Origin: Flavobacteriales bacterium
GTDB lineage: Bacteria; Bacteroidota; Bacteroidia; Flavobacteriales_F; PHOS-HE28
Assembly (NCBI GenBank): GCA_020848295.1
Contig: JADLAI010000122.1
Coordinates: forward strand, 1 to 40,984
Direction of reading: 5' to 3'
DNA length: 40,984 nucleotides
The number at the start of each line of letters is the position of its first letter. Position 1 is the stretch's first letter. Below the pieces are notes generated by a model. The model saw nothing but the letters and a program-made list of their open reading frames with translations, ran no database searches and was not told the DNA's origin. This document shows, one piece after another, positions 1 to 40,984 of this stretch. A program made the position numbers and the translations under genes.

Positions 1-147
1 CGAAGCGCAAGCCAAGCAAGTGAGGCTATGTGGAATTGCGCGTTCATGGTGTAACGAATGTAACGAAAATCAAGTGGTGTGAAGGTGGTGGTGGAAAAGT
101 TGTAACGCAGGGTCCGCGAAGAGCCGGAGGTTCCGGTTGGCGAGACC

Positions 148-351
148 CTACGGGAGGAAAAAGTAATTGCCGGGGTTATCGCTCCATTGGATCACCATAT
201 CGGTGTAGTCCTCATCACCGTAATTCTGCCCTATGTAACCGTGGTCCAGGTTGCCCGTGAAGGTGACCCCATTCCGCATCCAGGAGCGGAAGCCGACCTC
301 CGCTGTGATGAAGTTACTCAGGCGGTGGTTAAGATCCGGTCTGACCGGCGA
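148..351 (-). pseudogene. 3' remnant of a truncated gene
   Basis: On the minus strand there is an open 67-codon stretch with no upstream start: it begins directly after an in-frame TGA and ends at TAG (148-150). The translation looks like real protein, with phrases such as VGFRSWMRNGVTFTGN and GYIGQNYGDEDYTDM, strong aromatic/Gly/Asp content and C- or G-ending codons like the neighbouring genes. Past the TAG the same frame stays open to a TGA at 70-72. The 5' side is cut off by the hairpin repeat that starts near 366. The wording reminds me of the C-terminal parts of large Bacteroidota surface proteins, but I cannot name the family. I read it as a decayed gene end. Bases 1-69 hold nothing I recognise. 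Confidence 0.5.
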
Positions 352-365
352 TCAACCATGGTGGG

Positions 366-431
366 TCGAAGGGTGCAAGAGTGCAAGAGCGCACGGCACA
401 AACCCGTGCACCCTCGCACTTTTGAACCCAT
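366..431. repeat. Imperfect hairpin repeat, family 2, copy 1
   Basis: Left arm GGGTGCAAGAGTGCAAGAGC faces a right arm containing GTGCACCCTCGCACTTTT, giving a long imperfect inverted repeat. The same pattern recurs at 35934-36011, where GGGTGCGAAAGTGCGAG faces CCCTCTCACTTTCGC. Both copies are intergenic. This one lies directly against the broken 5' end of the gene remnant at 148-351. No transposase is nearby. Function unknown; a small mobile palindrome or an RNA hairpin are both possible. Confidence 0.6.
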
Positions 432-524
432 GGGCCGACCGCTTCTATATCACCGTCTGAGTAGCATTCGTGTTGCCCCCCACATCGATCAGGTGTAACC
501 GGCTGAAGAGGACCCGTGCGGATG

Positions 525-692
525 TAATACCATCTACGCATTCAATATCGGCCGATCCACTTGCCCTCTTTCCGGAGGTCTTCTCCGCAGACCAGGTTCC
601 GTAGGCCCCGCTACGCAACCTGTTCTGCGTATCGTCCTCCGAAAAGATCGCGGCGCATCCCTTGGCCGATCTTGAATGCGTTATTGGTATAA
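525..692 (+). repeat. 168-bp palindromic repeat, family 1, copy A
   Basis: The element starts TAATACCATCTACGCATTCA and ends in the near reverse complement (TTGAATGCGTTATTGGTATAA read to 692). The whole 168 bp folds as one imperfect palindrome, with a central stem CAGGTTCCGTAG / CTACGCAACCTG around a GCCCCG loop. Copy B (6886-7053) is the same length, in the opposite orientation, with about 15 differences by eye. Copy C (8373-8538) is diverged but still palindromic. It encodes nothing credible. A MITE-like or REP-like non-autonomous element is the most likely identity; a structured RNA is the alternative. Confidence 0.85.
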
Positions 693-756
693 GCCCCACT
701 TGCCTCTGGAGAGCGTGCGAAGGTTGAGGGAGTGATACCCAATGGATCAGAAATGA

Positions 757-786
757 AATGACCCCGGTGTGGGCACCGGGGTCATT
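757..786 (-). terminator. Intrinsic-type terminator after the LPP20 lipoprotein gene
   Basis: A perfect 13-bp stem, AATGACCCCGGTG facing CACCGGGGTCATT with loop TGGG, lies 20 bases past the stop of the minus-strand gene ending at 807. Read on the minus strand, the stem is followed by a modest T-rich stretch (TTCATTTCT). It separates the envelope operon from the repeat-rich region beyond. Confidence 0.75.
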
Positions 787-806
787 CCTGGATGGTTATC
801 GAAGGA

Positions 807-1397
807 TCACTTCAGCTTGTTCATCTCGGCCTCGAAGGTCTCCTTGAACTTCTCGTAGTCGTAGTCGATGCGCAGGCGCTCGTCGCTGCTCAGGCGCTCG
901 TTGTAGGCGGCCAGGAGGTCCTGTGCGCTGAGTTCGATGGCCACGTAAGTCTTGAAGTTACCGGTGGCATTCACCTTCATCACCTTTTCGCAGATGGTCT
1001 TGGTGCCGGTGAGCTTTTGGTCCACCACTTCGCGGGTCAGGCCCTCGAAGCGCTCGGCCACTTCCTCCTTGTTGTTGAGCTCGCGGCTGTTCACGTAGTT
1101 GTCGATCACGCCCTTGAGCTGGGTGTTGATGGCGCTGGCCAGGTCGGCGCGGGCGTTGGCCAGGGCTTTCTTCTTGGAGGTGGCCTGGTCCATGCTCTCA
1201 CCCAGGTTGTTCGCACGGAACACCTTGTCGTTGGTGAAGAATTCGGGGCCGGAGCAGAGCACGGCGACCTCGGTCTCGCCGGTCGGGTTCGGCGTGGCCA
1301 CGGTGGCCTTTTTCTTTTTACAAGCGGACAGGCCACCGGCAAGTACCAGGGCGGTCATCAGTACCGGAAGGGAGAGGTTCGATGTCGAGGTTCTCAT
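807..1397 (-). CDS. LPP20-like lipoprotein, short paralogue
   Basis: The 196-residue product begins with a lipoprotein signal ending in lipobox L-S-A-C (Cys26), so it is probably anchored in the envelope. After a lysine-rich and Thr/Pro linker, the middle (about residues 65-155) has the helix-then-strand pattern of LPP20-type lipoproteins: a run such as KKKALANARADLASAI followed by strands containing TYVAIEL. The larger neighbour (1495-2883) has the same N-terminal pattern (AKKNALNDLASEI), so the two are likely distant paralogues. It is the last gene of the minus-strand envelope operon, 97 bases after the previous stop, and is followed by a good terminator. A small hairpin ACCGGC-CGT-GCCGGT lies in its leader at 1414-1428. 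Exact role unknown. Confidence 0.75.
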   Translation of the reverse strand: MRTSTSNLSLPVLMTALVLAGGLSACKKKKATVATPNPTGETEVAVLCSGPEFFTNDKVFRANNLGESMDQATSKKKALANARADLASAINTQLKGVIDNYVNSRELNNKEEVAERFEGLTREVVDQKLTGTKTICEKVMKVNATGNFKTYVAIELSAQDLLAAYNERLSSDERLRIDYDYEKFKETFEAEMNKLK

Positions 1398-1494
1398 GGT
1401 CGTTGTTCTTGTGACCGGCCGTGCCGGTGGTGGTTGTTCTATTGGGCTATGCTTTTCCAGATCCGTGCCAAACTTCGCAAAAGGCCGTCATTCC

Positions 1495-2883
1495 TCAATT
1501 AAAAGCGTTCATGATGCCCGGCACAAGATCCTTCCTGATGTCGGGGATGGCCTTCTTGAAGCTTTCGAGGCCGGCCTTCTCGTAGGTGAGTTGCACACCT
1601 TTCACACCCTGTTTGCCGCCTTGGAAGACCATTTCCTGGGTTCGGCGGTCGCGGAAGGTATAACTCACATCCACGAAGGCGGTATGGAAACCCTGCGATT
1701 CGCCGCCCTGGCGGGTATGGGCGTTCAGCTCCAGGAGCAGGTCCGCATCGCTTTCGCGCTCCACGAAGCGGAAGCCCTTGGAGGTGAGTTCCTCCCGCAC
1801 CACGAGGGCCACCCCTGCATCGGTGACGGGAACACCCAGGTTGGTCTCCTTGGCCCGCATGAGCACACGCGGCATGCGCATATCGATGGGTACATGCACT
1901 TCGGGCACGGTAAGGCCGTTGACCAGAGCATTCACCAGGGTGCGGTCCATCTCGCGGCCCACCAGTTCATCCAGATGGAACCTCACCAGGACCTCCAGCT
2001 TTTCGGCACTGGGATCCACCCGTTGCACCGCCGTGCGGGCGCGGCCTTCGGTATCGGTGTTGCGCATCTCGGTGACCTTGCCTCCGGTGCCCGGATAGCT
2101 GATGAACAAGGGCAGTTGCACCAGGTCCCGCCCCCCCTTGCCATTGGCATAGGTGGCGTTGATCAGCAATTCGCGTTTGAAGCCATTGCCGAAATCCAGT
2201 TCACAACGTTCGGGCAGCACGCTAAGACGCACGTTACTGGTCAGGGCCTGTAGTTCGGCGTAGAGTTCGTTCACGAGTTGCACCTGTCGCCCATCCAATT
2301 CCACGGCATCGTTCTCGCCCCAATGGTCCTTCATGGCCACCAGCGCCCGCAGTTCCTGGTCGAAGGCGGTGCGCAGATCGCCCGCACCGATGCTCTGCTT
2401 GCTCCGCGCATGCAGGTCCAAGGCGTTGCGTATGGCACCGGCCTTCTTCTCGGCCTTGATCCGGGCATGCTCCGCTTTGGAGAGCCGGTAATAGGTCCAG
2501 TATTCATTGGGGTCCTCCCAGCTCTCCACCAGTTCGAAACCCTCCAGTTGCTCGTTGCTGCTGGTGCGTATGCTGCTGGTGAAGGATTCGTCGAACTGGT
2601 TCTTGCGATCCAGGGTGTAGAGCAGACTGTTGCCTTCCACCTTCACGCTGATCTCGCTCGCCAGGTCGTTCAGGGCGTTCTTCTTGGCGGTCTCCAGCAC
2701 ATCGGGCCGGTTCTTGTTGGCCATGCCGATCCCGATGTAATACCCGTCGGCCACGGGCCTTGCCCCCACCCAAGCGGGGCGTTGCGCGGTAGGCTGCTCA
2801 ACAACAGGTGTGGACACCGTTCCCTTCCCACCACGGCAGGCGAGAAGCAGGAGTACAGGTAGGAACCGGAAGAGGTGCCTCAT
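1495..2883 (-). CDS. LPP20-domain lipoprotein, large
   Basis: The 462-residue product has a short lipoprotein signal with lipobox L-L-A-C (Cys16). Residues about 35-155 resemble the LPP20 lipoprotein domain: the segment RPAWVGARPVADGYYIGIG, a helix with AKKNALNDLASEISVKV, and strands around YWTYYRLSK. The remainder (about 200-462) is mostly beta and unassigned; a late portion with DADLLLELNAHT and FVDVSYTFRD resembles the assembly domains of outer-membrane-associated lipoproteins. Its ATG overlaps the stop of the upstream CsgG-like gene (ATGA), so the two are translationally coupled and probably form one complex. In other bacteria LPP20 and CsgG-like proteins pair in flagellar FlgO/P/T and curli systems; here no flagellar or curli gene is visible. 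Confidence 0.75.
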   Translation of the reverse strand: MRHLFRFLPVLLLLACRGGKGTVSTPVVEQPTAQRPAWVGARPVADGYYIGIGMANKNRPDVLETAKKNALNDLASEISVKVEGNSLLYTLDRKNQFDESFTSSIRTSSNEQLEGFELVESWEDPNEYWTYYRLSKAEHARIKAEKKAGAIRNALDLHARSKQSIGAGDLRTAFDQELRALVAMKDHWGENDAVELDGRQVQLVNELYAELQALTSNVRLSVLPERCELDFGNGFKRELLINATYANGKGGRDLVQLPLFISYPGTGGKVTEMRNTDTEGRARTAVQRVDPSAEKLEVLVRFHLDELVGREMDRTLVNALVNGLTVPEVHVPIDMRMPRVLMRAKETNLGVPVTDAGVALVVREELTSKGFRFVERESDADLLLELNAHTRQGGESQGFHTAFVDVSYTFRDRRTQEMVFQGGKQGVKGVQLTYEKAGLESFKKAIPDIRKDLVPGIMNAFN

Positions 2884-4259
2884 GGCAGTTTGGCGGTTAC
2901 CTCGTCGCGGACCGCACTGGCCATGGACGAACTGGATGAGCGAAGCACCTCGTTCAACAGGGTGGCCACGGGTTTCACCTCACGGGGTGCGTTCAGGAGG
3001 CTGCGCATCTCGCGGCGGGCGTTGTCCCGCAGGTCCACATTGCCGTTCAGTTTGGGAAGGAGCTGGTCCTTGTTGCCATCGTAGCTGGCATAGTAGGCGT
3101 GGTCCTCGGCCAGCTTCTCGACCACCTTGCTCAGGAGGACCTCACCGGTCTCCAGGGAGACCACCCGATAATTGAGCGAGAGCACCACCTTGTTCTCCTG
3201 GTAGTATTCGGTGTAGTACACGGGCTTGTACCGGGTCACGAAGTATTTCTCGCCGGTCTCCTTGTTCAATTGTTGCACCTTGTAGGCCTCATAGCCTTCC
3301 TTGGTGCTGCGCCGGAGTTGGCCAGGCACTTCCTGGAAGCCGACCACATCGCCCATTAGCACCGCTTGTGCCCCCATAAGGTTGCCCACGCGCACGGCGG
3401 TCTGCTCATCCACCACACCGCTCAGGCTCAGTCGCTGTTCCTCCAGGATCCGGTCCAGGTTCTCGCGGTCCACCACTTTCAGGAAGGGGTCCTTCACCTC
3501 GATCAGCGCGGTGATGGCATGGGCCTGCACCTTGCCGGCCAGGGCGCTTTGAGCGCGGTCGGTGGTGAAGGGCATGACGGCCATATTGAACTGGCCCTTG
3601 GTCAGCGCCTCCTGCCGCAGGGTGTTGGAATCCTTGTAGGCGCTGTTCTTGTCCATCACCCGGGTGAGGGCCGCATAGGCCTTGCGGTAGTTGCCGCTCT
3701 CCAACTCGTTCCTACCGGTGCGGTACAGCGGTTCAAGGTAGGCCACGTCCTGCAGGCTCTTCGCATCCTTGTAGCCCGGTTCCAGTTTGGTGATCTTCGC
3801 GAAGACCTTCTCGGCCGCTGCGAAATCCTCCTTCTCATAAAGGGCCTGCCCCTCGGTGTACAGGTCCACCAGGTGTTCGGCCTTGACCTTCTCGAAGTCG
3901 GTCCTGTAGTGATCGGGGATCTCCAGGACCACTCCGGTATAGGCGACCCGGTCCACGTATGCTTTCGCATCGAGGTAGGCGGCCACTGCATCGGCGCGCT
4001 TGTCGCCCATGGCCATCTGCTTGAAGAAGGCGCTCAGCTTGTCGTTCAGGAGCATCTGTCCGGTCTTCTTCAGCCCGATCTTGGCATCCACGTTCTTGGC
4101 ATTGCGCTGTGCAGCCTGCAGGTACATCTCGGCCGCTTCGGCATATAGGCCGGCCTGGTCGAGTTTGTCGCCCCGTTTGGAGAAGGCCTTGGACCCGGAG
4201 CACGCGCCAAGCAGGAGCGCAACGGCACCGAAGGCCAGGATATGGGTGAAGCGTGACAT
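2880..4259 (-). CDS. Lipoprotein with TPR region and CsgG-like domain
   Basis: The 459-residue product has lipobox L-G-A-C (Cys20). Residues about 25-215 are TPR-like helices with alternating Ala/Tyr (QAGLYAEAAEMYLQAA, KEDFAAAEKVFAKI, ESGNYRKAYAAL). From about 230 a CsgG/LpoB-like fold begins: FNMAVMPF, then a helix with HAITALIE, FLKVVDRENLDRILEEQ, an activation segment with VGNLMGAQAVLMGDVVGF, and later strands of the type VVLSLNYRVVSLETGEVL. This combination is the usual sign of an outer-membrane lipoprotein that organises an envelope assembly. It overlaps the LPP20 gene by 4 bases and follows the DUF4476 gene by 34 bases. Confidence 0.8.
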   Translation of the reverse strand: MSRFTHILAFGAVALLLGACSGSKAFSKRGDKLDQAGLYAEAAEMYLQAAQRNAKNVDAKIGLKKTGQMLLNDKLSAFFKQMAMGDKRADAVAAYLDAKAYVDRVAYTGVVLEIPDHYRTDFEKVKAEHLVDLYTEGQALYEKEDFAAAEKVFAKITKLEPGYKDAKSLQDVAYLEPLYRTGRNELESGNYRKAYAALTRVMDKNSAYKDSNTLRQEALTKGQFNMAVMPFTTDRAQSALAGKVQAHAITALIEVKDPFLKVVDRENLDRILEEQRLSLSGVVDEQTAVRVGNLMGAQAVLMGDVVGFQEVPGQLRRSTKEGYEAYKVQQLNKETGEKYFVTRYKPVYYTEYYQENKVVLSLNYRVVSLETGEVLLSKVVEKLAEDHAYYASYDGNKDQLLPKLNGNVDLRDNARREMRSLLNAPREVKPVATLLNEVLRSSSSSMASAVRDEVTAKLP

Positions 4260-4293
4260 GGAGGTCTGTCGGTGGTGGCCGACGTGCCAGCCC

Positions 4294-5283
4294 TTAGCGC
4301 GACTGGATATAGCTGTTCAGGTCGTCAATGGAACTCTCGAAGGTGAAGGCATCGTTCACCTGGTAGTAGTTGTCGATGTCGAAGGTGCGGTCGTAGGCGA
4401 ACTTGGCGATGTCCAGTCGGCTATCCTCGAAGCTGAACAGGGCCATCAGACCCTTCACCTGATCCACGGTGAAGCAGCGGTTGCTACCCACCTGTTTGGC
4501 CAGGGTCATCTTGCTATCCTCGAAGCTCTTGGCCTCGATGCTCTTCTTCACATCGGCGAACTCGGTGGTGCTCATGGGCCATGCGCAACCCACACGTCCG
4601 GTATAACCCGGCATGGAGTACACTTCCGGCTCGGCGGGCTTCGGCTTGGTATCGATGATCGGGCGCACAGGGGTGCTGGTCTGCGTGGTGGTGGTGGTGG
4701 TGCGTGTGGTGGTGGTCGTGGTGGTACCGGTGGTGGTGCCGGTGTTCACGTTCAGGTTGAAGTTCACACCGTTCACACCCATGGTAACGTTCACGTTCTC
4801 GTCATTCATCATGGGGTCTCCCTCCTCCACCACGGTGGTAGTGGTGGTCACCTGGCCACCAGGCACGTTCGTTTCCTGCACCACGGTCGTGGAAGGCGTG
4901 TCATCGAGGAACGCTGGTTCGGCCGGTTTCTCCGGTTCAGTTCGGGCGGTGGTGCCCAGTTCGGCCACGCCTGTCATCCGGAACACCCGCGCACCCTTCT
5001 TGTTCAGGGTGAGCATCATGGTGTACTCCTTTCCCATTTCCAGATACCCGCTCTGTTTCAGCGGCGGGATGGAAGCATCCTCGAATTTCACCATCATGAC
5101 CGGGGTTTCGGTGCGGATACCGGTGGCGACCACACGGGTGGCCGGGGCCTCATTCTTCACGTCGCCATCGACGATCAGGGTGAACTTGGTACCATCATCG
5201 GAGAAAACGACCAGGTCCGAGGTCTGGGCCTGGATGGCCAGTGACAGCAGGCTGATGGATACGGCGGAGAGTAGACGTTTCAT
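4294..5283 (-). CDS. Exported DUF4476 protein with Thr-rich linker
   Basis: I chose the ATG at 5283 because it begins a clean Sec signal (MKRLLSAVSISLLSLAIQA) and lies 18 bases after a promoter; the frame is open further upstream. The product is 329 residues. An N-terminal beta domain (about 20-135) is followed by a linker that is nearly all Thr, Val and Gly (about 155-225, coded by ACC/ACG repeats). The C-terminal about 95 residues (FADVKKSIEAKSFEDSKMTL and FSFEDSRLDIAKFAYD) match DUF4476, a helical Bacteroidota domain of unknown function. It is the first gene of the envelope operon. The homopolymeric codon run could slip during replication. Confidence 0.8.
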   Translation of the reverse strand: MKRLLSAVSISLLSLAIQAQTSDLVVFSDDGTKFTLIVDGDVKNEAPATRVVATGIRTETPVMMVKFEDASIPPLKQSGYLEMGKEYTMMLTLNKKGARVFRMTGVAELGTTARTEPEKPAEPAFLDDTPSTTVVQETNVPGGQVTTTTTVVEEGDPMMNDENVNVTMGVNGVNFNLNVNTGTTTGTTTTTTTRTTTTTTQTSTPVRPIIDTKPKPAEPEVYSMPGYTGRVGCAWPMSTTEFADVKKSIEAKSFEDSKMTLAKQVGSNRCFTVDQVKGLMALFSFEDSRLDIAKFAYDRTFDIDNYYQVNDAFTFESSIDDLNSYIQSR

Positions 5284-5301
5284 GGTGGTTCGAGTGGGTT
5301 G

Positions 5302-5331
5302 CGAAGTTAGACGTTGGGCCAAGGCAGGCAA
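5302..5331 (-). promoter_or_regulatory. Bacteroidota-type promoter of the envelope operon
   Basis: On the minus strand, TTG (5331-5329) is followed after exactly 19 bases by TAACTTCG (5309-5302), close to the Bacteroidota consensus TTG-N19-TAnnTTTG. The start codon at 5283 is 18 bases further on. This is the best-formed promoter in the window. Confidence 0.6.
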
Positions 5332-5396
5332 GCGCTGTGCCAAAACGTGTGGGTCATCCTGGAACGTGCGCGGGTCGCGGCTCCGGCATGGTTTCG

Positions 5397-5404
5397 CATC
5401 TTTG
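5397..5404 (+). promoter_or_regulatory. Putative -7 box for the saccharopine dehydrogenase gene
   Basis: CATCTTTG matches the Bacteroidota -7 box TAnnTTTG except for the first base and lies 19 bases before the ATG at 5424. No clear TTG is found at the -33 position. Confidence 0.4.
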
Positions 5405-5423
5405 GGCCCACTCCCATTCCACC

Positions 5424-6764
5424 ATGCGTAGCATCCTCATCCTTGGTGCGGGCCGTTCGGCCGCTTCGCTGATCCAGTACCTGATCAAGCACGCAGCGGC
5501 GCAGGCATGGCGCATCACGGTGGCCGATAAGGACCCCTCCCACGCGGCGATGTTGGTGGCCGAGGGGCCGTCCGTGGCCACCGGGTTCGCGTTGGATGCC
5601 ACCGACGCCGGGGCACGTGCCGCACTGATCGCCAAACATGATGTGGTGATCAGCATGCTGCCGGCGTTCATGCACCTGGACGTGCTCAAGGACTGCCTTT
5701 CGCTGAAGAAACACGTGATCACACCGAGCTACGTGCCGGATGCCTTGTGGCCCATGGACGCTGACTTCAAGGCGGCGGGGCTCACGGTGCTGAACGAGAT
5801 GGGTTTGGATCCGGGTATCGACCACATGAGCGCCATGCGGATCCTGGACCGCATCCGGGCCGAAGGAGGACGGATGGAGGCTTTCGAGAGCTACTGCGGT
5901 GGGCTGGTGGCTCCGGAGAGCGATGATAATCCCTGGGGCTACAAGTTCAGTTGGAATCCGCGGAACGTGGTGCTGGCGGGCCAGGGTGGCGCGGCGAAAT
6001 ACATCCGCGACGGGGAGACGAAGTACATCCCCTACCACCAGTTGTTCAGGCAGACCGTTCGGGTGGAGGTGGAGGGCTTCGGTGCATTCGACGGTTACGC
6101 CAATCGGGACTCGTTGAAGTACCGTTCGCACTACGGGTTGGATGAGATCCCCACCCTGTTGCGCGGCACCTTGCGCAAGGCGGGGTATTGTGAGGCCTGG
6201 AACACGTTCGTCCAACTCGGCTGCACGGAGGATGGCTTCGCCATGGAACTGCCGGAGAAAGCGAGCTGGAGCGCCTACCTGGATGCCTTTCTGCCCCATT
6301 GCCAGGAGTGCGGCACCCGGGGCAACCTGGCCCGGTACCTCGGCTTGAAGGAGGATGGTGAGGTGATGCGCAAACTGGACTGGCTCGGCCTCTTCTCCAA
6401 CAGCCCGATCGGTGTGACGGGGAAGTCGCCTGCCGCTACCCTGCAACACCTGCTCGAACAGAAGTGGAAACTGGGCGTGAACGACAAGGACATGGTGGTG
6501 ATGTGGCACCGGTTCCGGTATGCGGTGGAAGGTCAGCACCAGGCCATCCATGCCTCGCTGGGCGTGATCGGCGAGGACCGGTTGCACACGGCCATGGCCC
6601 GCACGGTGGGATTACCCATCGCCATGGCCTGCAAGCACCTGCTGAACGGCACGATCCAGGAACGCGGGGTGCTTCTGCCCTTGAAACCGGTGATCTACGG
6701 GCCGATCCTGGAGGAGCTTGAACAGCACGGTATACGGTTCACGGAGGAGGAGGTGGAGGCATAA
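5424..6764 (+). CDS. Saccharopine dehydrogenase family protein
   Basis: The start at 5424 begins MRSILILGAGRSA, a Rossmann dinucleotide-binding motif at residues 4-13; the longer open frame upstream is not protein-like. The product is 446 residues. The N-terminal domain (about 1-130) has DATD and VVISMLPAFMHLDV, and the following NEMGLDPGIDHMSA segment is typical of the saccharopine dehydrogenase / reductase (LYS9) family, which acts on saccharopine or related imino acids with NAD(P). The C-terminal domain carries the substrate region (SYCGGLVAPESDDNPWGYKF). It is monocistronic, divergent from the envelope operon. A role in lysine breakdown is likely, but the exact substrate cannot be read from the sequence. 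Confidence 0.85.
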   Translation: MRSILILGAGRSAASLIQYLIKHAAAQAWRITVADKDPSHAAMLVAEGPSVATGFALDATDAGARAALIAKHDVVISMLPAFMHLDVLKDCLSLKKHVITPSYVPDALWPMDADFKAAGLTVLNEMGLDPGIDHMSAMRILDRIRAEGGRMEAFESYCGGLVAPESDDNPWGYKFSWNPRNVVLAGQGGAAKYIRDGETKYIPYHQLFRQTVRVEVEGFGAFDGYANRDSLKYRSHYGLDEIPTLLRGTLRKAGYCEAWNTFVQLGCTEDGFAMELPEKASWSAYLDAFLPHCQECGTRGNLARYLGLKEDGEVMRKLDWLGLFSNSPIGVTGKSPAATLQHLLEQKWKLGVNDKDMVVMWHRFRYAVEGQHQAIHASLGVIGEDRLHTAMARTVGLPIAMACKHLLNGTIQERGVLLPLKPVIYGPILEELEQHGIRFTEEEVEA

Positions 6765-6885
6765 GGGTACCCCTCGAAGGACCTCGAATTGATGACACAT
6801 GGCTTCATTCTGCAGCCGAACGAGGCGTGACGAAGAGGGGATACTGGAACGATGTATCCGACCGAGGGGCAACGAAGTGCGGCTG

Positions 6886-7053
6886 TAATACCATTTACGC
6901 ATTCAAGGTCGGCCAAGAGATGCGCCGCGATCTTTTCAGAGGACGATACGCGGAACAGGTTGCGTAGCGGGGCCTACGGAACCTCTTCCGCGGAGAAGTC
7001 ATCCGGAAAGAGGGCAAGCAGATCGGCCGATATTGAATGCGTAGATGGTATAA
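6886..7053 (-). repeat. 168-bp palindromic repeat, family 1, copy B
   Basis: This is the inverted counterpart of copy A (525-692): same length, about 15 differences over 168 bases by eye, including the central CTACGCAACCTG stem. It sits between the convergent ends of the saccharopine dehydrogenase and trmN6 genes. The flank GTGCGG-N-TGTAATACC is shared with copy A. The rest of the 357-base gap (6765-6885 and 7054-7121) holds only a weak AGAAC-GAG-GTTCT stem near 7099 and no gene I can see. Confidence 0.85.
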
Positions 7054-7121
7054 AAGGGAGCCGTGCCCGAGGGTCGGCGCGAAGCGACGATCCCGCGAGA
7101 ACGAGGTTCTTCGAGGTGCGC

Positions 7122-7832
7122 TTATAGGTTCAACATCAGGTCGCTGATCATCCCACGGTATTCAGGCGTGTAGTCGAACGGCCCTGTGGCCTCGACCGTG
7201 AGTTCCTCTTCCTTCACTTCCCCTCCGGTCCTATCGAGTTCAAGCAGTACCCGTTTCGCGGGGCGGTGGGCAACGTATCTCACCACACACCGGCGGATCG
7301 GGAACAGCGACCTGTGCCCGGCTTCCGCGATGAAGGCTTTTTCCCGGTTCATCGGGATGATCAACGCGAAGCGCCCATGAGGTGCCAACAGTCGGCCCAC
7401 AGCCGCTGTCAGTTCATCGAACAGGAGTTCATCGCTGTGCTTGGCAAGGCCCATGCGCTCATCCGCAGCGGTGGAATAGCCCGCGTAGTAGGGCGGATTG
7501 CAGATGATGAGATCGAAGGGCTCGCTGGCGTTCATGCGGCGCACGTCCATGCGATGAACACGTACACGAACGGACCACGGACTGGCGGCGGCGTTCTCGG
7601 CGGCCTGCTCCGCTGCGGCATCGTCGATCTCCACCGCATCCACCGTGGCCCGCGGTGCGCGTTGCGCGGCGATCAAGGCAAGGACACCGGTCCCCGTTCC
7701 GATGTCGAGGATGCGTTGGGCACCGCCGTAGTTCACCCAGGCTCCGAACAGCACGCCATCGGTGCCCACCTTCAGGGCGCATCGGTCCTGCCGGATGGTG
7801 AACTGCTTGAAACGGAAGGAGGGTTTGGGCAT
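7122..7832 (-). CDS. trmN6: tRNA1(Val) adenine-37 N6-methyltransferase (TrmN6-like)
   Basis: The 236-residue protein is a class I SAM-dependent methyltransferase. Motif I ILDIGTGTGVLAL is at 41-53, the acidic ribose-binding VEID at 67-70, and the N6-adenine catalytic motif NPPY at 112-115. The N-terminal FRFKQFTIRQDRCALKVGTDGVL matches TrmN6 (YfiC), which methylates A37 of tRNA1(Val); I quote only parts of it: FKQFTIRQDRCALKVGTDG. It starts 5 bases after the rimM stop, so both are in one operon. Other NPPY methyltransferases are possible, but the N-terminus makes TrmN6 the best fit. Confidence 0.88.
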   Translation of the reverse strand: MPKPSFRFKQFTIRQDRCALKVGTDGVLFGAWVNYGGAQRILDIGTGTGVLALIAAQRAPRATVDAVEIDDAAAEQAAENAAASPWSVRVRVHRMDVRRMNASEPFDLIICNPPYYAGYSTAADERMGLAKHSDELLFDELTAAVGRLLAPHGRFALIIPMNREKAFIAEAGHRSLFPIRRCVVRYVAHRPAKRVLLELDRTGGEVKEEELTVEATGPFDYTPEYRGMISDLMLNL

Positions 7833-7837
7833 ACGCT

Positions 7838-8362
7838 TCAGCCCCTGTACAGGTCCACCAGCCCCGGTGGTGTTCGCACCAGGAGCGTATTGGTCTCCGG
7901 GTCGATCCCCTGGATCATCTCTTCGGCGAGCGGCACCATCACCTCCTCCACGCCATGCAGGATCACCAGTACCGGGTTCTTCGCCGTGCCTTCTATCCCG
8001 GTCACCTCGCCGAGGTCGCCGTGCTCCTCGTCGCGCACGATCATACCGATGAACTCCTCAGGGTCCCAGCTCTCTTCGCTGCCATCCGCGAGTAGTCCGG
8101 GCGGTGCATAAATGTCGCGGCCCACGAGGATCGACGCGCTCTGCGGGTCGTGGAAGTCGTCGAATTTCACCAGGATGTCGCGGCCCTTGTCGTGCAGTTG
8201 GGTGAAGAAGAAGGGCACTTTCTGGCCTTCGATGTCCACGAAGAGCGAACCGGCGTGGAGCAGGTCGTCCAGGTCAACATCCTCCAGATGCACCGTGAGC
8301 TCGCCTTGGTGGCCCCAGGGCTTACCGAGCTTGCCGATGCGGTGGAGGCTGTCCAGGTCCAT
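7838..8362 (-). CDS. rimM: Ribosome maturation factor RimM
   Basis: The 174-residue protein begins MDLDSLHRIGKLGKPWGHQG, the standard RimM start, followed by an N-terminal beta-barrel with VHLEDVDLDDLL and the PRC-barrel half around ESWDPEEFIGMIVRDEEHG and the closing PLAEEMIQGID. RimM binds ribosomal protein S19 and helps 30S maturation. I chose the ATG at 8362; an ATG at 8380 lies inside palindromic repeat C and adds residues not expected in the family. trmN6 follows at once. In relatives I would expect rpsP just upstream; here the repeat and a peroxiredoxin gene occupy that place. Confidence 0.92.
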   Translation of the reverse strand: MDLDSLHRIGKLGKPWGHQGELTVHLEDVDLDDLLHAGSLFVDIEGQKVPFFFTQLHDKGRDILVKFDDFHDPQSASILVGRDIYAPPGLLADGSEESWDPEEFIGMIVRDEEHGDLGEVTGIEGTAKNPVLVILHGVEEVMVPLAEEMIQGIDPETNTLLVRTPPGLVDLYRG

Positions 8363-8372
8363 GGGGTGAAGG

Positions 8373-8538
8373 TATACCATCCCGCAGTAAGGTATGGCCC
8401 GTTCTGCTTGCCCTTTTTCCGCATTGCTTCACCGCCGGGCTCGTTCCGTAGTCCCCGCTACACAACGATCCCGTCGTATCGCACTGCGAAAAGATCGCAG
8501 CGCATCCTTGGACCATCCCTTACTGCGAAATGGTATTA
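8373..8538 (+). repeat. Palindromic repeat, family 1, diverged copy C
   Basis: Ends TATACCATCCCGCAGTAAGG and the reverse complement of its right end (TAATACCATTTCGCAGTAAGG) pair. The centre CGTTCCGTAG-TCCCCG-CTACACAACG and the stretch GAAAAGATCGC near 8489 match copies A and B in position. The arm sequence differs from A/B, yet the two arms still match each other. It begins 11 bases upstream of the rimM ATG, so the rimM leader lies in it. The remaining gap to 8756 shows no gene on either strand; the stretch TCGCACGCTCGCACCTTTTCGC near 8660 faintly resembles family 2. Confidence 0.75.
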
Positions 8539-8756
8539 CGGCGTAGTGGCATGGTTGGTGCATGGAGCGGGCGCGGGTGAGAGGACCAGCCATGCTCTGT
8601 TCGCTCCGGCGAAGGCTCTTTCCACCGCGTTCTGCTTTCATGACGACGTGATGTCAGCGTCGCACGCTCGCACCTTTTCGCCTCTGTTCATCCTTGCTCG
8701 AAGCGAACCGGACTTCGTGACCCGGTATATGACCATCATACCCTTCTGAACGACGA

Positions 8757-8778
8757 AAGGCTCCTTGAGGAGCCCTTC
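8757..8778 (-). terminator. Terminator hairpin after the peroxiredoxin gene
   Basis: On the minus strand AAGGGCTCC-TCAA-GGAGCCTTT forms a 9-bp stem (one G-T pair) 20 bases past the peroxiredoxin stop, followed by CGTCGTTC rather than a clear T run. Confidence 0.55.
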
Positions 8779-8797
8779 GCACATGCTGGCGGGCCGG

Positions 8798-9445
8798 TCA
8801 GGCCAGTTCCTTCTTCGCGAGGTAGAAATCGACGAGTTCGATGTTCTTCTCCTCAAGTCGGGCATCGAGTTCCTTGAGGGTCTTGGGCGGTGGCACGATC
8901 ACCTTCTCCCCTTTCTTCCAGTTCAGTGGCATGGCGCAGCCGTTGGCATCGGCGGTCTGCATGGCTTCGAGCACGCGCATGATCTCGTCCATGTTGCGGC
9001 CCACATTGAGCGGGTAGTACATGATCAAGCGGATGATGCCCTTGGGGTCGATGAAGAAAACGGCACGCACGGAAGCCGTGCTGCTGGCGTTGTCGTGCAG
9101 CATGCCGTAGAGTCGGGCCACCTTCATGTCGATGTCGGCGATGATGGGGAAATCCATGTACACACCGGTCTTCTCGCGCACGGCCTGTACCCATGCCACG
9201 TGGCTATGGATGCTATCGATGCTCTCGCCGATCAGCTTGGTGTTGCGCTTGGCGAACCACTCCTTCTGCTGTGCGAAGCCGCTGAGCTCGGTGGTGCAAA
9301 CCGGGGTGAAATCGGCCGGATGGCTGAAGAGAATGGCCCAGCTTCCTTTGATGTATTCGCTGAACTTCAGCGGGCCATGTGTGGTGATCGCATCGAAATC
9401 GGGGGCCTGATCGCCGATGCGCGGCATGGGATTCGTGGTTTCCAT
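8798..9445 (-). CDS. Prx6-type peroxiredoxin
   Basis: The 215-residue protein has the peroxidatic motif DFTPVCTTE with Cys50, the Prx6-type C-terminal extension (RVLEAMQTADANGCAMPLNW) and a second cysteine, Cys170. It reduces peroxides with a thiol donor in the cytoplasm. The family is often called 1-Cys, but Cys170 could act as a resolving residue. Two starts are possible: ATG 9445, which lies almost at the predicted transcription start and would give a leaderless message, or ATG 9427 (MPRIGDQAPDF), closer to the family start. It is divergent from the thioredoxin/rhodanese operon and shares its operator, which fits a joint peroxide/thiol-stress response. Confidence 0.92.
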   Translation of the reverse strand: METTNPMPRIGDQAPDFDAITTHGPLKFSEYIKGSWAILFSHPADFTPVCTTELSGFAQQKEWFAKRNTKLIGESIDSIHSHVAWVQAVREKTGVYMDFPIIADIDMKVARLYGMLHDNASSTASVRAVFFIDPKGIIRLIMYYPLNVGRNMDEIMRVLEAMQTADANGCAMPLNWKKGEKVIVPPPKTLKELDARLEEKNIELVDFYLAKKELA

Positions 9446-9449
9446 GGCA

Positions 9450-9457
9450 CAAAGGTC
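9450..9457 (-). promoter_or_regulatory. -7 box of the peroxiredoxin gene
   Basis: GACCTTTG on the minus strand (consensus TAnnTTTG) ends 4 bases before the ATG at 9445. No TTG is present at the usual -33 distance; the dyad at 9479-9492 is centred about 40 bases upstream of the expected start, where an activator would sit. Confidence 0.5.
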
Positions 9458-9478
9458 GGGTCAGGAGCGGTGAGGCCG

Positions 9479-9492
9479 GTGACGATCGTCAC
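9479..9492. promoter_or_regulatory. Crp/Fnr-type operator dyad 1
   Basis: GTGACGATCGTCAC is a perfect 14-base palindrome with the Crp-type layout TGA-N6-TCA. Its 12-base core TGACGATCGTCA differs in a single base from the dyad at 12041-12054. It is centred about 40 bases from the predicted peroxiredoxin start and about 70 from that of the rightward operon, both normal activator distances. The regulator is most likely the Crp/Fnr protein encoded at 11363-11986. Confidence 0.6.
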
Positions 9493-9542
9493 GGAAGCGG
9501 TGTTCGGTGACCTTCCTCACGTTACACCACACGACAACGACC

Positions 9543-9550
9543 GACCTTTG
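9543..9550 (+). promoter_or_regulatory. -7 box of the thioredoxin/rhodanese operon
   Basis: GACCTTTG, the same box as on the opposite strand at 9450-9457, lies 22 bases before the ATG at 9573. No TTG at -33. Confidence 0.45.
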
Positions 9551-9572
9551 CGAGCAAGAAACCCACCACCAC

Positions 9573-9773
9573 ATGAAACCGAACATGGGTCGGACCGACC
9601 GGATCCTGCGGATCATCGCTGCCCTCGCCATCGGCGTCCTCTACTTCACCGGTGTCCTGAACGGGGCAGTGGGCATCGTGCTATTGGTGCTGGCCTTGGT
9701 ATTCGTGCTCACCAGCTTCGTGAGCTTCTGTCCGCTGTACACGCTCTTCGGTATCCGCACACGGAAAGCCTGA
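9573..9773 (+). CDS. DUF2892 (YgaP-like) small membrane protein
   Basis: The 66-codon gene encodes a short membrane protein starting MKPNMGRTDRILRIIAAL; the frame is open upstream, but only from this ATG does the sequence fit the family. Two hydrophobic helices (about 11-31 and 33-50) are followed by SFCPLYTLFGI, the standard ending of DUF2892 proteins, which are often fused to or beside rhodaneses (YgaP). It opens a six-gene sulfur/thiol operon, with the next gene one base after its stop. The membrane cysteine and the context suggest handling of sulfane sulfur, but no reaction is established. Confidence 0.82.
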   Translation: MKPNMGRTDRILRIIAALAIGVLYFTGVLNGAVGIVLLVLALVFVLTSFVSFCPLYTLFGIRTRKA

Positions 9774-9774
9774 C

Positions 9775-9981
9775 ATGAAACGCACCTGGATCATCACGTT
9801 GGTGGGGGTGGCGATCGGTGCTGCCGCTGGCTGGTTCTACTGGTATCAGTGGGGCTGCGTCAATGGCTGCACCATCACCGGCAGTCCGGTGAACAGCACC
9901 CTATACGGCGCCCTCCTGGGCGGCTTGTCATTCAACTCGTTCAAGAGATCCCGGAACACAAAGGAGGAGGTGAAGGTGTGA
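9775..9981 (+). CDS. DUF6132-like small membrane protein
   Basis: The 68-residue product has one N-terminal helix (MKRTWIITLVGVAIGAAAGW) and a Cys/Thr/Ser motif WGCVNGCTITGSPVNSTLYG leading into a second short helix (GALLGGLSF). The pattern GCxITxxPxxSTxYGAxLG is what I know from DUF6132 proteins, small Bacteroidota membrane proteins usually found beside rhodaneses, thioredoxins and Crp regulators. It starts one base after the preceding stop. The two cysteines (C28, C32) could bind sulfur or metal. Function unknown. Confidence 0.7.
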   Translation: MKRTWIITLVGVAIGAAAGWFYWYQWGCVNGCTITGSPVNSTLYGALLGGLSFNSFKRSRNTKEEVKV

Positions 9982-10035
9982 CCCATTCATCTCCTTCGTT
10001 CACACGACCAACAAACCAAAAGAACGCAACTCCCA

Positions 10036-10338
10036 ATGCTTCGCTCACTGTTCGGCCTCGGCCCCAAGGTGGACCTCACCGCGATCCTTCAACAAGGTGC
10101 CACCATCCTCGATGTACGCACACCGGCCGAATTCGCACAAGGCCATGTGAAAGGTGCGGTGAACCTGCCGCTGGACCAACTGGAACGCTCCTTGTCCAGG
10201 GTGCCGAAGAACAAACCGGTGATCACCTGCTGCAAGAGCGGTGCACGCAGCGGAATGGCCGAGAGCATCCTTAGGAAACAGGGGTTCGAAGCGTACAACG
10301 GCGGGCCGTGGACCAGTGTCCAACAATTGAAAGGGTGA
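10036..10338 (+). CDS. Single-domain rhodanese, cytoplasmic
   Basis: The 100-residue protein is a small rhodanese. ILDVRTPAEFAQGHVKGAVNLP (residues 24-45) is the usual DVRxxxEFxxGHIxGAxNIP motif, here quoted in part as DVRTPAEFAQGHV, and CKSGARS (66-72) is the active-site loop with catalytic Cys66, next to a second Cys65. It moves sulfane sulfur between thiols. It is in the redox operon: 54 bases after the DUF6132 gene, and its TGA overlaps the ATG of the next gene (TGATG). Confidence 0.9.
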   Translation: MLRSLFGLGPKVDLTAILQQGATILDVRTPAEFAQGHVKGAVNLPLDQLERSLSRVPKNKPVITCCKSGARSGMAESILRKQGFEAYNGGPWTSVQQLKG

Positions 10339-10571
10339 TGGCGACCTTGCTCACCAACTGGAATTGGATGCGCTGGGTCCGGCTGGGGCTGGCCATCGCC
10401 TTCCTGATGGCGGGCTTCAACAACGGAGATGGGGTGGCTTATGTGGCCGCCGCCTTCTTCGGCATACAGGCCATCTTCAATGTCGGTTGTTGCGGCGCCA
10501 ATTGCTCGGCCAGTGAACACACCACCTTACCGAAGGATGGTACGAACGTTGCATACGAAGAGGTGAAATGA
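10338..10571 (+). CDS. DUF2892-like membrane protein with Cys-rich motif
   Basis: The start at 10338 overlaps the rhodanese stop. The 77-residue protein begins MATLLTNWNWMRWVRLGLAI, has two hydrophobic segments (about 11-25 and 30-45) and then VGCCGANCS, three cysteines close together. This matches the group of DUF2892-like proteins that precede thioredoxins in Bacteroidota sulfur operons. Its last codons overlap the thioredoxin start (ATGA). A second paralogue of the 9573 gene within one operon. The cysteines could carry persulfide, but that is inference. Confidence 0.7.
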   Translation: MATLLTNWNWMRWVRLGLAIAFLMAGFNNGDGVAYVAAAFFGIQAIFNVGCCGANCSASEHTTLPKDGTNVAYEEVK

Positions 10572-10879
10572 CCATGGACAAGCCAACGACCTTCCAGGAA
10601 CTGATCGCCGGTGACAAACCCGTGCTGGTGGACTTCTTCGCCGAGTGGTGTGGCCCCTGCCGGATGATGCCTCCCATTCTCAACGAATTGAAGGCCATGG
10701 TGGGGGAACAAGCCACCGTGATCAAGGTGGATGTGGACAAGAACCCAGGCGCTGCAGCGACCTATCAGGTGCGCGGCGTGCCCACACTGATCATCTTCAA
10801 GAACGGCCAGCCCGTGTGGCGCCGCTCCGGCGTAGTGAACGCGGCCCAGCTCAAAGAGGCCATGCTGCCCCATCTTTGA
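10568..10879 (+). CDS. trxA: Thioredoxin
   Basis: The 103-residue protein is a complete thioredoxin: WCGPC at 27-31 (Cys28, Cys31), preceding strand VLVDFFAEWCG, and the cis-proline loop GVPTLIIF near residue 75. It reduces disulfides and persulfides in the cytoplasm with thioredoxin reductase. The 4-base ATGA overlap with the gene before couples translation. It could serve the rhodaneses of the same operon and the divergent peroxiredoxin as a reductant. It is probably a dedicated, additional thioredoxin; trxA is a family symbol here. Confidence 0.93.
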   Translation: MTMDKPTTFQELIAGDKPVLVDFFAEWCGPCRMMPPILNELKAMVGEQATVIKVDVDKNPGAAATYQVRGVPTLIIFKNGQPVWRRSGVVNAAQLKEAMLPHL

Positions 10880-10960
10880 CCACCCACGAGATCGGGACCA
10901 GCCTTCACTTCGGGTCCGGCCCCACGACCTCTCCCCTCCATTAAACCCTGAGACCGAACC

Positions 10961-11347
10961 ATGCGCCTGACACACCTCCTCCCCACCCTCTCCTTCGCTC
11001 TTCTGCTCACCTGCTGCCAGGCACAAACGGGCAACGTCGTGGATGTGGCCACCCTGCGCAAGGAAATTCAGCAGCAGAACACCGTGCAACTGGTGGATGT
11101 GCGCACCCCGCAGGAGTGGGGCACCGGTCATATCGAGGGGGCCTCGCACATCGATTGGTTCGACGATGATTTCAAGGAGCGCGTGGCGAAGCTGGACAAG
11201 ACCAGACCCGTGCGGTTGTATTGCGCAGCTGGGGGCCGGAGCGAGGAGGCCCGCGAGCTGTTGCGCGAAATGGGGTTCAAGGATGTGAAGGACCTCGACG
11301 GTGGCATGTCAGCCTGGAAGAAGGCCGGCGCCCCGGTGGTGAAGTGA
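10961..11347 (+). CDS. Exported rhodanese
   Basis: The 128-residue protein has a hydrophobic N-terminal signal (LLPTLSFALLLTCCQAQ). Cys18/Cys19 give a poor lipobox (Thr before Cys), so either a lipoprotein or a cleaved periplasmic protein is possible. The rhodanese domain has LVDVRTPQEWGTGHIEGA (about 44-61) and the active loop CAAGGRS (88-94) with catalytic Cys88. It follows the thioredoxin gene by 81 bases and ends 15 bases before the convergent Crp/Fnr gene. With the cytoplasmic rhodanese at 10036 it provides sulfur transfer on both sides of the membrane. Confidence 0.88.
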   Translation: MRLTHLLPTLSFALLLTCCQAQTGNVVDVATLRKEIQQQNTVQLVDVRTPQEWGTGHIEGASHIDWFDDDFKERVAKLDKTRPVRLYCAAGGRSEEARELLREMGFKDVKDLDGGMSAWKKAGAPVVK

Positions 11348-11362
11348 CCGCCACATCGGCCG

Positions 11363-11986
11363 TCAGACCCGTCCCCTTGCATCCATCGCCTCCGGATGCA
11401 ATTCCACAAGGCCACGACCCAAGGTCACCAGGCCACGGGTGCGTAGCTGTTGTAACAAACGTGTGATCACCTCACGCGGTGAGACCAGTTCATCGGCGAT
11501 CTGCTGATGGGTGAGACGCAAGGTGCTCTCTCCCGTGGCCTGTGATCGTTTCATCAGGTAATTCCAGATCTGCTCATCCAACTTGCGGAAAGCCACCACC
11601 TCGAAGGCTTCCAATAATTCCTGGAAGCGCTGGGCCTGTACCTCATTCACGTACTTCCGCCATTCGGGATACACCATCCACTCATCCACATAGCGCACGG
11701 GGATCATCAACAGTTCGGCATCCTCCTCCACCACGGCCCGCACACTGCTCACCCGCGAACTCACACAGCAGGTGAGCGAGGTGGCACAGGTTTCGCCGGG
11801 TAGGATGTGATAGAGGTAGCGTTCCCGTCCTTCGCCATCCTGGGCCAGGATCCGCAAACTGCCTTTCCGGACGATCGGGATCCAGGTGATCGTATCGCCG
11901 ACAGCCATGATCTCCGTATCCGCCTTAACATACTTCTGCACCGCCACTTGGTCGAATGCCTGCTGAAGGGCCGCCTCATTGAACAT
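11363..11986 (-). CDS. Crp/Fnr family regulator with Cys cluster
   Basis: I start it at ATG 11986, which begins the cyclic-nucleotide-type domain; the longer frame upstream runs through the divergent promoter. The product is 207 residues. Residues 20-125 form the effector beta-roll. In the loop where Crp binds cAMP the sequence is GETCATSLTCC, giving Cys67, Cys73 and Cys74 and no normal cAMP-binding Arg-Ser pair. The winged helix is at about 155-195 with recognition helix SPREVITRLLQQL, close to the SRETVGR of Crp that reads GTGA. That fits the dyads at 9479 and 12041. Beside rhodaneses and thioredoxin, the cysteines suggest a thiol or persulfide sensor rather than a cAMP or iron-sulfur one; this is inference. 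Confidence 0.85.
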   Translation of the reverse strand: MFNEAALQQAFDQVAVQKYVKADTEIMAVGDTITWIPIVRKGSLRILAQDGEGRERYLYHILPGETCATSLTCCVSSRVSSVRAVVEEDAELLMIPVRYVDEWMVYPEWRKYVNEVQAQRFQELLEAFEVVAFRKLDEQIWNYLMKRSQATGESTLRLTHQQIADELVSPREVITRLLQQLRTRGLVTLGRGLVELHPEAMDARGRV

Positions 11987-11990
11987 GATC

Positions 11991-11998
11991 GCAAGGTA
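11991..11998 (-). promoter_or_regulatory. Putative -7 box of the Crp/Fnr gene
   Basis: TACCTTGC on the minus strand lies 4 bases before the ATG at 11986 and resembles TAnnTTTG with two mismatches. The dyad at 12041-12054 would be about 60 bases upstream of the start. Confidence 0.35.
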
Positions 11999-12040
11999 GT
12001 GCGGTCGGTTGACGGACCATCGGCCACGCCTCCTGATGGA

Positions 12041-12054
12041 CTGACGTTCGTCAG
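12041..12054. promoter_or_regulatory. Crp/Fnr-type operator dyad 2
   Basis: CTGACGTTCGTCAG has 6-base inverted arms and a Crp-type TGA-N6-TCA layout; its core TGACGTTCGTCA differs from dyad 1 (9479-9492) in one base. A wider pair, CTCCTGA (12030-12036) with TCAGGAG (12051-12057), could make an alternative hairpin. It lies between the Crp/Fnr gene and the cupin/kinase operon, about 41 bases from the predicted rightward start, which fits activation there and possible autoregulation of the Crp/Fnr gene. Confidence 0.6.
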
Positions 12055-12076
12055 GAGCCGCCGCTGGGCACCCCGG

Positions 12077-12084
12077 TAGGTTTG
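12077..12084 (+). promoter_or_regulatory. -7 box of the cupin/kinase operon
   Basis: TAGGTTTG is an exact TAnnTTTG match and ends 6 bases before the ATG at 12091, so the message would be almost leaderless. There is no TTG at -33; the dyad takes its place. Confidence 0.55.
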
Positions 12085-12090
12085 TGGGCC

Positions 12091-12627
12091 ATGTCCACCG
12101 GACCTTCCTCCACGTCGCATGCGCCGATCGCGAGCATCGGCGAACTTGTGCGTGAATTATTGCGTGAACCGGACCCGCAACGATTCGGCTCCATCCTTTC
12201 CCGCTATACCATACCCAGCCAGGATCTGCTCCCCTATCTCCGCTGGAACCAACGCCACTACACAAGGACCTGTGTCCTACGCAATCATCGGTTCGAACTA
12301 CTTGTGATCTGCTTCGAGCCAGGGCAGTGTACCAGTATCCATGATTACGACAGCGCAATGGCCTGGATCCATCCGGTGATGGGCGAAGTGATCGAGGAGC
12401 GTTTCCGCATGACCGCGAATGATGGACCGGTAGTGGAGAGCGCATCCCGACTATCGACCGGTCGCATGGGGACCCTCACCAAGGAGGACTCCATCCATCG
12501 TTTCATCGCACCCGGACCCGGCCGCACCATCACCCTGAACCTGTATGCCCCGGCCATGAGCCAGTGGAGGGTGTACGACGAGGGCACCGGCGCCACGCAC
12601 GTGGCCACCGCTGGCCCACCTCGATGA
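12091..12627 (+). CDS. Cysteine dioxygenase-like cupin with altered metal site
   Basis: The start at 12091 follows the promoter directly. The 178-residue product aligns with type I cysteine dioxygenases: HYTRTCVLRNHRFELLVICF, the first cupin motif and the end HRF...ITLNLYAP. Cysteine dioxygenase oxidises cysteine to cysteine sulfinate using iron held by two His of an HxH motif and a later His. Here the motif is SIHDYDSAMAW: His84 is kept, but the second His is Tyr86; the third ligand His136 is present. It may therefore bind metal differently, use another thiol, or be a non-catalytic sensor. Three bases separate it from the histidine kinase gene, with which it is probably cotranscribed. Confidence 0.75.
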   Translation: MSTGPSSTSHAPIASIGELVRELLREPDPQRFGSILSRYTIPSQDLLPYLRWNQRHYTRTCVLRNHRFELLVICFEPGQCTSIHDYDSAMAWIHPVMGEVIEERFRMTANDGPVVESASRLSTGRMGTLTKEDSIHRFIAPGPGRTITLNLYAPAMSQWRVYDEGTGATHVATAGPPR

Positions 12628-12630
12628 GCG

Positions 12631-13869
12631 ATGGTGGAACGTGCGCATTACCTTGCCACCATGGCCGAGGACGCGGAACAACCTTTCAAGCCAGCGGATG
12701 TATCGCGGATCTGCGAGATGCTCTTCGTTACGGCCGGAGAGGGCCTTGTGGTGGTGGACGCCACCGGCGCCATCCTCATGAACAACCCCAGGTTGAACAC
12801 GATGTTCGGCTATGCGGCGGATGAACTCGTTGGGCAACGGATCGAACTCCTGCTTCCCGATGCCGCGCGTGGTAAACATGAGGAGCACCGCACCAACTAC
12901 AACGCCCACCCGGTGCGTCGGTCCATGGGTATCGGCATGGACCTTTCCGGTAAGCGCAAGGATGGATCCGTATTCCCGGTGGAGGTGAGCCTGAACCACT
13001 TCATGGTGGACGGCACACGGTATGTGATGGGCCTGGTAACGGACATCACGTTGCGAAGAGAAGCCGAAGTGGCCTTGCACCATACGAACCAGGAGCTGGA
13101 GCGTCGTGTGGAGGAGCGGACCGCCAAACTCAGGGAGGCGGAGAAAAGCGTACGGGAGGCTCTTGACAAGGAACGTGAACTGAACGCGCTCAAAAGCCGG
13201 TTCGTGGCCATGGCCAGCCATGAGTTCCGAACGCCATTGAGCACCATCATGAGCAGTGTGGACCTGATCGCACGGTACTCACTGGAGGCAGCGGACGCCC
13301 GTGTGGACAAACATGTGGACCGGATAAAATCCAAGGTGCGTGAGATGACGGCCATGCTGAACGAATTCCTCTCCCTGGAGCGGATCGAACAAGGCGACAT
13401 CCCCTGCCAACCGACCGAGTTCGATGTCGTTCATCTTTGCATCGAAATGATCGAGGAACTGCGAGCACACACCAAGAGCGGCCAGCGGATCGATTACGAG
13501 CACGAAGGGGCGGACCGGATCGTGACGCTCGATCGCCAGATGCTCAGCAACGTGATCACCAACCTGGTGACCAATGCCGTGAAGTACTCTCCAAAAGGCA
13601 AACACGTACAGTTGCACACCGGCATCGCCGATGGACGACTTCGGATCACGGTCAGTGACGAGGGCATCGGTATCCCAGTGGAAGACCAGCAACATCTGTT
13701 CGAGCGGTTCTTCCGTGGAAGCAATGCCGTCACCATCCAAGGCACGGGACTTGGACTGAACCTTGTGAAACGTTACCTCGACCTGATGCACGGTTCGATC
13801 TCTTTCATAAGTGCCCCGGGCCACACCCTATTCACCGTGGATCTCCCACGAACACTATCCGATACATGA
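12631..13869 (+). CDS. PAS-domain sensor histidine kinase
   Basis: The 412-residue protein has no membrane segment. A PAS domain (about 25-140: EGLVVVDATGAILMNNP, RKDGSVFPVEVSLNHF) is followed by a coiled coil (145-190, rich in Glu/Arg/Leu), a HisKA domain with SHEFRTPL (196-203, phosphorylated His197) and a HATPase domain with NLVTNAVKYSP, DEGIGIP and GTGLGLNLV. It probably senses a cytoplasmic signal (redox, gas or small ligand) through the PAS domain and passes phosphate to the next gene's product. Its TGA overlaps that gene's ATG. The PAS domain shows no Cys that would indicate a haem or flavin Cys adduct. An alternative start is ATG 12661. Confidence 0.92.
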   Translation: MVERAHYLATMAEDAEQPFKPADVSRICEMLFVTAGEGLVVVDATGAILMNNPRLNTMFGYAADELVGQRIELLLPDAARGKHEEHRTNYNAHPVRRSMGIGMDLSGKRKDGSVFPVEVSLNHFMVDGTRYVMGLVTDITLRREAEVALHHTNQELERRVEERTAKLREAEKSVREALDKERELNALKSRFVAMASHEFRTPLSTIMSSVDLIARYSLEAADARVDKHVDRIKSKVREMTAMLNEFLSLERIEQGDIPCQPTEFDVVHLCIEMIEELRAHTKSGQRIDYEHEGADRIVTLDRQMLSNVITNLVTNAVKYSPKGKHVQLHTGIADGRLRITVSDEGIGIPVEDQQHLFERFFRGSNAVTIQGTGLGLNLVKRYLDLMHGSISFISAPGHTLFTVDLPRTLSDT

Positions 13870-14921
13870 AGACGATCCTTCTGATCGAAGACGATGCGGA
13901 CATGCGCGAGAACACCGCCGAGATCCTCGAACTGGCCAATTACCGCGTGATCAAGGCGGAGAACGGACGGCGAGGTGTGGAAGAAGCACGCCTACACATC
14001 CCCGACCTGGTCCTATGCGACATCATGATGCCCGAACTGGACGGGTACGGTGTGCTCCACATGCTCGGTCGCGATCCGGCCACAGCGGAACTCCCGTTCA
14101 TTTTCCTGAGCGCGAAGGCCGAACGCGTCGATGTGCGCAAGGGCATGGAGCTGGGGGCCGATGACTACCTCACCAAACCCTACGAGGAGGGGGAACTGCT
14201 CAATGCGGTGGAAGGGCGGCTGCGACGCAGTGACCTTTTCCGCAAAGGCTTCGACAAGGGATTCGCCGGCTTCAACAAATTCATGGACCAGGCCCGTTCC
14301 ATGGACCTGCTCAAGGACCTGGGCCGGGATCGGAAGATCCGGACCGTGAAGAAGAAGGAGGTACTCTTCCACGAAGGGGATGAACTGCGCCAAGTACCGT
14401 GCATCAGCAAGGGGAAGCTCAGGACCTTCAAGATCAACAACGATGGCAAGGAGTTCGTGACCGGTCTCCACGGTGAAGGCGACCTTGTCGGCTACATGGG
14501 ACTCCTTGAAAGTGGCTACGCACTGGAGACGGCGGAAGCCTTGGAGGACACCGAGGTGGCCCTTATCCCTCGCGAGGACCTGCTTGCACTGCTTTACAAG
14601 GACCGCGATGTGAGCATCCGTTTCATCAAGATGCTCGCCGGCGATGTGCGGGAACGCGAGGAGCACCTGCTGCAGCTCGCCTATTCCAGCGTACGGCAGC
14701 GGGTGGCCCAAGCCCTGCTACGTGTACATGCGCGCTATGCCGCAGGTGCCGACCTGGGGCTGAACATCAGCCGGGAGGACCTCGCTGCCATCGTGGGCAC
14801 GGCCACCGAGTCGCTGATCCGCTGCCTCACGGACCTGAAGTCCGAGGGTCTCATCGAGACCCAGGGCCGCAGTATCCTGATCGTCGACCGGGTGAAACTG
14901 GAGAAGCTGGCCAACGGCTGA
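13866..14921 (+). CDS. Response regulator fused to a Crp-type effector/DNA-binding module
   Basis: The 351-residue protein joins a receiver domain (1-120; acidic Asp9/Asp10, phosphorylated Asp52 in LCDIMMPELDG, Lys104 in LTKPY) to a cyclic-nucleotide-binding-like beta-roll (about 155-270: VKKKEVLFHEGDELRQVPCI, FVTGLHGEGDLVGYMGLL) and a Crp-type winged helix (about 285-345: NISREDLAAIVGTATESLI). Phosphorylation by the kinase encoded just before is expected to control DNA binding. It belongs to a known Bacteroidota type of receiver-Crp fusions. The recognition helix (GTATESLIRCL) differs from that of the other Crp protein (SPREVITRLL), so it may read another site. Confidence 0.92.
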   Translation: MKTILLIEDDADMRENTAEILELANYRVIKAENGRRGVEEARLHIPDLVLCDIMMPELDGYGVLHMLGRDPATAELPFIFLSAKAERVDVRKGMELGADDYLTKPYEEGELLNAVEGRLRRSDLFRKGFDKGFAGFNKFMDQARSMDLLKDLGRDRKIRTVKKKEVLFHEGDELRQVPCISKGKLRTFKINNDGKEFVTGLHGEGDLVGYMGLLESGYALETAEALEDTEVALIPREDLLALLYKDRDVSIRFIKMLAGDVREREEHLLQLAYSSVRQRVAQALLRVHARYAAGADLGLNISREDLAAIVGTATESLIRCLTDLKSEGLIETQGRSILIVDRVKLEKLANG

Positions 14922-15227
14922 TCCGGCGCAAGGCCATTCCATAGGCGATCCCGGCGCGGCATACCGTGTTCACCGGACATGGACCGGCGCAAGGCTCCGA
15001 GGCCAACTGTGGCAGCAACACCGGGAATGGGTCGTGGCGCCAAAGAACCGGGCTGTGCAATGGCCGTGGTCGTGGAGCGCAAGGGAGAGCGGGGCATAGC
15101 AGGATCCCTGGTACACATTCACCCATAAGCGTCAAGGACCAAGGGGATCAGCACCGCATCCATGGCCCAATAACGATGGCGCACCCACCTCCGATCGGTT
15201 CGAACCACCCGGAAAGGCCGCCTGTGC
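14922..15227 (+). other. Intergenic region without a recognisable gene
   Basis: This 306-base stretch lies between the response regulator and the E1 dehydrogenase gene. The frame of the E1 gene is open through much of it, but the translation is compositionally random and I do not count it. A direct repeat CCGGCGCAAGGC occurs at about 14924 and 14983. A GGTTCGAA near 15197 is not in a tRNA fold. Nothing else seen. Confidence 0.5.
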
Positions 15228-15235
15228 TACCTTTG
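15228..15235 (+). promoter_or_regulatory. -7 box of the E1 dehydrogenase gene
   Basis: TACCTTTG, an exact TAnnTTTG match, lies 21 bases before the ATG at 15257. No convincing TTG at -33. Confidence 0.5.
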
Positions 15236-15256
15236 GAACTTACCCGGAAAGTGCCG

Positions 15257-17635
15257 ATGAGCCTGAACAAGTCCGCCCAAGCCGATGTAGGAATGACCTT
15301 GGACGAGGTCCGTGAGGAGATCCTGCGCGATTTCCGCATCGTGGTCGAAAGCCGCGAAGCCAGCCTGCTGGGTCGTAAGGAAGTGCTTACGGGAAAAGCC
15401 AAGTTCGGCATATTCGGCGACGGCAAGGAGCTGGCACAGGTGTGCATGGCCAAGCAGTTCCGCCATGGCGATTGGCGCAGTGGCTACTACCGGGACATGA
15501 CCTTCATGTTCGCGATCGGCGAGCTCACCGTGCAACAGTGGTTCGCACAGCTATACGCCCACGCCGATGTGGCCCACGAACCAGCGAGCGCGGGCCGGCA
15601 GATGAACGGCCACTTCGCCACCCGCAGCCTCGATGGCTTGGGGAATTGGAAGGATCTTACCCAGCAATACAACTCCTCCCCCGACATCAGCCCCACCGCA
15701 GGGCAGATGCCGCGCCTCCTGGGCCTCGCCCAGGCCAGCAAGGTCTTCCGGAGGAACAAGGACCTGCACGGGCACACGCACCTGAGCGACCTGGGCAACG
15801 AGGTCGCCTTCGGCACCATTGGCGATGCGAGCACCAGCGAAGGCCATTTCTGGGAAACGATGAATGCCGCCGGTGTCCTACAAGTGCCCCTGGCGATGAG
15901 CGTTTGGGACGATGGCTGGGGGATCAGCGTGAGCAAGGACCACCAGACCACCAAGGGTAGCATCAGCACCCTCCTGCAGGGTTTCCAGAAGGAGGAAGGA
16001 ACCAATGGGATCCGCATCCACCGGACCAAGGCTTGGGATTACGCTTCCCTGAACCGCGTGTACGAAGAGGCCATCGCGCGTTGCCGGGAGGACCACGTGC
16101 CCTGCCTGATCCATGTGGAGGAAGTGACCCAGCCACAGGGCCACAGCACCAGTGGTAGCCACGAGCGGTACAAGTCCCACGCCTTGCTCGATTGGTACAA
16201 GGAATTCGATTGCATCGTCAAATTCCGCCAGTGGATCCTCAGCTTCAGGCCCGGTGGCGAGGCCATTGCGAACATTGCGGACCTTGAGGCCATCGAGAAA
16301 CAGGCGAAGATCGATGTACGTGCCGCGCAGAAGGCCGCCTGGGCCGCATACGGTGCCCCCATCAAGGAAGAACTGGACGATGCCGCCCGCATGATCGAGG
16401 GCCTTGGCCACGATGGGGCGTCCACCATTGCCCGTGAGCTCCGCAGTTCCATCGATCCGGGTCGCAAGGAAGTGGTCAGCGCCGCCCGCCGTGCGGTTCA
16501 AGTCGCCGATAACGCCGACACCAGCGCCCTGCGCGCATGGATCGACCAGCAACTGGACCTGAACGCCGATCGTTACGGCAGTCACCTGTATAGCGAAAGC
16601 AGCAGAAGCTGTCTCCATGTACCGGAGGTACCGGTTGAATACACCAGCGATGAGATGGTCGATGGCCGGCTCATCATCCGCGACAATTTCGCCGCGCTCT
16701 TCGAGAAGGAGCCGCTGCTGCTCACCTTCGGTGAGGATACCGGGAAGATCGGCGATGTGAACCAGGGCCTGGAAGGCATGCAGACCCGCTTCGGCGAGCT
16801 GCGCGTGAGCGATGTGGGGATCCGCGAAGCGACCATTCTCGGCCAGGGGATCGGCATGGCCTTGCGCGGCCTGCGACCCGTGGCCGAGATCCAGTACCTG
16901 GACTACCTGCTATACTGCCTCCAAGGCATGAGCGACGACCTCGCCACCGTGCATTGGCGCACCAAGGGCGGCCAGAAATGCCCGCTCATCATCCGCACCC
17001 GCGGCCATCGGCTTGAAGGTGTGTGGCACAGCGGCAGCCCCATGGGCATGATCGTGAACAGTGTGCGGGGGGTGGTGGTGTGTGTGCCCCGCAACATGCA
17101 GCAGGCCGCCGGATTCTACAACACCCTGCTCCAGAGCGACGAGCCGGCGTTGGTGATCGAGTGCCTCAACGGCTATCGGAGCAAAGAGCGGTCTCCGGCC
17201 AACCTGGGCGAATTCACCGTGCCCATCGGCATTCCCGAAGTGGTCCGCGAAGGCCGGGACCTCACCCTGGTCTCCTACGGGTCCACTTTCCACATCTGCG
17301 ACAAGGCCGCCGAGATCCTCGACCCGATGGGCATCTCCGTGGAACTGATCGATGCACGTACGCTTCTTCCCTTCGACCGCGAACACCGCATCGTACGCAG
17401 CGTGGAGAAGACCAACCGCCTGCTCGTGGTGGACGAGGATGTACCCGGTGGGGCCAGCGCCTACATCCTGCAACGGATCCTGGAGGTGCAAGCCGGGTAC
17501 CGGCACCTGGATGCCGCTCCGGCCACGCTCACTGCGAAAGCCCATCGCCCGGCCTATGGCAGCGATGGGGACTACTTCTCCAAACCGAATGTGGAGGACG
17601 TGGTCGAGAAGGTACTGGCCATGATGCGGGAATAG
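15257..17635 (+). CDS. 2-oxoacid dehydrogenase E1, alpha and beta fused
   Basis: I start at 15257 (MSLNKSAQADVGMTLDEV), just after a promoter; the open frame further upstream is not protein-like. The 792-residue protein carries the E1 alpha half (about 1-400), with thiamine diphosphate motif GDASTSEGHFWE (189-200) ending in VWDDGWGIS (216-224), and the E1 beta half (about 450-790: LLLTFGEDTGKIGDVNQGLE, VSDVGIREATILGQGIGMAL, LLPFDREHRIVRSVEKT). It decarboxylates a branched-chain 2-oxoacid or pyruvate as part of a dehydrogenase complex. WDDG in place of the classical NNG is, as far as I recall, normal in fused Bacteroidota E1s. No E2 or E3 gene is adjacent. Substrate uncertain. Confidence 0.88.
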   Translation: MSLNKSAQADVGMTLDEVREEILRDFRIVVESREASLLGRKEVLTGKAKFGIFGDGKELAQVCMAKQFRHGDWRSGYYRDMTFMFAIGELTVQQWFAQLYAHADVAHEPASAGRQMNGHFATRSLDGLGNWKDLTQQYNSSPDISPTAGQMPRLLGLAQASKVFRRNKDLHGHTHLSDLGNEVAFGTIGDASTSEGHFWETMNAAGVLQVPLAMSVWDDGWGISVSKDHQTTKGSISTLLQGFQKEEGTNGIRIHRTKAWDYASLNRVYEEAIARCREDHVPCLIHVEEVTQPQGHSTSGSHERYKSHALLDWYKEFDCIVKFRQWILSFRPGGEAIANIADLEAIEKQAKIDVRAAQKAAWAAYGAPIKEELDDAARMIEGLGHDGASTIARELRSSIDPGRKEVVSAARRAVQVADNADTSALRAWIDQQLDLNADRYGSHLYSESSRSCLHVPEVPVEYTSDEMVDGRLIIRDNFAALFEKEPLLLTFGEDTGKIGDVNQGLEGMQTRFGELRVSDVGIREATILGQGIGMALRGLRPVAEIQYLDYLLYCLQGMSDDLATVHWRTKGGQKCPLIIRTRGHRLEGVWHSGSPMGMIVNSVRGVVVCVPRNMQQAAGFYNTLLQSDEPALVIECLNGYRSKERSPANLGEFTVPIGIPEVVREGRDLTLVSYGSTFHICDKAAEILDPMGISVELIDARTLLPFDREHRIVRSVEKTNRLLVVDEDVPGGASAYILQRILEVQAGYRHLDAAPATLTAKAHRPAYGSDGDYFSKPNVEDVVEKVLAMMRE

Positions 17636-18184
17636 GCCCGTAACCTGGGCTCAATGGGTCGACCCCGGTTGTGGCTTTCCGAAAAAGGAGCTCCGGAGGC
17701 CCTCTCCGTCCTTGGCCTTCGTCCCATGCCTGGCCGGCCAGCGGATCCCGTTCGGATGGTCCACACCCACAGGTTTGGACGTGATCGCGCAGCGGGCCTT
17801 ACCTTCGCCCCGGTTCTGACGACATTCCATCATACCCAATGATCCGGAATATGATCTGCCCACGTGCTGTCCGCCCCATTCCCGTGGCGCATACAGGTGG
17901 GTCCGGCAGTGATGGTCCGACACACCTCGTGAACCTCCGCAAGCACGGACCGTATACAAGGCGGCTTCCGTGGACATCGTTCCCGCCACCCGGCATGGCT
18001 ACCATGCGGATCGGGGCGTGGGCCGCGGAAGAGGGCATCAACCCACCTTCCGCTACCAACAACACCGAGTAACAGCTTCATGTCCAATGGTCTCTGCAAC
18101 TCGTGCGGCCGCATGAGGACCAGCGGTCTTAGATAACCTGAAAGAATCGTGTTCCACCGAGAACACCATGAACAACCCGAACCG
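17636..18184 (+). other. Long intergenic region / possible leader of glutamate dehydrogenase
   Basis: A 549-base gap. It contains a 12-base palindrome CTGGCCGGCCAG (17730-17741), a promoter-like TACCTTCG (17800-17807) and a 77-codon open frame from 17839 to 18072 whose translation (MIRNMICPRAVRPIPVAHTG...) has no recognisable feature. If the promoter drives glutamate dehydrogenase, the leader is about 370 bases long. I see no riboswitch class or tRNA. Confidence 0.4.
17800..17807 (+). promoter_or_regulatory. Putative -7 box upstream of glutamate dehydrogenase
   Basis: TACCTTCG is the same variant seen before parE and ychF. It is 378 bases from the glutamate dehydrogenase ATG and 31 bases from the small open frame at 17839, so its target is unclear. 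Confidence 0.35.
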
Positions 18185-19468
18185 ATGGCAACAACAGAAA
18201 AGCCGGTAACGAAACAAGGCATGTATGAAGTGGTGATGGCACAATTCGAGCGTGCCGCTGATACGCTCGGTCTCGACCCCGGCGTCCGCAAGATCCTTGC
18301 GAAGACCAACAGCGAGATCGTGGTCCACTTCCCCGTGAAGCGCGACGATGGGACCATCGAGGTGTTCACCGGGTATCGGGTGCAGCACAACAATGCGCTC
18401 GGACCCTACAAGGGGGGTCTGCGCTACCATGCCACGGTGGATATTGACAGCGCACGTGCCCTGGCGATCTGGATGACCTGGAAAACGGCGCTCGCTGGTC
18501 TGCCGTACGGCGGAGCCAAAGGCGGCGTACAATTGAACCCGAAACTGTACTCGCAAGCCGAGTTGGAACGGATCACCCGCCGATTCACCTATGCACTGGG
18601 CGACAACATAGGACCGGACCTGGACATCCCTGCTCCGGACGTGAACACGAACCCGCAGATCATGGCCTGGATCGCCGACACGTTCAGCAGCACGAAATCG
18701 CCGGCCACACGTTTCGCCAACCTGCACGTGGTCACCGGCAAACCGTTGGGTGCCGGTGGCCTCGAAGGGCGCGACCGAGCCACGGGCTTCGGCGTGGTGG
18801 CCACCTTGCGTGCCTGGGCACAACGCACCGGCAAGTCGCTCAAGGGCATGCGGTACATCGTTCAGGGCTTCGGCAACGTGGGCTACTGGACCGCCTACTT
18901 CATGCAACGCGAAGGCGCCATCCTCGTTGGTGTTCAGGATGCCACAGCCACCTACCATGAACCGAAGGGCATCGACCCGGAAGCACTGAACGATCATAGC
19001 GCGGCGAACGGCCGGAACATCGCCGGTTACTCCGGCGCCAAGACCATCGATGCGGATAAGTTCTTCGCGATCGACTGCGATATCGTGGTACCAGCCGCCC
19101 TGGGCAACCAGATCACCGCCGCCAACGCCGGTGGTATCACCGCCATGGTGGTGGCCGAAGGCGCCAATGGCCCCACCGATACGGAGGGCGAGGCGATCCT
19201 GCGCAAGAAAGGCGTGGCCATCATACCTGACATCCTCTGCAACAGCGGTGGGGTGATCGGCAGCTACTACGAATGGTTGCAGAACAAGCGGAGCGAGATC
19301 TGGAAGATCGATGACGTGCTGGGCATGATCCAGGACAAGATCGACACCGCATTCAACCTCACGGTGGATACCGCCAACGAATTCAAGACCGATTGGCGGA
19401 CGAGCGCCTATATCGTAGCCTTGCGCCGTTTGGAAAAGACCTACAAGGAACGTGGCATCTTCCCATAG
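18185..19468 (+). CDS. Glutamate dehydrogenase (Glu/Leu/Phe/Val family)
   Basis: The 427-residue protein has the substrate-binding Lys motifs YRVQHNNALGPYKGGLRYH and KTALAGLPYGGAKGG in the first half, the phrase GDNIGPDLDIPAPDVNTNP, and a Rossmann nucleotide domain (YIVQGFGNVGYWTAYF) in the second. The family interconverts glutamate and 2-oxoglutarate plus ammonia with NAD(H) or NADP(H); coenzyme choice cannot be read safely. I start at 18185 (MATTEKPVTKQGMYEVV). Next comes the proton-translocating transhydrogenase, which balances NADH and NADPH, so the neighbourhood links nitrogen assimilation and pyridine nucleotide balance. Two hairpins follow its stop. Confidence 0.93.
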   Translation: MATTEKPVTKQGMYEVVMAQFERAADTLGLDPGVRKILAKTNSEIVVHFPVKRDDGTIEVFTGYRVQHNNALGPYKGGLRYHATVDIDSARALAIWMTWKTALAGLPYGGAKGGVQLNPKLYSQAELERITRRFTYALGDNIGPDLDIPAPDVNTNPQIMAWIADTFSSTKSPATRFANLHVVTGKPLGAGGLEGRDRATGFGVVATLRAWAQRTGKSLKGMRYIVQGFGNVGYWTAYFMQREGAILVGVQDATATYHEPKGIDPEALNDHSAANGRNIAGYSGAKTIDADKFFAIDCDIVVPAALGNQITAANAGGITAMVVAEGANGPTDTEGEAILRKKGVAIIPDILCNSGGVIGSYYEWLQNKRSEIWKIDDVLGMIQDKIDTAFNLTVDTANEFKTDWRTSAYIVALRRLEKTYKERGIFP

Positions 19469-19494
19469 GCCAAGGAAGATCAAGTGTGTACAGC

Positions 19495-19567
19495 CTGGGG
19501 TGTGATCGCCTCATCCCCCAGTGGATCCCGGCGTGGATCGGTGGCGGTAGCCACACGATCCACGCCG
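19495..19567. other. Two strong consecutive hairpins between gdh and pntAA
   Basis: Hairpin 1: CTGGGG (19495-19500) with CCCCAG (19516-19521). Hairpin 2: CGGCGTGGATCG + GTGGC, loop GGTA, GCCAC + CGATCCACGCCG (19529-19567), a 17-bp stem with one bulged A. The first may be a weak terminator for glutamate dehydrogenase. The second ends 10-47 bases before the transhydrogenase start and has no T run. It might be a transcription barrier, an RNA-processing stabiliser or a protein-binding leader element. Confidence 0.6.
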
Positions 19568-19613
19568 TGACCACGGTATGGACCCCGACATGGAACAGAA
19601 CAAGAGACCCGAA

Positions 19614-20717
19614 ATGCGACACCTGGGAGTATTGAAGGAAAGTGATCGGCGGCGATTGGTCGCACTGGCCCCGGCCGGGGTGCAACGCCTGAGCAAGCAG
19701 TTGCGCGTAAGCGTGCAGCGCGGTGCAGGTCGCACCGCTGGATACACCGATGCGTCGTATGAACAGGCTGGTGCCACCCTGGTGGATCATCGCGACGACA
19801 TCCTGCGGGAATGTGACATGATCCTCTGCCACGACAGCCACTATCGTGGTGAGGACTTCGGCGTTCCGAAGACCTTCATCGGGTTCTTCAATGTACTGAG
19901 CGATCGCGCGGTGGTGGATCCGTACAAGAAACCGGGCACCACCCTGTACAGCCTGGACCTCATCCCGCGAACCACCCTGGCCCAGGCCATGGACGTGCTC
20001 TCTTCCGTCGCCTCGATCAGCGGCTACCAGGCCGTCCTGCTTTCGGCCGAAAGGTCCCTGGCCACCGTACCGATGATCACCAGCGCGGGTGGCACCTTAC
20101 GACCTGCACGTTTCCTGATCATGGGCGCAGGCGTGGCCGGCCTCCAGGCGATCGCCACCAGCCGTCGACTGGGCGCGATCGTCAGGGCGTACGATGTACG
20201 GTCCGCTTCGCGCACCGAGGTGGAAAGCCTCGGCGCCACCTTCATCGAGGTGGAAGGCGCTGTGGAGGATCGCAAAGCCGGTGGGTATGCGGTGGAGCAG
20301 AGCGCTGAACACTTGGAGCGCGTACGCCAGGTGATCCACCAGGAAGCCGTGCATGCCGATGTGATCATCACCACCGCCAAGATCCCGGGACGCAAGGCAC
20401 CCTTGCTCATCACCGAGGACATGGTGCGCAGTATGAAACCGGGTGCGGTGATCGTGGACCTTGCCGCCGCTACTGGTGGTAACTGCGCGCTGACCGAGCC
20501 CGATACCGTGGTGATGCGCAATGAAGTGACCATCCTTGGTCCCACCATGATCGAATGTTCCTGCGCCCATTCCACGTCCTTCCTCATCTCGAACAACTAC
20601 ACCACATTCATCGAGCATCTATTGAAGAACGCGGATAATGCCGAGGATGAGATCCTGAAAGGCACCTGCGTGGTGGCCGATGGCGTGGTGGTGAACCCAC
20701 GTTACCTGGGTGCTTAA
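19614..20717 (+). CDS. pntAA: NAD(P) transhydrogenase alpha subunit, NAD-binding part
   Basis: The chosen start MRHLGVLKESDRRRL matches the usual MKxGVLKE family start; an ATG at 19578 would add 12 residues. The 367-residue protein resembles PntA domain I and alanine dehydrogenase: VLKESDRRRLVALAPAGV, FFNVLSDRAVVDPYKK, and the NAD-binding Rossmann motif FLIMGAGVAGLQAIATSRR with VRAYDVR. With the next two genes it forms the proton-pumping enzyme that makes NADPH from NADH, located at the membrane face. The alpha subunit is split over two genes, as in many Bacteroidota and alphaproteobacteria. Confidence 0.9.
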   Translation: MRHLGVLKESDRRRLVALAPAGVQRLSKQLRVSVQRGAGRTAGYTDASYEQAGATLVDHRDDILRECDMILCHDSHYRGEDFGVPKTFIGFFNVLSDRAVVDPYKKPGTTLYSLDLIPRTTLAQAMDVLSSVASISGYQAVLLSAERSLATVPMITSAGGTLRPARFLIMGAGVAGLQAIATSRRLGAIVRAYDVRSASRTEVESLGATFIEVEGAVEDRKAGGYAVEQSAEHLERVRQVIHQEAVHADVIITTAKIPGRKAPLLITEDMVRSMKPGAVIVDLAAATGGNCALTEPDTVVMRNEVTILGPTMIECSCAHSTSFLISNNYTTFIEHLLKNADNAEDEILKGTCVVADGVVVNPRYLGA

Positions 20718-20786
20718 CATTACGCCCCGATCCATCCGACCTCCGTTCCCACACGAAGCCCGACCTTCTCCACAAGATCCCTCCCC

Positions 20787-21104
20787 ATGGAATTCACCTA
20801 CCACATCACCGCCATCGATGGCCTCTTCATCCTCGCCATGGCCCTCCTGCTGGGCTTCGAGGTGATCAAGAACGTCCCCGCCGTCCTGCACACCCCCTTG
20901 ATGTCCGGATCCAACGCGATCAGCGGGATCATCCTGTTCGGCGGCCTTATCCAACTGATGAGCACCCCACCGGATCGGATCTGGGTGATGCTCTTCGCAT
21001 CCATCGCCGTGCTCCTGGGCGCGATGAACATCTCCGGTGGTTTCTTCGTGACACATCGCATGTTGTCCATGTTCCAGGTGAACAAGAAGAAGGCACCCAA
21101 GTAA
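20787..21104 (+). CDS. pntAB: NAD(P) transhydrogenase alpha subunit, membrane part
   Basis: The 105-residue product has three hydrophobic segments (about 10-30, 42-58, 64-88) with the phrases AMALLLGFEVIKNVP, LHTPLMSGSNAISGII and GAMNISGGFFVTHRMLSMF, which are diagnostic of the membrane half of PntA. It lies 69 bases after the NAD-binding part and 64 bases before pntB. Split alpha subunits pair with a single beta subunit to form the proton channel. Confidence 0.93.
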   Translation: MEFTYHITAIDGLFILAMALLLGFEVIKNVPAVLHTPLMSGSNAISGIILFGGLIQLMSTPPDRIWVMLFASIAVLLGAMNISGGFFVTHRMLSMFQVNKKKAPK

Positions 21105-21168
21105 GCCGCGACACCGCCACCCCGATCCCCCTCCGCAGCACAGCGCATTCATCCCGTTCAGCCCCCAC

Positions 21169-22551
21169 ATGGAATTCCTTTTCCTCATCGCCACGATCGG
21201 TCTGATCCTCGGCCTTAAGTTCATGGGCGACCCCGCCAAGGCCGTCCTGGGCAATGCCGTGGCCGCGATCAGCGTGGTGATCGCGCTCATCGGTGTCACG
21301 GTCAAGTCCTACGAGCCGGCAGCTGGCGCCGGGATCCCCAATATCGTGTTGGTGACCTGCCTGCTGGCCGCAGGGGGAATCATCGGCCGTGTACTGGCCA
21401 TGCGGGTCCCCATGACCGGTATGCCCCAACTCGTGGCCATGCTCAACGGGTTCGGTGGCCTTGCCGCCGTGGTGATCGCTTTGATCGAAGGGATCGCGCA
21501 CCCGATCGGCGACGATATGCGCATGACCGGTGGACTGCTGCTGCTGAGCGCGGTCTTCGGCGGGGTGGCCTTCACAGGGAGCTTGGTGGCACATTCCAAA
21601 CTGGAGGGCAAGAAACTCCCGAAGGCCAGGCCGATCCATATCATGGCCGCTCGCGTCCTTCTGTGGACCATGGTCGCACTCTTCGTGGTGTACATGGTGG
21701 CCCCCGGCCCCATCATGCCCTTCACCACCCTGCTGCTCCTCATCGCGGTGCTCTCGCTGGTCTACGGCGCCCTGTTCACGCTGCCCATCGGTGGCGCGGA
21801 CATGCCGGTGCTGATCTGTTTCCTGGTGGCCCTTCATGGTGTGGTCGCCCTGCTTGCCGGCCTGTTCTTCCACGACACGGTGATGCTGATCGGCGGAGTG
21901 CTCGTGGGCGCTACGGGATCACTGCTCACCCTGGCCATGAGCAAGGCCATGAACCGCAGCCTCAAGAGCGTGCTGGCCGGCGTGATCAAACGGGATGCCG
22001 GTTCCAGCGAACGCGAACAGGACATCCGTCCGATCAGCGCGGCCGAGACCGCCTCGCTGCTGGCATTCAGCAAGCAGGTGGCCGTGATCCCTGGTTATGG
22101 CATGGCCGTGAGCCAGGCTCAGGGCGTGTGCCAGGAGATGCAGGTATTGCTCGAACGCATGGGCGCCACGGTCCACTACATCATCCATCCGGTGGCGGGT
22201 AGAATGCCCGGACACATGAACGTGTTACTGGCCGAGGCGAACGTGGACTACGATCTGATCATGGCCATGGAGGACGTGAATGATGTGATGGACCGCTACG
22301 ATGCCGTGCTGGTGATCGGTGCGAACGACGTGGTGAACCCGGCCGCCGAGACCGACCCCAACTCCTCCATCCACGGCATGCCCATCATCCGGGCCTACGC
22401 TGCCAAGCAGGTCATCGTGCTGAAACGTGGCATGGCCGCAGGCTACTCCGGCGAAATGAACCTGCTCTTCGACCGATCGAACTGCCGCCTGCTCTTCGGA
22501 GATGCACGCAGCAGCCTCCGCACCATCATTGACGAACTCAAACGCATCTGA
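21169..22551 (+). CDS. pntB: NAD(P) transhydrogenase beta subunit
   Basis: The 460-residue protein has eight or nine membrane helices in the first 275 residues (for example LVAMLNGFGGLAAVVIALIE, FTGSLVAHSKLEGK) and a soluble NADP-binding domain (about 290-460) with VIPGYGMAVSQAQGVCQEM, HPVAGRMPGHMNVLLAEANV and GANDVVNPAAETDPNSSI. These are hallmark PntB sequences. It completes the enzyme with pntAA and pntAB; the Rnk-like gene starts 2 bases after its stop and is probably cotranscribed. Confidence 0.95.
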   Translation: MEFLFLIATIGLILGLKFMGDPAKAVLGNAVAAISVVIALIGVTVKSYEPAAGAGIPNIVLVTCLLAAGGIIGRVLAMRVPMTGMPQLVAMLNGFGGLAAVVIALIEGIAHPIGDDMRMTGGLLLLSAVFGGVAFTGSLVAHSKLEGKKLPKARPIHIMAARVLLWTMVALFVVYMVAPGPIMPFTTLLLLIAVLSLVYGALFTLPIGGADMPVLICFLVALHGVVALLAGLFFHDTVMLIGGVLVGATGSLLTLAMSKAMNRSLKSVLAGVIKRDAGSSEREQDIRPISAAETASLLAFSKQVAVIPGYGMAVSQAQGVCQEMQVLLERMGATVHYIIHPVAGRMPGHMNVLLAEANVDYDLIMAMEDVNDVMDRYDAVLVIGANDVVNPAAETDPNSSIHGMPIIRAYAAKQVIVLKRGMAAGYSGEMNLLFDRSNCRLLFGDARSSLRTIIDELKRI

Positions 22552-22553
22552 CC

Positions 22554-22967
22554 ATGGAAAACCCCCGATTGATCATCTCTGAAAAGGAACGGGAACTGAT
22601 GCGTTCCTGGATCATTGGCCACAACGCCCCCGACATCCAGGTGCGCAATAGCCTTGACCGGCTGTACAAGGAACTGGACAATGCCGATGTACGGAAGGAA
22701 GAGGAAATGCCCGCCGATGTGGTGCGCGTGTGCAGCATCGTTGATGTGGGCATGCCCGCCGGACGAAAGAACGACCTGCAACTCGTGATGCACGCCGATG
22801 CCGACCTGAAACAGAACAAGCTCTCGGTGCTTTCGGTGCTTGGCAGTGCCTTGATCGGGTACCGCCAAGGCGCGAGCATCGTTTGGAAGCTGCCACAGGG
22901 CGACCAGATGATCACCTTGGAGCGTGTGGACAACTCACGGTGTGACATCAGTGCATTGAAAGCCTGA
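22554..22967 (+). CDS. Rnk / GreA-GreB C-terminal domain protein
   Basis: The 137-residue protein has an N-terminal helical pair (residues 1-45, with LDRLYKELDNADVRKEEE) and a C-terminal GreA/GreB-type FKBP-like domain (DVVRVCSIVDVG, KLSVLSVLGSALIGYRQGAS, WKLPQGDQMITLERV). Rnk proteins bind RNA polymerase at the secondary channel and affect nucleoside diphosphate kinase and stress gene expression. It is tightly linked to pntB (2 bases) and followed by a universal stress protein gene, so a role in energy stress is plausible. No acidic tip of GreA is visible. Confidence 0.78.
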   Translation: MENPRLIISEKERELMRSWIIGHNAPDIQVRNSLDRLYKELDNADVRKEEEMPADVVRVCSIVDVGMPAGRKNDLQLVMHADADLKQNKLSVLSVLGSALIGYRQGASIVWKLPQGDQMITLERVDNSRCDISALKA

Positions 22968-22998
22968 GGACGGAGCATCCCTGAACCGAACATCCCTC

Positions 22999-23021
22999 GG
23001 ATAAGGGGCCCTTCGTTATCC
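22999..23021 (+). terminator. Possible weak terminator after the Rnk-like gene
   Basis: GGATAA (22999-23004) pairs with TTATCC (23016-23021) around GGGGCCCTTCG. It is 32 bases after the stop, without a T run, and partly overlaps the solo repeat arm. Confidence 0.3.
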
Positions 23022-23041
23022 CATCCACGCATTCCATATCG
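23018..23041 (+). repeat. Solo arm of palindromic repeat family 1 (copy D)
   Basis: ATCCCATCCACGCATTCCATATCG matches the left arm of copy A (ATACCATCTACGCATTCAATATCG) at 21 of 24 positions by eye; only the first 20 bases of each need comparison to see it. No partner arm is found nearby. It is either a decayed copy or a half-element. Confidence 0.45.
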
Positions 23042-23064
23042 CAAGAAGAACTTCGCGGTGGAGC

Positions 23065-23096
23065 GGTGCGATTATCGAACGCACCCGGTACATTCG
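23065..23096 (+). promoter_or_regulatory. Promoter with inverted repeat before the stress protein gene
   Basis: TACATTCG (23089-23096), a TAnnTTYG box, lies 17 bases before the ATG at 23114. Just upstream GGTGCG (23065-23070) faces CGCACC (23080-23085), an inverted repeat that would cover the -15 to -35 region and could be an operator. No TTG at -33. Confidence 0.4.
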
Positions 23097-23113
23097 CATG
23101 ATCCCTACCGCCC

Positions 23114-23911
23114 ATGTTCGACAAGGATATCCTCTGCGCCACCGACCTCTCGCCCACCTCGGACGATGCCGTTCGTGCGGCCGATGCCATCGCCATCCGG
23201 CTATCCAAGCGCACCACCTTGCTCCATGTCCTTGAAAAAGGGGAACGGAGTGACGAGGGGCGTGAACAGGTATTGGCCTTGATGAACGCGCAATCCGGAA
23301 AGGCCGGCGCAACGGAACGCACCACCAATAAATTGCGGGATGGAGACCCCCTGAAGGCCATCGCCGAGGAATCGAAACAGGGCCACTCCCTCCTTGTGCT
23401 TTGCACCCACGGGGGCAAGGGGCTCCGCCAGCATCTCTTCGGGACGGACATCCTGAAGCTGGTCCGGCACGCCGCCACTCCTTCCATCGTGGTGCAGGAA
23501 GGGGTCCGGATCGAGGGGCTGCTCAAGCGGATCGTGATGCCCGTGGCCGCACATGCCGATATAGACCGCTTGCTCGATGCCGTGATCTCACTTGCCCGCA
23601 GCTTCGATGCCGATGTGCATGTGTACCAACTCGTGCGTCCCGGCGAAGCGCCCTCCCCAGAGCTCTTGGCCAATAAGGCCAAGATGCTCCACCGGTTGAG
23701 CCAGGAGGGGATCCGGCACCAGGATGTGATCGAACCGAGCACCGCTTTCAGCATTGGTTTCGCACAGGCTACGATCGGGTATGCGGAAAAGACCGGGGCC
23801 GGCGCGCTCGCCATCATGGCCCACGCCTCCGACGAGTACCGCTACATTGCCGACGCGGAAAAGGAACGGATCCTTTCGAACGCCCCGCGGATCCCTGTGT
23901 TGTGCGCCTGA
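23114..23911 (+). CDS. Tandem universal stress protein (UspA family)
   Basis: The 265-residue protein has two UspA-like domains. The first (1-130) has DILCATDLSPTSDDAVRAAD and the end VLCTHGGKGLRQHLFGTDIL then ATPSIVVQ; the second (135-265) has RIVMPVAAHADIDRLLDAV and ends PRIPVLCA. Tandem Usp proteins bind ATP or act as stress-linked regulators in the cytoplasm; the ATP-loop G-x2-G-x9-G(S/T) is only partly kept in domain 1, so ATP binding is uncertain. It sits after the transhydrogenase/Rnk genes under its own promoter. Confidence 0.85.
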   Translation: MFDKDILCATDLSPTSDDAVRAADAIAIRLSKRTTLLHVLEKGERSDEGREQVLALMNAQSGKAGATERTTNKLRDGDPLKAIAEESKQGHSLLVLCTHGGKGLRQHLFGTDILKLVRHAATPSIVVQEGVRIEGLLKRIVMPVAAHADIDRLLDAVISLARSFDADVHVYQLVRPGEAPSPELLANKAKMLHRLSQEGIRHQDVIEPSTAFSIGFAQATIGYAEKTGAGALAIMAHASDEYRYIADAEKERILSNAPRIPVLCA

Positions 23912-23973
23912 TCGGGCTTGCTGGTCAACCTCTTACGGCCCGTTCGGCCCACCCCGGACCAGGCGAGGAACCA

Positions 23974-23981
23974 TACCTTTG
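23974..23981 (+). promoter_or_regulatory. -7 box of the T9SS-exported repeat protein gene
   Basis: TACCTTTG, identical to the box before the E1 gene, lies 34 bases before the ATG at 24016. No TTG at -33. Confidence 0.5.
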
Positions 23982-24015
23982 CAGTCGGCCTTTCTTACGG
24001 CCTGCCTTCGGCCAC

Positions 24016-26781
24016 ATGCTTCCTTTCCGCCATGCCTTTGTCTGTGGCCTCCTCTTGGTCGCAGGCGTCTCGTTCGGCCAATTCGGGCCTGGGCAGACCG
24101 TTATGGCCAACATCTTGGACCCGGAGGTACGTGCTGCCGACGTCGACATGGACGGGGACCTCGATGTGATCGGCATCTTCGGAGGTGACCACCTGAAGTG
24201 GTTGCCCAATACCGATGGCCAAGGCACATTCGGTGCATACAACCTGCTGTTGGACCTGGATGGGGATTGCGGCCTCTTCGAGGTCGCCGATGTGGATGGG
24301 GATGGTGACCCGGACGTCCTCCTCGTCGACGAGGAGGACACCCTGCATGTACTAAGGAACCTCGGTGACGGAACCTTCCTGCAGGACATCCCCATCGTCC
24401 TGCCCGTCCCGGCCGAGGCCCTGGCGATCGCCGATGTGACCGGTGATGGCTTCACCGACCTGGTCCTGAGCCTCGACTTCCCGGAAGGCGCCGGCATCGG
24501 CATCCTATCCGGAACGGCGGAAGGTCTCGGCGGTCTTACGAACCACCCCGCGATCCATAGCGGTGCCGCATCCGAGTGCCTAAGGATCGGCGATGTGGAC
24601 CTGCTTGGTGGCCTCGACCTTGTCCTCACTGCGGCCAATGACAGCCTTGTTGTGGCACGGAACGTGGCCGGAGATGGTACCGAATGGGTGGTTGAGCACT
24701 TGTCCATTCTAACCGGTGACTTGAGCTATCCATATCACAGACCGCAGTTAATGGACATTGACGCCGATGGGGATCTTGACCTCGGTGAAGCACGCGGTAG
24801 TGCGGTACACTGGCTGCGTAACGTCCTTGATGAGGGTGGAGTGCTCGCCTTCGAGGAACAGGTGATCGCACCTTGGACGACCAGTGGTAACGGCGTGTTC
24901 GGCCGGTCGACCTGCGGGACTGGTGCCAGCATGGTGTATGTACCGAACAACCCCGTGCTCCCGGTGCAGTGGAACACCTACGTACACTTGCTCAATGGAT
25001 TCCCGGAAAGCCATGCCATCATGGATGTACCTCGCGGAAGTGGACTGTTGCTCGCCGATCTCGATGGGGATGATCGTGAGGACCTCTTGCTCCAAGAGGG
25101 GAACGCGTTGCGCTGGTATGCCAATGAACTCGACACAACGGGTGCCGAACTCGAACTCCCACTGCTCGATACACTGTGCCTGTCCGGGGCACCGGTCGCC
25201 TTGCCCACCGTGGAACCAGCCGGTGGCCAATGGTATGGTCACCAGGTTTTCAACGGGATGCTCTATCGTGCCAACTTATTGATGACCACCGATCTCCAGG
25301 TCGTACATGCGGTATTCCCCGAAGGGAATTGCCCGCTCGCGGCCACTACGAATGTCCGCGTGATCCAAGGTCCGGAGATCACGACCACCGTACCACCGGT
25401 GATCTGCTCTGCGGACGCCCCCATCGTGATGAACGCGGTGCCTACCGACGTGACCTGGTATGGTCTGGATGGTGCGAGCGTGATCGACCCTGCGACCTGG
25501 GGTGGCGGATATGTGGTGTGTGAATACACCGATGGTACAGGCCAGATGTGCTCCGACCTCGAAGGGCCGATCATGCGTTGGAACACGCTACCTGCCGAAC
25601 TGGAGGAACTGCCACTGCTCTGCCCAACGGATCCGACCGCCACCATTGAGGTGATCGCCGCACCGCCACTCAATGTGTATTGGGAAGGACCTGTGCTCGC
25701 GCCCACGGCCACAAGCGCTTTGTTCGATCCAGGGATCGGGCCCGGCACCTATACCGTGGTCCTGAACGTGGAGGCATCGGGTCCCAACCAATGTCGCAAC
25801 AGCGATACCATACAGGTCGTGGTGGGCGAACTACCCGAGATCATGTTCCAGCCAATGGCCGTGTATTGTGCCGAAGGAGGCAGCATCTCTCTTTCTGGTG
25901 CGTCGCCCTCCGGAGGGACCTGGAGCGGCACCGGTGTGGACCTTGGCCTGCTGGACCCGACCGTGGTGGGTGCGGGTATGCACCTGCTCAACTACTTCGC
26001 CGTTTCGGCCGATGGGTGTGCGGCACAAGCTTCCACCACCATCACACTGGCCTCGGCTACCGAAGTGGACCACGCTGCGACCGACCTCCTGTTCTGCGAG
26101 GGTGATGATCCCATCCAATTCACGGCCTGGCCTGCTGGTGGCAGTTGGAGCAACCCAGTGGATGCGACCGGTTCACTTGATCCGGAGCAGCTGGACCCAG
26201 GCGCCTATCCGGTCACGTACACGTACACCGACCCACAAGGATGTTCATTGACCAACGACACCCTGGTGGTCACCAAGGGTGTGCCCCAGGAGGTGTCCAT
26301 CGATCCCGTACCCCGGCTGTGCCTGAGTACACCGGCCTTCGAGTTGAGCGGCTCGGCCAGCGGGACATGGAGCGGTGCAGTTACTGGTGAAGGTGCTCAG
26401 GTGTTGATCGATCCGGCGGCGCTCGGTGTCGGGACCTGGCCGGTCACACTTTCCGTAGCTCCCTTGGATGAATGTCCGGGTGAAGCGACCATCGAACTCG
26501 TGATCGATGTGTGTACCGGAATGGCCGGGATAGCGGCTACCGGGCTGGTCGCGATGCCACAACCCTTCTCGGATCGAACAACGGTGCGTTTCGGGGACCT
26601 TCATGTCCAACGCTTGGACGTGTTCGATGCCACAGGGAAGCGTGTATATGGCTGGGAACTGCGGAACGATCGTATATCACAGGTCGAGGTGGACCTGCAA
26701 GGCCTGCCGGATGGCATGTATCTCCTGATGGCCAGCACAACGGATGGCATGGCCCGCCTTCCGCTGGTGAAAGCACATTGA
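24016..26781 (+). CDS. T9SS-exported protein with VCBS/FG-GAP repeats
   Basis: I start at 24016 because a Sec signal follows (MLPFRHAFVCGLLLVAGVSF) and a promoter precedes. The product is 921 residues. Residues about 35-370 carry VCBS/FG-GAP repeats with calcium-binding loops (DVDMDGDLD, DVDGDGDPD, DVTGDGFTD, DIDADGDLD, DLDGDDRED). Residues about 375-830 form beta-rich PKD-like domains with recurring Gly-Trp-Ser motifs (SPSGGTWSGTG, PAGGSWSNPV, ASGTWSGAVT). The last about 75 residues (VAMPQPFSDRTTVRFG ... DGMYLLMAS) are a type A T9SS sorting domain. It is therefore an outer-surface or secreted protein, perhaps binding a polymer. No enzyme motif. It converges on parC with a 19-base gap. Confidence 0.9.
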   Translation: MLPFRHAFVCGLLLVAGVSFGQFGPGQTVMANILDPEVRAADVDMDGDLDVIGIFGGDHLKWLPNTDGQGTFGAYNLLLDLDGDCGLFEVADVDGDGDPDVLLVDEEDTLHVLRNLGDGTFLQDIPIVLPVPAEALAIADVTGDGFTDLVLSLDFPEGAGIGILSGTAEGLGGLTNHPAIHSGAASECLRIGDVDLLGGLDLVLTAANDSLVVARNVAGDGTEWVVEHLSILTGDLSYPYHRPQLMDIDADGDLDLGEARGSAVHWLRNVLDEGGVLAFEEQVIAPWTTSGNGVFGRSTCGTGASMVYVPNNPVLPVQWNTYVHLLNGFPESHAIMDVPRGSGLLLADLDGDDREDLLLQEGNALRWYANELDTTGAELELPLLDTLCLSGAPVALPTVEPAGGQWYGHQVFNGMLYRANLLMTTDLQVVHAVFPEGNCPLAATTNVRVIQGPEITTTVPPVICSADAPIVMNAVPTDVTWYGLDGASVIDPATWGGGYVVCEYTDGTGQMCSDLEGPIMRWNTLPAELEELPLLCPTDPTATIEVIAAPPLNVYWEGPVLAPTATSALFDPGIGPGTYTVVLNVEASGPNQCRNSDTIQVVVGELPEIMFQPMAVYCAEGGSISLSGASPSGGTWSGTGVDLGLLDPTVVGAGMHLLNYFAVSADGCAAQASTTITLASATEVDHAATDLLFCEGDDPIQFTAWPAGGSWSNPVDATGSLDPEQLDPGAYPVTYTYTDPQGCSLTNDTLVVTKGVPQEVSIDPVPRLCLSTPAFELSGSASGTWSGAVTGEGAQVLIDPAALGVGTWPVTLSVAPLDECPGEATIELVIDVCTGMAGIAATGLVAMPQPFSDRTTVRFGDLHVQRLDVFDATGKRVYGWELRNDRISQVEVDLQGLPDGMYLLMASTTDGMARLPLVKAH

Positions 26782-26800
26782 GCGTGTACTGAACGACGGG

Positions 26801-29539
26801 TCAGTCCAGGCCAAGCTTGATCTGCCGTCCCGGACTCTTCCCGATCAAGGGATCCTCCGGATGGCGTTCCTGCTCCTCGATCTGTTGTGCCTGTGTCCGT
26901 TTCACACGGGACATGGGGCTCTCCTCCAGATCCTCCTCTTCCGGAGCATCCAGGTTCCCCACCTCCTCGTCGCTGATCAGCATGCGTTGCCGTTCCTCCA
27001 ACTCGGGTGTCATCGCGATGAAGACATCTCCCAACAAAGTGAGTTCCTTCACCTTGCCGGTCGTGAGCCGGTTCCCCAGTGCCTTCACCCCCTTCACCGC
27101 GATGAACTCTTCCATGTCGACCTCCTCATCGGGCCGATCGGTGCTGCGTTTGTCGTAGGTGATGCGCACACGGGCATGTGGCAACAGACTGTGTAGGGCG
27201 AGTTTGCTGTTCGGGTGATCCGTGATGAAGCTCACCGGGTCCTTGGCCGGCTCGATGCTGAACCGTTTCATCTGGTACTGCTCCTTCTCCCCGTCCCAAT
27301 ACACGGCGCTCACCGTCGCCTTCGGATCCCATTTCACCACGGTCTCCGCATCGTCCGGAAAGTGCGTACTGAGCGTGAAGGGGAACAACTGGTAGCTGCC
27401 GCTACGGGTGATCACCAGAATACGGTCCTCACCAGCGAAACGCCCCATGTAGCGACCATGTCCGGTATCGTTCAAACGCCTTACGGTCTCGTCGAACCAG
27501 ATCGGGATGGCTCCCAGTGTACTGCCACCGCGCTCTTTCTGCACCACCTTCTGGATCATGTAGCGGGTAAGTAGGTTGCCCTTGCTGCTCCTGCCCTTCA
27601 CGCCCAATTGCGCGAAGTCCACATCGAACTTGGTCTTCCGCAGGTTCGGCCTCGGACGCAGGCTCACCTGCACCACCTCCGCTGCACCATCCGCATTGGC
27701 CGTGAAGTATTCCACCGTGCTACCGGCCACACCGTTGGTCAGGTCATATTCTTTGTCGCGCGTGATCCCGGTGACAGCGAACCGCTTCATGAAGAAGGGT
27801 CCTTTCGTTCCATCCTGGTAGATCATGTGGTAGATCGTACGCTCATCGTTCTTCTTGAACACATCGACGTGGATCACGCCCTTGCCGATGAATTTCTTGT
27901 CCGCCACCTTGGTCACCATCATGGTACCACTGCGACGGAATACGATGATGTCGTCGAGCTCCGAACATTCGGTGACGAGTTCGTTGTTGCGAAGGCTCCA
28001 GCCCATGAAGCCCTCCTCCCGATCGAGGTAAAGTTTCTTGTTCGCCACGGCGACCTTGGTGGCCACGATCGTATCGAACGGACGTATCTCGGTCCGGCGC
28101 TCACGACCCGCGCCATACTTCTTCTTCAGTTCCTTGAAGTGCTCCACCGCGTGGTCCACCAGGTTGGCCAGCTTGCGCTTCACCTCGGCCAATTGCTCCT
28201 CAAGCTGCTTGATGTGCTCATCGGCCTTGAAGCTGTCGTATTTCGAGATGCGTTTGATCCGGATCTCGGTGAGGCGCACGATGTCCTCCTCGGTCACCGG
28301 TCGTTTCAGTTCCTGCACATGTGGCTTCAAGCCCTTATCGATGAAGGCGATCACCTGCTCCCAGCTCTCGGCCTCCTCGATCCTGCGGTACACCTTCTTC
28401 TCGATGAAGATGCGCTCCAGCGAGGCGAAATGCCATTGCTCATCGAGTTCCTTCTGCTTGATCCGCAGTTCGAGTTCGAGCAGGCGCACCGTGTTGTCCG
28501 TGCTGATCCGCAGCAATTCGTTCACGCCGACGAAGCGGGGCCTGTCGTCCTCGATCACCACCGCGTTGGGTGCGATGCTCACCTCGCAGTCGGTGAAGGC
28601 GAACAGCGCATCGATGGTATTGTCCGGGGATACTCCGCTGGCCAGGTGGATGAGGATCTCGGCATGCTCGGCAGTGTTGTCCTCGATGTGCCGCACCTTG
28701 ATCTTCCCCTTCTCGTTGGCCTTCACGATGCTCTCGATGAGCGAGGCCGTGGTGGTGCCATTGGGGATCTCGGTGATCACCAGGGTCTTGTTATCCTCCT
28801 TGCGGATGCGTGCCCTGCACCGGATGCGGCCGCCGCGCTCCCCCTGGTTGTAATTGCTCACATCCACCAACCCCGCCGTGGGGAAATCGGGATGCAACTC
28901 GAATGATCGTTTGCGCAGGACGGCGATGCTCGCGTCGATCAGTTCATTGAAATTGTGCGGCAGCACCTTGCAACTGAGGCCTACCGCGATGCCCTCGCCG
29001 CCCTGTGCCAGGAGCAATGGGAACTTCACCGGCAGGAAGACAGGCTCCTTGTTGCGACCGTCGTAGCTCAACTGCCATTCAGTGGTCTTCGGGTTGAAGA
29101 CGACATCAAGCGCGAACTTGCTCAGGCGGGCCTCGATGTATCGTGGTGCGGCGGCGCTATCCCCCGTCAACGTGTTGCCCCAGTTCCCCTGGCAATCGAT
29201 CAGCAGGTCCTTCTGGCCCAACTGCACCAGCGCATCGCCGATGCTCGCATCGCCATGCGGGTGATACTGCATGGTGTGGCCGATGATGTTCGCCACCTTG
29301 TTATAGCGCCCGTCATCGAGGTCTTTCATACTGTGCAGGATGCGACGCTGCACGGGTTTCAACCCATCGTACAGGGCCGGTACGGCCCGCTCCAGGATCA
29401 CATAGCTCGCGTAGTCCAGGAACCAATCCCGATACATTCCGCTCACACTGAAGGTCCCGCTGCCTTTCGCCGTGGGCACTCCCTTTCCGGTCGCTCCTGC
29501 CTCTTCGGGCAATTCATTCATCTCGTTCTCGTCGTTCAT
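26801..29539 (-). CDS. parC: DNA topoisomerase IV subunit A
   Basis: The 912-residue protein is a type IIA topoisomerase A subunit. The breakage-reunion domain has YASYVILERAVPALYDGLKP, HTMQYHPHGDASIGDALVQL (93-106) and the catalytic Tyr134 in APRYIEARL; C-terminal strands from about 550 form the beta-pinwheel region with GKGVIHVDVF and KRFSIEPAK. It decatenates daughter chromosomes with ParE. Ala98 sits where GyrA Ser83 would be, and Asp102 at Asp87; I take this as a family feature. The C-terminus is Glu-rich and unstructured. It is the last gene of the parE operon, starting 6 bases after the lipoprotein gene. Confidence 0.95.
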   Translation of the reverse strand: MNDENEMNELPEEAGATGKGVPTAKGSGTFSVSGMYRDWFLDYASYVILERAVPALYDGLKPVQRRILHSMKDLDDGRYNKVANIIGHTMQYHPHGDASIGDALVQLGQKDLLIDCQGNWGNTLTGDSAAAPRYIEARLSKFALDVVFNPKTTEWQLSYDGRNKEPVFLPVKFPLLLAQGGEGIAVGLSCKVLPHNFNELIDASIAVLRKRSFELHPDFPTAGLVDVSNYNQGERGGRIRCRARIRKEDNKTLVITEIPNGTTTASLIESIVKANEKGKIKVRHIEDNTAEHAEILIHLASGVSPDNTIDALFAFTDCEVSIAPNAVVIEDDRPRFVGVNELLRISTDNTVRLLELELRIKQKELDEQWHFASLERIFIEKKVYRRIEEAESWEQVIAFIDKGLKPHVQELKRPVTEEDIVRLTEIRIKRISKYDSFKADEHIKQLEEQLAEVKRKLANLVDHAVEHFKELKKKYGAGRERRTEIRPFDTIVATKVAVANKKLYLDREEGFMGWSLRNNELVTECSELDDIIVFRRSGTMMVTKVADKKFIGKGVIHVDVFKKNDERTIYHMIYQDGTKGPFFMKRFAVTGITRDKEYDLTNGVAGSTVEYFTANADGAAEVVQVSLRPRPNLRKTKFDVDFAQLGVKGRSSKGNLLTRYMIQKVVQKERGGSTLGAIPIWFDETVRRLNDTGHGRYMGRFAGEDRILVITRSGSYQLFPFTLSTHFPDDAETVVKWDPKATVSAVYWDGEKEQYQMKRFSIEPAKDPVSFITDHPNSKLALHSLLPHARVRITYDKRSTDRPDEEVDMEEFIAVKGVKALGNRLTTGKVKELTLLGDVFIAMTPELEERQRMLISDEEVGNLDAPEEEDLEESPMSRVKRTQAQQIEEQERHPEDPLIGKSPGRQIKLGLD

Positions 29540-29545
29540 CGTCGA

Positions 29546-29950
29546 TCAAAGGGTCGCTGTCGCACATACGGTGTTCTTCGCACCATGGCCGCCACCGTTG
29601 GCCAGTTGGATGGTGTGGCAATAGGTCTGCCCCAAGGTGGCCTCTTCCCGCGTGATGGTGAATTGGCCCTGCACCACCGGTGTAGCGATGGGCGATAGAT
29701 CCACGAACACTTGGAATTCCGCACCAGAAGGCATCAGATCGGTACGCACTCGCACATCCTGCTCATGTCTGTAATGCTCCACTCCATCCTCGGTGTAAGC
29801 GATCGTGCGGTGTTGGATCATCTCGAACACCGGGGTTCCGGCATAGGCTGGATCGAACGGATTGGTGGTCAATGTGGATACATCCACCACCTCCTTGCCA
29901 CAGCCGAGCAGCAGGAGACCAAATGCGAGGATCCAGAGGTGGGACTTCAT
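29546..29950 (-). CDS. Small lipoprotein between parE and parC
   Basis: The start at 29950 gives a lipoprotein signal MKSHLWILAFGLLLLGCGKE with Cys17. The mature part (about 115 residues) is beta-rich (FEMIQHRTIAYTEDGVEHY, EFQVFVDLSPIATPVV, GQFTITREEATLGQTY) and ends in a Cys-containing tail. No family recognised. The ATG overlaps the stop of the preceding gene (ATGA) and its stop is 6 bases before the parC start, so it belongs firmly to the topoisomerase IV operon. Its position is odd because neighbours are cytoplasmic DNA enzymes. Confidence 0.78.
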   Translation of the reverse strand: MKSHLWILAFGLLLLGCGKEVVDVSTLTTNPFDPAYAGTPVFEMIQHRTIAYTEDGVEHYRHEQDVRVRTDLMPSGAEFQVFVDLSPIATPVVQGQFTITREEATLGQTYCHTIQLANGGGHGAKNTVCATATL

Positions 29951-30660
29951 CGTTGTATGGGGATGGTGAAGCCGGCCGCCCAATACGCACCATTCCGATC
30001 GGGCACCCAGGTGAGGCCTTCGAACCGGATCCGTTCCTTGTCCTCAAAACGTGGTTGCTCCATGCCACTGGTACGGATCCTGGTGTACACCATGTAACCA
30101 ACGCTTGCCATCGTGAAGATCGAACCGGCGACCAGACTGGTCCGGGCCCTGCGCAATGCTGCATTGTGATCGGGGATCACCTCTTCCTTGATCCGATTGA
30201 TGACTCCAGGGTCATCGCTGCTGTGGTAGGCGGCCACCGCCTCGTCCAGGTCGTCGCCCACCGTGTTGTACCGACCGTAGGACAGGCCGGTCCAGGCCAG
30301 GCCCATACCAACCAGGACCGGTGTCCACACCCGTGCACGGCGTGCGCTCTGGTAGGCACTGAGGTCGTTGCGGTAAGTTGCGTACTCCGTGCTGAATGGC
30401 AGCTTGACCACCAGGTCTCCGGTGCGGTCGGCCACGACGAAGACGTTCGTATCGAGGACGATGCGTTCGGGAGCCCAGATGGAGAAGTGGTGCAGACCCT
30501 CGCTCAATCGCACCTCGCGCTGCTGCATCCGGTATTTGTGGTCAAGGACGAATTCGAAGTTGTGTCCCGGATCCACAAGCAACCGAAGGGTGCCTGCACG
30601 TTGGCCACTGGCAAGGGTGGTGGCCATGATCGCGAACAGGAATGCCGTCAGGTCGCGCAT
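29947..30660 (-). CDS. Exported protein of unknown function in the parE-parC operon
   Basis: The 237-residue protein has an N-terminal signal (MRDLTAFLFAIMATTLASG). Residues about 22-90 (GTLRLLVDPGHNFEFVLDHK, HHFSIWAPERIVLDTNVFVV) look like a PEGA-type beta domain; two hydrophobic stretches follow (VWTPVLVGMGLAWTGLSY at 111-128 and SLVAGSIFTMASVGYMVY at 175-192) separated by a polar helix. No known family name. It begins 2 bases after the parE stop and overlaps the lipoprotein gene, so the four genes form one transcript. It may be an envelope protein with a partner in the small lipoprotein. Confidence 0.75.
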   Translation of the reverse strand: MRDLTAFLFAIMATTLASGQRAGTLRLLVDPGHNFEFVLDHKYRMQQREVRLSEGLHHFSIWAPERIVLDTNVFVVADRTGDLVVKLPFSTEYATYRNDLSAYQSARRARVWTPVLVGMGLAWTGLSYGRYNTVGDDLDEAVAAYHSSDDPGVINRIKEEVIPDHNAALRRARTSLVAGSIFTMASVGYMVYTRIRTSGMEQPRFEDKERIRFEGLTWVPDRNGAYWAAGFTIPIQR

Positions 30661-30662
30661 GG

Positions 30663-32591
30663 TCAGGCGTCGAGTTCCACTTCGTTGGCCTCCAGTTTGC
30701 GGGCGATGGCCTGCACCGCACCCTCCAGCGCCGCCTTCTCCCCAGCCTCGGCCACAAGGTCCTTCTCCACTCGAAGGTTCTCGATGATGAAGCCCTGCCG
30801 GTCCGGGGTGTTCTTGCCCATGTAGAAGCTGAGCAGATCATGGACCACCGCGTCCTTGGTGATCATCACCGGCTCAAGGCGCATGTCCTCCCCGATGAAA
30901 TTCCTGAATTCATCGGGACTGATCTCGCCCAGTCCTTTGAACCGGGTGATCTCGGCGGTCTTCCCCAGCTTGAGGATGGCCCGCTGCCGTTCCTCGTCGC
31001 TGTAGCAGTAGATCGTCTCCTTCTTGTTGCGCACCCGGAAGAGCGGGGTCTGTAGGATGTACAGGTGATCGTTCTTCACGAGGTCCGGGAAGAACTGCAG
31101 GAAGAAGGTCATGAGCAGCAAGCGGATGTGCATGCCGTCCACATCGGCATCGGTGGCGATGACGATCCGATTGTACCGAAGCCCCTCCATGCCGTCCTCG
31201 ATGTTGAGGGCTGCCTGCACCAGGTTGAACTCCTCGTTCTCGTACACGACCTTCTTGGTGAGGCCGTAGCAGTTCAGTGGTTTGCCCTTCAGACTGAAGA
31301 CGGCTTGCAGGTTCACATCCCGGCTCTTGGTGATGCTGCCGCTCGCGCTATCCCCTTCGGTGATGAAGAGTGTCGTGTGTTCCTTGCGATCGTCCTTCTT
31401 GGGGTCGTTGAGGTGGATGCGGCAATCGCGCAACTTGCGGTTGTGCAGGCTGGCCTTCTTGGCGCGTTCTCGGGCCAACTTGCGGATCCCGCTCAGTTCC
31501 TTGCGCTCCCGTTCATTGCTGAGGATGCGCTGTTGCAACACCTCGGCGATCTCCGGGTTCTTGTGCAGGAAGTTGTCCAGTTCACGTCCGATGAAGTCCC
31601 CCACGAAGGAGCGCATGCTCTGCCCGCCCGGTTCGATCTCCAGGGATCCGAGCTTGGTCTTGGTCTGGCTCTCGAACACCGGTTCGATCACCTTGACACT
31701 CACCGCAGCCACGATCCCGGTGCGTACATCGCCCGCTTCCCAATCCTTCTTGTAGAAGTCCTTGACCGTCTTGGCCACTGCCTCACGGAAGGCGCCTTGG
31801 TGTGTACCGCCCTGGGTGGTGTGCTGGCCGTTCACGAAGCTGTAATACTCCTCGCCGTAATGGTTCGCGTGGGTGATCGCCACTTCGATGTCGTCCCCTC
31901 GCAGGTGGATGATCGGGTACATCGGTTCCCCGTCCATCTTCGTGGTGAGCAGATCGAGGAGCCCGTTCTTGCTTTGGAACTTCTGGCCGTTGTACTGGAT
32001 GGTGAGCCCCGTGTTCAGGTAGCAGTAGTTCCAGAGCAAGCGCTCAATGTGCTGATCCCGGAACTGGTAGTTGTGGAACATCTGGCCGTCCGGTTCGAAG
32101 ACCACCCGGGTGCCATTGGGTTCTTGGGTCTTCGCCAACTTGTTGTCCTTGCGCAGCACCCCGCGATCGAACTCGGCGACCTTCATCTCCCCGTCCCGCA
32201 CGCTCTCGATCCGGAAATAGTTGCTCAATGCGTTCACCGCCTTGGTACCCACACCGTTCAGGCCCACGCTCTTCTTGAAGGCCTTGCTGTCGTACTTGGC
32301 GCCTGTATTGATCTTGCTCACCACATCGATCACCTTGCCCAACGGTACTCCCCGTCCGTAGTCGCGGATCTCCACCCGTGGGCCTTCGATCACCACATCG
32401 ATCCGCTTGCCGTGGCCCATCACGAACTCGTCGATGCAGTTATCCAGCACTTCCTTCAGCAGGATATAGATGCCGTCGTCGTAGCTGCTGCCATCGCCCA
32501 GCTTACCGATGTACATGCCTGGCCGTAGCCGGATGTGTTCCTTCCAGTCGAGGGACCGGATATTGTCCTCGTTATATGCCGCTTCGCTCAT
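30663..32591 (-). CDS. parE: DNA topoisomerase IV subunit B
   Basis: The 642-residue protein has the GHKL ATPase domain ([25 protein letters not shown] with catalytic Glu47 and Asn51, [22 protein letters not shown]), the transducer and the TOPRIM domain with [11 protein letters not shown] and the [17 protein letters not shown] metal-binding acid residues. The C-terminus has [13 protein letters not shown]. With ParC it decatenates chromosomes. It heads a minus-strand operon, with a TACCTTCG box 49 bases upstream of its start. The short length fits Bacteroidota ParE rather than GyrB with an insert. Confidence 0.95.
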
Positions 32592-32640
32592 CCGTCGATC
32601 CGCAGGAACCCCAATAGGGACAAGGGTTCCCGCATGGCAA

Positions 32641-32667
32641 CGAAGGTAGTCAGGCCATCACCCCCCA
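32641..32667 (-). promoter_or_regulatory. Promoter of the parE operon
   Basis: On the minus strand TACCTTCG (32648-32641) follows TTG (32668-32666 region, read as CAA on the plus strand) after about 17 bases, slightly shorter than the typical 19. It is 49 bases from the parE start codon. Confidence 0.5.
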
Positions 32668-32722
32668 ACCGGCCGATGGCCAGCCACGTTTTCCACGATC
32701 GATCGGTGTTTTCAACAGCCCT

Positions 32723-35695
32723 TCACGGCATCTGTTCCTGCACGGTGTTCGTCGGCACGGCGCCACCGATGGTGTTCAGGATCACATCCCGATCGTTCGC
32801 GGTACCACTATACTTCACCACCCCGTCCAGGTTCACATCCTCCTTCATGTAGCCCGCTATGGTATTGGTGGGGACCGATCCGCCGATCACGAAGAGCACC
32901 GCGTCCCGATCATTGTCCGAACCGGTGTACATGATCTCATCATCCACCACGGCGTTGCCTGCCCAGAGCAGCGAAACGCCACCCCGGTCGCGCATGGCCT
33001 GGGTGCCGTAGGTGGTGGCGGTGGCGAAAGCGAATGTCGCAGGCAATGGACCGAGGCCCAATGCCGAACCCGACATGCAACCTAAGTGGTTCCGGTGCCG
33101 CACTGCGATCCGGTAGGAGCCTTGTGGTGCGCAGAAGCCGATGAATTCACCTCCGTTCGGCGTGCGCAGACCGCCATCCCGCCGCAACAGGGCCACTTTG
33201 GTATCCACCACCGAGAATGGCGAAGAGGCTTGTCGCAACTCCAGCAGTACCCAATCCACGATGGCTCCTGGGCCGGCCACATCCAAGAGGGCCTGGGTGG
33301 TGGTGGTGGCACCGGTCACCGGGTATCCCATGGCCGAATAAGGTTCCTGCAAGGGGATCAGCCCCTGCGTCCGTAACGAATCGTGCATGAGCCCGGTCGC
33401 CGTATCGTAAGGCCCATCCAGGCTGACCGACAACGCGCAGGTGGCCGCCACCGGAGTGGTACACAAGTAGGGCAATGTGGTGAAGGAGGTCCCTGTGTAT
33501 TCCGAACTGCCACCTTGCGATCCCGGTGGATCACAGACCGCGCGCACTTGCACCTCGTAGGTGGTCTCCGGTATCAGCCCGGTCAGTACCCGAGGGGGCG
33601 CTGTGATGCCGAACACATCCACCCAAGTGGGCTGTGCCGCTGGCTTGTATCGCAGATCGTATGACGCCGCTCCTTGCACCACAGGCCACGAGATGCTCGC
33701 GCTCTGGTAGGTGATCGCACTTACCGACACGCCATCAGGCACCCCACATCCGATCGCGTATGCGCTCATCTCCAGCATGTAGCACCGCAGCGCATCGAAA
33801 GCGCCGTTGTACCCGTAGACCTGTACGATGTAATCTCCTGCCGCTGCGCTCGCGTAACTGATGTTCTCGGGCTGTGTACCGCCATTGAAGGAGGATGCCA
33901 ACACGGCGCCGCCGGACGTGAGGAGCTGAAGGTCGTAGTCGTACGGTAGATTCGCCAGATAGAGGTTGATCGTGGAGGTGGACGCGATCGTGAACCGGTA
34001 GTGATCCACATCCCCGTTCGTTGCGATCAATGCGCTCACCGTACCCGGAATACCCACCGTTGCTGCGGTGGCCCATGTGCCGTTCGGCTCAAGAACATCG
34101 GGGCACGGGACCGCCGTGGTGAACGTGCGTGTCGTGCTGTACGGTGAAGAAGTTCCGCCGCACACGCTCCTGACCTGGAATTCGTAGTTGGTGCCTTGGG
34201 TGAGCCCGCTTAGGCTGTATGTGTTCCCGACCACACCGAGCACATCAGTCCAGGTGGGCGCACCGACCTGGCGCCAACGCAGGTCGAAGGTCGCCACGCC
34301 CACCGCGCTCCATGACAGGGTTGCCGTGGTGACGCCGATGTTGATCGCGGTCAAGGTGCCGGGCGCATCGCAGGTGGTGCCACAGGCCGTGAGGCAGCTG
34401 GCGTTGTTCACCGCGTTCACGATCACGGCCGTGGGCTGCGGTCCGAAGCCATTGGCCAAGTTGATGCCCACCCCGCTCACCAGATGGCAATAGCTCATGA
34501 TGGTACCGCCCACTCCGGTGGGAATGGGGCCGATCGGGCAGGACCCTTCGCTATACCCGCTGTTCGCCGTGGGGCCGCACCCGTCGATATTGGTCCCGTT
34601 CCCATTCCACCAGCAGGCGTGGGTATGGGGCGATCCCAGGTTGTGGCCCGCCTCGTGGGTCACCACCATGGTGCTCCAGCTGTAGGTGGGCACGTTGTTG
34701 TATGAACTGCCGATCCCGCTGTATGCCATGCGGTAACTGGCCAAGCCGTTGCATAACGTGTTCAACCACGCGACACCACCACCACCACCGTAGCCGATCA
34801 GGTGGGCCATGTCGCCATTGAAGCTGGTCCGGGTCACACCGAATTGATCCAGGTAGTCCCCGCTGCCTGGTCCCGAATACGGGCTGGGTACATCCCAGAT
34901 GAAGAGTTCGGAAAGGGTGATGTCGATCCCATCGTTGTCGAAGAGTATCGCGCTCTGATTGAACAGACCGGTGATGTAGTTGGTGGTGTTGGCCACCGTC
35001 CCCTTGTCCTGGAATACATTGTAGTTCACTTCCCAGTAATAGCGCACACAGCGCACCGTGCGATCACCGGCCGCCAGCGTGATCTGGTCGTTATGGAAGG
35101 CCCCTTCCACTTCTTGCGCACCACAAACGAAGTCGGGGCTACCACGAAGATCACGATCCCGATAGATCACATGGCGCCCCCGCCGATCGCCCTTGAGCGG
35201 GCCCACCACGATCTGGCCCTGGCCATCATTGATCAACAGCATCACCTCCTGCTCGAACACGCTCAAGGCCACCCATGAACCCGGCAACCCGCGCACCATG
35301 CCCCGATAGTGGACACCCGGAAGGCCGACGGTCCGCGATCCGCTTGCCAACACCACGTTCACCGCTTCTTCAGCGATCTCGGTGCGGGCAAGGTCCAAGG
35401 ACAAGGTACCTCCCTCGAAAGGGATGGATAACGAAAGGTGTTCCGCTCGCAGACGAAGCACTGCTCCCAGCGCAGCAGGATCCACTTGCAGGACCTCGCC
35501 TTTAGTGAGTGCCGCATCCAGCAAGGACCGCGCTTCTTCTTTCATGCCATCCGGTCTGAACAGACCGACCTCCTTGAAGACAACACCCTTGGTCCGCAGG
35601 GCTTGGATCCGATCGGCTACCTGACCGGTGCGGGCCAGTGCAGGGAAGGACAAGGTGAACAGCAGGACGAGGGGAAGGGCGCGGAGAATTCTCAT
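32723..35695 (-). CDS. Secreted reprolysin-like metalloprotease with FN3 domains
   Basis: The start at 35695 gives a Sec signal (MRILRALPLVLLFTLSFPALA). The 990-residue protein has a propeptide-like region (about 25-210), then a zinc metalloprotease domain with HEAGHNLGSPHTH (His347, His351, His357; HExxHxxGxxH of M12B-type) and the Met-turn GTIMSYCH. After it come FN3-like domains (SWSAVGVATFDLRWRQVG; SWPVVQGAASYDLRYK), a PPC-like domain (DHYRFTIASTSTINLYL) between them, and a C-terminal pair of repeats YTGSDNDRDAVLFVIGGS and YSGTANDRDVILNTIGGA, each ending PTNT. No canonical T9SS type A tail. It is likely exported to the surface or medium. Upstream lies a repeat-rich spacer. Confidence 0.9.
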   Translation of the reverse strand: MRILRALPLVLLFTLSFPALARTGQVADRIQALRTKGVVFKEVGLFRPDGMKEEARSLLDAALTKGEVLQVDPAALGAVLRLRAEHLSLSIPFEGGTLSLDLARTEIAEEAVNVVLASGSRTVGLPGVHYRGMVRGLPGSWVALSVFEQEVMLLINDGQGQIVVGPLKGDRRGRHVIYRDRDLRGSPDFVCGAQEVEGAFHNDQITLAAGDRTVRCVRYYWEVNYNVFQDKGTVANTTNYITGLFNQSAILFDNDGIDITLSELFIWDVPSPYSGPGSGDYLDQFGVTRTSFNGDMAHLIGYGGGGGVAWLNTLCNGLASYRMAYSGIGSSYNNVPTYSWSTMVVTHEAGHNLGSPHTHACWWNGNGTNIDGCGPTANSGYSEGSCPIGPIPTGVGGTIMSYCHLVSGVGINLANGFGPQPTAVIVNAVNNASCLTACGTTCDAPGTLTAINIGVTTATLSWSAVGVATFDLRWRQVGAPTWTDVLGVVGNTYSLSGLTQGTNYEFQVRSVCGGTSSPYSTTRTFTTAVPCPDVLEPNGTWATAATVGIPGTVSALIATNGDVDHYRFTIASTSTINLYLANLPYDYDLQLLTSGGAVLASSFNGGTQPENISYASAAAGDYIVQVYGYNGAFDALRCYMLEMSAYAIGCGVPDGVSVSAITYQSASISWPVVQGAASYDLRYKPAAQPTWVDVFGITAPPRVLTGLIPETTYEVQVRAVCDPPGSQGGSSEYTGTSFTTLPYLCTTPVAATCALSVSLDGPYDTATGLMHDSLRTQGLIPLQEPYSAMGYPVTGATTTTQALLDVAGPGAIVDWVLLELRQASSPFSVVDTKVALLRRDGGLRTPNGGEFIGFCAPQGSYRIAVRHRNHLGCMSGSALGLGPLPATFAFATATTYGTQAMRDRGGVSLLWAGNAVVDDEIMYTGSDNDRDAVLFVIGGSVPTNTIAGYMKEDVNLDGVVKYSGTANDRDVILNTIGGAVPTNTVQEQMP

Positions 35696-35933
35696 GGCGG
35701 TGTGTGGGTATGGTTGATCACTGCCAATGGCAGCAGGAGGTCGGCAAGGATGGGATCCAGGTCGATCGAATGACCGGACCATCAAAACAACGGAGGTGCG
35801 ATCGATCGGAGCGGGATCGAGGGTAAATTTTCAAAACTTATCGACGAATTTGGTAATATCATCGACAAATGGCGAAACCGATCTACTCCACGAGGACGAA
35901 ATGATGCTACTGTTCGGTGGAGATGAAGCGGTC
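35696..35933. other. AT-richer leader/spacer upstream of the metalloprotease gene
   Basis: Together with the hairpin repeat this makes a 377-base gap. It holds a possible minus-strand -7 box TTGTTTTG near 35784, a small stem CTGCC-AAT-GGCAG near 35727 and an AT-rich block (35822-35873) with a near direct repeat ATCGACGAATTTGG / ATCGACAAATGG. No gene seen on either strand. Confidence 0.4.
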
Positions 35934-36011
35934 GATCATGGGTGACAGGGTGCGAAAGTGCGAGCGCTGAAACCCACACACCCTCTCACTTTCGCATCAT
36001 TCGCCATGATC
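35934..36011. repeat. Hairpin repeat, family 2, copy 2
   Basis: Outer arms GATCATGG and CCATGATC are perfect; inside, GGGTGCGAAAGTGCGAG faces CTCTCACTTTCGCA. The order GGGTGC...GTGC...AACCC...ACACCCTC.CACTTT matches the copy at 366-431. It lies between the ychF stop and the metalloprotease start, both on the minus strand, so it could also end the ychF transcript. Confidence 0.6.
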
Positions 36012-36072
36012 AGTGCGGAAAGGCCGGGATCCGAATATTCATCTCCGGCTCAATACGTCCTCACTCCTCGGA

Positions 36073-37170
36073 TCACACGTTGAAGAGGAAGTGCATCACA
36101 TCCCCGTCCTTCACCACGTACTCCTTGCCTTCGGTACGCAGCTTCCCCGCGGAACGAGCTGCTGCCTCACTCCCCAGGGTCACGTAGTCATCGTAACCGA
36201 TCACCTCGGCACGGATATAACCTTTCTCGAAATCGCTGTGGATCACGCCGGCCGCCTTCGGGCCGGTGTCGCCCTGATGGATGGTCCATGCCCGCACTTC
36301 CTGCACACCAGCGGTGAAGTAGGTCTGTAGTTTCAACAGGTCGTAGGCCGCATGGATCAACTTGTTCACTCCGGGCTCGTTCAGACCGATATCCGATAGG
36401 AACATCTCCCGTTCTTCCGACGATTCCAGTGATGCGATCTCGGCTTCGATCGCGGCCGTCACGAAGATCACCTCCGCCTGTTCACCGGCTACCGCCGCCT
36501 TCACGCGCTCCACATGCGCATTGCCGGTCACGGCGCTCTTCTCCTCCACGTTGCACACGTACAACACGGGCTTGGTCGTTAGCAATTGGAACTCATTGAG
36601 CAATGCCGGATCATCGTTCGCCGATATCACCGACCGGGCACTGCGGCCCTGGAGCAATGCCTCGCGGATCCGGCTCAGCAATTCATACCGGCGCTTCGCC
36701 TCCTTCTCCCCGATCTGCGCCTGTTTCTCCACTTTCTTGATCCGCGCTTCCACGGTCTCCAGGTCCTTCAACTGCAGTTCAATGTCGATCACTTCCTTGT
36801 CCCGCACAGGGTCCACACTGCCATCCACGTGCACCACGTTGGGATCATCGAAACAGCGCAGCACGTGCAGGATCGCATCGCATTCCCGGATATTCGCCAG
36901 GAACTGATTACCCAGCCCCTCTCCCTTGCTGGCCCCCTTCACCAGGCCGGCGATGTCCACGATCTCCACCGTGGTGGGTATGATCCGCTGCGGCTTCACC
37001 AGCTCAGCCAGCTTGTTCAACCGGCGGTCGGGCACGGTGATCGTGCCCACGTTCGGCTCAATGGTGCAGAACGGGAAGTTGGCCGCCTGCGCCTTGGCAT
37101 TGCTCAGGCAGTTGAAGAGTGTGCTCTTGCCCACGTTCGGCAAGCCAACGATCCCGCATTTCAGTCCCAT
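36073..37170 (-). CDS. ychF: Redox-regulated ATPase YchF (Obg family)
   Basis: The start MGLKCGIVGLPNVGKST at 37170 is the family start; the frame is open upstream but not protein-like. The 365-residue protein has G1 GLPNVGKST (9-17), switch region FPFCTIEPNVG, G3 DIAGLVKGAS, the NVEE motif of ATP-specific YchF in place of NKxD, and a C-terminal TGS domain (RAWTIHQGDTGPKAAGVIHS, VVKDGDVMHFLFNV). YchF hydrolyses ATP, binds ribosomes and affects stress responses. It is divergent from the transketolase operon. Confidence 0.96.
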   Translation of the reverse strand: MGLKCGIVGLPNVGKSTLFNCLSNAKAQAANFPFCTIEPNVGTITVPDRRLNKLAELVKPQRIIPTTVEIVDIAGLVKGASKGEGLGNQFLANIRECDAILHVLRCFDDPNVVHVDGSVDPVRDKEVIDIELQLKDLETVEARIKKVEKQAQIGEKEAKRRYELLSRIREALLQGRSARSVISANDDPALLNEFQLLTTKPVLYVCNVEEKSAVTGNAHVERVKAAVAGEQAEVIFVTAAIEAEIASLESSEEREMFLSDIGLNEPGVNKLIHAAYDLLKLQTYFTAGVQEVRAWTIHQGDTGPKAAGVIHSDFEKGYIRAEVIGYDDYVTLGSEAAARSAGKLRTEGKEYVVKDGDVMHFLFNV

Positions 37171-37210
37171 GGTCCGGTGCCCTTCCGGTCCTGGTCCGGA
37201 AAAGCGGCCG

Positions 37211-37218
37211 CGAAGGTA
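37211..37218 (-). promoter_or_regulatory. -7 box of ychF
   Basis: TACCTTCG on the minus strand lies 40 bases before the ychF ATG at 37170, identical to the parE box. Confidence 0.5.
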
Positions 37219-37255
37219 GCGCCTTCCCCCGCGTGGTCCATGCCCGAAACACGAA

Positions 37256-37284
37256 GCCGGACCAAGCATCCCGGTTGGTCCGGC
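37256..37284. terminator. Orphan perfect hairpin in the ychF/transketolase divergent region
   Basis: GCCGGACCAA (37256-37265) and TTGGTCCGGC (37275-37284) form a perfect 10-bp stem with a 9-base loop GCATCCCGG. It looks like an intrinsic terminator, but no gene on either side would need one there: both neighbouring genes point away. On the minus strand it is followed by TTCGTGTTTCG. A short leader RNA or insulator are possible. Confidence 0.5.
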
Positions 37285-37378
37285 GTCCTTAACCACCGAC
37301 CCATCCTGGTTCGGAGCTGCCACTTCCGTGGTTTTCAAAAGTTCTACACACCGCCCGGACCATCGTGGCGCAGGGGTC

Positions 37379-37386
37379 TACTTTTG
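37379..37386 (+). promoter_or_regulatory. -7 box of the transketolase operon
   Basis: TACTTTTG, an exact TAnnTTTG match, lies 22 bases before the ATG at 37409. No TTG at the -33 distance. Confidence 0.5.
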
Positions 37387-37408
37387 AGCCGTAGCGCCCT
37401 TCCCGCCC

Positions 37409-38287
37409 ATGCCCCACGCCACTTCCGCAGCCACCACCCACGTGCCGGACCTTGACCAGCTTGCACGCATCGCTTCCCAGATCCGCCGCGACATCGTGCG
37501 GCAGGTACACGCGGTGCAAAGTGGACACCCCGGTGGCTCCTTGGGTTGCGCGGACCTGTTCACCGCGCTCTACTTCCACTTCATGCGGCACCAGCCCACA
37601 CCTTGGGACATGGATGGCCGTGGCCAGGACCTCTTCTTCCTGAGCAACGGCCACATCAGCCCGGTGTTCTATAGCACGTTGGCGCGTGCAGGCTACTTCC
37701 CCGTGAAGGAACTGGCCACATTCCGTAGGATCGACTCGCGCCTGCAAGGGCACCCGACCACGCACGAGGGGCTGCCCGGAGTGCGTATGGCCAGTGGTTC
37801 GCTGGGCCAGGGCATGAGCGTAGCCATCGGTGCGGCCATGGCCAAGCGGATGAATGGTGACCATGGGCTCGTCATCAGCCTCCATGGCGATGGCGAGCTG
37901 CAAGAGGGCCAGATCTGGGAAGCCGCCCTTTTCGCGGCCGCCAAGAAGGTGGATAACCTGATCAGCATCGTGGACCTCAACGGCCGCCAGATCGATGGCG
38001 ACGTGGACGATGTGCTGCCACTGGGCGACCTGAAGGCGAAGTGGGTGGCCTTCGGCTGGGACGTGCAGGAGACCAATGGCAACGATATGGCCGAGCTGGT
38101 CCGGACACTACAGGAGGCCAAGAGTCGAACGGGCAAAGGCAAGCCGGTGATGATCCTGATGCGCACCGAGATGGGCCAGGGCGTGGACTTCATGATGCAC
38201 AGCCACGAATGGCACGGCATCGCACCCAACGACGAGCAGTTGAGCAAGGCCTTGGCCCAATTACCCGAAACGCTGGGAGATTATTGA
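37409..38287 (+). CDS. Transketolase, N-terminal subunit
   Basis: The 292-residue protein has the thiamine diphosphate domain of transketolase: QSGHPGGSLGCADLFTALYF near residue 37, SLGQGMSVAIGAAMAKR, and the TPP/Mg motif HGDGELQEGQ continuing to VDLNGRQIDG. Two-carbon ketol transfer in the pentose phosphate pathway needs the C-terminal half, which is encoded by a separate gene 1.46 kb downstream (39747-40700). Splitting is common in Bacteroidota and archaea. Between the halves lies a VWA protein gene, which is unusual. Confidence 0.93.
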   Translation: MPHATSAATTHVPDLDQLARIASQIRRDIVRQVHAVQSGHPGGSLGCADLFTALYFHFMRHQPTPWDMDGRGQDLFFLSNGHISPVFYSTLARAGYFPVKELATFRRIDSRLQGHPTTHEGLPGVRMASGSLGQGMSVAIGAAMAKRMNGDHGLVISLHGDGELQEGQIWEAALFAAAKKVDNLISIVDLNGRQIDGDVDDVLPLGDLKAKWVAFGWDVQETNGNDMAELVRTLQEAKSRTGKGKPVMILMRTEMGQGVDFMMHSHEWHGIAPNDEQLSKALAQLPETLGDY

Positions 38288-38341
38288 TACGGATGGACGA
38301 CTGGCACGCTTTTCTCCGTTATATCGGCTAACGGATCGAAC

Positions 38342-39727
38342 ATGCGGATCATCATCCCCTATCTTCTGGCCTGGGTGGTATCACAGCCGCTCCAGGCACA
38401 GGACGCGCAGCCACCGCTCACCCGCATGTTGTTCGTAATGGATGCGAGCAACAGCATGAACGCGTTCTGGGGCAACCAACCGAAGATCACCACCGCCCGT
38501 GAATTGCTCCTCAACTCCCTGAAAGAGCTCGAAGGCCAGCCCGACCTGGAACTCGCTCTTCGCCTGTACGGCCATCAAACGCCCATTGCACCCGGAAAAC
38601 AGGACTGTGACGACACCCGGCTTGAAGTGCCCTTCAGCGCCAACAGCATTCCGGCCATGCGCAGCACCTTGCAGAGCGTACGCTGCTTGGGCACCACCCC
38701 CATCGCACGATCACTGGAGCGGGCGGCCGGTGATTTTCCGCCGAGCACCATCAACGACACGCGAAGGATACGGAATGTGATCATCCTCATCACCGATGGC
38801 ATCGAGGCTTGCGACGAGGATCCCTGCGCGGTAAGCCGTGCGTTGCAAGCGAAAGGCATCGTGCTCAAACCTTTCGTGATCGGGGTGGGATTGGACGAGA
38901 CCCAGAAGTTCGGCCTACAATGCGTGGGCAACTATTTCGACGCCAGCACCCCGGAACTGTTCGAGCATGTGCTGAAGGTGGTGGTGACACAGGCCCTGAA
39001 CAGCACCACGGCGCAGATCAGCCTGATGACCGCCGATGGCCAACCCACGGAGACCGATGTGCCGGTGACCCTGCTCGACCAGCGCACCGGCAAGGTGATC
39101 GAGCACCTGATGCACACCATGAACGAACGTGGCATCCCCGACACGCTGCGGATGGACCCGATTTATACCTATACCGTGGTGGCCCATACCGTTCCGCCGA
39201 GCATCCGGGAAGAGGTGAAGGTGCGGCCGGGTGTACATACCGTGATCGCCGTGGATGCGGGAACGGGCCTGCTGAACCTCAAGAGCGGGACCGGGCCGGG
39301 TGACGGCATCCCCATCCAGGCCATCGTGCGCCGTTCCGGCGAAGGCAGCACGCTGATCGCTCAGGAAGTGGGCAGCACACAACGCTTGCGCACCGGCCTG
39401 TACGACCTGGAGGTGCTCACCTTGCCGCGCCTGTTGATCCCGAATGTGCGGATCGAGCAGGGTCGCACCACGGACATCGTCGTTCCCCGTTCAGGGGTGC
39501 TCAACATCCTCCCTTCCACCACCGGCCCGGCAGCGATCTTCCAAGAACGCGAAGGCCGACTGGAGTGGGTGACCGACATCGACCCGAACGCCATCCGTGC
39601 ACAATTCAGATTGTTGCCCGGCGAGTACGAGGTCATCTACCGCAGTCGAAGTGCGCGTCGCACCGAACTCACCCTGCGCAAGGAGGTGACCATCGAAAGC
39701 GGCCGATCGGCCACCATCAATTTCTGA
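38342..39727 (+). CDS. Exported VWA-domain protein between transketolase halves
   Basis: The 461-residue protein has a signal peptide ([20 protein letters not shown]) and a von Willebrand factor A domain (about 27-220) with an intact MIDAS motif DASNSMN (34-40), the supporting TP in [15 protein letters not shown] and [15 protein letters not shown]. The rest (about 225-461) is beta-rich with repeats of carboxypeptidase-like or PEGA-like type ([33 protein letters not shown]). It is probably periplasmic or surface-attached and binds a metal-dependent ligand. It lies 54 bases after the first transketolase gene and 19 before the second, so it is cotranscribed, but a metabolic link is not evident. 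Confidence 0.88.
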
Positions 39728-39746
39728 ACCACAGAGGAAACACCCC

Positions 39747-40700
39747 ATGAGCGCCTACCCCGTACTCGACCAAAAGGACACCCGCAGCGGCTTCGGTGCC
39801 GGCCTGCACGAACTCGGCCAGAAGAACCCGGATGTGGTGGCGCTTTGCGCCGACCTCACGGGCTCGTTGAAGATGGACGCATTCAAGAAGGCCTTCCCCG
39901 ACCGGTTCATCCAGGTGGGGATCGCCGAGGCCAACATGATGGGCATCGCCGCCGGGTTGACGATCGGAGGCAAGATCCCCTACACGGGCACCTTCGCCAA
40001 CTTCAGTACCGGGCGCGTTTACGACCAGGTGCGCCAGAGCATCGCCTACGCCGGCAAGAACGTGAAGATCTGCGCCAGCCATGCCGGGCTCACCCTGGGC
40101 GAGGATGGGGCCACCCACCAGATCCTGGAGGACATCGGCCTGATGCGCATGCTGCCCGGCATGACCGTGATCGTGCCGGCCGACTACAACCAGACCAAAC
40201 AGGCCACCATCGCCATCGCCGACCATGATGGCCCGGTATACCTACGCTTCGGCCGCCCCAAGTGGCCGGTCTTCATCCCAGCGGACATGCCCTTCGAGAT
40301 CGGCAAGGCACAACGCTTGATCGAGGGCACCGATGTGAGCCTCCTCGCATGCGGGCATCTGGTGTGGCGCGCGCTGCAAGCCGCCGAGGAACTGGCACAG
40401 GCCGGTGTGAAGGCCGAAGTGATCAACGTGCATACGATCAAACCATTGGATGCCGAGGCTGTCCTAAATTCCGTAGCGAAGACGGGATGCGCGGTGACCT
40501 GCGAGGAACACAACCGACACGGCGGCTTGGGCGACGCCGTGGCCCAGGTGCTTACCGCGCACCGGCCCACACCACAGGAATTCGTGGCCGTGAACGACAG
40601 CTTCGGCGAAAGCGGCACACCCGATCAACTCCTTCGGAAATATGGGCTGGACACGCCGGATATCGTGGCAGCGGCTCACCGTGCGATGAAGCGGAAGTGA
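39747..40700 (+). CDS. Transketolase, C-terminal subunit
   Basis: The 317-residue protein has the pyrimidine-binding and C-terminal domains: [40 protein letters not shown] with the conserved Glu, [20 protein letters not shown], and the C-terminal [20 protein letters not shown]. It acts with the N-terminal subunit at 37409-38287. DXP synthase shares the fold but the split arrangement and motifs fit transketolase. A possible terminator and then a sigma-factor gene follow. Confidence 0.93.
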
Positions 40701-40705
40701 AGGCG

Positions 40706-40743
40706 GGCGGCGCCATTCGATCCGCGTACCGGCACACGCCGCC
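40706..40743 (+). terminator. Possible terminator after the transketolase operon
   Basis: GGCGGCG (40706-40712) pairs with CGCCGCC (40737-40743) across a 24-base loop, directly after the transketolase stop. No T run; weak. Confidence 0.25.
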
Positions 40744-40781
40744 TCCCTTCCCACAACCTTTCCCGCCACAGCCCCTCTGCC

Positions 40782-40984
40782 ATGGCTGATCATGGTGATG
40801 CGGAACTCCTCGCGCTCTTCCGGCAGGAGGAAAGTCGGCACTACGCCTTCAACCTGTTGGTGCGGCAGTACCAGCAGCGGCTCTATGCGTTCATCCGACG
40901 CATGGTCACCGATCACGATGAAGCCAAGGACGTGCTACAGAATGTTTTCCTGAAGGCCTGGACCGGCCTGGATGACTTCCGCGC
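40782..40984 (+). CDS. Sigma-70 family RNA polymerase sigma factor, partial
   Basis: The gene runs off the window end; 67 codons are visible. The translation begins MADHGDAELLALFRQEESRH and continues with the region 2 phrases LVRQYQQRLYAFIRRMVTD, HDEAKDVLQNVFLKAW and TGLDDFR, typical of ECF sigma factors (region 2.1-2.2). An ECF sigma factor guides RNA polymerase to stress- or envelope-related promoters; in Bacteroidota an anti-sigma gene often follows. It is not in an apparent operon with transketolase, from which it is separated by 81 bases. Confidence 0.88.
   Translation, partial: MADHGDAELLALFRQEESRHYAFNLLVRQYQQRLYAFIRRMVTDHDEAKDVLQNVFLKAWTGLDDFR

Follow-up and report, generated by a model that had tools for sequence, protein, structure and literature searches.

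Two genes of a Flavobacteriales bacterium, here termed gene A and gene B, which lie between the topoisomerase genes parE and parC, appear to form an undescribed two-protein envelope module of Bacteroidota that is kept behind parE by inheritance and uses parE transcription, a reading to which we assign a probability of about 0.6. The basis for proposing a module is that A and B are neighbours almost wherever A has been read, that their overlap is kept in most of the genus, that they are duplicated jointly, and that their sequences co-change. The window, that is, the whole stretch of DNA analysed, comprises 40,984 nucleotides (GenBank assembly GCA_020848295.1, contig JADLAI010000122.1). The four genes are encoded on its minus strand with spacings of +2 nt for parE-A, −4 nt for A-B (ATGA) and +6 nt for B-parC, corresponding exactly to the 2 bases, 4-base overlap and 6 bases of the original prediction (Table 1). 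The start of gene B is an ATG within a longer TTG ORF. The cluster is flanked (window 32723-35785, minus strand, and 23902-26781, plus strand) by genes for a reprolysin-like metalloprotease that contains FN3 domains and for an FG-GAP protein whose T9SS sorting tail is weak and scores below cut-off.

Table 1. Coordinates (window positions) of the genes of the parE-A-B-parC locus and of features within them.
Feature	Position	Strand	Description
parE	30663..32591	-	type IIA topoisomerase B subunit, topoisomerase IV type
Gene A	29947..30660	-	237 aa; signal peptide, putative transthyretin/PEGA-like beta domain, helical hairpin, C-terminal beta hairpin
Signal peptide of A	30601..30660	-	residues 1-20; genus alignments, cleavage site judged by eye
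Putative transthyretin/PEGA-like beta sandwich of A	30400..30597	-	about residues 22-87; AlphaFold model, Foldseek
Helical hairpin of A	30070..30390	-	residues 91-197; AlphaFold model, hydropathy
Overlap of A stop and B start	29947..29950	-	4 nt, ATGA
Gene B	29546..29950	-	134 aa lipoprotein; putative Ig/FN3-like domain
parC	26801..29539	-	type IIA topoisomerase A subunit

The parC product passes NF009397 (gyrase/topoisomerase IV subunit A) with 1354.5 bits against a cut-off of 780, and the parE product scores below all curated NCBIfam cut-offs shown (best 407 vs. 740; TIGR01055, 310.1 vs. 723.35; TIGR01059, 375.1 vs. 882.4). A separate GyrB is encoded on contig C20 of the same genome (TIGR01059, 958.2; cut-off 882.4). 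Because GyrB is encoded elsewhere and parE is paired with parC, topoisomerase IV is a fair name, and it is reasonable to regard parE-parC as topoisomerase IV.

Searches at family level and at order level yielded an identical set of 45 genomes from a single genus. A is carried by 39 of the 45, always adjoining parE in the same orientation, as judged by manual comparison of coordinates; A of G019 is divided between two contigs. The assemblies of the six genomes without A do not hold the parE 3' end: parE is cut early in G001 and G026, G007, G009 and G027 show a GyrB-level match only, and G036 shows none. Wherever a genus genome includes the parE 3' end, A lies behind parE (39 of 39). An insertion unique to one genome, an outcome that the original prediction had named as fatal to it, is rejected by these counts. 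Likewise, the conservation, the spacing and the dN/dS of a close genome pair reject the possibility that A and B are chance ORFs.

The genus loci named individually number 37, from 36 genomes (one genome contributes two contigs, L067 and L068), and are MAGs titled mostly 'Flavobacteriales bacterium'. The order in these loci is parE-A-B-parC as far as each contig extends, with B behind A in 36 of 37 (L067 ends at the contig edge) and parC in 32 of 37 (L058, L065 and L067 end too early; L045 and L061 hold about 1.1 and 0.7 kb 3' of B, without parC). Of 36 genus relatives, 28 have an A-B overlap of exactly −4, whereas the parE-A spacing ranges from −4 to 695 nt over 35 loci (L053 and L068 (no parE) are left out, and gaps of 1064 nt in L053 and 1062 nt in L064 are an artefact of the choice of alignment piece), and does not stay as tight as it is in the window. 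Since the A-B overlap is kept while the parE-A spacing varies, we conclude that the tight unit is A-B.

Three of these loci carry peculiarities. In L052, 873 nt with other genes lie between A and B; a PIN-domain protein is encoded between A and B, and a ParE-toxin-family protein, which is unrelated to topoisomerase ParE and has a small ORF upstream, is encoded between B and parC (6945-7463 and 9029-9582). L054 has, between B and parC, frames similar to the toxin-antitoxin-like genes of L052 (7459-8047; Pfam assignments of these genes cover the two L052 proteins only), and has a widened parE-A gap with repeated sequence corresponding to a repeated peptide in a minus-strand frame (5463-5977). 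L049 (CAMCAZ010000016.1), from a MAG titled Chryseobacterium gleum, carries the cluster with genus-type A and B, and the title looks wrong.

Elsewhere in the class, the space behind parE is filled differently. A strong parE is present in 107 of 119 class genomes, five of them of the genus, and stretches behind parE were read for 80 of the other 102 (L117 and L157 under 400 nt, four others under 4 kb); neither A nor B was detected in the 80 stretches by tblastn or by profile. parC lies behind parE in 50 of the stretches; 31 of these gaps measure at most 119 nt, and the other 19 measure 235-3061 nt. The wide gap is a point of likeness to the genus locus, but the genes within it are unrelated: most wide gaps hold other ORFs, for example cupin-like, HIT-like and GDSL-like ones (named by eye). 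In family f5, the gap holds a large exported MORN-like-repeat protein with TonB_C (L122 107-1822, G092; L158 137-2026, G048; the MORN/TonB_C assignment by Pfam is for L122 only). In L121 (159-1097, G049), a small ORF resembling a Y1/IS200-type transposase, identified by eye, lies between parE and parC beside repeat-like short frames.

The AlphaFold model of A (single chain; pLDDT 90.4, above 90 across the beta-sandwich strands, which lie between residues 22 and 86) begins with a signal peptide, followed by a beta sandwich, a helical hairpin of 107 residues and a short beta hairpin that is poorly modelled. Gln20 is invariant across the genus alignments, and the signal peptide is probably cut just ahead of it, as judged from the alignments by eye. 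In Foldseek searches with the beta sandwich, carboxypeptidase N heads the matches (E 1.9e-3), the others being weaker and covering about 80 columns, among them rhamnogalacturonan lyase, teneurin, and pilin beta domains; a second structure comparison of the model covered mainly the hairpin. Pfam and NCBIfam searches with A returned no match at E<=1, and a comparison of the A profile with solved structures gave weak, unconvincing matches (best E 0.011). PEGA (PF08308) was matched by 3 of 26 relatives of A at E<=0.1 (best 0.00096), with the relative in L194 reaching 17.6 bits against a gathering score of 20.8. The first inserted protein had been described as an exported protein with a PEGA-like region; export is predicted from a signal peptide read by eye, and the PEGA likeness is faint. 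What A appears to share with PEGA and with transthyretin-like folds (carboxypeptidase regulatory-like) is an exported N-terminal beta sandwich; unlike these, A continues into a long hydrophobic hairpin, is encoded beside a lipoprotein partner gene, and has no Pfam match.

The hairpin of A contains two moderately hydrophobic 19-mers, residues 111-129 and 174-192, with Kyte-Doolittle means of 1.33 and 1.47 over 26 sequences and positively charged outer flanks. These hydrophobic stretches speak against a soluble coiled coil; the positive flanks are at odds with what the positive-inside rule predicts when the beta domain is exported. A membrane-fusion-protein/TolC-like identity for the hairpin, suggested by structure matches at Z 9-11, was rejected, such values being usual for long helices. 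The C-terminal residue of A is phenylalanine in 13 of 18 proteins outside the genus and mostly arginine within it; many of the C-termini outside the genus show a pattern resembling an outer-membrane beta signal.

B has the lipobox LLGC17, with the cysteine invariant in 37 of 37 genus sequences, as expected of a bacterial lipoprotein and in agreement with the prediction that the second inserted gene encodes one; Cys111 and Cys129 are further invariant cysteines. The AlphaFold model of B (single chain; pLDDT 90.9) appears Ig/FN3-like when compared with solved structures (best Z 7.0, rmsd 3.0, 91 residues aligned), with many Ig/FN3 matches within 1 of the best Z. Pfam and NCBIfam searches returned no match for B at E<=1, and its profile gave weak, unconvincing matches to solved structures (best E 0.07). 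A motif N-x-x-D-x-x-Y-x-G is present in all 37 genus B proteins and in 12 of 34 lipoproteins encoded behind A outside the genus. The optimum of the Bacteroidetes surface-lipoprotein export signal is C-X-K-(D/E)2-X, with K at +3 and acids at +4 and +5 (mBio 2016, PMC5080379), and 29 of the 37 genus B proteins resemble surface lipoproteins in having C-x-K-(D/E)2 after the lipobox. B of the window differs in reading C-G-K-E-V, with one acid and the second absent, and B proteins of family f18 differ in being mostly K-K (C-x-K-K in 9 of 10 listed). With a stricter lipoprotein finder, which recovered 30 of the 37 B proteins, the motif is found in 23 of 30 B proteins and in 1 of 13 other lipoprotein-like ORFs, several of which are perhaps not real genes.

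A and B change quickly and together. Over 31 genomes of the genus, parE has a median identity of 86.7%, compared with 39.4% for A and 29.9% for B; genomes with a cut gene were left out of this identity and distance comparison. Distances of A and B correlate with r 0.75 and, given parE, with a partial r of 0.63 (0 of 5000 permutations; 31 genomes), values that are possibly inflated by the common genealogy of neighbours. For the closest pair, L043/L045, dN/dS is 0.07 for parE, 0.26 for A and 0.18 for B, which shows that A and B of this pair are under purifying selection. Several more distant pairs give dN/dS up to 0.9-0.98 at high synonymous distance; the other 13 pairs, with synonymous distances for A and B of about 0.9 or more (exact values among them, 0.97 for one B and 0.88 for one A), are left out as evidence on selection.

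Rapid change of this kind would be expected if A and B were an outward-facing pair, for example a surface structure under pressure from phage, predators or competitors, for which location is irrelevant. The low identities of A and B relative to parE, the export signal on 29 of 37 B proteins, the differences in copy number and partner type between families, and the high dN/dS of distant pairs, read with their high synonymous distance in mind, are all in keeping with this explanation. However, no genus genome in which the locus is held is without the pair, the single close genome pair shows purifying selection, and A, for which no surface exposure is predicted, changes at almost the pace of B; a search of A, B and five relatives against 5027 PADLOC models gave no match at E<=0.01. 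We consider the explanation unlikely. The same PADLOC result led us to reject an anti-phage defence system. A toxin with a lipoprotein immunity protein was considered for the pairing and duplication and was set aside because presence of A and B is invariant in the genus.

To follow the pair beyond the genus we used profile searches, which score few candidates per genome, such that the presence counts are lower bounds. Of 296 class genomes searched whole, 28 gave A (13 belonging to the genus); with a broader profile the figure was 43 of 396 (19 belonging to the genus). The order containing G216 yielded A in 7 of 150 genomes, two of these weakly, and a phylum-wide sample of 247 yielded 3: two partial matches and the genome of the window itself. 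The set analysed outside the genus comprises 30 stretches with 34 A genes from ten families (the f60 member, L260, is a weak, larger relative that is counted among the 34 and excluded from trees). For 34 of 34 of these A genes, the start of a lipoprotein gene lies no more than 80 nt from where A ends; the same strict rule holds for 14 of 313 other ORFs (>=120 aa) in the 30 stretches, and a looser rule for 24 of 313. By the same rule, 14 of 15 further distinct A copies from family f18 are followed by a lipoprotein gene, giving 48 of 49 scored A genes outside the genus. The one A gene that fails the rule (G588 C76 5874-6578) is directly followed by a sequence that an f18 B matches in tblastn. 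A broken second A with two internal stops (G168 C26 19068-19409), near an intact copy, was left out of scoring.

The pair is duplicated as a unit: tandem A-B-A-B arrangements occur in L250 (whose first A has almost no upstream sequence), L252 and L253, and two convergent pairs occur in L196. The lipoprotein can also differ. In family f5 (L204 7984-8598, L206, L208, L254-L257, L259), A is followed by a different, longer lipoprotein, as if A stayed put while its partner was exchanged; exchange to a PKD protein is shown for L204, whose partner passes Pfam PKD_4, and the cousin of this partner in L254 has no Pfam match at E<=0.01.

These results bear on the alternative that A and B are unrelated neighbours held together only by operon convenience. 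Both proteins are exported, and the parE-parC gaps of other families hold assorted genes, as this alternative would allow, but it accounts poorly for a lipoprotein neighbour at 48 of 49 A genes against 14 of 313 other ORFs, for joint duplication, and for correlated A-B distances, and we regard it as highly improbable. A and B share a distribution, in the genus loci and outside them; unrelated distributions would have counted against the original prediction. With the spacings exact, and with neither uniqueness to one genome nor unrelated distribution borne out, we conclude that the arrangement is real and genus-wide. No relevant paper appeared among the listings of a literature search on the A-B pair or on parE-parC insertions.

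The original prediction also proposed that envelope proteins cotranscribed with a decatenation enzyme might link chromosome segregation to the envelope or to division. For this we find no specific support. In eight further families, relatives of A adjoin genes other than parE. Upstream same-strand neighbours that score above NCBIfam cut-offs are tyrS, rimO, recF (L259), ornithine aminotransferase and heptose epimerase; frr (upstream, divergent) and holB (downstream, L205) also score above cut-offs, superoxide dismutase in L199 scores under them, and two neighbours have no match. tblastn for parE in the 30 stretches outside the genus matched only three, all from family f18.

Family f18, of an order other than the window's, is the second family in which A lies behind parE. 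A is present in 15 of 150 sampled f18 genomes, and in 15 of these 15 one A copy lies behind parE; extra copies away from parE are present in G588, G597 and G623. parC falls within the fetched flank in 6 of 15 (L283 and L289 end before or inside B), and in L248 and L249 it lies several kb further downstream, with other genes intervening. The single f18 A that was aligned with A of the window is 16% identical to it. In the A tree, the copies of the genus (f1) and of f18 form separate well-supported clades; a tree constrained to join f1 and f18 is 11.6 log units worse with a p-AU of 0.064, such that a joint clade is neither rejected nor favoured, and the parE tree does not resolve the families. 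(The first A tree has 41 rows and the second 48; six of the seven rows flagged as long, plus eight more, were dropped between the two, and two f18 copies occur twice in the second because L293 and L296 overlap.) By a rough estimate, for the pair to have landed twice independently behind one and the same gene, given about a dozen contexts, would be a coincidence of the order of 1-2%, which makes inheritance with later relocation elsewhere, or selection of the site, likelier than chance.

The recurrence behind parE is a ground for supposing that A and B connect the envelope or division with topoisomerase IV or chromosome segregation, and that the operon exists for that purpose. The parE-A arrangement is found in 39 of 39 genus and 15 of 15 f18 genomes as defined above, it is kept despite the 16% identity of the one aligned f18 A, it is kept in f18 even where other genes part B from parC, and replication genes adjoin the pair in two other contexts (recF upstream and holB downstream). 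Set against this, the other families read have the pair away from parE, mostly by genes without a role in segregation; f18 itself has extra copies away from parE; 353 of 396 class genomes are without A at the threshold used, though parE is present in 107 of 119; A and B have no known domain, in Pfam or NCBIfam, that reaches DNA or a divisome protein; and toxin-antitoxin-like genes entered L052 (among A, B and parC) and L054 (between B and parC) without loss of the pair. On balance, a tie of this kind seems to us quite unlikely. The recurrence of the parE link in two families nonetheless fits pure hitch-hiking less well than it fits a functional tie, unless the link was inherited. A narrower form of the idea starts from retention of the parE-linked form in two families despite about 16% A identity and despite genes between B and parC: the parE-linked pair would be a real coupling, with the amount of an envelope complex set together with that of topoisomerase IV and with A-B acting where separating nucleoids meet the constricting envelope, and the copies elsewhere would be paralogues with other duties. 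We hold this to be very doubtful.

According to the preferred reading, that of an envelope module inherited behind parE, A would be exported, with its beta domain in the periplasm and its helical hairpin inserted in the membrane, and B would be its partner, held in the outer membrane by a lipid anchor and, for most of the genus, probably exposed at the cell surface. A and B, each modelled here as a single chain, would act as one envelope complex, in which the lipoprotein part may be exchanged, being of the Ig-like type in the genus and a PKD-domain protein in at least one f5 member. The pair would lie behind parE because an ancestor put it there, would be read from the transcript of a constantly expressed gene, likewise perhaps behind tyrS, rimO and recF elsewhere, and would itself have no part in decatenation. 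In IgaA-RcsF, PBP1b-LpoB and Tol-Pal, a membrane protein with a periplasmic domain is paired with a lipoprotein, as would be the case for A and B. A point of difference is the shortness of B, in which about 20 residues precede the domain, probably too few to span the periplasm; a surface-exposed B and an inner-membrane A, if so placed, would have no obvious direct contact.

The relatives outside the parE operon suggest that the A-B pair stands alone functionally, and they carry a caution, namely that an exported protein encoded in a housekeeping operon may not share the function of that operon. The pair is invariant in the genus, occurs in about ten families, is almost always linked to a lipoprotein gene, and has no Pfam or NCBIfam name, which makes it a good target for naming and for knock-out.
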